This document shows positions 1-64,000 of a stretch of DNA of 64,000 bases, piece by piece. Within the stretch, counting starts at the first letter, position 1. Every line of letters begins with the position of its first letter. Under the pieces are notes generated by a model. The model ran no database searches and was not told the DNA's origin. It saw only the letters and a program-made list of their open reading frames with translations. This DNA comes from an uncultured Faecalibacterium sp. (GTDB lineage: Bacteria; Bacillota; Clostridia; Oscillospirales; Ruminococcaceae): positions 1-64,000 of the forward strand of contig CAKSVD010000004.1 in the NCBI GenBank assembly GCA_934503275.1. Direction: 5' to 3'. Made by a program: the position numbers and the translations under genes.

Positions 1-1956
1 GACGGCTGGCAGCAGGAGCGCGCCGACAACTGGCTGCCCGGCGGTCAGGTGTGGCTGAAGAGCCACCCGGATCAGGCTGTGGAGATCCGCTTTGACGGCG
101 AGATCCACGAGAACTGGGACAACGGCTTCCACTACATCCAGCACACCAACTACAACAGCGTCATGGCCATCCCCTCCGATATGTATGTGCAGGGCTACGA
201 TGGAAAGGGCGTTGCAAAGCTGCGTCTGTGGCAGGCAAAGGCTCCGGACTTTGATATGTCCAGCTTCTCTCTGGGCAACTACAACACCGCTATGAGCAAG
301 AATGCCAACGCCGAGCTCATCTCCAAGGTGCTGTACCCCAACGATAACCACGTTGAGGGCAAGATCCTGCGCCTGCGCCAGCAGTACTTCCTGTCCGCTG
401 CTTCTATCGGCGATATCGTGCAGAACCACCTGTCCAGCTACGCTACGCTGGAGAACCTGCCCGACAAGGTCGCTATCCAGCTGAACGACACCCACCCCAC
501 GCTGGCCATCCCCGAGATGATGCGCATCCTGCTGGATGAGTGCGGCTTTGACTGGGACAAGGCCTTCAACATCTGCCAGAAGGTGTTCTCCTACACCAAC
601 CACACCGTTATGGCCGAGGCTCTGGAGAAGTGGAACGTGGACATCTTCAAGATGACCCTGCCCCGCATCTACCAGATCGTGGTGGAGATGGACCGCCGTG
701 CGCGCGAGGAACTGGCAAAGGCCTTCCCCGGCGATCAGGGCAAAATCGACTACATGGCACTGATCGGCGACAATCAGGTACGCATGGCCAACATCTGCGC
801 CTACACCGCCAACAGCATCAACGGCGTTTCCAAGCTGCACAGCGAGATCATTAAGGAGAGCGTTTTCCACGATTACTACCTGTTCAAGCCCAACGCTTTC
901 AAGAACGTGACTAACGGCATTGCATACCGCCGCTGGCTGCTGGCCTCTAACCCCGGCCTGTGCAAGCTGCTGGACGAGACCATTGGCGACGGCTACAAGC
1001 ACGATGCTTCCGATCTGACCAAGCTGAACAAGTACGCCGACGACAAGACCGTGCTGAAGAAGCTGAACGAGATCAAGCTGGCCAACAAGAAGGACTTTGC
1101 AAGTTATCTGGCAAAGAGCACCGGTCAGGTCATTGATCCCAACTCCATCTTTGACTGCCAGGTCAAGCGTATGCACGAGTACAAGCGCCAGCACCTGAAT
1201 GCGCTGAACATCGCTGCACAGTACCTGTACCTGAAGGAGAATCCCAACGCCGACTTTATCCCCAAGACCTACATCTTCGGCGCAAAGGCTGCTCCCGGCT
1301 ACTACATGGCAAAACAGATGATCCGCATGATCTGCAAGCTGGGCGACCTGATCAACAACGACCCCGCCGTGCGCGAGAAGCTGCGCGTGGTGTATCTGGA
1401 GGAGTACTGTGTCTCCCTGAGCGAGCACCTGATGCCCGCTGCCGAGGTCTCTGAGCAGATCTCTCTGGCAGGCACCGAGGCTTCCGGTACCGGCAACATG
1501 AAGTTCATGCTGAACGGTGCCATCACGCTGGGCACTCTGGACGGTGCAAACGTGGAGATCGCCGATGCTGCCGGTAAGGAGAACGAGTTGATCTTCGGTA
1601 TGCTGACCCCCGAGGTGAACAACCTGAAGCAGGTGGGCTACCACCCCAACGCCTTTATCATGGGCGATGACGTGGCCAACAGCGCCCTGAACTTCCTGGA
1701 GCGCGGCTGGAACGGCGAGAACTTCCACGAGGTCACCGAGAACCTGCGCAGCAGCGACCCGTACATGGTCATGGCCGACTTCAAGGACTACCGCCGTGCA
1801 CAGGCCGACCTGCAGAAGCTGTATGCTGACCGCGAGACTTGGGCCCGCATGAGCCTGAAGAACATTGCCAACAGCGGCATCTTCAGCGCAGACCGCGCCG
1901 TGCTGGACTACGCCCGCGATATCTGGTACGCTTCCCCCGTGCCCATGGGTAAGTAA
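1..1956 (+). CDS. glgP: Glycogen/starch/maltodextrin phosphorylase, 3' part
   Basis: The frame is open from base 1, so the 5' end lies outside the window; 651 residues are present of a family usually near 800. The enzyme splits alpha-1,4 glucans with phosphate to release glucose-1-phosphate in the cytoplasm. The PLP-binding block EASGTGNMKFMLNGA is intact and its lysine codon is at 1501-1503. KRMHEYKRQ near codon 385 is the other family hallmark. A terminator follows 20 bases after the stop and a GH13 hydrolase comes next, which fits storage-glucan breakdown. The family assignment is certain; the preferred glucan cannot be told. Confidence 0.96.
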   Translation, partial: DGWQQERADNWLPGGQVWLKSHPDQAVEIRFDGEIHENWDNGFHYIQHTNYNSVMAIPSDMYVQGYDGKGVAKLRLWQAKAPDFDMSSFSLGNYNTAMSKNANAELISKVLYPNDNHVEGKILRLRQQYFLSAASIGDIVQNHLSSYATLENLPDKVAIQLNDTHPTLAIPEMMRILLDECGFDWDKAFNICQKVFSYTNHTVMAEALEKWNVDIFKMTLPRIYQIVVEMDRRAREELAKAFPGDQGKIDYMALIGDNQVRMANICAYTANSINGVSKLHSEIIKESVFHDYYLFKPNAFKNVTNGIAYRRWLLASNPGLCKLLDETIGDGYKHDASDLTKLNKYADDKTVLKKLNEIKLANKKDFASYLAKSTGQVIDPNSIFDCQVKRMHEYKRQHLNALNIAAQYLYLKENPNADFIPKTYIFGAKAAPGYYMAKQMIRMICKLGDLINNDPAVREKLRVVYLEEYCVSLSEHLMPAAEVSEQISLAGTEASGTGNMKFMLNGAITLGTLDGANVEIADAAGKENELIFGMLTPEVNNLKQVGYHPNAFIMGDDVANSALNFLERGWNGENFHEVTENLRSSDPYMVMADFKDYRRAQADLQKLYADRETWARMSLKNIANSGIFSADRAVLDYARDIWYASPVPMGK

Positions 1957-1976
1957 TTTTTCCTTGTAAAACCGCA

Positions 1977-2012
1977 AAGCCCCGGTGGCATTTCGCCCGC
2001 CGGGGCTTTTTT
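1977..2012 (+). terminator. Rho-independent terminator after glgP
   Basis: GCCCCGG (1979-1985) pairs with CCGGGGC (2000-2006) and is followed by a run of T. The next ribosome site (GAAAGGA, about 2014-2021) starts right behind it, so some readthrough into the GH13 gene is plausible. Confidence 0.85.
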
Positions 2013-2030
2013 GAGAAAGGACGATCTTTT

Positions 2031-3887
2031 TTGTCTTGTCTGTTCAACAGCTACGACCCCTACTTTAAGCAGCCCTTTGGTGCCGTGCGCGCCGGGCAGA
2101 CTGTGCACCTTTCGCTGTGCATCCCTGAGGAACTGGGCTATGTGGACCCGCACCTTGTGCTGCAAAAGGAGGGCAAATATGATGTGCCCGTGCACTACCG
2201 CATGAAATTTGACGGCCAGACGCCCCACCAGAACCATTTTTCGGTGGACGTTGTGCTGGGCGACCCGGGCTTATACTTCTATTACTTTGACCTGTATACC
2301 GACTTCCGCCGCATCGTGCGCGGGGCCGACAACTGCGGCGTGGTCAGCTGGCAGGAGGGCGAAAGCTGGCAGATCACGGTCTACGAGCCGGATTTCCAGA
2401 CGCCGGAATGTATCAAGGGCAAGGTGTTCTACCAGATCTTCCCGGACCGGTTCTGTGAGGGCATCGAGAACAAGCCCATGCCCTTCCCGGACCGGCTGTA
2501 TCAGGCCGATAAGCACGCCGAGCCCTTCTGGCAGCCCAACGAGACCGGCGGCCATCTGAACGAGGACTACTTCGGCGGCGATTTAGAGGGTATCCGCATC
2601 AAGCTGCCCTACCTGCGGGAGATGGGCGTGGATTATTTGTACCTGAACCCCATCTTTGAGGCGCACTCCAACCACCGCTACAACACCGCCGACTACCTGA
2701 ACGTGGACCCGCTGCTGGGCACCAATGAGGAGTTTGAGGTGCTCTGCCGCGAGGCCGCCAAGTACGGCATCGGCATCGTGCTGGACGGCGTGTTCAGCCA
2801 CACCGGCTCTGACAGCCGGTACTTCAACCGTGAGGGCCGCTACGGCGAGGGCGGCGCTTACCGCGACCCCAACTCTCCCTACCGCAGTTGGTACGACTTT
2901 GACCCCAAGTACAAGGGCGGCTACCGCAGCTGGTGGGGCTTTGAGACCCTGCCGGAGGTCAACGAGGAGACCCCCTCCTTTGTGGAGTTCATCACCGGCG
3001 AGGGCGGCGTCATCGACACATGGCTGCGCCGGGGTGCTGCCGGCTTCCGGCTGGATGTGGCCGACGAGCTGCCGGATGAGTTCATTGAGAAGATCCGTAC
3101 CGCCGTTAAGCGGGTAAGCCCTGAGAAGTTCTTGCTGGGCGAGGTGTGGGAGGACGCCACCACCAAGTTCGGCTTTGACCACCGCCGCACTTACCTGCTG
3201 GGCAAGGGGCTGGACAGCGTGATGAACTACCCCTTCAAGAACTCTGTGCTGGATTTTGTCAAGGGCAAACCCGCCCAGCAGACCGCCAACGAGATCCTTT
3301 CCATCTGCGAGCATTACCCTGCCCCTGCCATCAACACGGCGCTGAACTTTTTGTCCACCCACGACACCGAGCGTGCCCTGACCGTGATCGCGGACGAGCC
3401 CGCCAACGGACGCGGCCGGGAGTGGCAGAGTGCCCGCAGCGTGACCGGCGAAGCCTACGAGGAAGGGATGCTGCGCCTGCGCATGGCGTATGCCATCATC
3501 TACACCCTGCCCGGCGTGCCCTGCCTTTACTACGGCGATGAGATCGGGATGCAGGGCTACCGCGACCCCTTCAACCGCGCCTTCTTCTGCTGGGACAGCC
3601 ACGAGGAGCGGCTGCGCCCGGTGCTGGCACAGCTGGCGCAGCTGCGCCACAGCTGCGAGGCTTTCCGCACCGGTGAACTGCGGGTGCTGCGGGCTGAGGA
3701 CGGCATTCTGCACTATCAGCGCATCGGTAAGACCGAGACTGCGGAGATCATCGTAAACCGCTCCGAGCACATCATCGTGGAGCCGCTGGCCAGTGGCAAG
3801 CACACCGAGGTAAACCCCATGGGCTTTACCATCGTGGTGGAGGAAAACGGCCATAACCCCAACCACAGCTACTACGATATCCAGTAA
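2031..3887 (+). CDS. GH13 alpha-amylase family enzyme, neopullulanase/cyclomaltodextrinase-like
   Basis: A cytoplasmic alpha-glucan hydrolase of 618 residues with no signal peptide. The start is TTG at 2031, placed by GAAAGGA just upstream and by the protein beginning MSCLFNSYDPYF. An N-terminal beta-sandwich of about 125 residues precedes the barrel, as in neopullulanases. The four GH13 regions are present: DGVFSHTG, GFRLDVADE (nucleophile D342), LLGEVWED (acid/base E371) and FLSTHDTER (D445). Acting after GlgP, it would trim branched or short maltodextrins. Whether it prefers pullulan, cyclodextrin or maltodextrin cannot be read from the sequence. Confidence 0.92.
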   Translation: MSCLFNSYDPYFKQPFGAVRAGQTVHLSLCIPEELGYVDPHLVLQKEGKYDVPVHYRMKFDGQTPHQNHFSVDVVLGDPGLYFYYFDLYTDFRRIVRGADNCGVVSWQEGESWQITVYEPDFQTPECIKGKVFYQIFPDRFCEGIENKPMPFPDRLYQADKHAEPFWQPNETGGHLNEDYFGGDLEGIRIKLPYLREMGVDYLYLNPIFEAHSNHRYNTADYLNVDPLLGTNEEFEVLCREAAKYGIGIVLDGVFSHTGSDSRYFNREGRYGEGGAYRDPNSPYRSWYDFDPKYKGGYRSWWGFETLPEVNEETPSFVEFITGEGGVIDTWLRRGAAGFRLDVADELPDEFIEKIRTAVKRVSPEKFLLGEVWEDATTKFGFDHRRTYLLGKGLDSVMNYPFKNSVLDFVKGKPAQQTANEILSICEHYPAPAINTALNFLSTHDTERALTVIADEPANGRGREWQSARSVTGEAYEEGMLRLRMAYAIIYTLPGVPCLYYGDEIGMQGYRDPFNRAFFCWDSHEERLRPVLAQLAQLRHSCEAFRTGELRVLRAEDGILHYQRIGKTETAEIIVNRSEHIIVEPLASGKHTEVNPMGFTIVVEENGHNPNHSYYDIQ

Positions 3888-3898
3888 ACCACTTTTCC

Positions 3899-3940
3899 GG
3901 GACAGCGAAGCACCGTTTGGGTGTTTTGCTGTCCCATTTT
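3899..3940 (+). terminator. Terminator after GH13 gene
   Basis: GGGACAGC (3899-3906) pairs with GCTGTCCC (3928-3935), with an inner GCACC/GGTGT pair, followed by ATTTTCAT. The hairpin starts 12 bases after the stop codon. Confidence 0.8.
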
Positions 3941-4003
3941 CATCCTTTCTTTTCCATTTTTGTCTACATTTTGTTTTCTGTGCAACGTTCCAGTAAAAAG
4001 CCC

Positions 4004-4034
4004 TTGACCTTCCCCCAAGGGTATGCCGTATAAT
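4004..4034 (+). promoter_or_regulatory. nfeD-SPFH promoter with long 19-bp spacer and internal dyad
   Basis: TTGACC (4004-4009) and TATAAT (4029-4034) are near-consensus but 19 bases apart. CCTT-N5-AAGG lies inside the spacer next to the -35. A long spacer holding a dyad is the layout of MerR-family promoters. No merR gene is nearby, so the regulator is unknown. AAGGAGGT follows at 4043. Confidence 0.6.
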
Positions 4035-4058
4035 AGCAGCATAAGGAGGTAACATACC

Positions 4059-4520
4059 ATGCAGATCTCCCCTATTTTCTGGCTGGCTGCAGCCGTGGGC
4101 TTTCTGGCACTGGAGGCCAGTACCTTTAATATGACCTCCATCTGGTTTGCCATCGGCTCTGCCGCCGCCTTGCTGTGCTGCGTGTTCACCGGGTCGTTTC
4201 GGGTGCAGGCAGTGGTCTTTCTGGTGGTAAGCATCCTGTGTCTTGCAGCCTTCCGCCCGCTGGCTGCAAGGCTGCGGCGAAAGCATACCGCCACCAACGG
4301 CGACCGCAATCTGGGACGAGAGGCCACCGTGCTTTCCCCTGTCACCGCCGAAGTCCCCGGCCGGGTACGGCTGGACGGCGTGGACTGGAACGCCCGCTGC
4401 GCCACCCCCGGCGATACCCTTGACCCCGGTGCGCTTTGCCGCGTTACCGAGATCCACAGCACCCTGCTCATCGTAGAGCCTGTTCTGACCGAAAGCCGTA
4501 ACCCCCACACAACCACCTGA
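4059..4520 (+). CDS. NfeD-like short membrane protein
   Basis: 153 residues. The N-terminal 60-70 residues form two or three hydrophobic helices (WLAAAVGFLALEAS, IWFAIGSAAALLCCVF, VFLVVSILCLAAF). A soluble C-terminal part of about 80 residues with NLGREATV and GRVRLDGVDW is the OB-fold typical of NfeD. Short NfeD proteins are encoded beside SPFH/stomatin genes and are thought to work with them in membrane microdomains. Here the SPFH gene starts 15 bases downstream, so they form one operon. The start is set by AAGGAGGT eight bases upstream. Confidence 0.88.
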   Translation: MQISPIFWLAAAVGFLALEASTFNMTSIWFAIGSAAALLCCVFTGSFRVQAVVFLVVSILCLAAFRPLAARLRRKHTATNGDRNLGREATVLSPVTAEVPGRVRLDGVDWNARCATPGDTLDPGALCRVTEIHSTLLIVEPVLTESRNPHTTT

Positions 4521-4535
4521 CAAAGGAGATGTATT

Positions 4536-5441
4536 ATGGTTCTGTTTTTTGTCATCCTTGCGCTTGTTTTTGTTCTGGTGCTGGTCATTGTTACCAACAT
4601 CGTCATTGTGCCGCAGTCCAAGGTGTATGTCATTGAGCGGCTGGGCAGCTACTCCGATACATGGTCTGCCGGTCTGCACGTCAAGATCCCCTTTATTGAG
4701 CGCATTGCCAAAAAGGTAAGCCTGAAGGAGCAGGTTGCAGACTTTCCCCCTCAGCCTGTTATTACCCGCGATAACGTGACCATGCAGATCGACACCGTGG
4801 TGTTCTTTCAGGTCATGGACGCAAAGCTGTACACCTACGGTGTCAACCAGCCCATTGCCGCCATCGAGAGCCTTTCTGCCACCACCCTGCGCAACATCAT
4901 CGGTGAGATGGAACTGGATCACACCCTGACCAGCCGCGATGTCATCAACGGCAAGATCACCGCCATCCTTGACGAAGCCACCGACAAGTGGGGCATCAAG
5001 GTGAACCGCGTGGAGGTGAAGAACATCATCCCGCCGCGGGAGATCCAGGAGGCCATGGAGAAGCAGATGAAGGCTGAGCGCGAAAAGCGCGCCGTCATCC
5101 TGAAGGCAGACGGTGAAAAGCAGGCCGCCATCACCGCTGCCGAGGGCGAAAAGGAAGCCGCCATCCTGCGCGCCGATGCCGTAAAGCAGCAGCGCATTCT
5201 GGAGGCCGAGGGCGAGGCGCAGGCTATTCTGGCTGTGCAGAAGGCCAACGCCGATGCTATTCGTCTGCTGAACGAGGCCATGCCCAGCGACAAGGTGCTG
5301 GCCATCCGCAGCCTTGAGGCGCTGGCGAAGGTTGCCAACGGCAAGGCCACCAAGATCATCATCCCCTCCGAACTGCAGAATCTGGGCGGCGTTGTGCCCA
5401 GCATCAAGGAACTGATGACCGACCCGAAGGACGCCGAGTAA
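4536..5441 (+). CDS. SPFH/stomatin-like membrane-anchored protein (QmcA family)
   Basis: 301 residues. One N-terminal membrane helix (residues 2-25) is followed by the SPFH domain (about 26-185), with QSKVYVIERLGSY and the VKNIIPPREIQEAM block that ends SPFH domains. Residues about 185-255 are a charged, Ala/Glu-rich coiled coil with AEGEK-type repeats. The protein is expected to oligomerise at the membrane and organise protein quality control or lipid microdomains. It is co-transcribed with the NfeD gene; the start is preceded by AAAGGAG. Its exact client is unknown. Confidence 0.92.
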   Translation: MVLFFVILALVFVLVLVIVTNIVIVPQSKVYVIERLGSYSDTWSAGLHVKIPFIERIAKKVSLKEQVADFPPQPVITRDNVTMQIDTVVFFQVMDAKLYTYGVNQPIAAIESLSATTLRNIIGEMELDHTLTSRDVINGKITAILDEATDKWGIKVNRVEVKNIIPPREIQEAMEKQMKAEREKRAVILKADGEKQAAITAAEGEKEAAILRADAVKQQRILEAEGEAQAILAVQKANADAIRLLNEAMPSDKVLAIRSLEALAKVANGKATKIIIPSELQNLGGVVPSIKELMTDPKDAE

Positions 5442-5470
5442 GCACCCGCTTCTCCACAAGCAGTAAACGA

Positions 5471-5522
5471 AAACAACTCCCGGTCACGTTGCGGTTGCAG
5501 CGTGACCGGGAGTTGTTCTTTT
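5471..5522. terminator. Strong bidirectional terminator between convergent genes
   Basis: AACAACTCCCGGTCACG pairs with CGTGACCGGGAGTTGTT (17-bp arms), with T-rich tracts on both strands. It serves the SPFH gene on + and the small membrane protein gene on -. Confidence 0.92.
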
Positions 5523-5546
5523 GCTGTCTATGCTTTATCCGGGGGA

Positions 5547-5945
5547 TCACTTCTCCCTTTTTTCCTTATTCTCCTGTGCCTGCTGTTCGCGGCGCAGTTC
5601 CTTGATGCGCTTTTTCTCACTCTGGACGTGGGGCCATGGCCAGGAAAAGCCCTCGTTCTGCTTGCACCAGCGGGTAAGGGGGTAGAAGGCAAAGGCCAAG
5701 CCAAAAATGTACAGCAGAGCGTACAACAGGGCATCCAGCGTGATCAGGGCATCCAGTGCACCGATCACCGCCACAACGCAGCCTGCCTTTAAAAAGAACT
5801 GGCCGTTCTGGCGGCAGTATTCCTCAAAGTTTTCGGCCTTGACCGCCCTGCGCCCCTGATCGCCCCACACGCGGGGATTTTTCATCACCGAAAAACCGTA
5901 AAAGGCCATCATCAGGCCAAGGGTAAGCTGAAAGCCAAAAAACAT
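5547..5945 (-). CDS. Small membrane protein of unknown function
   Basis: 132 residues; I do not recognise a named family. It has hydrophobic helices at about residues 2-20 (FGFQLTLGLMMAFYGFSVM) and about 51-90 (two helices around ALDALITLDALLYALLYIFG). The C-terminal 40 residues are very charged (EKKRIKELRREQQAQENKEKREK), so the tail is probably cytoplasmic. The start ATG at 5945 has GAGGTG upstream. A 160-bp inverted-repeat element lies 23 bases before the start codon. No promoter is evident between lysA and this gene outside that element, so it may be read through from lysA. Confidence 0.72.
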   Translation of the reverse strand: MFFGFQLTLGLMMAFYGFSVMKNPRVWGDQGRRAVKAENFEEYCRQNGQFFLKAGCVVAVIGALDALITLDALLYALLYIFGLAFAFYPLTRWCKQNEGFSWPWPHVQSEKKRIKELRREQQAQENKEKREK

Positions 5946-5968
5946 GGGTCACACCTCGTTTTTATTAG

Positions 5969-6128
5969 GGTGTATCTGAAAACAAAGAAAATGACGAATA
6001 TTTCGCAAGCACAAGCGGGATTTAAGGCAAACAGCCGCAGGAATCCTTTGTGGATTTCAAGGCTGATTCACGCAAAATCCAGCTGTGCTTGTAGAAATAG
6101 ACTAAATTTTCGACTTTTCAGATGCACC
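5969..6128. mobile_element. 160-bp MITE-like element, copy 1
   Basis: The ends are GGTGTATCTGAAAA and TTTTCAGATGCACC, an inverted repeat with one mismatch. The second copy at 30684-30843 differs at only three positions over 160 bases. The two halves are also imperfectly complementary, so a transcript would fold into one long hairpin around GGAATCC/GGATTTC. It has no transposase gene, and no clear target-site duplication is seen. The short open frames inside it are repeat-derived, not genes. Confidence 0.82.
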
Positions 6129-6147
6129 GTAGGATACAAAGGGCGGA

Positions 6148-7434
6148 TCAGTCCTCAAACAGGGGCTTCATAAAGGGCAGAAAGTCCAGCGTTGCAAAGT
6201 AGTCGCGAGGGGTCTGGGCGCGGCGGATCAGCCGGTGAGAGCCGTCCTCGCACAGCAGCACCTCGGCACAGTGCAGCTTGCCGTTGTAGTTGTAACCCAT
6301 AGCGGAGCCGTGGGCACCGGTATCGTGGATGTAAAGGATATCCCCGATGTCGATCTTAGGCAGCATCCGGTCAATGGCAAACTTGTCGTTGTTCTCGCAC
6401 AGGCCACCCACCACATCGTACTTGTGGTCGCAGGGCTCGTTCTCCTTGCCCAGCACCGTGATGTGGTGGTAAGCGCCGTACATGGCGGGGCGCATCAGGT
6501 TTGCGGCGCAGGCGTCCAGACCGATGTACTCCTTATAGATGTGCTTTTCGTGGATGACGGTGGACACCAGTGCGCCGTAGGGGCCGGTGGTAAAGCGGCC
6601 CATCTCGCTGAAGATGGCTACATCGCCCATGCCGGCGGGCACAAGGATCTCCTCAAACTTTTTGCGCACACCCTCGCCGATGGCCATGATGTCATTCTCG
6701 GTCTGCTCCGGGCGGTACGGGATGCCCACGCCGCCGGACAGGTTGATGTAGCTGATATGCGCACCGGTAGCCTGCTGCACCCGGACAGCCAGCCGGAACA
6801 GGATGGCTGCCAGTTCCGGATAGTAGGCGTCCGAGATGGTGTTGGAGGCAAGGAAGGCATGGATGCCGAACTGCTTTGCGCCCTTCTGCATCAGCTTTTT
6901 GTAGCTGTCGATCATCTGCTGCTCGGTCATACCGTACTTGGCATCGCCGGGCTTGTCCATGACCTGAAAGCCCTCTTCGCTCTCGCCCAGCTGGAAGGTC
7001 CCGCCGGGGTTATAGCGGCAGAAGATCTCCTGCGGCACACCGGCCACCCGCTCCAGAAACTCCACCATGGTGGCATCGTCCAGATTGATGTAAGCGCCCA
7101 GTTCATAGGCCTTCTGCATATCCTCCACAGGGGTCTGGTTGGAGGAGAACATGATATCGTGGCCGGTAAAGCCGCAGGCCTCGCTGAGCATCAGTTCGGT
7201 CAGGGAGGAGCAGTCCACGCCGCAGCCCTCCTCCTTGAGGATCTGCAGGATAACGGGGTTCGGCAGTGCCTTGACCGCAAAGTACTCCTTGAAGCCCTTG
7301 TTCCAGCTGAAGGCTTTGTTGATGCGGCGGACATTCTCCCGGATGCCCTTTTCATCGTAGATGTGGAACGGCGTGGGCACATCCTCGATGATCTGCTGTG
7401 CCATCTCCTCGGTCAGAAACGGTTTCTTTTCCAT
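6148..7434 (-). CDS. lysA: Diaminopimelate decarboxylase
   Basis: A PLP fold-type III decarboxylase of 428 residues that turns meso-diaminopimelate into lysine. YFAVKALPNP carries the Schiff-base lysine K55. GGVGIPYRP is the glycine-rich phosphate-binding loop, and VVGGLCENNDKFA holds the active-site cysteine of the partner subunit. HDTGAHGSAMGYNYN matches the C-terminal block of the LysA family. The start is ATG with GAGGGATG upstream. It lies 84 bases downstream of the CapD-type gene. A close PLP homologue acting on another amino-acid substrate cannot be excluded, but LysA is the best reading. Confidence 0.9.
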   Translation of the reverse strand: MEKKPFLTEEMAQQIIEDVPTPFHIYDEKGIRENVRRINKAFSWNKGFKEYFAVKALPNPVILQILKEEGCGVDCSSLTELMLSEACGFTGHDIMFSSNQTPVEDMQKAYELGAYINLDDATMVEFLERVAGVPQEIFCRYNPGGTFQLGESEEGFQVMDKPGDAKYGMTEQQMIDSYKKLMQKGAKQFGIHAFLASNTISDAYYPELAAILFRLAVRVQQATGAHISYINLSGGVGIPYRPEQTENDIMAIGEGVRKKFEEILVPAGMGDVAIFSEMGRFTTGPYGALVSTVIHEKHIYKEYIGLDACAANLMRPAMYGAYHHITVLGKENEPCDHKYDVVGGLCENNDKFAIDRMLPKIDIGDILYIHDTGAHGSAMGYNYNGKLHCAEVLLCEDGSHRLIRRAQTPRDYFATLDFLPFMKPLFED

Positions 7435-7518
7435 AATAACATCCCTCTCGTTTTGCGCAGCCCGGCATATTCCGGCCTGCGGTCTATCTCATGCGGCCCA
7501 GTGCCGCAGTTCAAGCTG

Positions 7519-9417
7519 TTACAGTTTCAGGTTCTCCCGGGTGGGGGTAAAGGTGGGGATCATAGCTGCCAGCTGGCGCACCACGCCCTCATCGTTGTGG
7601 GCAGCAGCGGCTTCCAGCGCCTGCAGCTGCTCGTAGAACTCGGCCAGATCAATGGTGCGGGGGCTTGCCACAAAGATCTTGTTGTGCTGGGTGCGGCGCA
7701 TCTTGTCCTGCTCCTCGTCCATCATCAGTTCTTCGTAAAGCTTTTCGCCGGGGCGCAGGCCCACAATCTTGATCTCCATATTCACGCCCGGCTCGTAGCC
7801 GTAAAAGCGGATGAGCTGCTTTGCCAGATCCATAATGCGCACCGGCTCGCCCATATCCAGCACATAGATATTGCCGCTTTCTGCCAGCGCACCCGCCTGC
7901 AGCACCAGCTGTGCTGCCTCCGGGATGGTCATAAAGTAGCGCACGATGTTGGGGTCGGTCAGGGTGACCGGCCCGCCCTTTTTGATCTGGGCTTCAAACA
8001 GCGGGATGACGCTGCCGTGGCTGCCCAGCACGTTGCCGAACCGCACCGCCACACACTTCATGTCCGTGTTGCCCGCAAAGGTCTGGATCAGCATCTCGCA
8101 GATACGCTTGGTGCAGCCCATGACGCTGGTGGGGTTCACAGCCTTATCGGTGGAAAGCTGCACAAAGCGCTCCACCCCGTGCTCGCTGGCGCTGACCAGC
8201 AGGTTTTTGGTGCCCAGCACGTTGTTTTTTACGGCCTCGGCGGGGCTTACCTCCATCAGCGGAACGTGCTTGTGCGCCGCCGCGTGGAACACCACCGTGG
8301 GGTGGTAGGTATCAAATACCTCGTCCAGACGCTTTTTATCCCGGATAGAGCCGATCAGCACCGTGACCGGGATATCGCGGCCATACTTCTGCTGCAGTTC
8401 CATCTGCAGTTCGTAAGCGCAGTTTTCGTAGATATCAAAGATGAGTAGCTTGCCGGGCTTGAAGCGCATGACCTGACGGCACAGCTCGCTGCCGATGGAG
8501 CCGCCGCCGCCCGTTACCAGCACGGTTTTGCCGGTAAGGTAGCCGGAGATCTTGTCGGTATCCAGCGTGACCTCCTCGCGGGAGAGGAAGTCGGCGGGGT
8601 TCAACTCGCGGAACACCTCCTGCTGGGGTGCGCCGCTGCCCACCAGCTGCGGGTCACTGAGCAGCTGCACCGCGCAGTGGGTGCTGACGCACAGGTCGAT
8701 GACATGGCTCAGCTTGCTGCCCTTTAAGGTTGGGATGGCAATGATGATGCTGTGGATGCCGTAGCGCTTGCACAGTTCCGGGATCTCCTCCAGCGTGCCC
8801 TTGACCGGCACGCCGTGGATGGTCTGGTTCAGCTTTGCAGGGTCATCGTCCACCGCCACCACGGCGTGGCCGTATTCCTTGTTGGATTTGCACACGTTGA
8901 TGGCCCATGCACCGGCTTCGCCTGCGCCCACGATCATCACCGGGCGGTTGGGGTCCTTGGCGGGCACGCGGCGCAGCTGCTCACCCAGCGGGTGGTTCAA
9001 AAACAGCCGCCATGCCAAGCGGCTGCCGCCGATGAGCAAAAGGATGAGCACGGCGGCCATGCAGTTGGCGGAATTGAACAGCACACCGTGGATAAAGCAG
9101 CGGTTCACCACATACACCACGGCGGTAGGCACAGCGATCATCCCGGCAAGGCGGAGCAGATCCCGCTCGCCGGCGTATTTCCACAGCACCGAGTACAACC
9201 CGCCCGCCAGAAAACAGATGATATACACCGCCACGATCCACGGCAGGTTTTCGTACAACAGGGCGCGGTTGTGCGGCCACCACCCGGCCTCTACGGCACC
9301 GTCTGCCCGCAGCAGCAGGGCAAAATAAAAGCTGAATGCCACAATGGCTGCATCCAGCAGCACCAGCAGCGCACGGCGCAGCAGCACCTGCGGGGTATTC
9401 TTAGTTCTATCTTTCAC
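7519..9417 (-). CDS. CapD/PglF-type membrane UDP-sugar 4,6-dehydratase
   Basis: 632 residues. Four membrane helices lie within residues 12-135, followed by a CoA-binding-like Rossmann fold (IVGAGEAGAWA, about 162-172) and the catalytic SDR domain (VLVTGGGGSIGSELC, near residue 300). The block LSTDKAVNPTSVMGCTK has the Met-x3-Lys pair that replaces Tyr-x3-Lys in FlaA1/PglF/CapD dehydratases. The usual reaction is UDP-GlcNAc to the 4-keto-6-deoxy sugar for surface glycan. The start is GTG with GAGGA upstream. The flippase gene just upstream supports a surface-polysaccharide role. Confidence 0.9.
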   Translation of the reverse strand: MKDRTKNTPQVLLRRALLVLLDAAIVAFSFYFALLLRADGAVEAGWWPHNRALLYENLPWIVAVYIICFLAGGLYSVLWKYAGERDLLRLAGMIAVPTAVVYVVNRCFIHGVLFNSANCMAAVLILLLIGGSRLAWRLFLNHPLGEQLRRVPAKDPNRPVMIVGAGEAGAWAINVCKSNKEYGHAVVAVDDDPAKLNQTIHGVPVKGTLEEIPELCKRYGIHSIIIAIPTLKGSKLSHVIDLCVSTHCAVQLLSDPQLVGSGAPQQEVFRELNPADFLSREEVTLDTDKISGYLTGKTVLVTGGGGSIGSELCRQVMRFKPGKLLIFDIYENCAYELQMELQQKYGRDIPVTVLIGSIRDKKRLDEVFDTYHPTVVFHAAAHKHVPLMEVSPAEAVKNNVLGTKNLLVSASEHGVERFVQLSTDKAVNPTSVMGCTKRICEMLIQTFAGNTDMKCVAVRFGNVLGSHGSVIPLFEAQIKKGGPVTLTDPNIVRYFMTIPEAAQLVLQAGALAESGNIYVLDMGEPVRIMDLAKQLIRFYGYEPGVNMEIKIVGLRPGEKLYEELMMDEEQDKMRRTQHNKIFVASPRTIDLAEFYEQLQALEAAAAHNDEGVVRQLAAMIPTFTPTRENLKL

Positions 9418-9523
9418 TTACGATCCTCTTTTTCCCTCTCAGCGCAGGACGTTTTGCTCCCTGCGCTGCTTTTTCGGCAGCGTTCTCCCCGGCAGTGCCG
9501 AAGGGATACAACTACACGTTTGT

Positions 9524-9552
9524 ATTATACTCACAATCCCCGCCTGTGTCCA
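9524..9552 (-). promoter_or_regulatory. Promoter of capD-type gene/lysA unit
   Basis: Read on the minus strand, TGGACA (9552-9547) and TATAAT (9529-9524) are 17 bases apart. The flippase stop codon lies 18 bases upstream of the -35. Confidence 0.72.
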
Positions 9553-9569
9553 GAAAATTTACGTTTTTA

Positions 9570-11135
9570 TCACTTTCCCCTGTTATTCCCGGTCTTTGCC
9601 TGCCGCAGCACCGCCCGCACTTCCTCCCAAAGCCCCAGCGGCAGCGCCGCTAGTAAAAACACGATGGCCGTCACCGTGCCGCCCACCGTCAGCACTGCCA
9701 GCTGCCTCCACAGCCCCTGTACCGGAAAACCTGCCAGCGCCCGGCGCAAGCCCCGCCCGGCTGCACCGGCGGCAACAGCAGCCAGCAACGGTGCACCCAG
9801 CCACCGCCGAAAGGCGTGTCCTGTTCCGCTGGAAAGCAGCAGCCGCCCGGTGTTGGCCGCGCAGGTGTAAAGGCTGGAAAGCAATATCACCGCCAGAAAG
9901 CCCCGCATCCCGTACCGGGGCAGCAGCACCGCCACCCCGCCAATGCGCAGCACGGCGTCCCACACACTGTACCGGAAGGCGGCCTTCTGCTCCCCGATGC
10001 CCTTCATGGCGCCGTCCACCATGCTTTCCAGATACATCAGCGGCATGGCCGGGGCAAGGGTCTCCAGATAGAACCCGGCCTCCGGGCTGTGGTAGAGCAG
10101 CTGCGCCAGCGGCCTGCCCCACACCCAGAACAGCGTACCCGCCAGCGCGGAGAAATATCCCGTAAGCCGCAGCATCCTGTCCAGCAGGGCGTTCAGCCGG
10201 GCGGTCTGTCCCTCGATATGCGCCTGCGTGATCTCCGGCATCAGCAAAACCGCCAGACTGCCCAGCAGCCCGAAGGGGAAATTGAGCAGCGGCAGCGCCA
10301 TGCCTTTTAAGGTGCCGTACTGCTCCAGCGCGGCGGTGCGCCCGCCGGAGGCCGCCAGATACACCGCAAGGCAGGCGGGCACCAGCATATTCTCGGCGGT
10401 GTGCAGCGCGCTGGAAAGCGCCCTGCCGCCCTCCACCGGCCACAGGATGTCCCACAGCCGCCGGGACACCTCCCTTGGCGGGCGCGGCGCTGTGCTGCCG
10501 AAGCAGCGTGCCGCCTCCCACCGGTAAAACAGTGCCATCAGGGCGGTAGATACGGCCTCGCTCAGGGCGGTAGCTGCCAGCACCAGTGCACAGCGGCTGC
10601 TGTCCGGCCAGCCCTGCGTGCGGGTAAGCGCCCACACCACCGCGGCAATGCGCACCGCCTGCTCTGCCAGCTGGCTGAGCACGTTGGGCTCCACCCGCCG
10701 CCGTGCCAGAAAAAATCCGCGCAGCACCGCAGAGATCGCCATCCACGGCAGCCCCAGCGCCGCAGTGCGCAGTGCGGCAGCAGCACGGACATCCCCCAGC
10801 CACCATTTTGCCGCAAGGCCTGCAGTTGCAAGCTGGGCAAGCATGGCAAGCCCGCCCAGCGTAAGCCCTGCCAGAACCAGCCGCACCAGCATCCCGCGCG
10901 CAGCGGCTTTATCCCGGCTGAGTTCCTCGGTCAGCAGCCGGGTAGCCGCCACCGAGATGCCCGCCGTAGCCAGCGTGACGAACAGTCCGTACACCGCCAG
11001 CACCAGCTGATACAGCCCCATGCCCGCCCCGCCCAAGGCGTTTGCCAGCCAGATGCGCAGCCCCATGCCCGCCAGCCGCAGCACCACGTCCGAGCCGGTA
11101 AGCAGCGCCGCGTTTTTAAAATAACTCTGCCGCAC
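9570..11135 (-). CDS. SpoVB/Wzx-like polysaccharide flippase (MATE-like fold)
   Basis: 521 residues with about 13-14 hydrophobic helices throughout. The N-terminus KNAALLTGSDVVLRLAGMGLR is typical of the SpoVB/MurJ-related oligosaccharide exporters. Such proteins move lipid-linked sugars across the cytoplasmic membrane. The start is GTG, set by GGGGGAGG eight bases upstream. Gene order with the dehydratase suggests export of a surface glycan. Members of this family in spore formers act in cortex synthesis, so the SpoVB name need not mean sporulation here. Its base composition is noticeably more GC-rich than gdhA or gltB. Confidence 0.85.
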   Translation of the reverse strand: MRQSYFKNAALLTGSDVVLRLAGMGLRIWLANALGGAGMGLYQLVLAVYGLFVTLATAGISVAATRLLTEELSRDKAAARGMLVRLVLAGLTLGGLAMLAQLATAGLAAKWWLGDVRAAAALRTAALGLPWMAISAVLRGFFLARRRVEPNVLSQLAEQAVRIAAVVWALTRTQGWPDSSRCALVLAATALSEAVSTALMALFYRWEAARCFGSTAPRPPREVSRRLWDILWPVEGGRALSSALHTAENMLVPACLAVYLAASGGRTAALEQYGTLKGMALPLLNFPFGLLGSLAVLLMPEITQAHIEGQTARLNALLDRMLRLTGYFSALAGTLFWVWGRPLAQLLYHSPEAGFYLETLAPAMPLMYLESMVDGAMKGIGEQKAAFRYSVWDAVLRIGGVAVLLPRYGMRGFLAVILLSSLYTCAANTGRLLLSSGTGHAFRRWLGAPLLAAVAAGAAGRGLRRALAGFPVQGLWRQLAVLTVGGTVTAIVFLLAALPLGLWEEVRAVLRQAKTGNNRGK

Positions 11136-11217
11136 CCTGCACCTCCCCCTGCCCCGGAACGGGCGTTCACGGTTCAGCCTATGCAGCGGCTTTGCAAAAC
11201 ATGAGCGGCGCTATGGG

Positions 11218-11343
11218 TTGTTTCTGCGCACTTTTTATGGTATAGTTAACAGTGGTCAGGCAGGGCGAAAGTCCCCGCCTGTATTTTGAGCAAGGAGGAA
11301 GCGCACCGCCCGGGTCCTGCCCCTGCCGTGCGCGACAAAGAGA
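11218..11343 (+). promoter_or_regulatory. mrp promoter and two-hairpin leader
   Basis: TTGTTT (11218-11223) and TATAGT (11241-11246) are 17 bases apart. The leader has hairpin 1 with arms CAGGC (11257-11261) and GCCTG (11277-11281). Hairpin 2 is GCGCAC (11301-11306) with GTGCGC (11328-11333). AGGAGG at about 11293-11298 is 45 bases before the ATG, and hairpin 2 lies between them. Folding of hairpin 2 would bring the ribosome site to about 12 bases from the start. Confidence 0.6.
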
Positions 11344-12177
11344 ATGAGCGAAGAATGTACCCATGACTGCTCTAATTGCAGTGCAGCCTGTTCTTCCCGC
11401 GATGCCGCTCCGCAGCACGATGCCCCCAACCCTCACAGCCGCGTGAAAAAGGTCATCGGCGTTGTTTCCGGCAAGGGCGGCGTGGGCAAGAGCATGACCA
11501 GCGCTCTGCTGGCCTGTGCCATGGCCCGCCGCGGCTACCACTGTGGCATTCTGGATGCCGATATCACCGGCCCGTCCATCCCCAAGCTGTTCGGCATCCA
11601 TGGCCGTGCCATGGCGGACGACAAGGGCTGCTGGCCCATCCAGAGCCGCATGGGCATTGATGTGATGAGCATCAACCTGCTGGTGGAGAACGAGGAGGAC
11701 CCCGTTGTATGGCGCGGCCCGGTCATTGCCGGTGCTGTCAAGCAGTTCTGGACCGATGTGGTCTGGAAGGATGTGGATTTCCTGTTCGTGGATATGCCCC
11801 CGGGCACCGGTGATGTACCTCTGACCGTGTTCCAGAGCCTGCCGGTGGATGGCATCGTTGTGGTGGCAAGTCCGCAGGAACTGGTAAGCATGATCGTGGC
11901 AAAGGCCGTGAACATGGCCGAGATGATGAAGGTGCCCATGCTGGGCATTGTGGAGAACATGAGCTACATCGTCTGCCCGGACTGCGGCAAGCACATCAAT
12001 GTGTTTGGCAACAGCCATGTGGACGAGGTGGCCGCAAAGCACCATCTGCCCGTGCTGGCCAAGTGCCCCATCGACCCCCAGCTGGCCCAGCTTTCCGATG
12101 CCGGTATGATCGAGACCTACGGCGGCGAATTTTTGGAAGGCGCAGCAGACGCCTGCGAAAAGCTGCTGAAGAAGTAA
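11344..12177 (+). CDS. Mrp/NBP35-family P-loop ATPase, Fe-S cluster carrier
   Basis: 277 residues. The N-terminus has a Cys cluster (C5, C9, C12, C16 in CTHDCSNCSAAC) seen in clostridial and NBP35-type members. The deviant Walker A GKGGVGKS is at 43-50. A second CxxC (CPDCGKH, near residue 215) is the cluster-bridging pair between two subunits. The role is ATP-dependent assembly and transfer of [4Fe-4S] clusters in the cytoplasm; the downstream hcp and gltBD products need such clusters. The ATG is backed by the conserved Cys motif starting at residue 5, although no normally spaced ribosome site precedes it. Confidence 0.93.
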   Translation: MSEECTHDCSNCSAACSSRDAAPQHDAPNPHSRVKKVIGVVSGKGGVGKSMTSALLACAMARRGYHCGILDADITGPSIPKLFGIHGRAMADDKGCWPIQSRMGIDVMSINLLVENEEDPVVWRGPVIAGAVKQFWTDVVWKDVDFLFVDMPPGTGDVPLTVFQSLPVDGIVVVASPQELVSMIVAKAVNMAEMMKVPMLGIVENMSYIVCPDCGKHINVFGNSHVDEVAAKHHLPVLAKCPIDPQLAQLSDAGMIETYGGEFLEGAADACEKLLKK

Positions 12178-12185
12178 TGCATTCT

Positions 12186-12216
12186 GCCCTGTGCCCGTTG
12201 TGACACAGGGCTTTTT
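12186..12216 (+). terminator. Terminator after mrp
   Basis: GCCCTGTG (12186-12193) pairs with CACAGGGC (12204-12211), followed by TTTTTGCTT. Confidence 0.85.
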
Positions 12217-12385
12217 GCTTAGATAAACCCTCCGCTGTGGAAAAGACATTCTTTTCCGGGTGGCTTTGGGGCGGCAGCGCACTTTAAAAAACAAGGTTCG
12301 CGGCGCATTCCGGCTTTTAATTTTCGTTTTGTGAAGCAGCCGTGACTTTTTATCTGTTTTTTTAAACAAATTCTGCTTTTTGCTA

Positions 12386-13924
<1,539 letters not shown>

Positions 13925-13941
13925 GTCATACTGCATCGTCC

Positions 13942-13976
13942 AAGAGCCGCGCCCGCAGGGGTGCGGCTCTTTTTTG
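13942..13976 (+). terminator. Terminator after gdhA
   Basis: AAGAGCCGC pairs with GCGGCTCTT, followed by TTTTTGG, 18 bases after the stop. Confidence 0.88.
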
Positions 13977-14037
13977 GTATAACCCCGCCCCGCTCTGCCC
14001 ACACTGGCAGTATCTTATGGCAGAAAGGGAGTTTTGT

Positions 14038-15615
14038 ATGGACGAGCAGATGTTTTGTTTTCAGTGTGAGCAGGCGGCGGGCTGCACCGCCTGCACCGGC
14101 GCAGCGGGGGTGTGCGGCAAGTCGGCCGAGACAGCCGCCGCACAGGACCGGCTCACCGGGGCGCTCATCGCGTTTGCCGGGCAGCTCATCGCGGCGGGAC
14201 GCGGCCCGGCCCCGGAACAGGCTCGGCTGCTGATGCAGGGGCTGTTCACCACCATTACCAACGTGAACTTTGACCCCGCCGCCGTGGACGCGCTGACCCG
14301 CCGGGTGCACGACGCCAGCCCCGGCACCGGCCCGGACTACGACATGCAGGCCCTCTGGCGGGAACCGGATGCCGACCGGCGCAGCCTGAAATGCTTTGTG
14401 CTGTTCAGCCTGCGGGGCATGGCCGCCTACAACTACCACGCCCGGGTGCTGGGCCGCATCGACCCGGAGCTGGACCGGTTCTTCTGTACCGCCCTGCAGG
14501 CCGTGGGCGACCCCGGCCAGACCACCGACGCCCTGTGGCAGCTGGTGCAGACCACAGGAGAAGCCAGCTACCGCTGCATGGAGCTGCTGGACGCGGCCAA
14601 CACCGGCGCGTTTGGCGATCCGGAACCGGTGCAGGTGCCCCTGACTATTGAAAAGGGGCCGTTCATCGTGATTTCCGGCCACGACCTCTACGACGCACAG
14701 CAGCTGCTGGAACAGACTGCAGGCCGGGGCGTCAACGTCTACACCCACTCGGAGATGCTGCCCGCCCACGGCTACCCGGAGCTGAAGCGCCGCTACCCCC
14801 ACCTCAAGGGCAACTTTGGCACCGCATGGCAGAACCAGCAGCGGGAGTTCGAGGACATCCCCGCGCCCATCCTGTTCACCACCAACTGCATCATGCCCCT
14901 GCGCGCCAGCTACGCCGACCGGGTGTTTACCACCTCGGTGGTGGCTTACCCCGGCGTGCCTCACATCGACGAAGGGCGCGACTTTTCCCCGGTGATCGAA
15001 AAGGCGCTGGAGCTGGGCGGCTACGCGCAGGACACCCTGCTGCCCGGCCTGAACGGCGGCTCCACGGTGACCACCGGTTTTGCCCGCACTGCCGTGCTGC
15101 AGCACGCGGACGAGATCGTGCAGGCGGTGCGGGACGGTAAGCTGCGGCACTTCTTTCTGGTGGGCGGCTGCGACGGCACCCGGCCCAGCCGCCGCTACTA
15201 CACCGAGTTTGCCCGCCTTACCCCGCCCGACACCATCCTGCTGACCTTGGCCTGCGGCAAGTTCCGCCTGAACGACCTGCCCCTTGGCACCGTGCCGGGC
15301 ACCGGCCTGCCCCGCATCCTGGACGTGGGCCAGTGCAACGACGCCTACAGCGCCATCCGCATCGCATTGGCTCTGGCCGACGCCTTTGGCTGCGGCGTCA
15401 ACGACCTGCCCCTCTCGCTGGTGCTGTGCTGGTTTGAGCAGAAGGCCGTGTGCATCCTCATCGCGCTGCTGGCGCTGGGCATCCGGAACATCCGGCTGGG
15501 GCCTACCCTGCCCCCGTTCCTCTCGCCGGGGGTGGTGCGCACCCTGCAGGAACGGTACAGCCTCAAGCCCATTGCCACCCCGGAAGCCGACCTGCAGGCC
15601 ATTCTGGGCGGGTGA
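14038..15615 (+). CDS. hcp: Hybrid cluster protein / hydroxylamine reductase
   Basis: 525 residues. The N-terminal cysteines C7, C10, C16, C19 and C26 (MFCFQCEQAAGCTACT region) hold the first Fe-S cluster. C-terminal blocks GGCDGTRPSR, LACGKFRLND, DVGQCNDAYSA and LCWFEQKAV carry the ligands of the hybrid Fe-S-O cluster. The family reduces hydroxylamine and acts as an NO reductase in anaerobes. The ATG at 14038 is preferred over the in-frame ATG at 14017 because AGGGAG lies just before it and the Cys motif starts at residue 7. It sits between two ammonia-assimilation genes. No partner hcr reductase is adjacent. Confidence 0.94.
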   Translation: MDEQMFCFQCEQAAGCTACTGAAGVCGKSAETAAAQDRLTGALIAFAGQLIAAGRGPAPEQARLLMQGLFTTITNVNFDPAAVDALTRRVHDASPGTGPDYDMQALWREPDADRRSLKCFVLFSLRGMAAYNYHARVLGRIDPELDRFFCTALQAVGDPGQTTDALWQLVQTTGEASYRCMELLDAANTGAFGDPEPVQVPLTIEKGPFIVISGHDLYDAQQLLEQTAGRGVNVYTHSEMLPAHGYPELKRRYPHLKGNFGTAWQNQQREFEDIPAPILFTTNCIMPLRASYADRVFTTSVVAYPGVPHIDEGRDFSPVIEKALELGGYAQDTLLPGLNGGSTVTTGFARTAVLQHADEIVQAVRDGKLRHFFLVGGCDGTRPSRRYYTEFARLTPPDTILLTLACGKFRLNDLPLGTVPGTGLPRILDVGQCNDAYSAIRIALALADAFGCGVNDLPLSLVLCWFEQKAVCILIALLALGIRNIRLGPTLPPFLSPGVVRTLQERYSLKPIATPEADLQAILGG

Positions 15616-15667
15616 GGTTTCGTTTGGTTATTTTGCAACAGACCCGCAAATCAAAGCATTCCTGAGT

Positions 15668-15784
15668 CCTGAGTGTTCCGCATCACTCAGGGCAAATTCC
15701 TCCAAACCGCCGTACCCGCGTGCACAACGCCGGGTGCGGCGGTTTTGTTTGTATGCCGCGCACAGCTGCGGGGGCTCGCGGCAT
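15668..15784 (+). terminator. hcp terminator with flanking hairpins
   Basis: The main terminator is AAACCGCCG (15704-15712) with CGGCGGTTT (15737-15745), then TTGTTTG. A separate hairpin CCTGAGTG/CACTCAGG lies at 15668-15691. Another, ATGCCGCG/CGCGGCAT, lies at 15753-15784. The two outer hairpins have no T-tract. Confidence 0.8.
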
Positions 15785-15835
15785 CTCGCACAAGAAGCGG
15801 CGCAATGTGTGTAGCAGATTTGGTGCAGCTGTCAC

Positions 15836-15863
15836 TTGAAGATTTTTCAGGAATCTGTATAAT
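15836..15863 (+). promoter_or_regulatory. gltBD promoter
   Basis: TTGAAG (15836-15841) and TATAAT (15858-15863) are 16 bases apart. Transcription would start near 15870, just before the leader hairpins. Confidence 0.75.
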
Positions 15864-15872
15864 ATCAGGTAT

Positions 15873-15966
15873 CGGAACAAAGGCGTTCCGCAAGGGTATC
15901 CTATACCCTTGCGGGGCGCTTTTTTCTTTTTGCAGGGGGATAAAAAGCTGCGGAGGGTGCCGCAGC
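15873..15966 (+). promoter_or_regulatory. gltB leader: attenuator with competing hairpins
   Basis: The terminator hairpin has 17-bp arms at 15883-15899 and 15903-15919 (two G-U pairs), a 3-base loop, then TTTTTTCTTTT at 15920-15930. An earlier hairpin CGGAAC-AAAGGC-GTTCCG (15873-15890) shares its 3' arm with the terminator 5' arm, so both cannot form. A third hairpin GCTGCGG-AGGGTG-CCGCAGC (15947-15966) sits after the T-run. gltB starts at 16001. A full terminator between promoter and gene implies regulated readthrough. Confidence 0.72.
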
Positions 15967-16000
15967 CCCCGGTAAACAAGTAAAAAGGATGGGAAAGACT

Positions 16001-19000
16001 ATGGAAAACTTTACAGAGCAGAAAACCACCCTTGGTCTGTACGACCCACAGTTTGAGCACGATGCCTGCGGTATCGGCGCTGTGGTGGACATCAAGGGAC
16101 GTAAAAGCCACCAGACGGTGGACGATGCGCTGTCCATCGTGGAGCGGCTGGAGCACCGCGCCGGTAAGGACGCCGAGGGCAAGACCGGCGACGGCGTAGG
16201 CATCCTGCTGCAGATCAGCCACAAGTTCTTCTCCAAGGTCGCCGAGGAGTTGAACATCCGGCTGGGCAACGAGCGGGAGTACGGCGTGGGTATGTTCTTC
16301 TTCCCCCAGAACGAGCACCTGCGGGCACAGGCCATGAAGCTGTTCGAGGTGGTCACCCGCAAGGAGGGGCTGGAATTTCTGGCATGGCGCGAGGTGCCCG
16401 TAGACCCCGATGCCGTGGGGCAGAAGGCGCGGGACTGTATGCCCGCCATCTGGCAGTGCTTCATCAAAAAGCCCGCCAAGGTAAGCAAGGGCATCGAGTT
16501 TGACCGCCGCCTGTACATCGTGCGCCGCGTGTTCGAGCAGGCCAGCAACGGCACCTATGTGCCCAGCCTGTCCAGCCGCACCATCGTGTACAAGGGTATG
16601 TTCCTTGTGCACGACCTGCGCCGCTTCTATGCCGACCTGCAGGACCCGGATTATGAATCTGCCATCGGCATGGTGCACAGCCGTTTTTCTACCAACACCA
16701 ACCCCAGCTGGATGCGTGCACACCCCAACCGCTTCATCCTGCACAACGGCGAGATCAACACCATCAAGGGTAACACCGACGCCATGCTGGCGCGTGAGGA
16801 GAGCATCTCCAGCCCCATTCTGCAGGACGATATGAACAAGATCCTGCCCATCATCAACACCTCCGGCTCGGACTCCGCCATGCTGGATAACGCCCTGGAG
16901 TTCATGGTGATGAACGGTATGGATCTTCCGCTGGCCGTGATGATCACCATCCCCGAGCCGTGGGAGAACAACAAGAACATCAGCCAGAAAAAGCGGGATT
17001 TCTACCAGTACTACGCCACCATGCTGGAGCCTTGGGACGGCCCCGCCGCTATCCTGTTCTCGGATGGTGACGTGATGGGCGCGGTGCTGGACCGCAACGG
17101 TCTGCGCCCCAGCCGCTACTACATCACCAAGGACGGCCGCATGATCCTGTCCTCTGAGGTGGGCGTGCTGGAATGCGACCCGGAGAACATTCTGGTCAAG
17201 GAGCGTCTGCGCCCCGGCAAAATGCTGCTGGTGGACACCGTCAAGGGCGAGGTGGTGGATGACGAGAAGCTGAAGGAGCTTTATGCCAGCCGCGAGCCCT
17301 ACGGCGAGTGGATCGACCGCAATCTGGTGCAGCTGAGCGGACTGAAGATCCCCAACGTGAAGGTGGAAAGCTACACCGGCGAGCAACTGACCCGGCTGCA
17401 GAAGGTGTTCGGCTATAAGTATGAGGACGTGAACACCATGATCCTTGCCATGGCGCGGGCGGGCGCAGAGCCCTCCGGTGCCATGGGCACCGACACCCCG
17501 CTTGCCGTACTCAGCAGCCAGCGTCCCCCGCTGTTCAACTACTTCAAGCAGCGGTTCGCGCAGGTGACGAACCCGCCCATTGACGCCATCCGGGAAAAGG
17601 TGGTCACCTCCACCAGCGTTTACATCGGCGCCCACGGCAACCTGCTGGAGGATAAGCCCGAAAACTGCAAGGTGCTCAAGGTGCATAACCCCATCCTGAC
17701 CAACACCGACCTGTTGAAGATCAAGTATATGAACGTGCCGGGCTTCAAGGTTGCTACGGTGTCCATCAACTACTACAAGAATACCAGTCTGGAAAAGGCC
17801 ATTGACCGGGTATTCTTGGAGGTCGACCGCGCCTACAAGGAGGGTGCGAACATCATCATCCTGTCCGACCGTGACGTGGATGAATACCATGTGACCATCC
17901 CCAGCCTGCTGGCCGTGTCGGCAGTGTCCCAGTACCTCATCCGCACCAAAAAGAGCACCGCACTGGCACTGATTTTGGAGAGCGCCGAGCCCCGGGAGGT
18001 GCACCACTTTGCTACCCTGCTGGGCTACGGTGCCTGCGCCATCAACCCCTATCTGGCACACGAGACCATCGGCCAGCTGATCGACGAAGGTCTGCTGGAC
18101 AAGGACTACTACGCCGCCGTGCAGGACTATGACAACGCCATCCTCAACGGCATCGTGAAGATCGCCTCCAAGATGGGCATTTCCACCATCCAGAGCTACC
18201 AGAGCAGCCAGATCTTTGAGGCTGTGGGCATCTCGAAGGAGGTCATTGATAAATACTTTACCGGCACGGTGAGCCGTGTGGGCGGTGTGAGCATGGCAGA
18301 CATTCAGGCCGATGTGGAGGCGCTGCACAACGCAGCCTTTGACCCGCTGGGGCTGGATATCAACATGGAACTTGCCGACAGCGGTGCCCACAAGTTCCGC
18401 AGCGGCAAGGAAGAGCACCTGTTCAACCCCCAGACCATCCACCTGTTCCAGAAGGCCTGCCGCACCGGCGATTACGATACCTTCAAACAGTTCACCCAAA
18501 CGGTGGACAACATGGGCGCCGAGGGCGTGCATCTGCGCAGCCTGCTGGATTTCAACTACGCCGCAGACGGCGGCATCCCGCTGGAGGAGGTAGAGCCGGT
18601 CTCCAGCATCGTCAAGCGGTTCAAGGGCGCTGCCATGAGCTACGGCGCACTGAGCAGCGAAGCACACGAGACCATTGCCATCGCCCTGAACCGTCTGGGC
18701 GGCCGCAGCAACACCGGCGAGGGCGGCGAGCCCGAGGAGCGCTACCACAGCGAGAGCAATTCTAAAATCAAACAGGTGGCCTCTGCCCGCTTTGGCGTGA
18801 CCAGCAAGTATCTGGTCAGCGCCGAGGAGATCCAGATCAAGCTGGCACAGGGCGCAAAGCCCGGCGAGGGCGGCAACCTGCCCGGTGCCAAGGTGTACCC
18901 GTGGATCGCCAAGACCCGCCACAGCACCACCGGCGTGGGCCTGATCTCTCCCCCGCCCCACCACGATATCTACTCCATCGAGGATCTGGCTGAACTGATC

Positions 19001-20536
19001 TACGATTTAAAAAACGCCAACCGCAACGCCAACATCAACGTCAAGCTGGTCAGCGAGGCCGGTGTTGGCACCATTGCCGCCGGTGTTGCCAAGGGCGGCG
19101 CACAGGTCATTCTGGTGTCCGGCTATGACGGCGGCACCGGTGCTGCACCCCGCACCTCCATCAAGCACGCCGGTCTGCCTTGGGAGTTGGGCATCGCCGA
19201 GACCCACCAGACCCTGATCATGAACGGTCTGCGCACCCGCGTGCGCATTGAAAGCGACTCCAAGCTGCTGTCCGGCCGGGATGTGGCCATCAGCTGTATG
19301 CTGGGCGCAGAGGAGTTTGGCTTCGGCACTACCCTGCTGATGGCAGAGGGCTGCGTGATGATGCGCGTGTGCAATCTGGACACCTGTCCCATGGGCATCT
19401 GCACCCAGAACCCCGAACTGCGCAAGAACTTCCACGGCAAGCCGGAGTACATCATCAACTACCTCACCTTTGTGGCCGAGGAACTGCGGGAGTACATGGC
19501 AAAGCTGGGCGTGCGTACCGTGGACGAACTGGTAGGCCGCACCGACCTGCTGCGGGTCAAGCCCGCCACTCCGGGCAGCCGCGCAGCGGAGTTGGATCTA
19601 GATTGCATCCTGCACAACCCCGCCATTGCAAACAGCAACGTCCACTTTATCAAGGAGGACAGCTACGACTTCCATCTGGAAAACACGCTGGACATGAAGG
19701 TGCTGATGAAAAAGTTCAAGCTGGGCAGCAAGGCTCCCCAGAGCGTCAGCCTGAATGTTTCCAACGTAGACCGCGCCTTTGGTGCCATCTTTGGCAGCGA
19801 GATCACCCGCAAATACGGCAACGACCTGCCGGATGATGTGTACACCGTGCACTGCACCGGTGCAGGCGGCCAGAGTTTTGGCGCCTTTATCCCGAGCGGC
19901 CTAACGCTGGAACTGGTGGGCGACTGCAACGACTACATGGGCAAGGGCCTTTCCGGCGGCAAGATCATCGTGCGCCCGCCGCAGGGCATCGACTTCAAAC
20001 CCGAGGAGAACATCATCACCGGCAACGTGGCGCTATACGGCGCTACCAGCGGCAAGGCGTTCATCTCCGGTGTGGCCGGCGAGCGCTTCTGCGTGCGCAA
20101 CAGCGGCGCGACCGCCGTTGTGGAAGGCGTGGGCGACCACGGCTGTGAGTACATGACCGGCGGCATCGTGGTGGTGCTGGGACAGACCGGCAAGAACTTT
20201 GCAGCCGGTATGACCGGCGGCATTGCCTATGTGCTGGACGAGAACTGGGATTTCTACCAGCGCGTGAACAAGGAGACCGTCAGCCTTGAGCCGGTGGAGC
20301 ACAAGTACGATGTTGCCACCCTGAAGGAGCTGATCCGCGCCCATGTGGAGGCCACCGACTCTCCGCGCGGCAAGGAGATTTTGGATAATTTCAGTGCGTT
20401 CCTGCCCAAATTCAAAAAGGTGCTGCCTTACGATTACGACCGGATGCTGCGGGTCATCGCCTCGGTAGAGGAGCGTGGTCTGGACGGCGAGCAGGCACAG
20501 ATCGAAGCATTCTATGCAGTGCAGAAGCATAAGTAA
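16001..20536 (+). CDS. gltB: Glutamate synthase, large (amidotransferase) subunit
   Basis: About 1511 residues, the usual size. It makes two glutamates from glutamine and 2-oxoglutarate. C23 in HDACGIG is the N-terminal nucleophile of the class II glutaminase domain after removal of a short propeptide. The central and FMN-binding domains follow (GEGGEPEERY, then QIKLAQGAKPGEGG). The cysteine cluster CNLDTCPMGICTQ binds the 3Fe-4S centre. The C-terminal beta-helix (GxxG-rich GATSGKAFISG, GGIVVVLGQTG) is complete. ATG 16001 is chosen over ATG 15989 because AAAGGATGG lies nine bases upstream of it. gltD follows 14 bases later. Confidence 0.97.
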   Translation: MENFTEQKTTLGLYDPQFEHDACGIGAVVDIKGRKSHQTVDDALSIVERLEHRAGKDAEGKTGDGVGILLQISHKFFSKVAEELNIRLGNEREYGVGMFFFPQNEHLRAQAMKLFEVVTRKEGLEFLAWREVPVDPDAVGQKARDCMPAIWQCFIKKPAKVSKGIEFDRRLYIVRRVFEQASNGTYVPSLSSRTIVYKGMFLVHDLRRFYADLQDPDYESAIGMVHSRFSTNTNPSWMRAHPNRFILHNGEINTIKGNTDAMLAREESISSPILQDDMNKILPIINTSGSDSAMLDNALEFMVMNGMDLPLAVMITIPEPWENNKNISQKKRDFYQYYATMLEPWDGPAAILFSDGDVMGAVLDRNGLRPSRYYITKDGRMILSSEVGVLECDPENILVKERLRPGKMLLVDTVKGEVVDDEKLKELYASREPYGEWIDRNLVQLSGLKIPNVKVESYTGEQLTRLQKVFGYKYEDVNTMILAMARAGAEPSGAMGTDTPLAVLSSQRPPLFNYFKQRFAQVTNPPIDAIREKVVTSTSVYIGAHGNLLEDKPENCKVLKVHNPILTNTDLLKIKYMNVPGFKVATVSINYYKNTSLEKAIDRVFLEVDRAYKEGANIIILSDRDVDEYHVTIPSLLAVSAVSQYLIRTKKSTALALILESAEPREVHHFATLLGYGACAINPYLAHETIGQLIDEGLLDKDYYAAVQDYDNAILNGIVKIASKMGISTIQSYQSSQIFEAVGISKEVIDKYFTGTVSRVGGVSMADIQADVEALHNAAFDPLGLDINMELADSGAHKFRSGKEEHLFNPQTIHLFQKACRTGDYDTFKQFTQTVDNMGAEGVHLRSLLDFNYAADGGIPLEEVEPVSSIVKRFKGAAMSYGALSSEAHETIAIALNRLGGRSNTGEGGEPEERYHSESNSKIKQVASARFGVTSKYLVSAEEIQIKLAQGAKPGEGGNLPGAKVYPWIAKTRHSTTGVGLISPPPHHDIYSIEDLAELIYDLKNANRNANINVKLVSEAGVGTIAAGVAKGGAQVILVSGYDGGTGAAPRTSIKHAGLPWELGIAETHQTLIMNGLRTRVRIESDSKLLSGRDVAISCMLGAEEFGFGTTLLMAEGCVMMRVCNLDTCPMGICTQNPELRKNFHGKPEYIINYLTFVAEELREYMAKLGVRTVDELVGRTDLLRVKPATPGSRAAELDLDCILHNPAIANSNVHFIKEDSYDFHLENTLDMKVLMKKFKLGSKAPQSVSLNVSNVDRAFGAIFGSEITRKYGNDLPDDVYTVHCTGAGGQSFGAFIPSGLTLELVGDCNDYMGKGLSGGKIIVRPPQGIDFKPEENIITGNVALYGATSGKAFISGVAGERFCVRNSGATAVVEGVGDHGCEYMTGGIVVVLGQTGKNFAAGMTGGIAYVLDENWDFYQRVNKETVSLEPVEHKYDVATLKELIRAHVEATDSPRGKEILDNFSAFLPKFKKVLPYDYDRMLRVIASVEERGLDGEQAQIEAFYAVQKHK

Positions 20537-20550
20537 GGAGGGGCAGCAGC

Positions 20551-22029
20551 ATGGGTAAGACAACAGGATTTATGGATTATGCGCGCAAGACCAGCACGGA
20601 CGTTGCACCGCTGGAGCGCCTTGAAAATTTTAACGAGTTCCACATCTGGCTCTCGCGGGAGCAGCAGCAGACGCAGGCCGCCCGCTGCATGGACTGCGGC
20701 GTGCCCTTTTGTCAGGCGGGCATGATGATCGGCGGCATGGCCTCCGGCTGTCCGCTGAACAACCTCATCCCGGAGTGGAACGATCTGGTGTACCACGGCA
20801 AGTGGGAACTGGCGCTCCACCGCCTGATGGCCACCAACCGCTTCCCGGAGTTTACCAGCCGGGTGTGCCCCGCCCTGTGTGAGGCCGCCTGCACCTGCGG
20901 GGATGTGACCGGCAGCAGTGTCACTGTGCGCGAAAACGAGCACGCCATCATTGAGACAGCCTACGCCAAGAACTGGCTTACCGCTACCCCGCCGCCGACC
21001 CGCACCGGCAAGAGCGTTGCCGTGGTGGGCAGTGGCCCTGCGGGGCTTTCGGTGGCCGAGTACCTGAATAAGCGCGGCCACGCCGTTACGGTGTTTGAGC
21101 GCGCCGACCGCGTGGGAGGCCTTTTGATGTACGGCATCCCCAACATGAAGCTGGACAAGGCTGTCATCGAGCGCCGGGTCAAGCTGATGCAGGCCGAGGG
21201 TGTTGTGTTCCGCACCGGTATGGATGTGGGCGGCGCCGTGCCCGCCGAGCAGCTGCTGGCAGATTTTGATGCCGTGGTGCTGTGCTGCGGCGCAAAAAAG
21301 CCCCGCGACCTGAACGTGCCCGGCCGGGACGCCAAGGGCGTGCACTTTGCCGTGGACTACCTGACCAGCGTGACCAAGAGCCTGCTGGACTCCGGTTTTG
21401 CAGACGGTAAGGCCATCAACGCAGCCGGCAAAAACGTGCTGGTCATCGGCGGCGGCGACACCGGCAACGACTGTCAGGGCACTGCTCTGCGGCAGGGCTG
21501 CACCGACCTGATGGCACTGGAAATGATGCCGCAGCCCCCTGTCGAGCGCACCGCCGCAAACCCGTGGCCGGAGTGGCCCCGGGTGCTGAAGGTGGACTAT
21601 GGTCAGACCGAGTGCATTGCCAAGTTCGGCAAGGACCCGCGCGTGTACCAGACCACCGTCAAGGAGTTTTTGAAGGACGAGGCCGGTAACCTGACCGGTG
21701 CCGTCATCAGCTGCCTGAAGCCGGAGCGCGACCCCGAGACCGGCCGCACCAGCATGGTGCCCACTGGCAAGGAATTTACCTACGACTGCCAGCTGGCGTT
21801 TATCGCCGCAGGCTTTACCGGCTGCGAAAACTACACAGCCGATGCCTTTGGGGTGGAGTTGACCGCCCGGGGCAATGTAGCCGACCACAGCTTTAAGGCC
21901 AATGTGGACAAGGTATTCGTCTGCGGCGATATGCGCCGCGGCCAGAGCCTTGTGGTGTGGGGTCTGCGCGAGGGCCGCGATTGCGCCGCCGAGGTAGACC
22001 GCTGCCTGATGGGCTACTCAAACCTTTAA
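20551..22029 (+). CDS. gltD: Glutamate synthase, small (NAD(P)H-FAD) subunit
   Basis: 492 residues. Residues about 45-115 carry the cysteine pairs of two low-potential 4Fe-4S clusters (CMDCGVPFCQ, CPALCEAACTCG). GSGPAGLSVAEYLNKRGH is the FAD site and VIGGGDTGNDCQGTA the NAD(P)H site. It feeds electrons to GltB. The ribosome site is TAAGGAGGG, directly after the gltB stop, so the pair is translationally linked. Its only downstream element is a strong terminator, which makes the operon bicistronic. Confidence 0.97.
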   Translation: MGKTTGFMDYARKTSTDVAPLERLENFNEFHIWLSREQQQTQAARCMDCGVPFCQAGMMIGGMASGCPLNNLIPEWNDLVYHGKWELALHRLMATNRFPEFTSRVCPALCEAACTCGDVTGSSVTVRENEHAIIETAYAKNWLTATPPPTRTGKSVAVVGSGPAGLSVAEYLNKRGHAVTVFERADRVGGLLMYGIPNMKLDKAVIERRVKLMQAEGVVFRTGMDVGGAVPAEQLLADFDAVVLCCGAKKPRDLNVPGRDAKGVHFAVDYLTSVTKSLLDSGFADGKAINAAGKNVLVIGGGDTGNDCQGTALRQGCTDLMALEMMPQPPVERTAANPWPEWPRVLKVDYGQTECIAKFGKDPRVYQTTVKEFLKDEAGNLTGAVISCLKPERDPETGRTSMVPTGKEFTYDCQLAFIAAGFTGCENYTADAFGVELTARGNVADHSFKANVDKVFVCGDMRRGQSLVVWGLREGRDCAAEVDRCLMGYSNL

Positions 22030-22057
22030 TTTGCCATTCTCTTTCCTATCCTAAACA

Positions 22058-22101
22058 AGCAGAAGCGGGAGCCTTACAACGGGCTCCCGCTTCTGCTTTT
22101 A
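22058..22101. terminator. Bidirectional terminator, gltD / pseudokinase
   Basis: AGCAGAAGCGGGAGCC (22058-22073) pairs with GGCTCCCGCTTCTGCT (22082-22097), followed by TTT on + and CTTGTTT on -. The genes converge here. Confidence 0.92.
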
Positions 22102-22105
22102 TTGT

Positions 22106-23812
22106 TTAATCGGTATCGTATTCCGGCTCTGTGCCGCCCTCCGGGGGCGTTTCCGGGGTGGTAGGCTCGGTAGCGGCAGGCTCTTCCGGGGTGGCAGTGA
22201 TCTGCACACTGGGGTCTGCGGCGATATACACGGTGATCACCGTGCCCACCGTGACCATGGCGCCCTCTTCCTCGCTGGCGGAGACCACGCAGCCCGTGGC
22301 GTAGGAGCCATCGTTCACCACCATAAAGCAGCTGGCCACAAGCCCCCGGCTGCTCAGGATCTCAATAGCCTTATCCTGCGATGCACCGACGATCTTGGGC
22401 ATTTCCACCTTCTCCGGGCCCTGACTGACCACGATCTGGATCACCTCGCCGTTCTCCATCACTTCGCCGGCCTCCGGCTCCTGCCGGATGACCTGCCCGG
22501 AGGGCACGGTATCGCTGTACTCCAGCACCGCCCGGAACAGGTACATACTGGTGTACTCGCGGTTATTCTTGATCTGCTCGTAGTCGATGCCCACAAAGTT
22601 GGGCACAAGGTTCTGGGGCTTCATTTCCTCGCTGCTGGCCGCCTCCGACTCTGGCACAGAGGTTGCAGGCTGCTCCTCTTTGCTGCTTACGATACCCCAC
22701 AGGGTGAGCAAAATAAGAATGGAAAGCAGGATCAGAATGCCCGCCAGCAGTCCCTTCAAACTGAGCAGGTGTTCCCTGCCCTGCGGGCTCTGCTCTGCCC
22801 GCGCCGGATGCATCGGAGTCTCCGGCTTCATGGTACGGGTCAACTCGGCGGTATATTCCTTGGAGGAAAGCGCCTGATATAGCTGCGGCACGGTCTGGAT
22901 TCGCTCCATGACCTTGAGCCGCAGCCCCAGTTGCAATACATCGGAGGCGTAGGCCGGTACGGCAGGCTCTACGGTGCGTGCCCGGGGGTTAGAGTCCGAC
23001 ACTACACGCTGGGCAGCGGGCATGGGTGCCTGTCCGCACACCATGCGGTAAAAGACGGCGGCAAGACTGTATTCGTCGGTGTAGCGCCCCTCAAACTCGG
23101 CGGTGGTGTACTGCTCCGGTGCGGAATAGCCCTCGTATAGCTGCTCGTGCAGGCCGCTGCCTGCGGTGCGCAGACCCACGGTGGCGTACCCGGCCAGACG
23201 GCAGCGGCCATCCGCCATCACCCGGATATTCTCCGGGCAGATACCGCGGTGTACCAGCCCCGCCTTGTGCATGGCTGCCACACCCTCAAACACCGGGCGC
23301 AGCATGGCGCAGGCATCCTCTGCCCGCACCGGGGCGGGACGGTTTTCCATCCATTGCTCCAGCGGGGTGCCGCCTAAGTTTTCCAGCACCGCATACACGG
23401 TGTTGTTGGCCTCCACCACGTCCAGCACGGCCTCCAGACCGCTGGCGGGGGTAATGCGCTGGATGGCGCGGTACAGGTCTGCAAAGTCCATGCGGGTGGT
23501 CTTGAACAGCACTTCGCTGCCCTGCTTGGGGCGCAGGCTGCAGTCCGCTCCACGCTCCGCAGAAAGAGTGACGGGCAGGTACTCTTTGATGGTCACCCGG
23601 AAGCCGCCCAGATTCTCCACGCCGCTGTACAGCACACCCTCGCCGTCCAGACTGCGCATCTCGCCCACGGTGTAGCGCCCGGCCAGCACCGTGCCCACCG
23701 GTAGGCAGCCCGCCGGGTTGCAGCCCTCTAAGATCTTCCCGCAATGGGGGCAGACGGTCGCCGCAGGCGGCAGTTCCCCAATGCAGAACGGACACAGGCG
23801 TTTTTGCTCCAT
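22106..23812 (-). CDS. Zinc-ribbon, kinase-like, PASTA membrane protein (probable pseudokinase)
   Basis: 568 residues. Order: a zinc ribbon (CPFC at 7-10, CPHC at 21-24), a protein-kinase fold (about 40-320), a membrane helix near residue 350 (GLLAGILILLSILILLTLWG), two PASTA repeats and a Thr/Pro/Glu-rich tail. K76 in VTIKEYLP fits the ATP lysine. The catalytic loop reads HRGICPENI, so G190 replaces the essential Asp. The DFG position reads LAG (206-208) and the glycine loop is degenerate. PASTA repeats bind muropeptides or beta-lactams in PrkC/StkP kinases. I therefore read it as an envelope sensor or scaffold without normal phosphotransfer. It is monocistronic with its own promoter. Confidence 0.85.
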   Translation of the reverse strand: MEQKRLCPFCIGELPPAATVCPHCGKILEGCNPAGCLPVGTVLAGRYTVGEMRSLDGEGVLYSGVENLGGFRVTIKEYLPVTLSAERGADCSLRPKQGSEVLFKTTRMDFADLYRAIQRITPASGLEAVLDVVEANNTVYAVLENLGGTPLEQWMENRPAPVRAEDACAMLRPVFEGVAAMHKAGLVHRGICPENIRVMADGRCRLAGYATVGLRTAGSGLHEQLYEGYSAPEQYTTAEFEGRYTDEYSLAAVFYRMVCGQAPMPAAQRVVSDSNPRARTVEPAVPAYASDVLQLGLRLKVMERIQTVPQLYQALSSKEYTAELTRTMKPETPMHPARAEQSPQGREHLLSLKGLLAGILILLSILILLTLWGIVSSKEEQPATSVPESEAASSEEMKPQNLVPNFVGIDYEQIKNNREYTSMYLFRAVLEYSDTVPSGQVIRQEPEAGEVMENGEVIQIVVSQGPEKVEMPKIVGASQDKAIEILSSRGLVASCFMVVNDGSYATGCVVSASEEEGAMVTVGTVITVYIAADPSVQITATPEEPAATEPTTPETPPEGGTEPEYDTD

Positions 23813-23847
23813 AGTGTTCTCTCCCCTTCCAAGCTTCTATACTTTTT

Positions 23848-23876
23848 ATTGTATCATAGTGTTCCCCGCCGTGCAA
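23848..23876 (-). promoter_or_regulatory. Promoter of the PASTA pseudokinase gene
   Basis: On the minus strand, TTGCAC (23876-23871) and TACAAT (23853-23848) are 17 bases apart, 35 bases before the ATG. Confidence 0.7.
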
Positions 23877-23903
23877 GCTGTCCGCATTTTGGTGCACACG
23901 CAA

Positions 23904-23950
23904 AAAGACCGGGGCCCGCAGCCCAAAGGGCTGACAGACTCCGGTCTTAT
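23904..23950 (-). terminator. Terminator after dctM
   Basis: AAGACCGG (23905-23912) pairs with CCGGTCTT (23941-23948), with an inner GCCC/GGGC pair. The minus-strand T-run is TCTTTTTG. Confidence 0.82.
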
Positions 23951-23980
23951 AGATGCAAGGGGTTTCCCCTTATGCTGCGC

Positions 23981-25321
23981 TTAGTGGATGAACACAGGAC
24001 CCAGCGGGTTTGCGATGGGGCTTACATAGCCGCCCAGCAGCTTGGGGATAGCAAGGCTGATGTCGGGGACGTAGGTCAGCAGCAGCAGTGCAACGAACAT
24101 GCACAGGTAGAACGGCAGGGTCGCCTTGACCACCTTCTCCATGGGGCGCTTTGCAACGGCAGAGCCGATGAACAGAACGGAGCCAACGGGAGGAGTGAGC
24201 AGACCGATGCCGCAGTTCAGAACCACGATGATACCGAACTGGATGGGATCGATGCCGATGGAGGTGGCGATGGGCAGCAGGATGGGGGTAGCGATCAGGA
24301 TGATGGGAGCCATATCCATGATCATGCCCAGCACCAGCAGGATCAGGTCGATGAGCAGTGCAATGATGTAGGGATTATCGGTGAGGTCGGTGATGGCGGT
24401 TGCTGCCAGATCAGGAACGTGCAGCATGGTCAGGCAGTTGCCGAACACTGCAGAGGTAGCGATCAGGATCAGCACGATGGACAGGGTGTTGACGCATTCG
24501 TCCAGAGCGTGCCACACGCCCTTCCAGTCCAGACCCTTATAGACGAACACGGAAACGAGCAGAGAGTAGATAACGGCGATAGCAGCGGACTCGGTAGCGG
24601 TGAACACGCCGCCGACAACGCCGAACACCACGATGATGACAGCGGCCAGTGCCCAGATGGAGGTGCCCAGCTGCTTGACAAAAGCCTTGATGCTGAACGG
24701 ATCGCCCTTGGGGTAGTTGCGCTTGACCGAGATGATGTAGGAGCCGATCATCAGCACGATGGCCAGCAGAGCGCCGGGCAGGTAACCGGCCAGGAACAGG
24801 CTGCCCACGGAGATACCACCGGCGGTGGTAGCGTAGATAACCATGTTATGGCTGGGGGGAACCAGCAGACCCTCGCAGGAGGAGGTAATGGTAACAGCGG
24901 TGGAGAAGTCTGCGCCGTAGCCCTGATCCACCATCATGGGGATCATGATAGAGCCGATGGAAGCGGTATCGGCGGAAGCAGAACCGGAAATGCCGCCGAA
25001 GAAGTAGGAAGCCACGATGTTGACCATGGCCATACCGCCGCGCATCCAGCCAACGCAGGCGTCAGCCAGTGCGATCAGCTTTTCAGAGATGCCGCCGGAG
25101 CCCATGAGCACGCCCATGGTGATGAAGAACGGCACAGCCATCAGGCTGAAGGAAGAGATGCCCTTGACCATCAGGCGGCAGACGTCGGTCAGTGCCTGAC
25201 CCTGCACCAGCATGCACAGCACGCTGGACAGGCCAACGGCGTATGCAATGGGGAAGCGCAGGAAGATCATAACAAAGAAGCTGACAAGAAGGACAATGAT
25301 CGCCAGTGTCTGAACTGTCAT
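23981..25321 (-). CDS. dctM: TRAP transporter large permease
   Basis: 446 residues with about 12 hydrophobic segments, the full size of DctM. The block GISGSASADTASIGSIMIPMM and the mirrored SCEGLLVPPSHNMVIYA are the two substrate/Na+-site loops of the family. It moves a carboxylate or related acid by Na+ symport, with DctQ and the DctP binding protein. The start overlaps the dctQ region by one base gap. The substrate cannot be read from the sequence. Confidence 0.93.
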   Translation of the reverse strand: MTVQTLAIIVLLVSFFVMIFLRFPIAYAVGLSSVLCMLVQGQALTDVCRLMVKGISSFSLMAVPFFITMGVLMGSGGISEKLIALADACVGWMRGGMAMVNIVASYFFGGISGSASADTASIGSIMIPMMVDQGYGADFSTAVTITSSCEGLLVPPSHNMVIYATTAGGISVGSLFLAGYLPGALLAIVLMIGSYIISVKRNYPKGDPFSIKAFVKQLGTSIWALAAVIIVVFGVVGGVFTATESAAIAVIYSLLVSVFVYKGLDWKGVWHALDECVNTLSIVLILIATSAVFGNCLTMLHVPDLAATAITDLTDNPYIIALLIDLILLVLGMIMDMAPIILIATPILLPIATSIGIDPIQFGIIVVLNCGIGLLTPPVGSVLFIGSAVAKRPMEKVVKATLPFYLCMFVALLLLTYVPDISLAIPKLLGGYVSPIANPLGPVFIH

Positions 25322-25322
25322 A

Positions 25323-25844
25323 TTACATTTCCTCCTTTACAAAAAGGCTCTTGATATGGTTATACAGAGACTCGATCTCGAAGATGATCATGGCAACACC
25401 GGCCAGCGGCACCGGGAAGTACATCCAGAAGCGGCTCAGCCAGGGCATGGAAACATAGAAGCCGCGGCCGCCCAGCGTGGTGGCGTAGTTCCAGCCGACC
25501 GCCATCATCACCACACCAAGGACCATCACAGCCACGTCGGACAGGATGTCCAGCGCCTTGACCACATTCTTGGGCAGGTACATATCAAAGGCAGTCATGC
25601 GGATGTGTGCGCCGCGGCGGATGGCCAGCGCAGCGCTCAGCACGGCCATGTAGCTCATACAGGTCAGAACGACCTCCTCAGACCAGGAGGGATCCGGGAT
25701 AAAGGGGACGTAACGGCCAATGACCGACATCGTGGTAATGAGGATATCTGCAATCAGCAGGATCTTGCAGATGAACAGAACCACCTTGTAGGTAAAGTCG
25801 TACGCCGGTCTGATCTTATCCAGAGTGGTAAAGATTTTCGGCAT
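25323..25844 (-). CDS. dctQ: TRAP transporter small permease
   Basis: 173 residues with four membrane helices, the standard DctQ length. The block PSWSEEVVLTCMSYMAVLSAALAIRRGAHIRM is family-typical (WxEE, then RxGxHI). It stabilises and couples the large permease to the binding protein. The gene lies one base from dctM and 97 bases after dctP, with a hairpin in that gap. Confidence 0.92.
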   Translation of the reverse strand: MPKIFTTLDKIRPAYDFTYKVVLFICKILLIADILITTMSVIGRYVPFIPDPSWSEEVVLTCMSYMAVLSAALAIRRGAHIRMTAFDMYLPKNVVKALDILSDVAVMVLGVVMMAVGWNYATTLGGRGFYVSMPWLSRFWMYFPVPLAGVAMIIFEIESLYNHIKSLFVKEEM

Positions 25845-25860
25845 AGAAATTCCTCCATAT

Positions 25861-25911
25861 AAAAGCCCGGCGAAGCCTGCGGGCGTATTCCCGTGGGCCT
25901 CCGCCGGGCAA
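25861..25911 (-). terminator. Intercistronic hairpin between dctP and dctQM
   Basis: GCCCGGCG (25865-25872) pairs with CGCCGGGC (25902-25909), and the minus-strand RNA continues TTTTATAT. A leaky terminator or stabilising stem here would give more DctP than permease. Confidence 0.7.
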
Positions 25912-25941
25912 TGTACTACTTAGATCGGATGGAAAGCCAGC

Positions 25942-27030
25942 TTATGCCTTCATGTCCAGCAGCTTCTGGTACAACTCAGCCTGATCAGAGGTGTTGTCCT
26001 TGATGACCTTAGCGCAAGCTTCCTGCCAGGGAGTCTTGTCGTCCACATCCACAACGTTGCAGCCGGAGGAACGCAGCTCGTCCAGAACCTTGTTCTCAGC
26101 GGTCTCGGACAGATCAGCGTTGAACTTCTGGGTATCGGCAGCAGCAGCCATAACGGCGGCCTGCTGGTTAGCGGTCAGCTTGCCCCATGCGTTGTCGGTG
26201 ATAACAGCCTGCACAGCGCCCAGAGTGTGGCCGTCCAGGATCAGGTTGTTAGCAACCTCGGGGAAGGCGTTGGACTTGTAGTTTGCGATGGGCTGCTCAG
26301 CGCCATCCACAACGCCGGTCTGCAGTGCGCTGTACAACTCGCCGAAAGCAACGACGGTGGGGTTAGCGCCCAGACCCTCGACCATGCCGTTCATAACGGG
26401 GTCGTTGGACACACGCAGCTTCATGCCCTTCAGGTCATCGATGGTTGCAACGGGCTTGACGGTGAAGAAGTGACGGAAGCCCTCCTCGCCGTAGAACAGG
26501 CCGCGAACGGGCAGGCCCAGTTCCTGAGGCTCGTTCAGGAACTCAGGAGCCAGATCGCTGTTGGCAAAGTTCCAGAAGTGAGCGCGGTTGTTGAAGGTGA
26601 AGGGGATGGACAGCAGCTTGGACTTGTTGCAGCCGTAGCTGGTCAGAGCGAAAGCAGAAATACGGCTGATATCAATGGAGGTAGAGCCGCCCAGAATAGC
26701 GTCCAGAACGTCGTTCTCAGAGCCCAGAACACCGGATGCCTGCACGTCAACGACCACAGAACCGCCGCTCAGTTCCTCGACCTTCTCCTTGAAGTGAGAA
26801 CCGGTCTGACCAACGATGGTATCCAGCGGGTTGACCTCGGCGTAGACCAGAGTCACCTTGGGATCGTTGGCAGCAGCAGCTGCATCACCGGCAGCAGCAG
26901 AAGCTGCGGTAGAGGTGGAAGCAGCGGTAGAAGTGGAGCCGCTCTTGGAGCCACCGCAGGCGGTCAGAGCAACAGCAGCGGTAGCTGCACCGGCAACAGC
27001 CATAAAGCTGCGACGAGAGATCATTTTCAT
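25942..27030 (-). CDS. dctP: TRAP substrate-binding lipoprotein
   Basis: 362 residues. The start is the ATG at 27030, set by AAGGAGG upstream; an earlier in-frame start at 27075 has no such site. The N-terminus has SRRSFMAVAG, a twin-arginine-like motif, then a hydrophobic stretch and the lipobox LTAC. A Ser/Thr/Ala linker follows, then the DctP fold with LKGMKLRVSNDPV, the family's carboxylate-binding arginine block. It delivers solute to DctQM outside the cell. The substrate is unknown. Confidence 0.93.
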   Translation of the reverse strand: MKMISRRSFMAVAGAATAAVALTACGGSKSGSTSTAASTSTAASAAAGDAAAAANDPKVTLVYAEVNPLDTIVGQTGSHFKEKVEELSGGSVVVDVQASGVLGSENDVLDAILGGSTSIDISRISAFALTSYGCNKSKLLSIPFTFNNRAHFWNFANSDLAPEFLNEPQELGLPVRGLFYGEEGFRHFFTVKPVATIDDLKGMKLRVSNDPVMNGMVEGLGANPTVVAFGELYSALQTGVVDGAEQPIANYKSNAFPEVANNLILDGHTLGAVQAVITDNAWGKLTANQQAAVMAAAADTQKFNADLSETAENKVLDELRSSGCNVVDVDDKTPWQEACAKVIKDNTSDQAELYQKLLDMKA

Positions 27031-27107
27031 AGGAATCGTCCTCCTTAAAATAATTGTGAACTTCTCCGGGCGCACAGGTGCCGGAGCATTCGTTCATTGA
27101 CTGTACA

Positions 27108-27225
27108 CACTTTAGCAAATTTCCCGAAATGAAACAAGGCCTTTCGAAAAATGTCCTGTTTTTCGAAAGAATGTCAAGATTGTTTTTGCCACATTGCACA
27201 ATCGCTTTCCATTTCGTTTGTGCAA
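27108..27225 (-). promoter_or_regulatory. dctPQM promoter region with two inverted repeats
   Basis: On the minus strand a promoter TTGTTT (27136-27131) / TAAAGT (27113-27108) has a 17-base spacer. Upstream lies a perfect 11-bp dyad, CTTTCGAAAAA (27141-27151) with TTTTTCGAAAG (27159-27169). Farther upstream is TTGCACAA (27194-27201) with TTGTGCAA (27218-27225). TTGACA also occurs at 27178-27173. The dyads are placed like activator sites; the nearby AraC-type regulator is a candidate. Confidence 0.6.
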
Positions 27226-27267
27226 CACTGCCGACCAGTTGGATACATTCCTGTATTTATAGTACAA

Positions 27268-27313
27268 AATAACACCCCGACAAATGTCCATCCGGGCATC
27301 CATCGGGGTGTTT
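27268..27313 (-). terminator. Terminator after the second TRAP-binding gene
   Basis: CACCCCGA (27273-27280) pairs with TCGGGGTG (27303-27310). The minus-strand RNA continues TTATTTTGT. The + strand side also has TTTTTT. Confidence 0.82.
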
Positions 27314-27315
27314 TT

Positions 27316-28320
27316 TCAGCTTTTCTGTATCCGGTCGATCAGTTCCTGCTGGGCAGAAAACTCATCGTACATGGGCTGCACCGCTGCGCGGAAACGGGCC
27401 TTCTCGGCCTCGTCCAACTCGGTGACGCAGATGCCCCGCTTGCGCATATTCTGCTCCGCCTCCGCTTCCCGCCGCGCCCAGAGTTCGCGCTCCTTTTGCG
27501 CGCTCTCCCGGGCGCAGGCGCGGATCACCTCCGGGAAGCTTTCGTCCAGCGCGGCAAGCTTTTCCATTACCGCCGGACTGGCCAGCTGCACCTCCGGCAC
27601 CCGGGTGTGCTCGTCCTTCAGGAAAAAGGGCGCTACCTCGTAGTGTCCCATTACCTCGTAGCTGGGCCAGTTGTTCTCCGCGCCGTCGATCTCGGCGTTA
27701 TGCAGAGCGGCATACACCTTGCTGTACACCACCTGCGCCGGCTTTGCGCCCAGCGCGGTGATCATAGCGCTCATCATGTCCGACTCCTGCACCCGGATGA
27801 TCAGCCCCTGCAGGTCATCCAGCCCGGTCACCTTTTCCCGGGTGTAGAAGCTGCGCACACCGGCATCGAACCACGAAAGCCCTACCAGGTCCATCCCGTC
27901 CAGCATAGCCAGAAACTCATCGCCGATGCTGCCGTCCAGCACCCGCCACATCTGCTTGGCATCGCGGTACAGGTAGGGCAGCTGCAATACGCTGAGCTCC
28001 GGCTCGTACTCTGCCAGCTGGCTCAGGGACACGCGGGAAAAATCCACCCCGCCAAACTGCATCTGCTGGATGACGCTCTGCTCTGCACCCAGTTCTGCCC
28101 CGCTGTAGACCAGCACCTTCACCCGGCCACCCGTGCGCTGCGCCACAAGCTCGGCAAAGGCTCTTGCCGCCTTGCTGGTGGGGTAGTCCTCCGGCTGGTT
28201 TTCCGCATAGCGCAGGATAAGCGGCTTTTCCTGCTCCGAAGAAGCAGACTGCGCCGTGCACCCTGTGACTGCCAGTGCCGGGGCTGCCGTCAGCAGACGC
28301 AGCAGTTGACGGCGGGTCAC
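27316..28320 (-). CDS. Second TRAP-type substrate-binding lipoprotein, in sensor operon
   Basis: 334 residues of the DctP fold. The N-terminus is MTRRQLLRLLTAAPALAVTGC: twin arginines, a hydrophobic stretch and a lipobox with C21. LDDLQGLIIRVQESDMM matches the ligand arginine block. It has no permease of its own. It is the last gene of a kinase-regulator operon and overlaps the regulator stop by four bases (ATGA type). A sensing role, presenting ligand to the kinase, or a spare binding protein for the neighbouring DctQM are the two readings. Confidence 0.87.
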   Translation of the reverse strand: MTRRQLLRLLTAAPALAVTGCTAQSASSEQEKPLILRYAENQPEDYPTSKAARAFAELVAQRTGGRVKVLVYSGAELGAEQSVIQQMQFGGVDFSRVSLSQLAEYEPELSVLQLPYLYRDAKQMWRVLDGSIGDEFLAMLDGMDLVGLSWFDAGVRSFYTREKVTGLDDLQGLIIRVQESDMMSAMITALGAKPAQVVYSKVYAALHNAEIDGAENNWPSYEVMGHYEVAPFFLKDEHTRVPEVQLASPAVMEKLAALDESFPEVIRACARESAQKERELWARREAEAEQNMRKRGICVTELDEAEKARFRAAVQPMYDEFSAQQELIDRIQKS

Positions 28321-29132
28321 AGCCGCGCCTCCCGGGCTGCCTTTGCCGCTTCCTTCCGGTACTGGGTGGGGGTCATGCCGGTGCGCTTTTTAAAGGCACG
28401 GGCAAAATAACTGGCATCCTCGTAACCCACCATGGAGGCCACCTCCGCTGCGGAGCGGAAGGGGTCGGCCAGCAGTTCCTTGGCTGCGTTGATGCGCAGC
28501 TCGGTCAGGCAGTCCAGAAAGTTCATCTTCTGGTATTTTTTGAACTGCGCCGAAAGGTACGCCGGGCTGATGTGCAAAATCTCGCTCACGCTGTCCAGCG
28601 AAAGGTCGAACATATAGTTATCTTCCATATACTTGCGCACATGATCCATCACCAGTGCGTTGCGGTCGCTCTCCCCTTCTCCGGCGGGCTCGGCCTCCTG
28701 CTCCGGGGCAGCTTCCGGCTCCGGGGTTTCCGCAGCCAACTCGGCCAAGCGGCGCCCTGCCTCGATCTGCCGGATGGCGCGGCGGATGGCGGCCTCGGTC
28801 TCGTCCGGGTCCACCGGCTTCAGCAGATAGTCGCAGGCGCCCAGATGCACTGCCTCGTGGGCGTACTGGAACAGACTGTACGCCGTGATAAAGATCACCT
28901 TGCACTCCGGGCGCTGCTCCAGCACTGCGCGGGCGGCATCCAGGCCGTTCATGCCCGGCATCTCGATGTCCATCAAAATCAGGTCTGCTTCCCAGAGCAC
29001 AGCGGTATCCGCGGCCTTGCGGCCGTTTTCCGCCATTTCCACCGTCACCTCATGCTCGAACCGGCGCATGACGATATCCGCCAGCGCCTCCCGCTCCATT
29101 CTCTCGTCATCCGCAATCAACAGACGAATCAT
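28317..29132 (-). CDS. YesN-like response regulator with AraC-type DNA-binding domain
   Basis: 271 residues. The receiver domain spans about 1-120 with phospho-acceptor D55 in LILMDIEMPG. A Glu/Pro/Ala-rich linker lies near 135-160. The C-terminal 100 residues are an AraC double helix-turn-helix (LSLDSVSEILHISPAYLSAQFKKY, then VASMVGYEDASYFARAFKKRTG). It overlaps the kinase gene by four bases upstream and the binding-protein gene by four bases downstream. The likely target is the divergently controlled dctPQM promoter next door. Confidence 0.93.
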   Translation of the reverse strand: MIRLLIADDERMEREALADIVMRRFEHEVTVEMAENGRKAADTAVLWEADLILMDIEMPGMNGLDAARAVLEQRPECKVIFITAYSLFQYAHEAVHLGACDYLLKPVDPDETEAAIRRAIRQIEAGRRLAELAAETPEPEAAPEQEAEPAGEGESDRNALVMDHVRKYMEDNYMFDLSLDSVSEILHISPAYLSAQFKKYQKMNFLDCLTELRINAAKELLADPFRSAAEVASMVGYEDASYFARAFKKRTGMTPTQYRKEAAKAAREARL

Positions 29133-30658
29133 TCCTCAAATTCCTCCTCATTCTCCACCAGCGGCAGATACAGGATCACCGCAGTCCCCCGCCCCGGCCG
29201 GGAGCGCACCACTACACGGCAGCGGGCATCCAGCAGATGCAGACGGGCAGCCACATTATAAATACCGATATGCTCCCAGCGGGGTGCGGGCTGCTCCAGT
29301 GCCGTGCGCAGCTGCAGCAGCTGCTCCGGCTCAATGCCCATGCCGTTGTCCAGCACCCGGATGCACAGCAGACCTTTTTCCCGCAGGGGGATCATGCGGA
29401 TGCGCACCACACCACCCTCTTCCTTGGGGCAGATGCCATGCTTGAAGGCGTTTTCCACGATGGGCTGCAGGATAAAGGACGGCACCATGGTCTCGGTCAG
29501 ATCCAGCGAGTCCGAGAATGCCCACTGCATCTGCACCCTGTCGCCAAAGCGCACATGGTAGATGGAGTAGTACTCGTCCACAACGCGCACCTCCCGGGAG
29601 AGGGGCACCTGCTCATCGTTGCTCATCAGACTGTAACGCAGCAGATGGGAAAGTGCCATGATGAGTGCCTGCGTGCGGTAGGCAGACTCTGTGCCCGCCA
29701 TCTGCTGGATGACGTTCAGGGTGTTGAACAGAAAATGCGGGTCGATCTGGCTGCGCAGCTGCTGTAACCGGCTGCGCTCCATGCGGTTCTGCAGTTCCAG
29801 CGCCTCGGTCTTTTGGCGGTGCAGTTCCCGCTCGATCTCGTTTTTCTCCTGCAGGGTGCTCACCTGCTGCGCCATAGAGTGCTTCATGCGGTTGAAGGAC
29901 TCCGCCAGCTGGCCGATCTCCGGCTGCTTGGGCAGCGGGATGTCCGGGGTGTCGAACTGGCTGCAGCTGATGGCGCGGGAAGCTACGATCATCTGGGAGA
30001 CCGGGGTCAGCAGCCGCATGACCATCAGACCGGAGGCACAGCCCAGCGCCACGCACAGCGCCACCACCACGATCTGCATCAGGGCGATCCGCTCGCCCAG
30101 CTCTGAGATCTCAGTGTAAGTAGTCTGGGCGTCCAGGATCGAGGCCTTCAGCAGCTGCATGGTATACTGGCTCAGATACCCGCCGCAGACCGAAACCTTG
30201 TTATAGTACAACTGGGATGCCTTTGCATTCTGTCCGCTGGAAAGATAGCCCTCCAGTTCCTCCAGCAGGGTGTTGTAGCTGCCGTAGGTGGTCTCCACCG
30301 CGCCGTACAGTACCCACTGTTCCTCGCTGACGTTCTGCAAGTCATCCATATTGGATCGGATGCGCCACAGCCATGCGTTGCTGGTGGAACAGGCCGCCTG
30401 AAGCTTTTCCAGCATTTCCTCGGTCTCGTCGTTCTCCCAGCGGTACGCTTCCAGAATACTGATGGAACTTTCCACACCGCCCTGAAAGCGGCTGATGGCG
30501 TTAAAGTTGCTCATCTGGTCGTCCTGCACCTGCTGTACCGCCCGTGCCTGATAGCCGTTGAGGGCAAGCTGCAACGCAAAGGCCGCAAAAAATGCTGCCA
30601 GACACAGCACCATGCGCTGCTTGAGCGTAACGCTGCGCTTCCAGTTGCGCTTTTCCAT
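29129..30658 (-). CDS. YesM-like membrane sensor histidine kinase
   Basis: About 509 residues from ATG 30658, chosen because GGGGGAAG lies seven bases upstream; longer in-frame readings enter the repeat element. An N-terminal helix, an extracellular helical domain of about 160 residues and a second helix (IVVVALCVALGCASGLMVM) are followed by HAMP and a coiled coil. The His box is RSQIDPHFLFNTLNVIQQM. The ATPase domain has NAFKHG and the glycine block DNGMGIEPE. This is the His_kinase/HATPase class that pairs with AraC-type regulators, here the next gene. Confidence 0.92.
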   Translation of the reverse strand: MEKRNWKRSVTLKQRMVLCLAAFFAAFALQLALNGYQARAVQQVQDDQMSNFNAISRFQGGVESSISILEAYRWENDETEEMLEKLQAACSTSNAWLWRIRSNMDDLQNVSEEQWVLYGAVETTYGSYNTLLEELEGYLSSGQNAKASQLYYNKVSVCGGYLSQYTMQLLKASILDAQTTYTEISELGERIALMQIVVVALCVALGCASGLMVMRLLTPVSQMIVASRAISCSQFDTPDIPLPKQPEIGQLAESFNRMKHSMAQQVSTLQEKNEIERELHRQKTEALELQNRMERSRLQQLRSQIDPHFLFNTLNVIQQMAGTESAYRTQALIMALSHLLRYSLMSNDEQVPLSREVRVVDEYYSIYHVRFGDRVQMQWAFSDSLDLTETMVPSFILQPIVENAFKHGICPKEEGGVVRIRMIPLREKGLLCIRVLDNGMGIEPEQLLQLRTALEQPAPRWEHIGIYNVAARLHLLDARCRVVVRSRPGRGTAVILYLPLVENEEEFEE

Positions 30659-30683
30659 GCAAAGCTTCCCCCTTTTTTCGTAA

Positions 30684-30843
30684 GGTGTATCTGAAAACAA
30701 AGAAAATGACGAATATTTCGCAGGCACAAGCGGGATTTAAGGCAAATAGCCGCAGGAATCCTTTGTGGATTTCAAGGCTGATTCACGCAAAATCCAGCTG
30801 TGCTTGTAGAAATAGACTAAATTTTCGACTTTTCAGATACACC
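30684..30843. mobile_element. 160-bp MITE-like element, copy 2
   Basis: The perfect 14-bp terminal inverted repeats are GGTGTATCTGAAAA and TTTTCAGATACACC. It is the same length and orientation as the copy at 5969-6128, with three differences. It sits between the kinase start codon (25 bases away) and a promoter at 30858-30887, so it would be transcribed as a hairpin leader of the kinase operon. Confidence 0.85.
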
Positions 30844-30857
30844 CCAGATAGTACCTT

Positions 30858-30887
30858 ATTTTACCACGCCTTGCGGGCGATTTGCAA
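30858..30887 (-). promoter_or_regulatory. Promoter of kinase-regulator-binding protein operon
   Basis: On the minus strand, TTGCAA (30887-30882) and TAAAAT (30863-30858) are 18 bases apart, immediately upstream of the repeat element. Confidence 0.62.
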
Positions 30888-30919
30888 GCCGGATGCACCG
30901 CCGCCGGTGCATCTTTTGC

Positions 30920-30948
30920 TTGCTTCTTGCCGGTAAATGTGGTACTAT
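30920..30948 (+). promoter_or_regulatory. Promoter of YcxB-like gene
   Basis: TTGCTT (30920-30925) and TACTAT (30943-30948) are 17 bases apart; AAAGGAGGG follows before the ATG. Confidence 0.55.
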
Positions 30949-30970
30949 GCCCAAAAAGGAGGGTAACTTT

Positions 30971-31501
30971 ATGACCCAGAATGTTTGCGTCTCCGTCCAG
31001 ATGGACGAAAAGGGCTTTCACGATTTTGCAGCCTTTGACCTGCTGCGCCACAATAAGGGCTGGCAGCGTCCGGCAGTGTTCACCGCCATTCTGCTGGTGT
31101 GCGCCGGGATCTGCCTGAGCCAGCTTGGCAAGCGGGAGGGTGCCGGGCTGCTGACCGCCGTGCTTGCCATTGTAGCCCTCGGTCTGCCTGCGGTATACTT
31201 CGGCACTTTCTTTTCGAACCTCTCCAAGCAGATCAAAAAGCTGGGTCTGCCCCGTCCCTTCTACCGGCTGGAACTGGACACTGCCGGGCTTTCGGTCTGG
31301 ATGGCCGGTGAGCAGAACAAGGCCGAGCCCACCAACCGCTACACTTGGAACACCGTGTACTGCGCCTACCGCACCAAAGAGGCAGTGTACATCTACGTCC
31401 AGAAGAATCAGGCCTATCTGCTGAACGAGAGCATGGATGCCGCATGGAGCCTGCTGGGCAGTGCGCTGCCCGCCGCCAGCCTGCACGACTGCCGGAAGTA
31501 A
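30971..31501 (+). CDS. Membrane protein with YcxB-like C-terminal domain
   Basis: 176 residues from ATG 30971, set by AAAGGAGGG. Two hydrophobic helices lie at about 35-52 (VFTAILLVCAGICLSQL) and 60-80 (LLTAVLAIVALGLPAVYFG). The C-terminal half (FYRLELDTAGLSVW, then RYTWNTVYCAYRTKEAVYIYV) resembles the YcxB-like domain, a small beta-rich domain of unknown role in Firmicutes. There is no operon partner. A structured repeat follows the stop codon. Confidence 0.7.
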   Translation: MTQNVCVSVQMDEKGFHDFAAFDLLRHNKGWQRPAVFTAILLVCAGICLSQLGKREGAGLLTAVLAIVALGLPAVYFGTFFSNLSKQIKKLGLPRPFYRLELDTAGLSVWMAGEQNKAEPTNRYTWNTVYCAYRTKEAVYIYVQKNQAYLLNESMDAAWSLLGSALPAASLHDCRK

Positions 31502-31507
31502 GGGCAC

Positions 31508-31611
31508 CGTGACGATTTTTCATGCGCTCCGCTTTGCTCTGCGCATGAATAGCGGAACAATTATGTTTTTTTCGAACTCCCGGAGCGTCTGCGGACGCTC
31601 CGGGAATTCTA
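31508..31611 (+). repeat. Structured intergenic repeat (pseudoknot plus hairpin), copy A
   Basis: About 104 bases homologous to 53630-53735. CATGCGC (31521-31527) pairs with GCGCATG (31541-31547), while TCCGCT (31528-31533) pairs with AGCGGA (31551-31556); these interleave as a pseudoknot. An 11-bp hairpin follows: CCCGGAGCGTC (31579-31589), loop TGCG, GACGCTCCGGG (31594-31604), then a T-rich tail. It lies after the stop of a + gene and before a convergent gene. Confidence 0.75.
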
Positions 31612-31635
31612 TTTTTACATAACAATTTTCACAAA

Positions 31636-31680
31636 ACAAAAACCCACGCTACGGCAAAGCAAAAGCGCAGCGTGGGTACG
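31636..31680 (-). terminator. Terminator after uxuB
   Basis: ACCCACGCT (31642-31650) pairs with AGCGTGGGT (31669-31677). The minus-strand T-tract is TTTTTG. Confidence 0.85.
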
Positions 31681-31699
31681 GAAATAGCGTTATAAAATT

Positions 31700-33292
31700 T
31701 TAGCGGGCGAGGGTGTACTTGTGCAAGGTCTTGCGCACTGCGCCGTTACCGGCGTACAGTTCCTTGACCATGCCTTCGATCTTTTCGCCCAGACCGACGG
31801 CGTACAGATCCACGCCGAACACATCGGCACGGCTATACAGAGCCTTCAGGCAGCTGAAGTCCTGCTCGCCTTCCTTGACCTCCAAGGGATTGACGATGGC
31901 CTGCAGTTCAGCCAGCAGCGGATCGGAAGAGATCTCGAAGGGCTGACCGTTGTCGTCGATGCCCTTCAGGTAGCGGGCATAGCCTGCCAGCACCAGCGGA
32001 ATCAGGATCAGGTTGCCCTTGTCCAGACCGCGCTCCTCGTAAGCCTTGATGGTCTCGCCGAAGCGGATGGCCAGCTTCTGGGAGGTATCGGTAGCGATAC
32101 GCTGCGGAGCATCAGGCATGAAGGGGTTGGGCAGACGGCGGTTGATGACAGCGCCGATGAACTCGTAGGGGTTCAGAACGCCGGGATCAACGACCACAGG
32201 CATAGCCTCGATATAGCCGATCTTCTGGATAAAGGAGCGCAGATCCTCGTCTGCCATCTCGGCAGAGATGAGGTTGTAGCCCAGCATGCAGCCATAGATG
32301 GACATGGCAGTGTGCAGGGGGTTCAGGCAGGTGCAGACCTTCATCTTCTCGATCTTGTCCACGGTCTCGCGGTCGCAGTACAGCACACCGCCCAGTTCCA
32401 GCGGAGGACGGCCATTGGTGTAGTGATCCTCGATGCACAGGTACTGGGTCTCCTCGGCGTTGACGAAGGGAGCGGTGAAGGTGTGCTTCTCGGTCACGAT
32501 GGTGTAGTTATCCTCAAAGCCGTCCTTTGCCAGCATCTCCTGCACCTTTGCGTCCGGGCGCGGGGTGATCTTATCGATCATGCTCCAGGGGAAGGTAATC
32601 TTGGTCTCGTCCTGCACATAGGCCAGGAACTCGGCGGGCACCAGACCCTGCTCCACCCACTTGGAAGCGTAGGCGTGGACAGCGGTCTTGACCTTATCGC
32701 CGTTGTGAGAGCAGTTATCCATGCTCTGCACGGTCAGGGGCAGCTTGCCGGCCTTAAAGCGCTCGTACAGCAGAGCGGTGACCTTGCCCATGGCCAGCAC
32801 GGGGGTCAGGCCGCGCTCCAAGTCAGCGGGAGCAACGCCGTAGCCCTTTTCGGTGATGGTAAAGGAGATCATCTGCAGGCTGGGGTTCTGGAAGATCTCC
32901 ACCAGACGTGCCCAGTCGGCGCCGAAGGAATAATCAGCCTTCAGGCTCTCGGTGACGGAAGCGATGACCTTCTTCTCGATCTCGCCGGTGGACTTCAGGC
33001 AGACCAGCAGGCTCAGGTTATCGTAGGGCTGGTAAGCCTTGTCGATGATCTCGTAGTCGAAGCTTTCAGCCACGATGACGCCGCGGTCGTACTTGCCGCT
33101 GTTCAGTGCGTCGTTCAGCACGGCAGCGGGGAAAGCACGGAAGATATTGCCGGCGCCGAAGTGCACCCAAGTGGGTTCGGCGTGGGTCTTGGCCTTAACG
33201 GCCTCAATGTCAAATTTGGGCAGTTCGTAGCCCTTTTCTGCCCACTCGGCGGACAGATTGCCGTTTTTGATATCAGACAGCTTCATAATCAT
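31700..33292 (-). CDS. uxuB: Fructuronate reductase (mannitol dehydrogenase family)
   Basis: 530 residues. It reduces D-fructuronate to D-mannonate with NADH in glucuronate breakdown. The N-terminal Rossmann part contains WVHFGAGNIFRAFPA, the dinucleotide loop of the polyol-dehydrogenase family. The C-terminal part has KLAIRFGETIKAYEERG and a CLNPLHTAMSIYGCMLGY block typical of this group. Its start overlaps the uxuA stop in TGATG; an ATG two codons later is an equal alternative because AGAAGG lies upstream of both. Tight coupling to uxuA supports the assignment over tagaturonate reductase. Confidence 0.9.
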   Translation of the reverse strand: MIMKLSDIKNGNLSAEWAEKGYELPKFDIEAVKAKTHAEPTWVHFGAGNIFRAFPAAVLNDALNSGKYDRGVIVAESFDYEIIDKAYQPYDNLSLLVCLKSTGEIEKKVIASVTESLKADYSFGADWARLVEIFQNPSLQMISFTITEKGYGVAPADLERGLTPVLAMGKVTALLYERFKAGKLPLTVQSMDNCSHNGDKVKTAVHAYASKWVEQGLVPAEFLAYVQDETKITFPWSMIDKITPRPDAKVQEMLAKDGFEDNYTIVTEKHTFTAPFVNAEETQYLCIEDHYTNGRPPLELGGVLYCDRETVDKIEKMKVCTCLNPLHTAMSIYGCMLGYNLISAEMADEDLRSFIQKIGYIEAMPVVVDPGVLNPYEFIGAVINRRLPNPFMPDAPQRIATDTSQKLAIRFGETIKAYEERGLDKGNLILIPLVLAGYARYLKGIDDNGQPFEISSDPLLAELQAIVNPLEVKEGEQDFSCLKALYSRADVFGVDLYAVGLGEKIEGMVKELYAGNGAVRKTLHKYTLAR

Positions 33293-34389
33293 CAGCCCTT
33301 CTTTTCTTCATCCAGACGGTCCAGCAGATCCCAGATACCCAGCATATACTGGATGCCCAGAGCACGGTCATACTTGCCATAGCCGGGGCGGCAGACGCCG
33401 GGGCCTTCCTCCCACAGCTGACGGCCGTGGTCGGGACGGATGTAGCCCTCAAAGCCGCAGTCATGGTAAGCGCGCATCACCTCAATGATGCCGGTCTCGC
33501 CGCAGCAGTCGCGGTGAGCAGCCTCAGAGAAATCGCCGTTGGGGAAGTGGTGGATGTTGCGGACGTGGCCGAAGGCAATGCGGTCGCAGTGCTTGCGGAT
33601 GATCTCAGCACAGTTGTTGTTGGGGTTTGCGTTCAGGCTGCCGGTGCACAGGGTCAGGCAGTTGTACGGATCGTCCACCATCTTCAGGAAGCGGTCGATG
33701 CTGGGCTCATCCACCAGCAGGCGGGGCAGGCCGAAGATATCCCAAGGAGGATCGTCCATGTGGATGGCCATCTTGATGTCGCACTCGTGGCAGGTGGGCA
33801 TCAGAGCCTCCAGGAAGTACTTCAGGTTCTCCCACAGCTTCTCCTTGGTGACAGGGGCGTAGGCCTTGAACAACTCGTCCAGCTTTGCCATGCGCTCCGG
33901 CTCCCAGCCGGGGAAGGTCATGTTGTACTTCTCGGTGAAAGACATGATGTACTCAGCCATAGCCTTGTAATCGCCCTTGATCTTGTCCTTCTCGTAGAAC
34001 AGTGCGGTGGAGCCATCGCCCACCGGATGGAACAGGTCGGTGCGGGTCCAGTCGAAGATGGGCATGAAGTTGTAGCAGATGACCTTGACGCCGAACTTGG
34101 ACAGGTTGCGGATGCACTGCTTATAGTTTTCGATATACTGGTCGCGGGTGGGCAGACCGATCTTGATATCGTCGTGCACGTTGACGGACTCGACAACATC
34201 CATATCAAAACCGTAGGCGTGGATCTGGTCTGCAACCTTCTGGATCTCGTCGATTTCCCAGATCTCACCAGGCATCTTGTTGTGCAGTGCCCAGACGATG
34301 CTGGTCACGCCGGGGATCTGCTTGATGTCGCTCAAGGTGACGGGGTCGTTGCCCTCGCCATACCAGCGCCAACCCATTTTCATAGGCAT
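33292..34389 (-). CDS. uxuA: Mannonate dehydratase
   Basis: 365 residues from ATG 34389, set by AGGAGG eight bases upstream; the protein begins MPMKMGWRWYGEGNDPV, the family N-terminus. It dehydrates D-mannonate to 2-keto-3-deoxygluconate using a divalent metal. Visible blocks are ALHNKMPGEIW, KVICYNFMPIFDWTRTD, MAIHMDDPPWDIFGLPR with metal-binding His and Asp, and GYIRPDHGRQLWEE. The genes for kinase and aldolase of the pathway are not in the window. Confidence 0.95.
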   Translation of the reverse strand: MPMKMGWRWYGEGNDPVTLSDIKQIPGVTSIVWALHNKMPGEIWEIDEIQKVADQIHAYGFDMDVVESVNVHDDIKIGLPTRDQYIENYKQCIRNLSKFGVKVICYNFMPIFDWTRTDLFHPVGDGSTALFYEKDKIKGDYKAMAEYIMSFTEKYNMTFPGWEPERMAKLDELFKAYAPVTKEKLWENLKYFLEALMPTCHECDIKMAIHMDDPPWDIFGLPRLLVDEPSIDRFLKMVDDPYNCLTLCTGSLNANPNNNCAEIIRKHCDRIAFGHVRNIHHFPNGDFSEAAHRDCCGETGIIEVMRAYHDCGFEGYIRPDHGRQLWEEGPGVCRPGYGKYDRALGIQYMLGIWDLLDRLDEEKKG

Positions 34390-34457
34390 AGAGAAGTTCC
34401 TCCTGTCGTTTTTATCATATGACACGCGCAGTACGCCTGCACGTTCTTCTTTGTTAT

Positions 34458-34542
34458 ATTCTAATATATCAGTTATAAAATAGCAATACGCACAATGCCA
34501 TTTTTTTGTGTTTATTCTTGTATACTTTACACAAAAATGGCA
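34458..34542 (-). promoter_or_regulatory. uxuAB promoter and long palindromic operator
   Basis: On the minus strand, TTGCTA (34486-34481) and TAGAAT (34463-34458) are 17 bases apart. Upstream lies a long dyad: TGCCATTTTTTTGTGT (34496-34511) against ACACAAAAATGGCA (34529-34542). TTGTATAC is in its centre (34518-34525) and a further TGCCA is at 34546. GTATAC cores are known from GntR-type uronate regulators. No such regulator gene is in the window. Confidence 0.62.
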
Positions 34543-34660
34543 AAATGCCAGTTTTTTAACAAGGTTTTTGGGCAGTGTGCTGCTCCCTTTCCAAGCTTTT
34601 CCTGTTCTTGCGGTCAGCACATCGCAGCGCTCTGACCCGCCCGGCGCAAAGCGCAGCCGG

Positions 34661-34689
34661 TTGACAATTCCTGTAAAAACCTTTATATT
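34661..34689 (+). promoter_or_regulatory. dsdA promoter
   Basis: A consensus TTGACA (34661-34666) and TATATT (34684-34689) with a 17-base spacer; AAAGGAGGT precedes the ATG. Confidence 0.82.
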
Positions 34690-34759
34690 CAAGACACGCA
34701 GCGCTCCGCGAAAATCGCCGGGGCGCACCACCTGGTTTTCTATATAAAGGAGGTCCGCT

Positions 34760-36130
34760 ATGGTTTTACCTGCCAAGTGCATCGCCGGGCGTTCTGTTGC
34801 CGATTGGATCGCGGCATACCCCGTGGTCTCTGACCTTTGTGCCCTGAAGGAGACTGCATGGGTAAACCCGGACAGGCTGCCCTTTGCACAGGCTGCGGCT
34901 GCCTGCCCGCTGACCCTTGCCGACATTGAGGACGCCGCCGCACGGCTGGAGCGGTTTGCGCCCTACCTTGCCGCCGTCTTTCCCGAGACCGCTGCGGCCG
35001 GCGGCATCATCGAGTCCCCTGTTCAGCCCATTCCCCGGATGCAAAAAGTGCTGGAGGAGCGCAGCGGCGCCCGCATCGCCGGGCAGGTATGGGTCAAGCT
35101 GGACAGTCACCTGCCTATTTCCGGCTCCATCAAAGCCCGGGGCGGCATTTACGAGGTGCTGAAAACCGCCGAGGACATTGCCCTGCGCAGCGGGATGCTG
35201 CACCTCACCGACAACTACGCCGTTCTGGCAGAGGAGCGCTTCCGCAAGCTGTTCTCGCAATATTCCATTGCAGTGGGCTCCACCGGCAATCTGGGGCTTT
35301 CTATCGGCATCATGAGCGCGAAGCTGGGCTTTCAGGTCACAGTACATATGTCCGCTGACGCGCGGCAGTGGAAAAAAGATCTGCTCCGCAGCCGGGGCGT
35401 CAAGGTGGTGGAGTATGCCTCCGATTACAGCATTGCCGTGACCGAGGGGCGCAAGCTGGCGGCAGGCGACCCCTACTGCCACTTTGTGGATGACGAAAAC
35501 TCCAAGACCCTCTTTCTGGGCTATGCCGTGGCTGCCCTGCGGTTGAAAAAGCAGCTGGATGCGCAGGGCGTCACCGTGGATGCAGAGCATCCCCTCTTCG
35601 CCTACCTGCCCTGCGGCGTGGGCGGCGGCCCCGGCGGCGTGGCCTTTGGCCTGAAGATGCTGTTCGGCGATGCCGCACATTGCTTCTTTGCCGAGCCCAC
35701 CCACTCCCCCTGCATGATGCTGGGCATGGCCACCGGCGAAAACAGCAGCGTTTGTGTGCAGGACTTTGGCATCGATAACCGCACCGCCGCCGATGGTCTT
35801 GCCGTCGGGCGCGCTTCCGGCTTTGTGGGCGGGCTGATGCGTCCCTTTATGAGCGGCTGCTACACCCTGCAGGACGAGCGGATGTACACCCTTCTGGCAC
35901 AGCTGGCAGACGCCGAAAAGCTTTTCCTTGAGCCAAGTGCACTGGCGGGAATGTACGGCCCGGTGCTCACCCAGCCCGGGCAGCTGCTTGGCGCTTACAC
36001 CGAAGCCGCTCTGCCCGCCGGTGCGCTGGCAAACGCCACCCATCTGGTCTGGGTCACCGGCGGGAATATGGTCCCCCGGGAAGAAATGCAGCGCTACTAC
36101 GCAAAAGGTAAGGCGCTGGCACAGCAATAA
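34760..36130 (+). CDS. dsdA: D-serine ammonia-lyase (D-serine dehydratase)
   Basis: 456 residues, PLP fold-type II. It converts D-serine to pyruvate and ammonia. SGSIKARGG holds the Schiff-base lysine K125. [19 protein letters not shown] is the phosphate-cup region and [15 protein letters not shown] the glycine loop around PLP. Length and motif spacing match bacterial DsdA, not L-serine or threonine dehydratases. It is monocistronic with a strong promoter and a strong terminator. The divergent neighbour is uxuAB; no dsdC or dsdX gene is adjacent. Confidence 0.94.
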
Positions 36131-36136
36131 CAAGCA

Positions 36137-36182
36137 AAAGCCGCCTTTTGTGCCAAACAGCACAAAAAGCGGCTTTTTATCG
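36137..36182. terminator. Bidirectional terminator, dsdA / yebC
   Basis: AAAAGCCGC pairs with GCGGCTTTTT, with an inner TTTTGTGC/GCACAAAA extension; T-tracts are on both strands. Confidence 0.9.
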
Positions 36183-36215
36183 TCTTATTTCAGGAGCAAA
36201 GAGCCTTGCGGAAGC

Positions 36216-36953
36216 TTATTCCGGCAGATCCTCTTCGTTCTCGAGAGAGTGCCAGACGTTCTGGACGTCATCGTTATCCTCCAGAGAATCCAGCAGCTTG
36301 CCCATCAGCTTCAGCTGATCGGGATCGGTCAGGCGGGTGGTGGTCATGGGCACCATGGCCAGATCATCGGACAGGATCTCGTAGCCCTTCTCCTCCAGCG
36401 CCTTGACCACAGCGGAGTAGTTCTCGGGGTCGGTGGTGACCTCGGCTGCGTCCTCGCTGGCATCAAAGTCCTCGGCACCGGCATCCAGAGCGTCCATCAT
36501 GGCCTCATCGGCGTCCTTATCCTCCAGAGAGATGTCGATGACACCCTTCTGGTTGAACAGGAAAGCCACGCAGCCCATAGCGCCCAGATTGCCGCCATTC
36601 TTATCGAAGTAGTGGCGCAGGTCGGCAGCGGTACGGTTGCGGTTGTCGGTCAGGGTCTCCACCATGACAGCCACGCCGCCGGGGCCGTAGCCCTCGTAGG
36701 TGATAGCCTCGAACTCGGTCTTGTCGCCGCCCTCGGCCTTTTTGATGATACGCTGGATGTTATCGTTGGGCACGCTCATGCGCTTTGCCTTGGCGATCAG
36801 GTCTGCCAGCTTGCTGTTGGAAGCCGGGTTGGGGCCACCGTCACGGACGGCAACGCTGATCTCGCGGCCGATCTTGGTAAAGACCTTGGCGCGGGCGCCG
36901 TCAGTCTTTTCCTTCTTGCGCTTAATATTGTTCCATTTGCTATGTCCAGACAT
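36216..36953 (-). CDS. YebC/PmpR-family protein
   Basis: 245 residues, starting MSGHSKWNNIKRKKEK, the invariant N-terminus of the family. ATG 36953 has AGGAGG nine bases upstream. The family was described as a DNA-binding regulator, and more recent work links some members to translation of proline-rich stretches. Further family blocks are GREISVAVRDGGPNPASNSKL and YEGYGPGGVAVMVE. It has its own promoter at 37048-37076. Which role applies here cannot be told. Confidence 0.94.
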   Translation of the reverse strand: MSGHSKWNNIKRKKEKTDGARAKVFTKIGREISVAVRDGGPNPASNSKLADLIAKAKRMSVPNDNIQRIIKKAEGGDKTEFEAITYEGYGPGGVAVMVETLTDNRNRTAADLRHYFDKNGGNLGAMGCVAFLFNQKGVIDISLEDKDADEAMMDALDAGAEDFDASEDAAEVTTDPENYSAVVKALEEKGYEILSDDLAMVPMTTTRLTDPDQLKLMGKLLDSLEDNDDVQNVWHSLENEEDLPE

Positions 36954-37047
36954 GGGAAAGAGCCTCCTAAATTTATCGGTATCTCCGCCTGCGGGCAGAC
37001 GGGCTGTGGTCGCCCGCTTGTGGCAGCACACAAAATCTAACTCTGTT

Positions 37048-37076
37048 ATTTTATCACAATCCACCGGCGCGTTCAA
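37048..37076 (-). promoter_or_regulatory. yebC promoter
   Basis: On the minus strand, TTGAAC (37076-37071) and TAAAAT (37053-37048) are 17 bases apart. Confidence 0.7.
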
Positions 37077-37121
37077 GCCTGAAAAGGCGGATTTTCGCCC
37101 GGATGCGTGTAAATCTGCGGT

Positions 37122-38660
37122 TTACAGCAGCCGCAGTGCCTTGGGGTAGTGGTTTTTCACCCGCCCGCCGGACACCTTGCCGCCGCCCAGCGGCCAGCCG
37201 TCCACGGTCACGCAGCACCAGCCGTCCGCTGCGGTGCGGGCTTCCACCTCGCGGCCGGAGAGGTACTCGGTGCAGCGGCAGTCGGCAAGGGTCAGCTGCT
37301 CACAGTTCGTGCACAGACTGCCAAAGGCCGTAAACAGATGATGCTCCGGCACAAAGCGTCCCTTCTGCACGCTGCCCACGAATACCCCCGCCCGCAGCAC
37401 ATGAAGTCCCGTCTGCGGGAAGGCCACCGGCAGCAGCACACCGCCGCCGTGCACCACAGCCGGGCGCTGTGCCAGCGCAGGGAAATACTGCCGGGCAAAC
37501 TCCTGCCATGCGGCAAGGCTCTGCGCCGGGGTAGCCTCCCCCGCCCCGGTGTCCCGGGTGCGGCGGCTCGTGCCCTGCACGGCGTCCCGGCAGGCGCGGC
37601 TGTCCGCACGGCGTGCGCTGCGGGCATCTGCGGCCTTGGCGGGCTTTGCCTTACCCTTGCCCTTTTTGCCCGTCTCCGCAGCAGCGGCAAGCCAGAGCTG
37701 CTCCTCCGGGGTGTATTCCCCTTCCGGCGGCAGGGTGCGGGGCGTACCGGCCTTGACCAGCCGGGCCATAAAGTGCCCCTCGCCGCCCTGACAGGGCCAG
37801 ATGCGGCGCACCTTGCTTACATCCAACGGCAGGCCGCCGGTGCGGTTTTCCTCACCTGCGCTGCCAAAGGTGTAGTCCACGTTGCCCAGCACATCGGCCA
37901 GCGCAAACTCTGGGTGGCGCTGCAAAAAAGCTGCCACCTGCGCTTCGTCCTCCTCCGGCGCAAAGGTGCAGGTGGAGTACACCAGCTGCCCGCCGGGGGC
38001 CAGTGCCGCTGCGGCACAGTCCAGAATCTGCGCGCCCAGTTCTGCGCACTGCTTTACCAGCGCCTCGCAGTGCTGCTGCAGCGCTACCGGCTCCTTGCGG
38101 AACATCCCCTCGCCGGAGCAGGGCGCATCCACCAGCACCCGGTCAAAAAACTCCGGCAGCGCCTCGGCAATGCGAGCGGGGGTCTCGTTGAGCACCACGG
38201 CGTTGGAAACGCCCATGCGCTCAAGGTTGCTTTTTAAGATTTCGGCGCGCGCGGCCACATACTCGTTACTCACCAGCACACCGCGCCCCTGCAATGCCGC
38301 CGCCAGCTGGCTGCTTTTGCCGCCGGGCGCAGCGCACAGGTCCAGCACCCGCATCCCCGGCTGTACTCCCAGCAGCGGCGCTGCCGAGGAAGCCGAGGGC
38401 TCCTGCGAGTAGAATACCCCCGCATGGTGGTACGGATGCCGCCCGGGCTTAAAGTCCGGCTGATGCACCACAAAGGCCGCCTTGCAGAAGGGTGAAGGCT
38501 CCAGCGGAAAATCCGCCCTCTGTGCAAACTGCTCCGGCGTGGTGCGCAGCGCCGACACGGTAACGCCGCGCTCTGCCGTCTGCTGCGGGGCGGCATACAA
38601 CTGCTCGTACCGCGGGCCCAGCAGGGCACGTTCCCGCTGCTCAAAATATTCCGTAGGCAT
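37122..38660 (-). CDS. RsmF/NOL1-NOP2-Sun type RNA (cytosine-5) methyltransferase
   Basis: 512 residues from ATG 38660, with GGGAGGA upstream. The SAM-binding loop is LDLCAAPGGKSSQLAAAL. VDAPCSGEGMFRKEP carries the motif IV cysteine and VYSTCTFAPEEDE the catalytic motif VI cysteine. A basic Ala/Lys linker follows (GKKGKGKAKPAKAADARSAR). The C-terminal region, with a lone-Cys cluster near the tail (LCTNCEQLTLADCRCTEY), is probably an RNA-binding PUA-like part. It probably modifies 16S rRNA; RsmF and RsmB cannot be fully separated, but the length favours RsmF. Confidence 0.88.
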   Translation of the reverse strand: MPTEYFEQRERALLGPRYEQLYAAPQQTAERGVTVSALRTTPEQFAQRADFPLEPSPFCKAAFVVHQPDFKPGRHPYHHAGVFYSQEPSASSAAPLLGVQPGMRVLDLCAAPGGKSSQLAAALQGRGVLVSNEYVAARAEILKSNLERMGVSNAVVLNETPARIAEALPEFFDRVLVDAPCSGEGMFRKEPVALQQHCEALVKQCAELGAQILDCAAAALAPGGQLVYSTCTFAPEEDEAQVAAFLQRHPEFALADVLGNVDYTFGSAGEENRTGGLPLDVSKVRRIWPCQGGEGHFMARLVKAGTPRTLPPEGEYTPEEQLWLAAAAETGKKGKGKAKPAKAADARSARRADSRACRDAVQGTSRRTRDTGAGEATPAQSLAAWQEFARQYFPALAQRPAVVHGGGVLLPVAFPQTGLHVLRAGVFVGSVQKGRFVPEHHLFTAFGSLCTNCEQLTLADCRCTEYLSGREVEARTAADGWCCVTVDGWPLGGGKVSGGRVKNHYPKALRLL

Positions 38661-38766
38661 ATTCTTTTCCTCCCATGGGATGTATAAAGCCGCCGGCTGC
38701 GGCCACACTATGGACTGTGAGGGCGGTCCCGCCCCCACAGCAACGACCGAAAGGAGCATTCACACC

Positions 38767-38955
38767 ATGGAAAACCGCAGTGAGAACCGCAGTACCAATT
38801 GCAAGAACCAGACCTCTAACCGTACCAGCAACAAGACCACCAACAGCACCACCAACGAGCACAAGCACCCCAACCAGTACACCAAGGGTGCCGATGACGA
38901 GAGCGCCAAAAACTCCACTGGCAGCCGTTCCACCAACGCAAAGAACAGCCGCTGA
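38767..38955 (+). CDS. Small Asn/Thr/Ser-rich protein with four-residue periodicity
   Basis: 62 residues from ATG 38767, with CGAAAGGAG about ten bases upstream. The first half repeats an Asn every four residues (N3, N7, N11, then N18, N22, N26, N30), in the pattern Asn-Arg/Lys-Ser/Thr-Ser/Thr. It has no hydrophobic segment and one Cys. A GGGCGG/CGCCC hairpin lies in its leader and a strong terminator follows 40 bases later, so it looks like a stand-alone expressed gene. I do not recognise the family. It could be an intrinsically disordered, spore-type or nucleic-acid-associated small protein. Confidence 0.7.
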   Translation: MENRSENRSTNCKNQTSNRTSNKTTNSTTNEHKHPNQYTKGADDESAKNSTGSRSTNAKNSR

Positions 38956-38994
38956 TGGCGTAAGCGGCATCTGACGGACCGCAGATGCCAAAAA

Positions 38995-39050
38995 GCAAAG
39001 CCCGCCGCCTTCCACCACTGGTTTCCAGTGCGGAAAGCAGCGGGCTTTCG
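38995..39050. terminator. Long bidirectional terminator
   Basis: AAAGCCCGC pairs with GCGGGCTTT across an inner ACTGG/CCAGT hairpin. It serves the small Asn-rich gene (+) and mrnC (-). Confidence 0.85.
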
Positions 39051-39055
39051 CATTC

Positions 39056-39460
39056 TTATTTCTGGTCAGGGTCAAACTGCTGCCACAGTACCTCAAACAG
39101 CTGGTGCACACGCTCCAGCTGTCCGTTCAGGTACAACCAGCCCAACAGGCACTCGAAGCCGGTGGAGGCACGGTATTCCTCCGGGGAGGCGTGCTTGGCA
39201 ACGCTGGCCTTGCTGGCGTTGCGGCCGCGCTTGAACACAGCCAACTCGTCCTCGGTGAACAGTGGCTCCAGCAGCTGCTCTTCCCGGAACTGCGCCTTGG
39301 CAGAGACATACTTGACCTTTTCGGCGTTCAGCTTTCCGGCAGAAAGGCGGTGGTGCTCCACCAAACGCTGACGCACCAGCAGTTCCAGCACGCTGTCCCC
39401 TACAAAGGCCAGCGCCAGCGGGCTGAGTTCCCGCGGGTCGATCTTTTCTGATTCGTTCAT
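39056..39460 (-). CDS. mrnC: Mini-ribonuclease III
   Basis: 134 residues, an RNase III catalytic domain without a dsRNA-binding domain. LAFVGDSVLELLVRQ contains the metal-binding Asp D22, and FTEDELAVFKRGRNASKAS is the family's signature helix. The partner usually named is 23S rRNA precursor processing in Firmicutes. It starts 12 bases after the obg stop, so it is the last gene of an obg-mrnC unit. Confidence 0.93.
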   Translation of the reverse strand: MNESEKIDPRELSPLALAFVGDSVLELLVRQRLVEHHRLSAGKLNAEKVKYVSAKAQFREEQLLEPLFTEDELAVFKRGRNASKASVAKHASPEEYRASTGFECLLGWLYLNGQLERVHQLFEVLWQQFDPDQK

Positions 39461-39472
39461 GATGCTTTATCC

Positions 39473-40756
39473 TTAGAAGATATAGTCGAACTGATACTCG
39501 CCGATGAGGATGGTATCGTTCTCTTCCACGCCCTTCTGCACCAGCGCGTCCAGAATGCCGCTCTCGCCCAGCTGGCGCTGGAAGAACTGCAGGCTCTCGT
39601 AGTCGTCCACATTGCTGCCGGCCAGAATATACTCCAGCCACGGGGCATCCACGCTCCACACATGGGCCTCCATGCGCTGGATGGTGAAGTCGCGACCGTT
39701 CTTCTTGGCCTCCGGCTTTTTGTACTCGGGGGTGAACACCGGCACCTGCGGGATATCCTTGAGGCGGTTGTACACGAGCCCCGGCAGCTGCTTGACGCCC
39801 TGCATGGTGGCGGCAGAGATGGGCACAAAGGTCAGACCCTTGCCCTCCACATACTGGCGGAAGGTCTCGATCTGCTCCTCGGTGGCAAGGTCGCACTTGT
39901 TGCCCACAACGATCTGCGGGCGCTCGGCCAGCACGGGGCTGAACTTTGCCAGCTCCTCGTTGATCTTCTCAAAGTCCTCGATGGGGTCGCGGCACTCGCT
40001 GCCGGAAACATCCACAACGTGCAGCAGCAGGCGGCAGCGCTCCACATGGCGCAGGAAATCATGTCCCAGACCAACGCCCTCGCTGGCACCCTCGATCAGG
40101 CCCGGGATGTCGGCGCAGACAAAGCTTGCACCCTCGCCCACCGACACAACGCCCAGCGTGGGCACAAGGGTGGTAAAGTGGTAGTTGGCGATTTTGGGCT
40201 TGGCGGCGCTGATAGTGGAGATGAGGGTGGACTTGCCCACGTTGGGGAAGCCGATCAGACCCACGTCCGCGATCAGCTTCAATTCCAGCGTCACCTGCAG
40301 ATCCTCGCCGGGCATACCGGGCTTTGCAAACTTGGGGATCTGGCGGGTGGGGGTGGCAAAGTGTGCGTTGCCGTAGCCGCCGCGGCCGCCCTTAGCAATG
40401 GTGACCGGGGTGTGGTCGGACAGGTCTGCGATGACAAGGCCGCTCTCGGCGTCCTTGATCACAGTGCCCAGCGGCACCTTGATGACCAGATTTTCGGCAT
40501 TTTTGCCGTGGCACAGGCTTGCGCCGCCCTTGCCGCCCTCCGGAGCCACATACTTGCGCTTATAGCGGAAATCCATCAGGGTGGACAGATGGTCATCCGC
40601 CACAAAGATGATGTCGCCGCCCCGGCCGCCGTCGCCGCCGTCCGGGCCGCCTGCGGCCACGAATTTTTCGCGGTGGAAGCTCACCGCACCATCGCCGCCC
40701 TTGCCCGCATGGAGCCATATCGTGGCGATGTCGATAAAGTTAGTCTGTGCTGCCAT
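39473..40756 (-). CDS. obg: Obg/CgtA GTPase
   Basis: 427 residues from ATG 40756, with AAGGAGGGG upstream. The N-terminal Obg fold is Gly-rich (GGPDGGDGGRGGDI). The G domain has GFPNVGKSTLI (G1), DIPGLIEGASEG (G3) and NKCD (G4). A C-terminal OCT domain of about 75 residues is present, as in Firmicutes. It works in ribosome 50S assembly and stress control. It is preceded by rplU-rpmA in the classic order, but a terminator and a small repeat lie between. Confidence 0.97.
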   Translation of the reverse strand: MAAQTNFIDIATIWLHAGKGGDGAVSFHREKFVAAGGPDGGDGGRGGDIIFVADDHLSTLMDFRYKRKYVAPEGGKGGASLCHGKNAENLVIKVPLGTVIKDAESGLVIADLSDHTPVTIAKGGRGGYGNAHFATPTRQIPKFAKPGMPGEDLQVTLELKLIADVGLIGFPNVGKSTLISTISAAKPKIANYHFTTLVPTLGVVSVGEGASFVCADIPGLIEGASEGVGLGHDFLRHVERCRLLLHVVDVSGSECRDPIEDFEKINEELAKFSPVLAERPQIVVGNKCDLATEEQIETFRQYVEGKGLTFVPISAATMQGVKQLPGLVYNRLKDIPQVPVFTPEYKKPEAKKNGRDFTIQRMEAHVWSVDAPWLEYILAGSNVDDYESLQFFQRQLGESGILDALVQKGVEENDTILIGEYQFDYIF

Positions 40757-40796
40757 ACAGCCCCTCCTTAGCTTTATAGGCCTTTGCGTTTCAGCG

Positions 40797-40842
40797 CCCT
40801 CATCCGGCACTTCGTGCCACCTTCCCCCGACCGGGGGAAGGC
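40797..40842. repeat. Small double-hairpin repeat (truncated copy)
   Basis: GGCAC-TTC-GTGCC is followed by CCTTCCCCC-GAC-CGGGGGAAGG after a CCCTCATC start. The same plan (short hairpin, then a C5/G5 hairpin) occurs at 62831-62884. Confidence 0.6.
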
Positions 40843-40882
40843 TTGCAAACAGTGCTACACGAACGCATAGCCTTATTTCATC

Positions 40883-40915
40883 AAAAAGAGCCGGGCCACG
40901 AGGGTCCGGCTCTAC
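40883..40915 (-). terminator. Terminator after rpmA
   Basis: AGAGCCGG (40887-40894) pairs with CCGGCTCT (40906-40913); the minus-strand tail is TTTTTGATG. Confidence 0.85.
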
Positions 40916-40938
40916 GATTGCAGTTATTCAGAAAGAAG

Positions 40939-41190
40939 TTACTGCTTAACGCTGCACTTCTTGCCGCTCTTGCCCACGCGCTCGAAACGGACAGTGCCGT
41001 CTACCAGAGCAAACAGGGTGTCATCGCTGCCCTTGCCAACGTTCTCACCCGGCATGATGTGGGTGCCACGCTGACGAACCAGGATGTTGCCGGCCAGAAC
41101 GAACTGACCGTCTGCACGCTTGGTGCCCAGACGCTGTGCTGCGGAATCGCGGCCGTTCTTGGTGCTGCCTACGCCCTTTTTATGTGCCAT
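40939..41190 (-). CDS. rpmA: 50S ribosomal protein L27
   Basis: 83 residues, beginning [16 protein letters not shown]. Most Firmicutes L27 proteins carry an extra N-terminal peptide that the Prp protease removes. This protein starts directly at the mature sequence, as in E. coli. The gene follows rplU with a 14-base gap, and the prp gene that normally lies between them is absent. Both changes fit together. Confidence 0.97.
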
Positions 41191-41204
41191 TGTAATTTTC
41201 CTCC

Positions 41205-41516
41205 TTAGCCGTTGATCGCAGTGATCTCAACCTTGGTGTAGGGCTGACGATGGCCCATGCGGCGAGCACTGTGCTTCTTTGCGCGATAGGTGATGATGTT
41301 CAGCTTCTTGCCCTTGCCATTCTTGATGACCTTGGCAGAAACGGTAGCACCCTCAACAACAGGAGCGCCAACCTTCACAGAACCCTCCTCGCCAATAGCG
41401 AGAACCTGATCAAACTTCACTTCGGAGTCGGCCTCAACGTCCAGCTTTTCGATGTAGACGATGTCGCCCTGCTCCACGCGGTACTGCTTACCGCCGGTAA
41501 CAATGATTGCGTACAT
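41205..41516 (-). CDS. rplU: 50S ribosomal protein L21
   Basis: 103 residues from ATG 41516 ([14 protein letters not shown]), the standard L21 length. AAAAGGA is nine bases from this ATG but only one base from the ATG at 41525, which decides the start. The C-terminal block [16 protein letters not shown] is family-typical. It is co-transcribed with rpmA. Confidence 0.97.
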
Positions 41517-41635
41517 TTTGTTCATTCCTTTTCGTTGTACTCGCTGGTCGTAAAGGCAGGCCCTTACAGCGGGCCATTTCAGGCGCCCACACCATGCGGC
41601 TAGAATATTATAGCAAAAACCAAACCGGATTGCAA
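41517..41635 (-). promoter_or_regulatory. rplU promoter and structured leader (possible L21 leader)
   Basis: On the minus strand, TTGCAA (41635-41630) and TATAAT (41612-41607) are 17 bases apart. The leader of about 80 bases contains GGCCC-GCTGTAA-GGGCC and a GTGGGC/GCCCGC pair that shares bases with it. Firmicutes rplU leaders often bind L21 for autoregulation. The match to that family is inferred from position and structure only. Confidence 0.6.
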
Positions 41636-41663
41636 GAGGAAATTTCCCCTTTTGCGCAAATTT

Positions 41664-42713
41664 TTACGTTTTTTTCTGCCCGACCTGTTCTATGGCGGCC
41701 TTTACCTGTGCATTATAGGCCTCGGTCTTTTCCAAAAACAGCTTGCGCGGGCTGGAGGCCAGCAGCCGGGCATCCTTACCTGCAAAGGAGATGGGGCCGT
41801 CCAGCTTCTTTTGAGCCGCCTTGTTCTCGGCGTTCAGCGCCAGCGGCACAAGCAAAGGCTTGCCCTTGAATTTGCGGGTAAAGTACACCTCTGCCGCAAT
41901 GCCAACCACCACGGCGATACCTGCCACCAGCTGGGATGCCCGCAGCCCGATGGAGGGCACCAGCATCAGGCTGTCGGTGCGCAGGCCCTCGATCCAGAAA
42001 CGGCCTGCGCCGTACCAGACCAGATACCGCAGGGTGATATCGCCGTTGAACTTGCGCTTTTTGATGTAACGGAGCAGCAGGAAAAAGCCTACAAAGCACC
42101 AGATACTCTCGTACAAAAAGGTGGGATGCACCGGCAGATTGGGGTCGATGACCACACCATTGGGCACCGTGACCGTGCTGCCCATCAGGTAAGCACGGGT
42201 GGCCTCGCTATACATACCCCACGGCAGGGTGGTGTTGCAGCCAAAGGCCTCCTGATTGAAAAAGTTGCCCCAGCGGCCGCAGCCCTGCCCGAGGAGAAAG
42301 CCCATAGCAGTCAGGTCGAACATGGGCAGCACCGGCACGCCCCGCCATTTACAGGCCAGACCACCGAACAAAAAGCCGCCGATGATGCCGCCGTAGATGG
42401 CAAGGCCGCCATCGCGGATGGCGATCATCTCCCAGATACTCTCATATTTAAAAGGTGCCATGGCCACATAGTAGGCGCGGGCGCTGATGATGCCCAGCAC
42501 CACGCCGATGAGGATGACATCCACCATGCTGTCCGGGTCTACGCCAAATTCCAGACTGTGCCGGAAGGCAAAGACCAGTGCCAAACACAGACCCACCGCG
42601 ATGCACACGCCGTACCAGTAGATGCTGACCCCGCCGATGGTAAAGGCCACGCGGTTCAGGTGAAAGCTCAGCCCCAGACCCGGGAACTGCACCAGATTTG
42701 TCAGATAGTTCAT
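41664..42713 (-). CDS. lgt: Prolipoprotein diacylglyceryl transferase
   Basis: 349 residues from ATG 42713, which overlaps the stop of the upstream M16 gene (ATGA). About seven membrane helices are visible. GQGCGRWGNFFNQEAFG is the Lgt signature, with the essential Arg and Asn, and GLAIYGGIIGGF precedes it. It adds diacylglycerol to lipobox cysteines, such as those of the two DctP proteins in this window. The tail after residue 285 is longer and more charged than in E. coli Lgt. Confidence 0.96.
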   Translation of the reverse strand: MNYLTNLVQFPGLGLSFHLNRVAFTIGGVSIYWYGVCIAVGLCLALVFAFRHSLEFGVDPDSMVDVILIGVVLGIISARAYYVAMAPFKYESIWEMIAIRDGGLAIYGGIIGGFLFGGLACKWRGVPVLPMFDLTAMGFLLGQGCGRWGNFFNQEAFGCNTTLPWGMYSEATRAYLMGSTVTVPNGVVIDPNLPVHPTFLYESIWCFVGFFLLLRYIKKRKFNGDITLRYLVWYGAGRFWIEGLRTDSLMLVPSIGLRASQLVAGIAVVVGIAAEVYFTRKFKGKPLLVPLALNAENKAAQKKLDGPISFAGKDARLLASSPRKLFLEKTEAYNAQVKAAIEQVGQKKT

Positions 42714-44032
42714 TCTTCTTCCTCCTCGTCCTCTTCCGCGGCCTGTGCCGTGCCGTCCGGCTGGATGTACATGGTGGCCATGCGGTCGGTGCACAGGATG
42801 TGCTGCAGGGCAGCGTCCGCATCCTCTGCGGTCAGCCCGGCCAGCATGGAGATCTGCTGCGCCACCGTCTGGCCGCTGAGGGCAAAGTCTGCCATCTGGC
42901 TGGCGGAGTCCTCCACGTTTTCCAGATTTTCGATCAGCTGACCGTACTTTTCGTTCTTGCACAGGGTAAACACTTCCCTGTCCACACCGGCGGCGCGTAC
43001 CCGGGCAATCTCGTCCAGCAGCAGCTGGCGCACGGTGTCCGGTACATCGCTCTCGCCGGTGAACAGGATGCAGCAGCAGCCATCCACCCGCAGCACCTCG
43101 CCGCCAAAGCCGGGGTTCACAAGGCCCTCGTCATACAGGCGGCGGTACAGGGGCGACATCCCGCCCACGATGCAGCTGAGCACAAGGTCGTACAGTGCCT
43201 CGGTGCGCAGATCATCCGCAGACAGCGGCTCTTCCTTAAAGCCTACGCCGAAGCAGGGCTTGGAGACCGGCATGGTCAGCGTTTTTTCCGTGGCGGCAAG
43301 GGTCATGGGCTCGGAGGCCCACAGCCGCTGCACCTTCTGTGCCGGGCGGGGCTCCATCAGGCCGTGCCGCTTACAGGCAGCCAATATCTGCTCCATGGTG
43401 GTGTTACCGGCCGCAGCCAGCACCATATTGCCTGGGGCATAAAAGGCCTTGCAGCTGTCGTAAAGCATGGCGGGCGTGATCTCGGCAATGCTTTCCACCG
43501 TGCCCGCGATATCGCTGCGGATGGGGTGGCTGTGGTACAGGCACTCGAACAGGCCGGTGATGAGCCGCCAGTCCGGACTGTCATCGTACATTTTGATTTC
43601 CTGCCCGATGATGCCCTGCTCCTTGGCGATGGTCTGCTCGGTAAAATAGGGGTGACCTACCATACCCAACAGCACGTCCAGACTTTCGTCCAGCTGCTGG
43701 GTGGCGGTGAACAGGTAGCAGGTGCGGTCAAAGCTGGTAAAGGCGTTGGCGTTGGCGCCGGTCTTTGCGTACTTGGCAAAGGCGTCGCCGTCCTCGTCCT
43801 CGAACATTTTGTGCTCCAGAAAATGCGCCACACCCGCCGGCAGATGCACCGTTTGCCCGTTCAGGCAGAAATCCCGGTCGATGGAGCCGAACTTGGTGGC
43901 ATAGATCACATGGGTGCTGGAATAGCCCGGCATGGGGCGCACCAGCACCGTCAGGCCGGAGGGCAGGGTCTGCCACTGGTCGGCCACGGTCTTTTCCAGC
44001 AGGGTCTGGTTATTCTGCGGCATGGGCAGCAT
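42710..44032 (-). CDS. M16-family zinc peptidase, active subunit (YmfH-like)
   Basis: 440 residues. The inverted zinc motif HxxEH is intact as HFLEH (H70, E73, H74), with a distal Glu in the following helices. The layout of two M16 domains matches the YmfH/processing-peptidase group. It overlaps the upstream M16 gene by 23 bases and lgt by four, so the three are translated together. ATG 44023 (MPQNNQTLLEK) is a possible alternative start. Confidence 0.9.
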   Translation of the reverse strand: MLPMPQNNQTLLEKTVADQWQTLPSGLTVLVRPMPGYSSTHVIYATKFGSIDRDFCLNGQTVHLPAGVAHFLEHKMFEDEDGDAFAKYAKTGANANAFTSFDRTCYLFTATQQLDESLDVLLGMVGHPYFTEQTIAKEQGIIGQEIKMYDDSPDWRLITGLFECLYHSHPIRSDIAGTVESIAEITPAMLYDSCKAFYAPGNMVLAAAGNTTMEQILAACKRHGLMEPRPAQKVQRLWASEPMTLAATEKTLTMPVSKPCFGVGFKEEPLSADDLRTEALYDLVLSCIVGGMSPLYRRLYDEGLVNPGFGGEVLRVDGCCCILFTGESDVPDTVRQLLLDEIARVRAAGVDREVFTLCKNEKYGQLIENLENVEDSASQMADFALSGQTVAQQISMLAGLTAEDADAALQHILCTDRMATMYIQPDGTAQAAEEDEEEEE

Positions 44033-45311
44033 CCTCCTTTGTAAGCAGATAGCTGACCGAGAGGGTCAGGCGGCGCAGGATATCCCGCACCTCGTCCTTG
44101 GTCACGGCGCGCAGGGCATTCCGCGCCTGCTCCGGGCTCTGGATGGGCGCAGCGCTGTTGGCACCGGCGCGCAGCACTTCAATGTAGTACCAGCTTTCGA
44201 TGCCGCCAAGGCTGTCCTCTACCCCATTCATGCCGCTGAGCAAGCCCCGGCGGCAGTCCTCAAATTCCTCGTCGGTGATAGGCCCGGTGCACAGGTCTGC
44301 AAGCTCCTTCAGAATCGCCTGCTCTGCGCGGACGGCATCGGCGTGCTCCACGCCGCTGTTCACCGCCATGCTGCCGGTAAAGCTTTGGAAGGAGGAGGAG
44401 CAGTAGTAGCACAGATGGTCCCGCTCCCGCACATTGAGGAACAGGCGGCTGGTCACGCTGCCGCCGTACAGCGCCATGGCAAGGCGCACGGCTGCCAGCT
44501 GCTGCGGCTGCATGGGCTGCCCCAGCGTGAACAGCATACACAGCTTTGCCTGCACCATATCGTAGGTTTCGGTCTTATGCACCGGTGCAATGGCGGGCAT
44601 GGCCATGTTTTCCACCAGCGGCAGCGGGGCGCGGTCGATGCAGGCAAGTTCCGCCAGCAAAGCGTCCCGGATGGCGGCTGTCTGTGCGGCATCGCAGCCC
44701 AGCACCAGCAGTTCGATGTTGGCGGTGCGCAGCATCTGCCGGTAGGCGGCGGTCAGCATGGCCGGGGTAAGGCCATCCACCTCTTCCAGATAGCCCTCCT
44801 GCCGCACGCCCGCCGGGCTGTCGCCAAAGAACTCCCGGTTGGCCTGATGCAGGCAGTAGATGCGTTTATCATTGATCTCGTCCTCAAGCCCTTTTTTCAG
44901 CATCTGCTTTTCAATGCTGACGGCCTGCGGGTCAAAGCAGCCATCCACAAGATAGGGATGAAAGGCCGCACCCAGCGCGATTTTCGTGTACTCGGCGGTC
45001 AGCGCCTCGCCTTCCAGCGCAAAGGCATCCTTGATGCCGGTCACGCTGACGCAGAGGTTGTGGTTGCAGCCCATGGGGCGGGCGTCCACTGTCAGGTCTG
45101 CACCGTAAAGCTTTGCCAGCTTTTTGGTCAGGCGTGTCATATCCGGGCAGTCCGCATAACCGCGTTCCATCACCAGCGGCAAAAGCGCGTGGGCAGTGGC
45201 CGTTTTACGCTGGGCCGGGAAAGCAAAGTGGATGCTGATGCGGCAGCGGTTGAATTTAGAAGCCGGGTCGCAGGAAAGATGCACGCCCGGTGCAATGAGA
45301 GTACGTTCCAA
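44010..45311 (-). CDS. M16-family peptidase-like protein, inactive partner (YmfF-like)
   Basis: 433 residues of the M16 fold. The place of the zinc motif reads ALLPLVMERG, so the HxxEH residues are missing. The Arg/Tyr-rich C-terminal substrate-binding part (SRLFLNVRERDHLCYYCSSSF) is kept. Heterodimers of one active and one inactive M16 subunit are well known. The next gene encodes the active one, so a heterodimer is the natural reading. Confidence 0.88.
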   Translation of the reverse strand: MERTLIAPGVHLSCDPASKFNRCRISIHFAFPAQRKTATAHALLPLVMERGYADCPDMTRLTKKLAKLYGADLTVDARPMGCNHNLCVSVTGIKDAFALEGEALTAEYTKIALGAAFHPYLVDGCFDPQAVSIEKQMLKKGLEDEINDKRIYCLHQANREFFGDSPAGVRQEGYLEEVDGLTPAMLTAAYRQMLRTANIELLVLGCDAAQTAAIRDALLAELACIDRAPLPLVENMAMPAIAPVHKTETYDMVQAKLCMLFTLGQPMQPQQLAAVRLAMALYGGSVTSRLFLNVRERDHLCYYCSSSFQSFTGSMAVNSGVEHADAVRAEQAILKELADLCTGPITDEEFEDCRRGLLSGMNGVEDSLGGIESWYYIEVLRAGANSAAPIQSPEQARNALRAVTKDEVRDILRRLTLSVSYLLTKEDAAHAAE

Positions 45312-45354
45312 TGGTAATTCCCTTCTCTCTGCGCCGCAGCACAGAGCATTTGAT

Positions 45355-46176
45355 TCAGTCTGCCCGCTGCAGGGCGATGAACTCTTCTAAGCTCAGGCCG
45401 CTGGCGCGGATAGCAAGGGCATTTTCCGCCCCTACATAGCGCCAGTGCCACGGCTCGAACACGATGCCGGTAGCGGCCTGCCGGTCCTGCGGGTAGCGCA
45501 GGATAAAGCCGTATTCCGCGGCGTAGGCCGTAAGCCACTCGTAGGCGCGGGTCTCGGCAAAGCTGGTATCCTGCTGCGGGTCATCCGCGCTGAGGATATC
45601 TGCCGCGTAGCCGGTGCCGTGCTCGTTGGCGTTGGCGGCCGGCTGGATGGCAGCCGCCAGACGGGCGGCCTCCTCCTCGCTCTTGCGCTTATCGCGGTAG
45701 GTCTGCACCCGGGCCTCGTAGGCGGCCTGCCGGGTGTCGGCATCCTGATAACCCGTCACAAGGGTCAGGCTGACCCCATCTGCCTGCGCAGCGGCTGCCA
45801 TGCTGCGATACTGCATGGCGGCTTCGGCCTCCAGCTGCTGGCCGGTGGCCTCGTCGGCGGTGTCCAGCAGCGGGGCAGGCTCGGCGGTATAGGGCAGGTT
45901 GGCATTTACCAGCGCAAGCCGCGCGTCTGCGGCGTTGAACACATAGTCTGTGCCGTCATACACGCTGGCTGCAAATACCTTTGGCCCGGCCAGCAGACCG
46001 TGCACCTTGGGCAGCAGCCACAGGATGCCGCCGGTCAGCAGCGCTACCACTGCCGCGCAGCCGGCCAGAAACAGCACCCAGTTGCGTGCCAGCCGCAGCA
46101 TTTTGCGGCGTTTCCATTGTTGATAGGTCAAGCGCTTATCGGCAGGCGCTCTGGAGGTACGGGCGGGTTCACTCAT
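45355..46176 (-). CDS. VanY-like D,D-carboxypeptidase (M15B), membrane-anchored
   Basis: 273 residues. A cytoplasmic basic N-terminus is followed by one membrane helix (about 33-55) and a linker. The peptidase domain has the zinc residues H186 and D193 in EHGTGYAAD, and E241 and H244 in EPWHWRYVG. It would trim the terminal D-Ala of peptidoglycan stem peptides outside the membrane. It heads the operon with the M16 pair and lgt, 43 bases apart. It has no van resistance neighbours, so a housekeeping role is likely. Confidence 0.9.
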   Translation of the reverse strand: MSEPARTSRAPADKRLTYQQWKRRKMLRLARNWVLFLAGCAAVVALLTGGILWLLPKVHGLLAGPKVFAASVYDGTDYVFNAADARLALVNANLPYTAEPAPLLDTADEATGQQLEAEAAMQYRSMAAAAQADGVSLTLVTGYQDADTRQAAYEARVQTYRDKRKSEEEAARLAAAIQPAANANEHGTGYAADILSADDPQQDTSFAETRAYEWLTAYAAEYGFILRYPQDRQAATGIVFEPWHWRYVGAENALAIRASGLSLEEFIALQRAD

Positions 46177-46236
46177 GCGGCGGGGCTCCTTTTCGGCGTT
46201 GTTGCAGCGCCGGTGCGCCGCACAGATTCAAACTAT

Positions 46237-46265
46237 ATTATACACCCCTTTGCATTTTGTGTAAA
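46237..46265 (-). promoter_or_regulatory. Promoter of vanY-like/M16/lgt operon
   Basis: On the minus strand, TTTACA (46265-46260) and TATAAT (46242-46237) are 17 bases apart. Confidence 0.75.
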
Positions 46266-46345
46266 CGCCACCGTGTGTAAAAAAATTATGACCCGCCCGC
46301 CCCCGGCAGGGAGCAGACAGGCCATAACTGAAAATTTTACGCAGA

Positions 46346-47545
46346 TCAGTCAAACAACATATCGTGGATAGCGCTGACAGCCTTGTCGGCGTCTGCGCGG
46401 TCGATGATGCAGGAGATCTTGATCTCGCTGGTGGAGATCATCTTGATGTTGATATTGTTGTTGGACATTGCCTCGAACATCTTGGAGGCAACGCCGCTGT
46501 GGCTCTGCATACCGGCACCCACGATGGAAACCTTGGCGCAGGTGGTGTCCACGCTGACATCGCTGAAGTGTGCACTTTCCTTCAGCACACGCATGGCCAA
46601 CTCGGCTTCGCCTTCGGCACAGGTAAAGCTGATGTCCTTCTTGCCGTCGCGGCCGGTGGACTGCAGAATGATATCCACGTTGATGTTCTTCTGTGCCAGC
46701 AGACCGAAGATCCTAAAGCTCATGCCCGGCTCATCGGGAACGTTGAGAATCGTGATAACGGCAACATCGGTGTCCTTGGCGACACCCTTGATCAGCATAC
46801 CTTCCATGTCCTTTGTAACCTCCTTAACCACCGTACCCGGGATGGGGTTCAGGCTGGAGAGCACCTCCAGCTCCACATTGTACTTTTTAGCCAGTTCCAC
46901 GCTGCGGTTGTTCAGCACCTGTGCGCCCAGAGATGCCAGTTCCAGCATCTCGTCAAAGGTGATCTCCTCCAGCTTGCGGGTGTTGCTCACCTTGCGCGGG
47001 TCGGCGGTATAAACGCCCTCCACATCCGTGTAGATCTGGCAGCGGTCAGCGTGCAGGGCAGCGGCAATCGCCACAGCACTGGTGTCGGAACCGCCGCGTC
47101 CCAAGGTAGTGATATCGTCCAGCTTGTTCAGGCCCTGGAAGCCTGCCACCACCACCACACGGTTGCGCTCCAACTCGGAGGAGATCCGCTCGGTCTCCAG
47201 CCGGGTGATGCGCGCCTTGGTGTAGGCACGGTCCGTGCGGAAGCCTGCCTGCCAGCCGGTCAGGCTGATGGCATGGCAGCCCAGCTCGTTCAGCGCCATA
47301 GCCAGCAGTGCGATGCTGATCTGCTCGCCGGAGGCCAGCAGCATATCCATCTCACGCGCCGAGGGGTTATGGGTGATCTCCCCTGCCTTGGCGATCAGGT
47401 CATCGGTGGTGTCGCCCTGTGCGGAGACTACCACCACTACGTCATTGCCCGCGTTGTGGGTGTTGGCCACGATCCGCGCAACGTTGAAGATACGGTCACG
47501 GTCCTTTACGGAGGAACCGCCAAATTTCTGTACGATCAACGCCAT
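46346..47545 (-). CDS. lysC: Aspartate kinase
   Basis: 399 residues. It phosphorylates aspartate, the first step to lysine, threonine and methionine. The N-terminus IVQKFGGSSVKD is the nucleotide site, and LGRGGSDTSAVAIAAAL is the second kinase block. Two ACT domains follow from about residue 265 (ITILNVPDEPGMSFRIF and VSIVGAGMQSHSGVASKMF), which are the effector sites for lysine and/or threonine. It is the last gene of the operon. Which amino acid inhibits it cannot be told from the sequence. Confidence 0.96.
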   Translation of the reverse strand: MALIVQKFGGSSVKDRDRIFNVARIVANTHNAGNDVVVVVSAQGDTTDDLIAKAGEITHNPSAREMDMLLASGEQISIALLAMALNELGCHAISLTGWQAGFRTDRAYTKARITRLETERISSELERNRVVVVAGFQGLNKLDDITTLGRGGSDTSAVAIAAALHADRCQIYTDVEGVYTADPRKVSNTRKLEEITFDEMLELASLGAQVLNNRSVELAKKYNVELEVLSSLNPIPGTVVKEVTKDMEGMLIKGVAKDTDVAVITILNVPDEPGMSFRIFGLLAQKNINVDIILQSTGRDGKKDISFTCAEGEAELAMRVLKESAHFSDVSVDTTCAKVSIVGAGMQSHSGVASKMFEAMSNNNINIKMISTSEIKISCIIDRADADKAVSAIHDMLFD

Positions 47546-47627
47546 ATCTTGTCACTCTCCTCTTTACGCCCCGCGCTTGCGGGGGCTTGCCGGGCGGAAG
47601 CGTTCTTGCACTTCCCTTACCCATTTA

Positions 47628-48533
47628 TCATTCCACAGTCGCGCCGGTGTTATCGGCATCCAGCTGCAACAGTGTAAATGCTTCACATCCGTCCAGACCT
47701 TCCAGCAGTTCCAGACCTTTTTCCAGCTTGGAATAAAACTTTTCGGCCTCGGCCTTTTCGGCCACTGCCATGACCGTGCTGCCTGCACCGGACACATACA
47801 CGGCCTTTGCGCCGCACAGCCGCGCCATATCGAACACCTCGCGGGAGCCGGGCATCAGGGGCATCCGGTACTGCTGGTGCAGCTTATCTTCGGTGGCAAT
47901 GGCCAGCAGGTCGTGCCGACCCTCGCAGAAGGCTGCGGGCACCAGCGCCGCACGGGACAGGTTATACACCGCGTCCTTATGGGATACTTCCTTAGGCAGG
48001 GCAGCGCGGGCCGCCTCAGTCAGCAGCTTGTAGTCCGGCACGATGGCGGCAAAGCAGAGGCTTTCGTCCACATTCCGCTTGACCGAATACACCTTGCCAT
48101 CCTCGAACACGCTGCTGGTCAGGCCGCCCAGCAGTGCCGGGGCCACGTTATCGGGGTGTCCCTCGATGGCAGTTGCCAGCGTGAGCAGTTCCTGCGTGTT
48201 GAGCACATCACCCAGCATCCGGTTTGCGCCCAGCAGACCCGCGATGATGCAGGCCGAAGAAGAGCCCAGACCGCGTGCCATGGGGATGGGGTTCGTCTGG
48301 GTGATCTTGAGGGGTGGGATCTGCTTGCCCACCTTTTCGAACAGACCCTTGGCGGAGCGGTACACGAGATTCGACTCGCCCCGGGGGATGCGGGTGCCGT
48401 CCGATGCCGAGATCTCCAGCACCTCGCTGTCCTCAAAGGTGACCGTGTTGTACAACGTAACTGCCAGACCCAGCGCATCGAAGCCGGAGCCCACGTTGGC
48501 GCTGGTGGCAGGGACCGAAACCTTGATCTTCAT
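47628..48533 (-). CDS. thrB: Homoserine kinase
   Basis: 301 residues of the GHMP kinase family. VPATSANVGSGFDALGLAV is the N-terminal signature and PMARGLGSSSACIIAGL the ATP-binding loop. It makes O-phosphohomoserine on the threonine branch. It lies between hom and lysC on one transcript. No thrC is in the window, so threonine synthase must be encoded elsewhere. Confidence 0.96.
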   Translation of the reverse strand: MKIKVSVPATSANVGSGFDALGLAVTLYNTVTFEDSEVLEISASDGTRIPRGESNLVYRSAKGLFEKVGKQIPPLKITQTNPIPMARGLGSSSACIIAGLLGANRMLGDVLNTQELLTLATAIEGHPDNVAPALLGGLTSSVFEDGKVYSVKRNVDESLCFAAIVPDYKLLTEAARAALPKEVSHKDAVYNLSRAALVPAAFCEGRHDLLAIATEDKLHQQYRMPLMPGSREVFDMARLCGAKAVYVSGAGSTVMAVAEKAEAEKFYSKLEKGLELLEGLDGCEAFTLLQLDADNTGATVE

Positions 48534-48551
48534 TGCCGCAGTTCCTTTCCG

Positions 48552-49787
48552 TTACACTTCCTCGGGCAGACGCTTGAGCATCAGCTTCACGCTGCCGCCC
48601 ACGGCCTCCACCTTGCGCGCGGCCTCTGCCAGCGCACGCTCATCGGCGCGCTCCACAAAGTAGGCGCAGCCCTCGTACCGCTCATCCACCACCTTGCCGT
48701 AGCCGTAGATGGCCTCCACCACAGCGGGTGCAATGCCTGCCACACGCACATAATATGCAGCGGGAGCCGGGTCGGTGAGCATTCCGTCCACCGGGTCTGC
48801 GGGCTGCCAGAACAGGCTGTCGTGCACCTGTGCACCGTTTTTCAGCGCGTCCACCACGTCTGCCACTACAGCGCTGGCGGTAGGCAGCTTGCCTGCGCCC
48901 TTGCCGTAGAACACCACATCGCCCAGCATATCACCCTTGACCAGCACCGCGTTGAACACATCGTCCACGCTGGCCAGCTGGTTTGCCTTGGGCACCAGAC
49001 ACGGCTCTACACCGGCGGCCACCCTGCCGTCCTTGCCAAGCTTCATCCACGCGATCAGCTTGATAACGCAACCCAGCTTTTCGGCGCTGGCTACATCGGC
49101 GGCGGTAATGGCGCGGATACCCCGGGTGGGGATGTTCTGGGGGTAGATCTGGTGGCCGCACACCATGGAGGACAGGATGGCGATCTTGCGGCAGGCATCG
49201 CGGCCGTCCACGTCATCGCTGGGGTCCTTGGTCTCGGCGTAGCCCAGTTCCTGCGCAATTTGCAGCGCATCCTCAAAGCCCAGCCCCTCCCGCACCATCT
49301 TGGTGAGCATGAAGTTGGTGGTGCCGTTCACGATGCCCTCCACCTCGGTGATGACGTTAGCCGCCAGGCACTGGTGCATGGGGGTGATGATGGGCGTACC
49401 GCCGCCCACAGAGGCCTCGAACAGGAAGGCACAGTCGTGCTCCTTGGCCAGTGCCAGCAGTTCTGCGCCGTAGGTGGCCACCATCTCCTTGTTGGAGGTG
49501 CACACGCTGCGGCCGCTCTCCAGACACGCCTTGACGTAGGGGTAAGCAAAGCGGGTACCGCCGATGGTCTCCACCACCACACGGATCTCCGGGTCCTGCA
49601 GGATCACGTCGATATTCTTGACCACCAGGGGCTCCACCGGGTTGCCGGTAAAATCCTTCGGGTCCAGAATGTATTTTACCTCCACCGGTTCGCCAGCCCG
49701 GCGGGAGACGCTTGCAGCATTGTGGCACAGCACCTCGTATACGCCGCTGCCCACCGTGCCAAAGCCCAGAATTGCAATTTTAGCCAT
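48552..49787 (-). CDS. hom: Homoserine dehydrogenase
   Basis: 411 residues. ILGFGTVGSGVYEVL is the NAD(P) loop. The catalytic core has GIVNGTTNFMLTKM and AQELGYAETKDPSDDVDGRDACRK, with the family's Asp and Lys residues. A C-terminal ACT domain begins near residue 335 (AAYYVRVAGIAPAVVEAIYGYGKVV), for threonine feedback. The spacing to thrB is 18 bases. Confidence 0.97.
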   Translation of the reverse strand: MAKIAILGFGTVGSGVYEVLCHNAASVSRRAGEPVEVKYILDPKDFTGNPVEPLVVKNIDVILQDPEIRVVVETIGGTRFAYPYVKACLESGRSVCTSNKEMVATYGAELLALAKEHDCAFLFEASVGGGTPIITPMHQCLAANVITEVEGIVNGTTNFMLTKMVREGLGFEDALQIAQELGYAETKDPSDDVDGRDACRKIAILSSMVCGHQIYPQNIPTRGIRAITAADVASAEKLGCVIKLIAWMKLGKDGRVAAGVEPCLVPKANQLASVDDVFNAVLVKGDMLGDVVFYGKGAGKLPTASAVVADVVDALKNGAQVHDSLFWQPADPVDGMLTDPAPAAYYVRVAGIAPAVVEAIYGYGKVVDERYEGCAYFVERADERALAEAARKVEAVGGSVKLMLKRLPEEV

Positions 49788-49814
49788 ACTTTCTTTCCCT
49801 CGTTTCCTGTTTTG

Positions 49815-50246
49815 TTACAGGTTATACCCACAGCGCACACTCACCACCATGCGCTGGCGCGAAAGCTTTTCGGTCAGTTCCTCCGGGGACATCTGCATGG
49901 TATCGGTGCGGATGGTGACTGCCACCAGCGCAGCCCCATTCTCCGGGGTGGACTGGTTGATAGTCACAATGCTGGCGCCTGCGGCGCTGATGCCGGCCAA
50001 AAGGCTTTGCAGCGCACCGGTCTCATCCCGCAGGGTAGCCATGACCGTGATGACCTCACGGCCGTTCTCGGAATCAAAGATACAATCCTTATACTTATAA
50101 AATGCGCTGCGCGAAAGTTCCACAGCGCGGGTCGCAGCCGAAATGCTGCGCGCCTCACCGCTGGCCAGCAGTTCCTTGGCGCGTACCACCTTGAGAAAGA
50201 CCTCCGGCAGCACCTGTGCATCCACCAGATAAAAACGGCGTTCCAA
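49815..50246 (-). CDS. PheB-like ACT-domain regulatory protein (UPF0735)
   Basis: About 143 residues. The N-terminal half is helical with a helix-turn-helix-like stretch (SISAATRAVELSRSAFYKYKD), and the C-terminal half is an ACT domain (VITVMATLRDETGALQSLLAGI). The TTG at 50246 is preferred over the GTG at 50255, because AGAGGTGA would overlap the GTG but is well spaced for the TTG. As first gene before hom-thrB-lysC it may sense an amino acid and regulate the operon; this is inference from its domains and place. Confidence 0.88.
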   Translation of the reverse strand: MERRFYLVDAQVLPEVFLKVVRAKELLASGEARSISAATRAVELSRSAFYKYKDCIFDSENGREVITVMATLRDETGALQSLLAGISAAGASIVTINQSTPENGAALVAVTIRTDTMQMSPEELTEKLSRQRMVVSVRCGYNL

Positions 50247-50285
50247 CTTGTTCACCTCTCAAACACAAGTGTTCTTGCAGAAAAT

Positions 50286-50330
50286 ATAATAGCATCCGAA
50301 CCCCTGCAATGCAAGAGCCCGGATGCTATT
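50286..50330 (-). promoter_or_regulatory. pheB-hom-thrB-lysC promoter flanked by an 11-bp dyad
   Basis: On the minus strand, TTGCAT (50314-50309) and TATTAT (50291-50286) are 17 bases apart. CGGATGCTATT (50320-50330) lies just upstream of the -35, and its complement AATAGCATCCG (50288-50298) overlaps the -10. The symmetry brackets the promoter as a repressor site would. It could also act as a weak + strand terminator (TATTTTGT). Confidence 0.65.
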
Positions 50331-50418
50331 TTGTCACTTTGTCCAGTTTTGTCTTGTAAAGCGCGCCCTGTCCTTGCCGGATTTTCAGCAAAGGGACGAA
50401 AAAGTACGATTTTTACCC

Positions 50419-52962
50419 TTACTCCGTATCCAGCGCACTGGTGTCGGTGGGGATGACCGGCTGGGTGGGCGCAGCATCGTCTGTGTTCTCGGCAGGGGCA
50501 GCAGCCTGCGGTGCCGCATGGGAATAGGTGCAGGTATCGGGCAGGTCATCGGCACGGTAGTAGCCCACGGCAGTGCTCGGGCAGCCTGCACCGGCCAGAA
50601 GGCCGCTCTGGGTGCAGTAGCGGCGCTCCACCACGCCTGCGGAGGCGGGGAATGCCTTATAGGGCAAGTCTGCCTGTGCCTGCTCCATCAGTGCCTTCCA
50701 CGCGGTCACACAGGTGCGGGTCTTGGCCTGCTGCTTGGACAGAGTCTTGGTCATATCGTAAGGTGCATCGTAGCCCCACCACACAGCGGTGACATAGTAG
50801 GGCGTGCCGCCCACGAACCACAGATCCTTTTCGTCGCTGGCAGTACCGGTCTTACCAAAGGCCTCCATGCCGTTGGAGTTGGGGTAGCGGCCGCTGGCAG
50901 TACCTACGCTGGAGAACAGAACGTTCTTCAGCAGGCGGTTCATGACATAAGCGGTATCCGGGGTCAGTGCCTGATAGCTGGTGGCGTTGTTTTCCAGATA
51001 GATGTTGCCGTCCCGGTCCAGCACACGGGTGTACAGGTGCGGGGTGGTGTACTCGCCATCATAGAAAATCTGGAAGGCTGCGGCCAGCGCCATAGGGGTA
51101 ACGCCCTTGGTCTGGCTGCCCATGACCATCTGCGCCAGACCCACATCGTTGGTGGGGTCCAGCGTATTCAGTTGTAAAGTGTTGTAGACGAAGTTGAAGA
51201 TATTGCTTGCGCCCACAAGGTCGCCCACGCGGATCGCGATGGTGTTCAGCGAGCGGGCAAGGCCGTTCCACAGCGGGATATCGCTGCCGTCGCCGTAGTT
51301 GCCGCCGTAGTTGCGCGGCCAGCTGCGCCATGCGTTGGGGTAAGCGCGAAGCTGCTTGTCGGAGAGCCCCATCAGGCCGTTCTTGCGGCAGTAGTCCTCG
51401 TCCCGGATGATCATATCCTGCTTCTGGTACAGGGGGGAGTTGTTGAGCATGGTGGACCAGTTGACCAGACCGTACTCGATGCCCAGCGCGTAGGCGCCGA
51501 TGGGCTTGATGGTAGAACCGGTCTGCCGCTCCACGCTGTAGGCGCGGTTCAGGGAAAGGCTCTTGGTCTTTTCGCCCAAGCCGCCCGCAATGGCCAGCAC
51601 GTTGCCGTCATAATCCAGCGTGACCATGGCAGCCTGCGTGCGCACGTTGCGGTAGTAGTAGACAGTGCCGTCCTCGCCGGTACGGGTCTTGGGGGTGCCG
51701 TCCTCGTTGAACACCTGCACATCATCGTCCGAGATGGAGGTGACCTCCTCCTCATGCCAGCCCGCCGGGAAGTAGGCATCGTCGGTGTTCAGCATCAGGT
51801 TTTCCATCTGGGACTGCAGCTTGGTGTTGACAGTCGCCTCGATGGTAAAGCCGCCGGTGTAGAGCAGCTTCTGTGCCTCAGACTCGCTGATGCCCTCCTT
51901 GGCCATGATGTCCTGCACGACCTCGTTGAACAGGGCATCGGTGAAGTAGGAGGTGACGGTGCTGGGCTTTTTGCCGCTGTCCTCTTCGGCCAGCACAAGG
52001 GGTTGTGCAGCGCCGTTGCGGTAGTCCTCCTCGCTGATCACGCCCTGCTGCCACATATTGTACATAATGAAGTTGCGGCGGTTGATCAGGTTTTCGGGGT
52101 TTGTATAGGGGTTATAGTTGGTGGGGTTTTTGGTAATGGAGGCAATGGTGGCGCACTCCCACAGGCTCAGCTGGCTGACATCCTTGTTGAAGTACTCGTT
52201 GGCCGCCGTCTGCACGCCCTGAATGGTGCCGGTAAAGCTGATGGTGTTCAGGTACGCCTCCAGAATGGTCTCTTTGGAGTAACTGCGGCTCAGGCAGAGG
52301 GCGCGGTAGATCTCACGCACCTTGCGCAGTGCACCATCGATGCCGCTGGCGCTGTTGTCATCGGTCAGATTCTTGATGAGCTGCTGCTCCAGCGTGGATG
52401 CGCCCTGCTTGGAACTGTAGATGGGCAGCAGATACTCGTTGATCATTGCGCCGATGGTGCGTTTGAAGTTGACGCCGGGTTCTGAGTAGAAGTCCTTATC
52501 CTCGGTGCAGATGAAGGCATACTGCAAATTGGAGGGGATCTGCTCAAGGTCTGCCCAAACACGGTGGCTGTTGGAGGAGCGCAGGGTGGCATACTCCACC
52601 TGTGCGCCGGTATCCGGGTCGGTGGCCACCACCATACTGGACTGGCTCAGCTGGATGTTGTCCAAGTCCAGCAGGTCGCCGTCGTTGGCAGTAGCCTGCA
52701 CCACATAGAACACCATGCCCACGGCCACCACGCTGCCCAGCATGATGCCAAGGCAGAGCACCGTAGCGATGGTGCGGCCGATAAACCGCAGAAGGGGGTG
52801 CTTGCTCTTTTCCCTCGGCGGCTTGGGGCTTTTGGGTGCTTTGGGTGCGCGGGTACGGTTTTCCGCTGCAGGGCGTGCCTCGCGGCGGCTCTGTGAAACA
52901 TTGACCTTACGTCCCACCGGGCGGGCAGGCTGCTCCTCGCCGCTCCGATGGATCTTTCTCAT
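50419..52962 (-). CDS. Class A penicillin-binding protein (glycosyltransferase/transpeptidase)
   Basis: About 847 residues from ATG 52962. A basic Pro/Lys-rich cytoplasmic tail precedes one membrane helix (TIATVLCLGIMLGSVVAVGMVF). The GT51 domain has CTEDKDFYSEPGVNFKRTIGA with the catalytic Glu, and GASTLEQQLIKNL. The transpeptidase has RQTGSTIKPIGAY (SxxK), RSLNTIAIRV (SxN-like) and FGKTGTASDEKD (KTG). The tail is Ala/Pro/Thr-rich. AGGAGG lies about 20 bases upstream of this ATG, an unusually wide gap, so a non-standard start a few codons earlier is possible. Confidence 0.93.
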   Translation of the reverse strand: MRKIHRSGEEQPARPVGRKVNVSQSRREARPAAENRTRAPKAPKSPKPPREKSKHPLLRFIGRTIATVLCLGIMLGSVVAVGMVFYVVQATANDGDLLDLDNIQLSQSSMVVATDPDTGAQVEYATLRSSNSHRVWADLEQIPSNLQYAFICTEDKDFYSEPGVNFKRTIGAMINEYLLPIYSSKQGASTLEQQLIKNLTDDNSASGIDGALRKVREIYRALCLSRSYSKETILEAYLNTISFTGTIQGVQTAANEYFNKDVSQLSLWECATIASITKNPTNYNPYTNPENLINRRNFIMYNMWQQGVISEEDYRNGAAQPLVLAEEDSGKKPSTVTSYFTDALFNEVVQDIMAKEGISESEAQKLLYTGGFTIEATVNTKLQSQMENLMLNTDDAYFPAGWHEEEVTSISDDDVQVFNEDGTPKTRTGEDGTVYYYRNVRTQAAMVTLDYDGNVLAIAGGLGEKTKSLSLNRAYSVERQTGSTIKPIGAYALGIEYGLVNWSTMLNNSPLYQKQDMIIRDEDYCRKNGLMGLSDKQLRAYPNAWRSWPRNYGGNYGDGSDIPLWNGLARSLNTIAIRVGDLVGASNIFNFVYNTLQLNTLDPTNDVGLAQMVMGSQTKGVTPMALAAAFQIFYDGEYTTPHLYTRVLDRDGNIYLENNATSYQALTPDTAYVMNRLLKNVLFSSVGTASGRYPNSNGMEAFGKTGTASDEKDLWFVGGTPYYVTAVWWGYDAPYDMTKTLSKQQAKTRTCVTAWKALMEQAQADLPYKAFPASAGVVERRYCTQSGLLAGAGCPSTAVGYYRADDLPDTCTYSHAAPQAAAPAENTDDAAPTQPVIPTDTSALDTE

Positions 52963-53076
52963 CTCATTGTTGGAGATAGGGATCGCCTCCTGACATTTCA
53001 AGACTGTTGCCGGGCATTGCTGCACCGGGCTTTATCCACATCGTTTGTGACACGAAATTTCAAACTGCAATACCAT

Positions 53077-53105
53077 ATTATAGCACGCGCGCCCCAGCCG
53101 GGCAA
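53077..53105 (-). promoter_or_regulatory. Promoter of the class A PBP gene
   Basis: On the minus strand, TTGCCC (53105-53100) and TATAAT (53082-53077) are 17 bases apart. Confidence 0.72.
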
Positions 53106-53239
53106 GAACCAATCTTTGCGCGCTGAGCAGATATAAATAGTATAACACACTCTGTTGTGGAAAGTACAGTGCCCGTGTGTGAAAATTGTCTGCCATCCGC
53201 TAAAACGGGGCATACTTACGGGAGAAGGGAGTGTTTTTT

Positions 53240-53614
53240 ATGCGCAAGCTGTCTGTCTGCCTGTTCTACGGGCTTTGCGTATTCACCATTGTATTCAGTC
53301 TGTTCTGGATGGCGCTGCCAAAGCTGCCGCTGTCCCAAAGCCCCGCCGGGTCCGAGACTGATCCCGCCTCTCCCCTGAGCCTTGCCGCGCAAGCCGTGCC
53401 TCAAACGGATGCTGCCCGCTACTGTCTGCGGGACAGCGGCGGGCGGGTGGCGGTATACACCTGCCGCGCCGACGGCACACCGGGCACCCTGATCCGCGTG
53501 ACCGGCATCTACACCAATCTTCTGCCGGAAAACGATGCTTTGCGCATCAAGCGCGGGCTCGTGGTCAACAGCCCCCGGGAACTCGACCTGCTGCTGGAGG
53601 ATCTGGGGGAGTAA
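53240..53614 (+). CDS. Small membrane-anchored protein with BofC C-terminal-like domain
   Basis: 124 residues from ATG 53240; AGGGAG lies ten bases upstream. An N-terminal signal or anchor helix (LFYGLCVFTIVFSLFWMAL) is followed by a Pro/Ser-rich linker. The last 60 residues (RYCLRDSGGRVAVY, then YTNLLPENDALRIKRGLVV and ELDLLLEDLGE) resemble the C-terminal domain of BofC, a forespore checkpoint protein. BofC's N-terminal domain is absent. Its presence in a genome with few sporulation signals is notable; the function is unknown. Confidence 0.68.
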   Translation: MRKLSVCLFYGLCVFTIVFSLFWMALPKLPLSQSPAGSETDPASPLSLAAQAVPQTDAARYCLRDSGGRVAVYTCRADGTPGTLIRVTGIYTNLLPENDALRIKRGLVVNSPRELDLLLEDLGE

Positions 53615-53629
53615 ATGCCCAGCAGGGCT

Positions 53630-53735
53630 AACGATTTTCAATGGTCTCCGCTTGCGCTCTGTCCATATTCAGCGGAAAATATATTTTTAATTTCTGGATA
53701 GCGGAGCGTCTGCGGACGCTCCGCTATCCCATTTT
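53630..53735 (+). repeat. Structured intergenic repeat (pseudoknot plus hairpin), copy B
   Basis: Homologous to 31508-31611. ATGG (53641-53644) pairs with CCAT (53663-53666), and TCCGCT (53647-53652) with AGCGGA (53671-53676), again interleaved. A 15-bp hairpin follows, GGATAGCGGAGCGTC (53696-53710) and GACGCTCCGCTATCC (53715-53729), with the same TGCG loop. Arms outside the shared core differ from copy A but remain paired. Confidence 0.75.
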
Positions 53736-53796
53736 CACGAGGGGAATTGCAAAGATATACGGCAGCGCCTACTGCATATTCCTGCGTGAAAACGCA

Positions 53797-53832
53797 AAAT
53801 AAGCCAGACCCGCAGGCCCGGCTTATTTAAAA
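53797..53832 (-). terminator. Terminator after Na/Pi cotransporter gene
   Basis: AATAAGCC and GGCTTATT pair around 53797-53829; the minus-strand tail is TATTTTG. Confidence 0.8.
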
Positions 53833-53844
53833 ACAAAAAATATT

Positions 53845-55623
53845 TTATGCTTCCATTTCTTCCAGCGGCACAAGGTATTCCTTGCGGCACTGCTCGTATT
53901 CCAGCATATAGTCCTTGCTGGGGCTATGGTGCATAATGTTTTTCAGGGTGTGGGAGTCGTAGTCATCGCCGGCCTCCATGCCCACCATGCGCACCGCAAT
54001 GTTGGAGCAGTGGTCGGAGATACGCTCGGCGTTGTTCAGCACATCCAGGAACACCACGCCGGTGTCGATGGAGCAGATGCCGTCCTTCAGGCGGCGGATG
54101 TGCTGGTCGCGCAGGCGCTCCACCATCACATCAATGATCTCCTCCAGCGGCTCCACCTGTGCAGCCTTCTGGGTATCATCGTTTTCAAAGGCCTCGTCCG
54201 TCAGCGCCAGAATGCGCTCCAGTGCGTCATCCAGCAGCTGCAACTCCTTTTGGGCGCTCTCGCTGAAGCTGGCTTCCTTGTCGTGCAGTTCCTCGGCCTT
54301 TTCCATGATATTCACAGCATAGTCGCCGATGCGCTCGAACTCGGTGACAAAGTTCAGCAGTTCGGTCACCGCATGGCTCTCGTCATCGCCCAGTTCCTGA
54401 TCGGTCAGCTTGATCAGGTAGTTGCTGATCTCCACCTCCATGCGGTCGATCAGGTTCTCGCGCACCTTGATGGCGCTCACGGTCTCCTCGTCCATTTTCA
54501 AAAGCAGCGGCGCGGCCAGACCCACGTTGCGGGCGGCGCGGCGGGACATTTTGATCACTGCATTCTTTGCCTGCTGCAAGGCCACAGCCGGGCTCTTGTA
54601 CAGACGCTCGTCCAGCACCGGCATACTCAATTCCTGTGCTTCCTCCACGCTGCTGGGCACTGTGAGCATCGCCAAGCGGCTCAGCACTCCGCTGCAAGGC
54701 AGGAACAGCAGCATGGCACACACGCTGGACATGGTATGGATGTTTGCAATGGAGCTCTTGTTCATCACATCGCCCCACATGGGAATGCCGATGGTGAACT
54801 GCACCGCATAGATCAGCGCCAGCAGGATAACACTGCCGATAACGTTGAAATACAGGTGGATAAGCGCTGCCCGCTTACCATCCTTGGAGGAACCGCCGAT
54901 GGTGAGCAGCGGGGTGAACGCCGTACCGATATGCGCGCCCAGAATGATGGGGATGGCAGAGCTGAAGGTGACAAGTCCCGTGCTGGACAGTGCCTGCAGA
55001 ATACCCACCGAGGCGGAGGAGGACTGGATGATCACGGTGACCACCACGCCCACCAGAACACCCAGAATAGGGTTGGTCATGGTGACGAACAGATTCTGAA
55101 AGACGGCGCTCTCCCGCAGGGGTGCCACACCGGTATCCATCAGGCTCATGCCGGTAAACAGGATACCGAAGCCCAGCATGATCTGGCCGATATTCTTCTT
55201 TTTGGCATTGCGCAGGAACACATAAAAAATGCAGCCAATAAACGCCACCACGGGGGCAAAGGTCTTGGGCTGGATCAGGGTCAGCCACAGGCTGTCGCCT
55301 GAGATATCCGCCATGCGGATCAACTGACCTGTTACCGTAGTACCAATATTTGCACCCATGATCACGCCTACCGACTGCGTCAGTGTCATGATACCGGAGT
55401 TGACCAGACCGACGCAAATAACCACCGTACCAGCCGACGACTGGATGACGCCGGTGATCAGTGTGCCAAAGATCACGCCTTTAATGGTGGAGGAGGTAAG
55501 CTTTTGCAATACGCCCTGCATCTTGCCGCCTGCCAGCTTTTCCAATCCGGCGCCCATGATGGACATGCCGTACAGGAACAGCGCAACGCCGCCCAGCAGA
55601 GAGGTAATGTGTGTGATATCCAT
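53845..55623 (-). CDS. Na+/phosphate cotransporter family protein with PhoU-like domain
   Basis: 592 residues from ATG 55623, with AGGAG upstream. About eight membrane helices carry two inverted QSS repeats (VIQSSAGTVVICVGL and IIQSSSASVGILQAL) and GANIGTTVT/GAHIGTAF blocks, the PNaS family hallmark. The last 230 residues are a soluble helical PhoU-like domain (FVTEFERIGDYAVNIMEKAEEL and NNAERISDHCSNIAVRM). It takes up phosphate, or acts as a sensor-coupled carrier. The gene has its own promoter and terminator. Confidence 0.93.
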   Translation of the reverse strand: MDITHITSLLGGVALFLYGMSIMGAGLEKLAGGKMQGVLQKLTSSTIKGVIFGTLITGVIQSSAGTVVICVGLVNSGIMTLTQSVGVIMGANIGTTVTGQLIRMADISGDSLWLTLIQPKTFAPVVAFIGCIFYVFLRNAKKKNIGQIMLGFGILFTGMSLMDTGVAPLRESAVFQNLFVTMTNPILGVLVGVVVTVIIQSSSASVGILQALSSTGLVTFSSAIPIILGAHIGTAFTPLLTIGGSSKDGKRAALIHLYFNVIGSVILLALIYAVQFTIGIPMWGDVMNKSSIANIHTMSSVCAMLLFLPCSGVLSRLAMLTVPSSVEEAQELSMPVLDERLYKSPAVALQQAKNAVIKMSRRAARNVGLAAPLLLKMDEETVSAIKVRENLIDRMEVEISNYLIKLTDQELGDDESHAVTELLNFVTEFERIGDYAVNIMEKAEELHDKEASFSESAQKELQLLDDALERILALTDEAFENDDTQKAAQVEPLEEIIDVMVERLRDQHIRRLKDGICSIDTGVVFLDVLNNAERISDHCSNIAVRMVGMEAGDDYDSHTLKNIMHHSPSKDYMLEYEQCRKEYLVPLEEMEA

Positions 55624-55728
55624 AACGATACTCCTAATATGAAACTTCCCTTTTAATCCTTTACAGCACACAGCCGCCGGAGCCCTGCACGCGCAACGCC
55701 CGCCCTGTTCCGGAAGCCGCTTATTTTT

Positions 55729-55758
55729 ATTATACCATCAAGGGGGGCGTCTCAACAA
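55729..55758 (-). promoter_or_regulatory. Promoter of Na/Pi cotransporter gene
   Basis: On the minus strand, TTGTTG (55758-55753) and TATAAT (55734-55729) are 18 bases apart. The rest of 55759-55886 is AT-rich and I see nothing else in it. Confidence 0.65.
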
Positions 55759-55886
55759 GGTTTATTTTACAGGAAAGTTACTTTTTTCACACATTCCGCA
55801 ACATATTTCCGGTCGGCAAACAAAAAGCTTTCCGTTATTTTACATACATTTTACATTCAGTTCTTCCGGATGCGGTATGCCGCCGC

Positions 55887-56003
55887 TTACCCGGCCAACT
55901 CCTCCATGGCCTCCCGCACCGTATCGGCCGAAAACAGGAACACACCACTGCCAGTGTATACCTCCACATGACTGCCCACATAACGCAACTCAAAATCCTT
56001 CAT
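55887..56003 (-). CDS. 38-residue small protein
   Basis: It starts at ATG 56003 with ACAGGAGGG eight bases upstream and reads MKDFELRYVGSHVEVY..., ending EAMEELAG. It is one predicted beta-hairpin plus a helix, acidic, with no membrane segment. A CCGGAG-AA-CTCCGG hairpin lies in the leader. Similar very short proteins occur in clostridial genomes, but I cannot name a function. The excellent ribosome site and complete short frame make it a likely gene. Confidence 0.65.
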   Translation of the reverse strand: MKDFELRYVGSHVEVYTGSGVFLFSADTVREAMEELAG

Positions 56004-56139
56004 GGTGTTTCCCTCCTGTGTATCTGTTTTGTACCCGGAGCTTCTCCGGTGAACACAGTATCGCACATTAAGGATACTATAAAAAGGACTTTTAAATGTT
56101 TTTGCAGAATTTTTGCGCAAAAATCGGACGATGCTCCCG

Positions 56140-56182
56140 TGAAAAAGCGGCTCAGAAACGCCCACAGGCGTTTCTGAGCCAC
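56140..56182 (-). terminator. Terminator after sortase gene
   Basis: GGCTCAGAAACGCC (56149-56162) pairs with GGCGTTTCTGAGCC (56167-56180), and the minus-strand tail is GCTTTTTC. Confidence 0.9.
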
Positions 56183-56225
56183 AAATTATAATAGTATTTT
56201 CCAAATCGTCCCGCTGCGCAAAGCG

Positions 56226-56882
56226 TTATTCTGCCGCGTCCGTCACACGGACGGGGTAGCCCGTCCGCACACAGCGCACCGCATAGCGGGCGTTGCCGCT
56301 GGAGGTGCAGGTGAACAGGGTCAGATCCCAGCTGTCCGTCTCGGTGGCGGTGGTCATCTCCTCGATCTGGGTGGGGTGCAAAGTCTCCACGCTCTCTACC
56401 TCGTAACTCCAGCGCAGACCGTCCGCATCCGTAAAGTAGGCCGGGCTGCCGATCGCCAGCCACTTGATGGGGCTGAAATGCTTTGCGTAGTTGTGGCCGC
56501 AGAGCACCAGATCATCGGCATAGGTGGTGCCGCTGTACCGCCCGGGAGCGACTTTTAGCCCGGCGTAACTCCACTGCGCCATCACCGGCAGTTCCAGCCC
56601 TGCCGCCGGGATGGAAAGCACCCCGATGTAGTCATGCCCCTCCACCTCTACGGTAGTCATCTCCTGCGCCGGGTCCAGCACCGGCTGCGGGGCTGCGGTC
56701 TCGTTTTCCTGCCGGTGCTCCGTAATGGTCTTTTGCATGGTCTGCTCCAACTCGCCCAATACTTCCTGCGAGACCTTTTCTGCCCGGGCGGCATCCCACC
56801 GATTGTAGCCAAGCAGCCCGGCAGCGCTTAAGACCAGCACCGCACCCAGCACCATGCACAGCCTGCCGATTTTCCGTTTCAT
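56226..56882 (-). CDS. Sortase family cysteine transpeptidase
   Basis: 218 residues. One N-terminal helix (CMVLGAVLVLSAAGLLGY) anchors it with the catalytic part outside. Catalytic residues are visible: H130 in LVLCGHNYAKH, C192 in LTLFTCTSSG and R199 in NARYAVRC. The TLFTC form resembles small class D/B-like sortases. It would link a sorting-signal protein to the wall, but no LPxTG-type substrate is encoded in the window. It stands alone with its own promoter and terminator. Confidence 0.9.
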   Translation of the reverse strand: MKRKIGRLCMVLGAVLVLSAAGLLGYNRWDAARAEKVSQEVLGELEQTMQKTITEHRQENETAAPQPVLDPAQEMTTVEVEGHDYIGVLSIPAAGLELPVMAQWSYAGLKVAPGRYSGTTYADDLVLCGHNYAKHFSPIKWLAIGSPAYFTDADGLRWSYEVESVETLHPTQIEEMTTATETDSWDLTLFTCTSSGNARYAVRCVRTGYPVRVTDAAE

Positions 56883-56921
56883 TGCATTCCATCCTTTATA
56901 TAGAATAGTATCGTTTGCTTC

Positions 56922-56950
56922 AGTATACCATTCCCCGCTCCGGTTTACAA
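56922..56950 (-). promoter_or_regulatory. Sortase promoter overlapping the upstream stop codon
   Basis: On the minus strand, TTGTAA (56950-56945) and TATACT (56927-56922) are 17 bases apart; the -35 includes the TAA stop of the preceding gene. Confidence 0.7.
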
Positions 56951-57943
56951 CCGTTCCTTCGGGCGATTTTTATCGGGCAGCAGCGCGCAGACCAGCCGCA
57001 CCATCTGCCCGGTCAGGGGCAGCCATACCAGCGCACACAGTACGTTGAACAGGGTATGCGCGTTGGCGATCTGTCGGGCGATCACAGCGCATTCCGCCCC
57101 CGTGGGCGAGCACAGCCGCACCAGCGCCGCAAACGGCTGCAAGAGTGCGCAGCACACTGCCGCGCCGCTCAGGTTAAAAATGGCGTGGGCTGCCGCCACC
57201 CGCTTGGCGTCTCTTCCCTGCCCGATGGCGGCAAGCACCGCCGTGATGGTGGTGCCGATGTTATCCCCCAGCAGAATGGGAATGGCCGCCGCCAACCCCA
57301 GCAGGCTGTGTACGCCGTCTGCCCCGGGCTGCGCCGCCATGCTTTGCAGCAGCGCCACCGTGGCAGAACTGCTCTGCACTGTCAGGGTCATGCAGACGCC
57401 CGCCAGCAGCCCATGCAGGGGGCTTTGCTGCACCCGGGCAAGTTCCAGCCGGAGCAGCGGGCTTTGCAGCAGCGGCTCCATAGCGCTGCGCATCACGGTA
57501 ACGCCCTCGAACAGAAGCCCAAAGCCGAACACCGCCTCGCCCACGCAGCGGCCCCGCCAGCCCTTACAGGCCAGACAGAGCAGCACCCCACAAAACAACA
57601 GCAGATACCGCCAGCTTTCCACCCGGAACGCCAGCAGCTGCGCCGTGACCGTTGTGCCGATGTTTGCCCCGAACACCACCGGCACCGCCTGCCGCAGCTG
57701 CAACAGCCCCGCCGCCAGAAAGGCAATGACCATGACCGTGACCGCCGAGCTGCTTTGCAGCACCGCCGTTACCGCCGCACCTGTCAGCAGCCCTGCCGCC
57801 GGGTTTGCGGTGCACCGCGCCAGCAAGCTGCGCAGCCGTCTGCCCGCCCCCTGCTGCACTGCCCGGCACAGGCTGTCCGTCCCGTACAAAAACAGCGCCA
57901 AGCCGCCGAATACCTGCAGCAGCACCTGTAATTCCTGCTCCAT
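56945..57943 (-). CDS. Second Na+/phosphate cotransporter-like protein, no PhoU domain
   Basis: 332 residues from ATG 57943, with GGAGGG upstream. It has the same two QSS repeats (VLQSSSAVTVMVIAF and TVQSSSATVALLQSM) and the GANIGTTVT and GDNIGTTIT blocks. The cytoplasmic PhoU-like tail of the 53.8-kb gene is missing. It is much more GC-rich and Ala/Leu-rich than its relative, so it is not a recent tandem copy. Substrate assignment rests on the family only. Confidence 0.88.
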   Translation of the reverse strand: MEQELQVLLQVFGGLALFLYGTDSLCRAVQQGAGRRLRSLLARCTANPAAGLLTGAAVTAVLQSSSAVTVMVIAFLAAGLLQLRQAVPVVFGANIGTTVTAQLLAFRVESWRYLLLFCGVLLCLACKGWRGRCVGEAVFGFGLLFEGVTVMRSAMEPLLQSPLLRLELARVQQSPLHGLLAGVCMTLTVQSSSATVALLQSMAAQPGADGVHSLLGLAAAIPILLGDNIGTTITAVLAAIGQGRDAKRVAAAHAIFNLSGAAVCCALLQPFAALVRLCSPTGAECAVIARQIANAHTLFNVLCALVWLPLTGQMVRLVCALLPDKNRPKERL

Positions 57944-58055
57944 CCGCACCCTCCGTTTCTGCCTGTCCTTTATTTCTATGCAGCAGGTTCCGGTTTCTGG
58001 CTTGACAAAGTCCACAATTTTTTTGTGAATTTTTGTTTAATATTTCCCTATTCCC

Positions 58056-58119
58056 TTGCAATCCGGCAGCAAAAGGAATATGCTTATCAAGCGTTAATAC
58101 TTAACAGCTGTTAAGTATT
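58056..58119 (+). promoter_or_regulatory. marR-ABC operon promoter and perfect palindromic operator
   Basis: TTGCAA (58056-58061) and TATGCT (58079-58084) are 17 bases apart. A 24-base perfect palindrome, AATACTTAACAG then CTGTTAAGTATT (58096-58119), lies at about +5 to +28. This position would block transcription when the MarR dimer binds. Confidence 0.82.
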
Positions 58120-58146
58120 TAAAAATGCAAACGAGGAGGAACTGTT

Positions 58147-58656
58147 GTGTCCGAGCCAAGCACCCCCAGCTTTCAGGGGATGTGCCACTATATCGGGCAG
58201 CTGAGCAAGGCATCCAAGGCCGGGATGCGGGCGGCGCTGGCCGATTGCCCCAAATGCCACTTCAATATGCTGGAAGGCCTGCTGCATTCCATCAACTGCC
58301 ACGGAAAGGACGGCGCCATTTATGTCTCCGACCTTGCCCGGGAGATCCGTCAGCCGCTGCCGGCGGTCTCGCGCGGGCTGCGGTTGATGGAGCAGGACGG
58401 CACCGTGGTGCGGGAGCCAGACCCCGCCGACCGCCGCAAAACGCTGGTGCGCATCACCCCCAAGGGGTATGAACTGTGCCGCCAGTGTGAGCAGGCTCTG
58501 CGCAACTACTTTGCCAGCGTGCTGGCACGGCTGGAGCCGGAGCAGGTAGCCCAGATGGACGCGCTGCGCGGCGCGCTGATGGATGCCATTCTTGCGGAAA
58601 ATGCCGCGCGCAACATTGACCCGAAGGGAGAAACGAACCATGACAAAGATCTTTAA
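58147..58656 (+). CDS. MarR-family transcriptional regulator
   Basis: 169 residues from GTG 58147, with GAGGAGG eight bases upstream. The winged helix-turn-helix is clear: YVSDLAREIRQPLPAVSRGLRLMEQDGTVVREPDPADRR, with the Asp-Arg wing. The N-terminal part has Cys residues (ADCPKCHF, SINCHG) that could respond to thiol or oxidant stress, which is speculative. It overlaps the first ABC gene by 17 bases and almost certainly represses the operon through the palindrome upstream. Confidence 0.93.
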   Translation: MSEPSTPSFQGMCHYIGQLSKASKAGMRAALADCPKCHFNMLEGLLHSINCHGKDGAIYVSDLAREIRQPLPAVSRGLRLMEQDGTVVREPDPADRRKTLVRITPKGYELCRQCEQALRNYFASVLARLEPEQVAQMDALRGALMDAILAENAARNIDPKGETNHDKDL

Positions 58657-60937
58657 GCAGCTGGCCCGGCACTGGGCGGTCTGCCTTGTGGTGTTCGCGC
58701 TGCTGTTCGTGCAGGCGTACTGCGACCTTGCCCTGCCGGACTACACCAGCAAGATCGTGGACACCGGCATCCAGCAGGGCGGCATTGAAAGCCCCCTGCC
58801 CCAGACGGTGCGCAAGAGTACGCTGGACGCACTGAGCCTGCTGATGAGCGAGGAGGATGCGCAGAAGCTGCAAAACACCTACCAGTACTATCTGCAGGAC
58901 GATGACGTATTGCAGCTGCGCTCCGACCTGACCGAGGCCGAGCGCACCGCACTGGAAGATGCCGTGACCACCCCGGACATCGTGTTGTATATGGCTGCTG
59001 CACAGGCTGCCAACACCCCCGCCGGGCAGAGCAGCATGGGCATGACCGGCCTTACCGAGATGCCCTCTGACGCTGCGGACACCGACGCCGAGACCGTTGC
59101 TCCCACGGCAGCAGATCTGGATACCGTTTGCAGCCAGTTTGCCGCCATGAGCAAGATGCCCGGCTTTGACCGCAGTATGCTGCAAAAGCAGCTGGACGGT
59201 GCCATGAGCCAGCTGGACAGCACCCTGCTGGAAAACCTGAAAAGCCAGTCTTTGCTGCTGGTGCAGCTGGAATACGAGGCTCAGGGCGTTGCGCAGGATG
59301 TGCAGATGCGTTACCTCTTCCGGGTGGGCGGCCAGATGCTGGCGCTCACCCTGCTGATGGTGGCCGTGGCTGTGGCCGTGGGCTTCCTTGCCTCCCGGGT
59401 ATCTGCCGCCATCGGCCGTGACCTGCGCCGGGAGACCTTCTCCAGCGTTATCGGCTTTTCCAACGCGGAGATCGAGAACTTCTCCACCGCTTCCCTCATC
59501 ACCCGCACCACCAACGATATCCAGCAGGTGCAGTTCGTCTGCGTCATCCTGCTGCGCATGGTGGCCTACGCGCCCATTTTGGGCATTGGCGGCGTGCTGC
59601 ACGTTGTGGGCAGCAGCAGCGGCCTTTCCTGGATCGTGGTGCTGGACGTGGCACTGCTTTTGTTGCTGCTGTTCTTCCTGATGAGCGTTGCCATGCCTAA
59701 ATTCAAGGTGATGCAGCAGCTGGTGGACCGGCTGAATCTGGTCAGCCGCGAGATCCTGACCGGCATCATGCCGGTGCGCGCCTTCAGCCGCGAAAAGTTT
59801 GAGGAACAGCGCTTTGACATGGCCAACCGGGAACTGATGGGCACCCAGCTGTTCACCAACCGCGCCATGGTGGCCATGATGCCCTTTATGACTCTTATCA
59901 TGAACGGCACCAGCCTGCTCATCGTCTGGTTCGGCGGCAAGGCCATGGACGCCGGTACCATGCAGGTGGGCGAGATGATCGCCTTTATCACCTACACCAT
60001 GCAGATCGTCATGTCCTTCCTGATGCTGGCCATGGTGGCCGTCATGCTGCCCCGCGCCGGTGTGGCCGCAGATCGTATCGACGAGGTCATCCGCACCAAG
60101 GCCACTATCCACGACCCGGACGAAACCACCGCAAAGGCTGCACAGGCACACACCGACTGGCAGGGCGTGGTGCAGTTCGAGGACGTGAGCTTCCGTTACC
60201 CCGGTGCGGACAGCGACGCGCTGGAGCACATCAGCTTTACCGCAAAGCCCGGCGAGACTACCGCCATCATCGGCTCCACCGGCTGCGGCAAGTCCACCCT
60301 GCTCAACCTCATCCCCCGTTTTTACGATGTGACCGGCGGCAAGGTGACCGTGGACGGCATTGACGTGCGCGAGATGCCGCAGGCACAGCTGCACGACCTG
60401 CTGGGCTATGTGCCCCAGAAGGGTGTGCTGTTCAGCGGCACCATTGACAGCAACCTGAAATTCGGCGGTGAGGATATCACCGACGCGCAGGTGCACAAGG
60501 CTGCCGCCATTGCGCAGGCCACCGATTTTATCGAGGCAAAGCCCGAAGGCTACCAGAGCCCCATTGCACAGGGCGGCTCCAACGTATCCGGCGGCCAGAA
60601 GCAGCGGCTTTCCATTGCCCGGGCAATTGCCAAGGACCCCAAGGTCTATCTGTTTGACGACAGCTTCTCGGCACTGGACTACAAGACCGATGTAACGCTG
60701 CGCCGCGCCCTGAAGGCACAGACCGACAACGCCACCGTGATCATTGTGGCACAGCGCATCTCCACCGTGCTGCACGCAAACCAGATCCTTGTACTGGACG
60801 AGGGCAGGCTGGTGGGCAAGGGCACCCACGCCCAGCTGATGGTCAGCTGCCCGGAATATCAGGAGATCGCCCGCAGCCAGCTGAGCCAGAAGGAACTGGC
60901 GCTGGATACCCTGAATACAGAAAAGGAGGGTGAGTGA
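58640..60937 (+). CDS. ABC exporter half, degenerate ATPase site, large external insertion
   Basis: 765 residues from ATG 58640 (GGGAGAAA upstream). TM1 (about 12-28) and TM2 (about 226-250) are separated by some 165 extra residues that are Asp/Ala/Gln-rich and predicted outside. The ATPase domain has GSTGCGKST (K551) and signature NVSGGQKQR. Walker B is YLFDDSFSALD, with D674 where the catalytic Glu should be. This is the form seen in the degenerate half of heterodimeric exporters. Its partner is the next gene. Confidence 0.93.
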   Translation: MTKIFKQLARHWAVCLVVFALLFVQAYCDLALPDYTSKIVDTGIQQGGIESPLPQTVRKSTLDALSLLMSEEDAQKLQNTYQYYLQDDDVLQLRSDLTEAERTALEDAVTTPDIVLYMAAAQAANTPAGQSSMGMTGLTEMPSDAADTDAETVAPTAADLDTVCSQFAAMSKMPGFDRSMLQKQLDGAMSQLDSTLLENLKSQSLLLVQLEYEAQGVAQDVQMRYLFRVGGQMLALTLLMVAVAVAVGFLASRVSAAIGRDLRRETFSSVIGFSNAEIENFSTASLITRTTNDIQQVQFVCVILLRMVAYAPILGIGGVLHVVGSSSGLSWIVVLDVALLLLLLFFLMSVAMPKFKVMQQLVDRLNLVSREILTGIMPVRAFSREKFEEQRFDMANRELMGTQLFTNRAMVAMMPFMTLIMNGTSLLIVWFGGKAMDAGTMQVGEMIAFITYTMQIVMSFLMLAMVAVMLPRAGVAADRIDEVIRTKATIHDPDETTAKAAQAHTDWQGVVQFEDVSFRYPGADSDALEHISFTAKPGETTAIIGSTGCGKSTLLNLIPRFYDVTGGKVTVDGIDVREMPQAQLHDLLGYVPQKGVLFSGTIDSNLKFGGEDITDAQVHKAAAIAQATDFIEAKPEGYQSPIAQGGSNVSGGQKQRLSIARAIAKDPKVYLFDDSFSALDYKTDVTLRRALKAQTDNATVIIVAQRISTVLHANQILVLDEGRLVGKGTHAQLMVSCPEYQEIARSQLSQKELALDTLNTEKEGE

Positions 60938-60938
60938 T

Positions 60939-62750
60939 ATGCCCAGACCCGGACGTCCCACCACCGAGCGCGCCAAGGACTTTAAAGGCACGCTGCGGCA
61001 ACTCATCCGCACCATGAGCCACTACAAGCTGCCCCTTGTGGCAGCCATGCTGTTTGCTGTTCTGTCCACCATCTTCAACATTGCAGGCCCCAAGGTGCTG
61101 GCAAAAGCCACCACTGCCCTTGCCAACGGCTGGATTGCCCGGCTGCGCGGCACCGGCAGCATCGATTTTGTGTATATCGGCCGCATCCTGCTGTTTTTGC
61201 TGGGGATGTACCTGCTGAGCAGCGCCTTCAGCTTTATTCAGGGCTGGCTGATGACCGGCCTTTCCCAGAAGGTCTGCTACGACTTCCGCCGCCAGATCAG
61301 TGAAAAGATCAACCGCCTGCCGCTGGCGTACTTTGAAAAGCGCACCGTGGGCGAGGTGCTCTCCCGCATCACCAACGATGTAGACACGCTGGGTCAGAGC
61401 CTGAACCAGAGCATCACCCAGCTGATCACCAGCGTGACCACCATGATCGGTGTGCTGGTGATGATGCTTTCCATCAGCCCCCGCATGACCCTGATTGCTC
61501 TACTGATCTTACCGGTATCGCTGGCGCTGGTGCTGGTGGTGGTCAAGTTCAGCCAGAAGTACTTCAAAGCGCAGCAGGCCACGCTGGGCGTGGTCAACGG
61601 TCAGGTCGAGGAGATCTACGCCGGTCACAACGTGGTCAAGGCCTTCAACCGGGAGGCCGTGGTGCTGGCAGACTTCAACGCCGCCAACGATAAGCTGTAC
61701 GAATCCGCATGGAAGAGCCAGTTCCTCTCCGGCCTGATGATGCCCATCATGAACTTTGTGGGCAATCTGGGCTATGTGGCAGTGGCCATCGTGGGCAGCG
61801 TTTTTGCCGCAAACGGGGTTATCACGATTGGTGATATTCAGGCCTTTATCCAGTACGTCAAAAACTTTACCCAGCCCATCCAGCAGCTTTCACAGGTATC
61901 CAATATGCTGCAAAGCATGGCCGCTGCCGCCGAGCGGGTGTTCGAGTTTTTGAACGAGCCGGAGGAAGAGCAGCTGGCCGACCCTGCCCGCCGTGCCGAC
62001 CCCGCCGACATTGACGGACAGGTCACCTTTGACCATGTGCGCTTCGGCTACACCCCGGACAAGACTGTTATCCACGACTTCAGCTGCACGGTGCAGCCCG
62101 GCCAGAAGGTAGCCATCGTGGGCCCCACCGGCGCGGGCAAGACCACCATGGTCAAGCTGCTGATGCGCTTTTACGATGTGGACGCCGGTTCCATCACCCT
62201 GAACGGCCACAATGTGCGGGACTTTGACCGCAGCGCCCTGCGCGAGGGCTTTGGCATGGTGCTACAGGACACATGGCTGTTCAAGGGCACCATCATGGAG
62301 AACATCCGCTACGGTCGGCTGGACGCCACCGATGAAGAGGTGATTGCCGCCGCAAAGGCCGCCAACGCCGACCACTTTATCCGCACCCTGCCCGGCGGCT
62401 ATCAGATGGAACTGAACGAGGACGCCTCCAACGTCAGTCAGGGGCAGAAGCAGCTGCTTACCATCGCCCGCACCATTCTGGCAGATAACCGCATCCTGAT
62501 CCTTGACGAGGCCACCAGCAGTGTGGATACCCGCACCGAGCAGCGCATCCAGACCGCGATGGACCGCCTGATGGAGGGCCGCACCAGCTTTGTCATCGCC
62601 CACCGCCTTTCCACCATCCGGGACGCCGACCTCATCCTTGTCATGCGGGACGGCGACATTGTGGAGCAGGGCACCCACGACCAGCTGATCGAGGCCGGTG
62701 GTTTCTACGCCGACCTGTACAACAGCCAGTTCGAGGACGTGGTGGATTAA
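60939..62750 (+). CDS. ABC exporter half, canonical ATPase site
   Basis: 603 residues from ATG 60939, which has AGGAGG nine bases upstream; the GTG at 60930 is too close to it. It has six membrane helices, then GPTGAGKTT, signature NVSQGQKQL (Gln in place of Gly) and Walker B ILILDEATSSVD with the catalytic Glu. With the preceding gene (one-base gap) it forms a heterodimeric exporter with one active site. MarR control suggests export of a toxic or antimicrobial compound. The substrate is unknown. Confidence 0.94.
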   Translation: MPRPGRPTTERAKDFKGTLRQLIRTMSHYKLPLVAAMLFAVLSTIFNIAGPKVLAKATTALANGWIARLRGTGSIDFVYIGRILLFLLGMYLLSSAFSFIQGWLMTGLSQKVCYDFRRQISEKINRLPLAYFEKRTVGEVLSRITNDVDTLGQSLNQSITQLITSVTTMIGVLVMMLSISPRMTLIALLILPVSLALVLVVVKFSQKYFKAQQATLGVVNGQVEEIYAGHNVVKAFNREAVVLADFNAANDKLYESAWKSQFLSGLMMPIMNFVGNLGYVAVAIVGSVFAANGVITIGDIQAFIQYVKNFTQPIQQLSQVSNMLQSMAAAAERVFEFLNEPEEEQLADPARRADPADIDGQVTFDHVRFGYTPDKTVIHDFSCTVQPGQKVAIVGPTGAGKTTMVKLLMRFYDVDAGSITLNGHNVRDFDRSALREGFGMVLQDTWLFKGTIMENIRYGRLDATDEEVIAAAKAANADHFIRTLPGGYQMELNEDASNVSQGQKQLLTIARTILADNRILILDEATSSVDTRTEQRIQTAMDRLMEGRTSFVIAHRLSTIRDADLILVMRDGDIVEQGTHDQLIEAGGFYADLYNSQFEDVVD

Positions 62751-62776
62751 AGCACCTGTTATCGCAGTATAATCGC

Positions 62777-62830
62777 AAAAAGAGCACCTGTTTTCCTCCT
62801 TTCTGAGGGCAGCAGGTGCTCTTTGTTTTA
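62777..62830 (+). terminator. Terminator after the ABC operon
   Basis: AAAGAGCACCTG (62779-62790) pairs with CAGGTGCTCTTT (62813-62824), followed by GTTTTA. Confidence 0.88.
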
Positions 62831-62907
62831 CCCTCTCAGTCATCGCTACGCGATGCCAGCTCCCCCGAGAGGGGGAGCTTTTCTACATCTGTCGGTGCCT
62901 GAGAGGG
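62831..62907. repeat. Small double-hairpin repeat with terminal inverted repeats
   Basis: CCCTCTCAG (62831-62839) and CTGAGAGGG (62899-62907) are the ends. Inside are CATCGC-TA-GCGATG and AGCTCCCCC-GAGA-GGGGGAGCT. The copy at 40797-40842 shares the two-hairpin plan but lacks the right end. No coding capacity. Confidence 0.68.
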
Positions 62908-62921
62908 TTTTCGTCTTTTCT

Positions 62922-63848
62922 TTATGATTCCTCCACCGGGTCCAGCTTCAAGCCGAACAGCTTTTCCGAGAGGGACGGCAGCTGTTGCTGCAACGCGCGG
63001 ACATAAGCCATTACCACCGGGTCCTCGCGCTTTTGCCCCAGCACGACGCCAAACCGGTGTCCCCTGCCCCAGTCCAGTACCCGCACAAAGCTAAGGTCGG
63101 GTCTGCGGTAGTAGAAAGGCGGGACCATCTTGAGCGCCGGGTCGCCGTAGGCTGCACTGCGGATACCGCCCACCGGCGTAAACTCCACCCCTCGGTTCAT
63201 TCCCTCCTGCAGCAGGCTTGTTTCGTAGACAGTCTGGTACATCTCCTTGATGGGCAGCCAGCGGTATTGCAATGCCTGTTCCAAGGTCAGTCTGCCCACC
63301 GGCATATCAGCGGGCGGGTGGATGGGGATGCAAAGTTCCGGCATATAGAACAGCGGCACAAAGGTAAGCCCCTGCGCGTAGAACTCTGCACTTTCCAGCT
63401 GGAAGGAAAGATCCATCTCCCCTTTTTTCAGGCTGCGCCAGACCTCGCTGCGGTTGGCACACCACCCCAGAATAGGGGTATACCGCAGGCACAAGTCACT
63501 TGTCAGGGAAAACAGATCGTATACGAACATCCGCATTGCCTCATGACATCCTGCGATGATCAGATGTCTTTCCGGCGGTTTTTCCTGCTGCTGCACCGCG
63601 CGGGCATGGCACACTGCCTGCTGATACAGGGCTACCAGCTGCTTTGCCTTGGGGTAAAAATCCTGCCCCGCCGGGGTCAACGCCACACGGCGCGGCACAT
63701 GCTGGAACAACTCAAACTGCAATTGCCCTTCCAGCGTGCGGATCTGCTGCGAAAGTGCCGACTGGGAAAGATACAGTGCCTCTGCCGCCGCAGAAAAGCT
63801 GTTCAGTTCCACGATTTTTACAAAGCCTTCCAGTGCGCTCTCGTTCAT
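62922..63848 (-). CDS. LysR-family transcriptional regulator
   Basis: 308 residues from ATG 63848; GGAGGAAGGA lies upstream. The N-terminal helix-turn-helix (FVKIVELNSFSAAAEALYLSQSALSQQIRTLE) is classic LysR. The effector domain follows from about residue 90. It is divergent from an unseen + gene beyond 64000, whose promoter overlaps its own; LysR proteins usually regulate such a neighbour. The effector cannot be guessed. Confidence 0.94.
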   Translation of the reverse strand: MNESALEGFVKIVELNSFSAAAEALYLSQSALSQQIRTLEGQLQFELFQHVPRRVALTPAGQDFYPKAKQLVALYQQAVCHARAVQQQEKPPERHLIIAGCHEAMRMFVYDLFSLTSDLCLRYTPILGWCANRSEVWRSLKKGEMDLSFQLESAEFYAQGLTFVPLFYMPELCIPIHPPADMPVGRLTLEQALQYRWLPIKEMYQTVYETSLLQEGMNRGVEFTPVGGIRSAAYGDPALKMVPPFYYRRPDLSFVRVLDWGRGHRFGVVLGQKREDPVVMAYVRALQQQLPSLSEKLFGLKLDPVEES

Positions 63849-63885
63849 GCTTTCCTTCCTCCCGCGATACATTAGGTTTTCCTTA

Positions 63886-63936
63886 ATTATAATATTCCAA
63901 ACTTGAATTGTAAATAGCGTCCTTCCACGCTACAAT
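63886..63936. promoter_or_regulatory. Overlapping divergent promoters at the right edge
   Basis: For +: TTGTAA (63908-63913) and TACAAT (63931-63936), 17-base spacer. For the LysR gene on -: TTTACA (63914-63909) and TATAAT (63891-63886), 17-base spacer. The two -35 boxes share bases, so the promoters compete. ACAATTGTTAAGG just downstream may be part of the regulator site. No + gene start is reached before the window ends. Confidence 0.7.
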
Positions 63937-64000
63937 TGTTAAGGATTCAGCAAAGTGCCTTTTGCTTTGCTGCACGATAAGAAGGAATACAAAGAAGAAC

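Follow-up and report, generated by a model that had tools for sequence, protein, structure and literature searches.

A clade-restricted intergenic repeat of Faecalibacterium with two hairpins whose arms change together

Copies in the window and anatomy of the repeat

The stretch of DNA analysed here (the window, 64,000 nucleotides from an uncultured Faecalibacterium sp.) carries two full copies of a non-coding repeat and a third, degenerate one (Table 1). The 31.5-kb copy starts 9 nt past the stop codon of a 202-aa ORF that gave a weak YcxB-like match, and it is faced by a convergent mannitol dehydrogenase-like gene; the 53.6-kb copy starts 15 nt past the stop codon of a 127-aa ORF without Pfam match and is faced by a convergent Na/Pi-cotransporter-PhoU gene. 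A first-pass annotation had already placed two copies at these sites, which proved correct. Both share the exact 20-nt hairpin core GGAGCGTCTGCGGACGCTCC, found at two places on the window's + strand, against a chance expectation of 0.02 matches with up to three mismatches. ARAGORN found no tRNA in the window and no Rfam family matched it at the gathering score, nor did any match four copy-bearing loci, where a search at E values up to 5 gave 14 matches, every one far below that score.

Table 1. Features of the repeat in the window. The 136.6 and 116.1 bits of the two full copies are partly circular, since the covariance model was built from a 56-copy alignment that includes both.
Feature	Position	Strand	Remarks
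First full copy	31511..31625	+	116.1 bits
Hairpin of first copy	31574..31609	+	15/16 paired
53.6-kb full copy, head to tail	53630..53746	+	136.6 bits; boundaries from 111-copy profile
Stem 1, 5' side, ATGGTC (53.6-kb copy)	53641..53646	+	
Proposed second pseudoknot stem, 5' side, TCCGCT	53647..53652	+	covariation support absent
Stem 1, 3' side, GTCCAT (53.6-kb copy)	53661..53666	+	
Proposed second pseudoknot stem, 3' side, AGCGGA	53671..53676	+	covariation support absent
16-bp hairpin, TGCG loop (53.6-kb copy)	53695..53730	+	15/16 paired
Conserved tail ATTTTCAC, then G-rich block (53.6-kb copy)	53731..53746	+	
Terminator-like hairpin, CTGCGG tip, TTTTCACG tail	53797..53828	-	tail-to-tail with 53.6-kb copy
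Third, degenerate copy: hairpin, linker, tail	56117..56238	-	stem 1 lost; 51.1 bits, E 1.8e-11

The minus-strand hairpin next to the 53.6-kb copy overlaps a weak match of the covariance model (53795-53846; 16.3 bits, E 0.043) and could be either a remnant copy or a plain terminator.

The conserved part of the repeat is about 118 bp long, non-coding and built around two hairpins, with its parts in the order RACGATTT head, 6-bp stem 1, AGCGGA, AT-rich linker, 16-bp TGCG hairpin and TTTTCACGGGAGGGG tail. Stem 1 could be parsed in 130 of 231 hairpins, and a conservation profile of 111 of these 130 copies starts sharply at RACGATTT, 10-11 nt ahead of stem 1, and ends at TTTTCACGGGAGGGG past the hairpin, from where it fades across about 23 nt. 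The T-run comprises only 4-5 T and conservation extends beyond it. About half of the 111 copies have GACG, the complement of CGTC, 8 nt ahead of stem 1. The hairpin loop is TGCG in 208 of the 231 hairpins, and we take the resulting + strand tip, C(UGCG)G, to be an RNA tetraloop of the UNCG type.

By our hairpin criterion, 134 of 147 head modules are followed by a hairpin within 115 nt and 13 are not, several of them because another repeat sits inside the hairpin. Another repeat, whose own hairpin resembles GAAAGCCCCASTGGGGCTTT, lies within the 16-bp hairpin at L035 (-) 2672, L037 (-) 1257, L059 (-) 2654, L114 (-) 3097, L146 (-) 6168, L163 5865, L176 241 and L204 (-) 2356, with positions counted on the strand named. 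At L006, L009, L025, L050 and L056, the stem 1 loop is replaced by a different repeat of about 130 bp, with remnants of the stem still flanking it. The genomes G004, G023, G042 and G001 have, within this frame, a second class of hairpin whose arms end in CAAACGC and pair imperfectly (e.g. GCGTTTGTCGCGCTC/GAGCGCTCCAAACGC), and repeats of the GGGGGAGCTGTCGCGCAGCGACTGAGGGG and AAGCGAAAAAAGCGTTAAAGCG types adjoin many copies in their downstream flanks (L014, L015, L035, L048, L059, L066 and others). We recognised no autonomous version with an internal gene among the fetched loci.

Distribution, gene context and likeness to known repeats

The repeat is a high-copy, dispersed, intergenic element restricted to one clade of Faecalibacterium. 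A loop-plus-tail pattern matched 55-117 times in each of eight Faecalibacterium genomes and 0-2 times in 23 others, where the reversed control of the pattern also gave 0-2 matches. The covariance model found 79 to at least 104 matches in eight of 31 genomes of the genus (the eight that the pattern singled out; counts of 103-104 are lower bounds), 1-5 in four and none in 19. The 20-nt core, with one loop base left free per side, is present in three of 41 genomes searched, at 30, 16 and 29 places, but the family as a whole comprises many different arms. A scan of a collection with one genome per species returned 100 stretches, and all 80 among the matches listed are labelled Faecalibacterium. 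In a one-gene comparison none of the other genomes comes as close to the window in identity as the eight high-copy ones, and in a tree of this gene (window plus 18 of the 31 genomes) they lie together with the window on one side of a branch with a support of 84/87. Two tail-to-tail copies were also seen on an IMG/VR contig (L210:12363-12665), close to the end of its fetched portion, perhaps in host DNA beside a prophage. Among the open-licence papers listed for repeats and noncoding RNA of this genus, none appeared to describe the repeat.

The copies studied in detail come from loci fetched for matching as opposed to whole genomes, and their gene context was counted with gene calls from our own codon-usage script. 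Only one of 121 full copies lies inside an ORF. A same-strand gene precedes 90 of the 121, and 61 of these 90 start no more than 25 nt past its stop codon, while an opposite-strand gene precedes 28. Between convergent genes we counted 47 full copies, between divergent genes eight. The location past stop codons would suit a structured 3' UTR RNA, the reading of the first-pass annotation, according to which selection acting on the RNA maintains the stems and the paired changes are ordinary compensatory evolution. Of the 56 full copies between co-directional genes, 38 are in sense and 18 antisense (p = 0.01); that these 18 are antisense to both neighbours speaks against this reading.

The repeat could also be nothing but a set of ordinary intrinsic terminators that look alike. 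Indeed, the element lies at the 53.6-kb site in G023 and G001, and in G004 and G043 the same site between the convergent genes holds a plain hairpin terminator in a 50-bp gap, with flanks that match the window at 93-98% identity. Of the tips of 208 other terminator-like hairpins at the loci studied, CTGCGG is likewise the most frequent (at least 22), and the repeat resembles intrinsic terminators in its GC-rich hairpin and T-run past stop codons, a likeness that a terminator scan recognised in one of the two full window copies. In contrast to them, it has a fixed 16-bp stem, a TGCG loop, a conserved upstream hairpin and a conservation that goes on past the T-run of 4-5. Since unrelated sites share a conserved head, stem 1, linker and tail, and since these parts are confined to one group of genomes, we regard mere resemblance among terminators as highly improbable.

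Presence and absence at orthologous sites are not limited to the 53.6-kb site. Among the sites listed, one that is vacant in L177 holds elements in L121 and L194, which differ in their hairpins, and another holds a tail-to-tail pair in L189 but is vacant in L185. At the empty sites listed, neither a clean insertion boundary nor a target-site duplication was recognised. Neighbours within 450 bp of each other are almost always arranged tail-to-tail: of 226 copies, 59 are in tail-to-tail, two in tandem and none in head-to-head arrangement, and 165 are single. Of 58 copies paired in this way, 30 are flanked by convergent and 24 by co-directional genes, so that gene layout alone fails to explain the pairing.

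With the REP/REPIN elements the repeat shares that it is short, palindromic, intergenic and of high copy number and that it often forms inverted pairs, both of which are borne out by the counts above. A rival reading is a REP/REPIN family mobilised by a RAYT (Y1) transposase, in favour of which Y1_Tnp matches occur in six of the eight high-copy genomes. However, such a match is absent from G001 and G046, both high-copy, and the element is present at only one of eight Y1 loci examined out of 17 matches listed. Unlike REP/REPINs, the repeat is longer, has two dissimilar hairpins, arms that vary between copies and a TTTTCAC tail, and it lacks a Y1 (RAYT) gene that accompanies it consistently. Neither GTAG nor CGTC marks the foot of its palindrome; in the 111 copies the linker precedes the 16-bp hairpin and ATTTTCAC follows it. 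Mobilisation by a RAYT was rejected, as Y1 transposases do not track the repeat across the high-copy genomes, and we consider it quite unlikely. The one copy near a Y1 gene is L214:2089-2228 in G023, which follows the Y1 transposase match at a distance of about 230 bp on the downstream side; the other seven loci have none.

BOX elements of pneumococcus are modular intergenic repeats with a stem-loop; the likeness of our repeat to them is one of description only, and they belong to another genus. CGTC-tagged REPs are described as high-copy palindromes without a dedicated transposase, with stems of 8-9 bp, loops of 4-5 nt and mostly head-to-head dimers (PMC3733652). The Faecalibacterium repeat differs from these by its 16-bp main stem, its tail-to-tail pairs and the GACG ahead of stem 1 in place of a CGTC at the foot.

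Pairing of the stems and how they change

We take the pairing itself to be real. In an alignment of 56 of 67 first-filter copies, 97.2% of the stem cells are paired, a figure that leans towards intact stems, since 11 copies with an altered stem 1 or an atypical hairpin were excluded. Changes on both sides were found in 17 of 27 pairs, namely in four of six pairs of stem 1, in 13 of 16 of the hairpin and in none of the five of a proposed second pseudoknot stem. The covariation score of 0.387 lies far above the shuffled mean of 0.114 and was reached by none of 500 shuffles, although relatedness can beat such shuffles; with the stems slid it was at most 0.087. Unprompted, RNAalifold recovers stem 1 and the hairpin and adds two pairs inside the stem 1 loop that draw on two alignment columns assigned to the proposed second pseudoknot stem. 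That stem 1 and the hairpin pair and covary, as previously claimed, is thus upheld.

The claim of a second pseudoknot stem formed by TCCGCT and AGCGGA is not borne out by covariation. Both sequences are indeed identical in the two window copies, which for that very reason neither support nor oppose the stem, and in the 56 copies two of its five pairs are invariant and the other three are broken in 13, 10 and seven copies. Of the two interleaved stems of an H-type pseudoknot, only stem 1 covaries. As a covariation-supported stem the second one was rejected, but it may form as a contact: the fold predicted for the 53.6-kb copy, which has a weakened stem 1, contains TCCGCT/AGCGGA as a plain helix.

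For the two window copies, the first-pass annotation had described changes on both sides of stem 1 and of the outer hairpin arms with pairing kept each time. The two-sided changes are there, the complete pairing is not. Stem 1 of the 53.6-kb copy is paired at five of its six positions, the fifth position being a T.T mismatch (T53645 opposite T53662); at the same locus G023 and G001 have an intact stem 1, ATGGCC/GGCCAT. The outer arms, given before as CCC/GGG changing to GGATAGC/GCTATCC, are longer than CCC/GGG in the 31.5-kb copy (GAACTCCC/GGGAATTC, with one C.A), and there as well as in the 53.6-kb copy (TGGATAGC/GCTATCCC, T.C outermost) seven of eight positions are paired.

What these two-sided changes mean is a different question. 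The view that they reflect a structured RNA is favoured by the strong covariation of two stems, by the C(UGCG)G tip on the + strand together with the constancy of the TGCG loop, and by the stable predicted fold (z of -4.6 and -8.6). However, the minus strand folds about equally well (z of -5.3 and -8.2), so that stability names no functional strand, for which the UNCG-type tip gives a hint only. Furthermore, conserved sequence runs on past the T-run, and the mode of change points in another direction.

Stem 1 is one of only four alleles in 119 of 130 copies (CGC 54, GCC 29, CCC 23, GCT 13), and its pair counts therefore rest on few events. In 36 pairs of orthologous copies, which share members and are thus non-independent (upstream flanks 71-98% identical), two-sided changes outnumber one-sided ones by 98 to 12 in the hairpin and by 32 to 2 in stem 1. 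The T.T of the window copy, compared with two orthologues, accounts for two of these 32, in which the pair is broken, and the 12 one-sided changes include changes at both window loci. A two-sided hairpin change was seen in 18 of the 36 pairs, only one-sided changes in seven. At orthologous sites with almost unchanged upstream flanks, whole hairpins or whole stem 1 loops are swapped and the neighbouring parts stay: the hairpin differs with the same stem 1 in L037/L171 (seven pairs) and L064/L141 (nine pairs), and stem 1 differs with the same hairpin in L065/L090 and L011/L063. Such replacement of blocks argues against ordinary compensatory evolution.

A search with two hairpins, two mismatches allowed, returned four exact copies, the same four read on the opposite strand, and 13 non-identical near matches on the element strand. 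In each of the 13 the difference affects both bases of a single pair, and none differs at one base alone; as several share one sequence, the independent events number fewer than 13. Among 126 distinct hairpins (207 copies, 153 of them perfectly paired), 16 pairs of hairpins are one base apart, and two-base differences fall within one base pair in 40 cases and elsewhere in 10. Of these 40 same-pair changes 23 are transversions, which cannot pass through G.U, and in full copies G.U is no commoner than A.C (10 and 15 of 1968 cells); both findings count against selection on an RNA. Copies without head contain 38 G.U and 23 A.C in 1728 cells and 159 other terminator-like hairpins 98 and 58 in 1704, three sets that were selected by different rules. 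On the points raised against it, we regard a structured 3' UTR RNA maintained by selection as rather unlikely.

If hairpins are swapped, a donor might be found. The arm of the swapped hairpin at L127 in G023 occurs six times in that genome, but for two further swapped hairpins, one each in G043 and G004, no exact second copy was found in their own genome, so that simple copying from a present donor explains some swaps only. The 90 pattern matches in G023 contain 64 different 3' arms, 51 of them single.

Symmetric change is also found outside the repeat, where it is less exclusive. Ordinary terminator-like hairpins served as a control and showed 108 two-sided and 77 one-sided changes in 89 orthologue pairs of the same geometry, with 33 pairs having a two-sided change and 40 one-sided changes only; many of these rows repeat one hairpin in several registers, and a different geometry made 804 of the 963 orthologue-like pairs unsuitable for comparison site by site. 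The symmetric change in these hairpins hints at a general DNA process as much as at the repeat itself. In L156/L191 and L129/L132 the tips of ordinary terminator-like hairpins are exactly inverted between genomes, and nearly so in L027/L056, with upstream flanks 98% identical.

The step from two-sided change to selection on structure, which the first-pass annotation had taken, is consequently unsupported: the alleles are few, blocks are replaced, one-sided changes are scarce and G.U does not exceed A.C. The two-sided pattern does not decide for selection, because block exchange or arm-to-arm copying of DNA would produce it too. In addition, a strong selection for a perfect hairpin may be at work, and the data do not fully separate it from DNA exchange.

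A repeat placed behind genes and probably exchanged in DNA

On balance, we think it probable that the element is a repeat with a REP- or BOX-like behaviour which is exchanged in DNA, may end transcripts and was spread by a machinery acting in trans. It would have settled behind genes in one group of Faecalibacterium. At the DNA level, its palindromes would stay symmetric and be exchanged as whole units, through either recombination among the copies or template switching at hairpins, with the result that both arms change together. The renewal of the pairing thus probably takes place in DNA, through block exchange or template switching. For REPs, gene conversion was reportedly raised by Higgins and others in 1988. 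Compensatory changes are also reported for REPIN hairpins (PMC3116915).

At the RNA level, the 16-bp hairpin, capped by C(UGCG)G and followed by the T-run, would end the upstream transcript or protect its 3' end. A consensus terminator scan called the + strand hairpin at 31.6 kb a terminator and did not call the one at 53.7 kb; judged by sequence features, the hairpins of the element may help to end transcripts.

Against this account we count the one-sided changes, the two-sided stem 1 changes that break the pair, the excess of G.U over A.C in copies without head, which resembles that of ordinary terminators, the lack of an exact donor for two swapped hairpins, the short T-run and the absence of a clean insertion boundary at the empty sites listed.

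A more far-reaching idea, which we put forward as tentative, is that an active, clade-wide DNA process (block exchange or hairpin-templated repair) rewrites both arms of hairpins together. If this were true, the 16-bp TGCG geometry would stay fixed while the arm sequences are renewed almost freely across dozens of copies, and covariation tests would report a strong 'RNA structure' made by a DNA mechanism. The orthologue pairs make the question testable, since pointwise compensation and arm copying predict different intermediates.

If the interpretation as an exchanged repeat is correct, a genus of gut commensals gains an abundant repeat family, at positions from which it could set the 3' ends of many transcripts. 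It would also be a natural case in which strong covariation stems, at least in part, from the exchange of palindromes as blocks, and hence a caution for the discovery of RNAs that relies on covariation alone.
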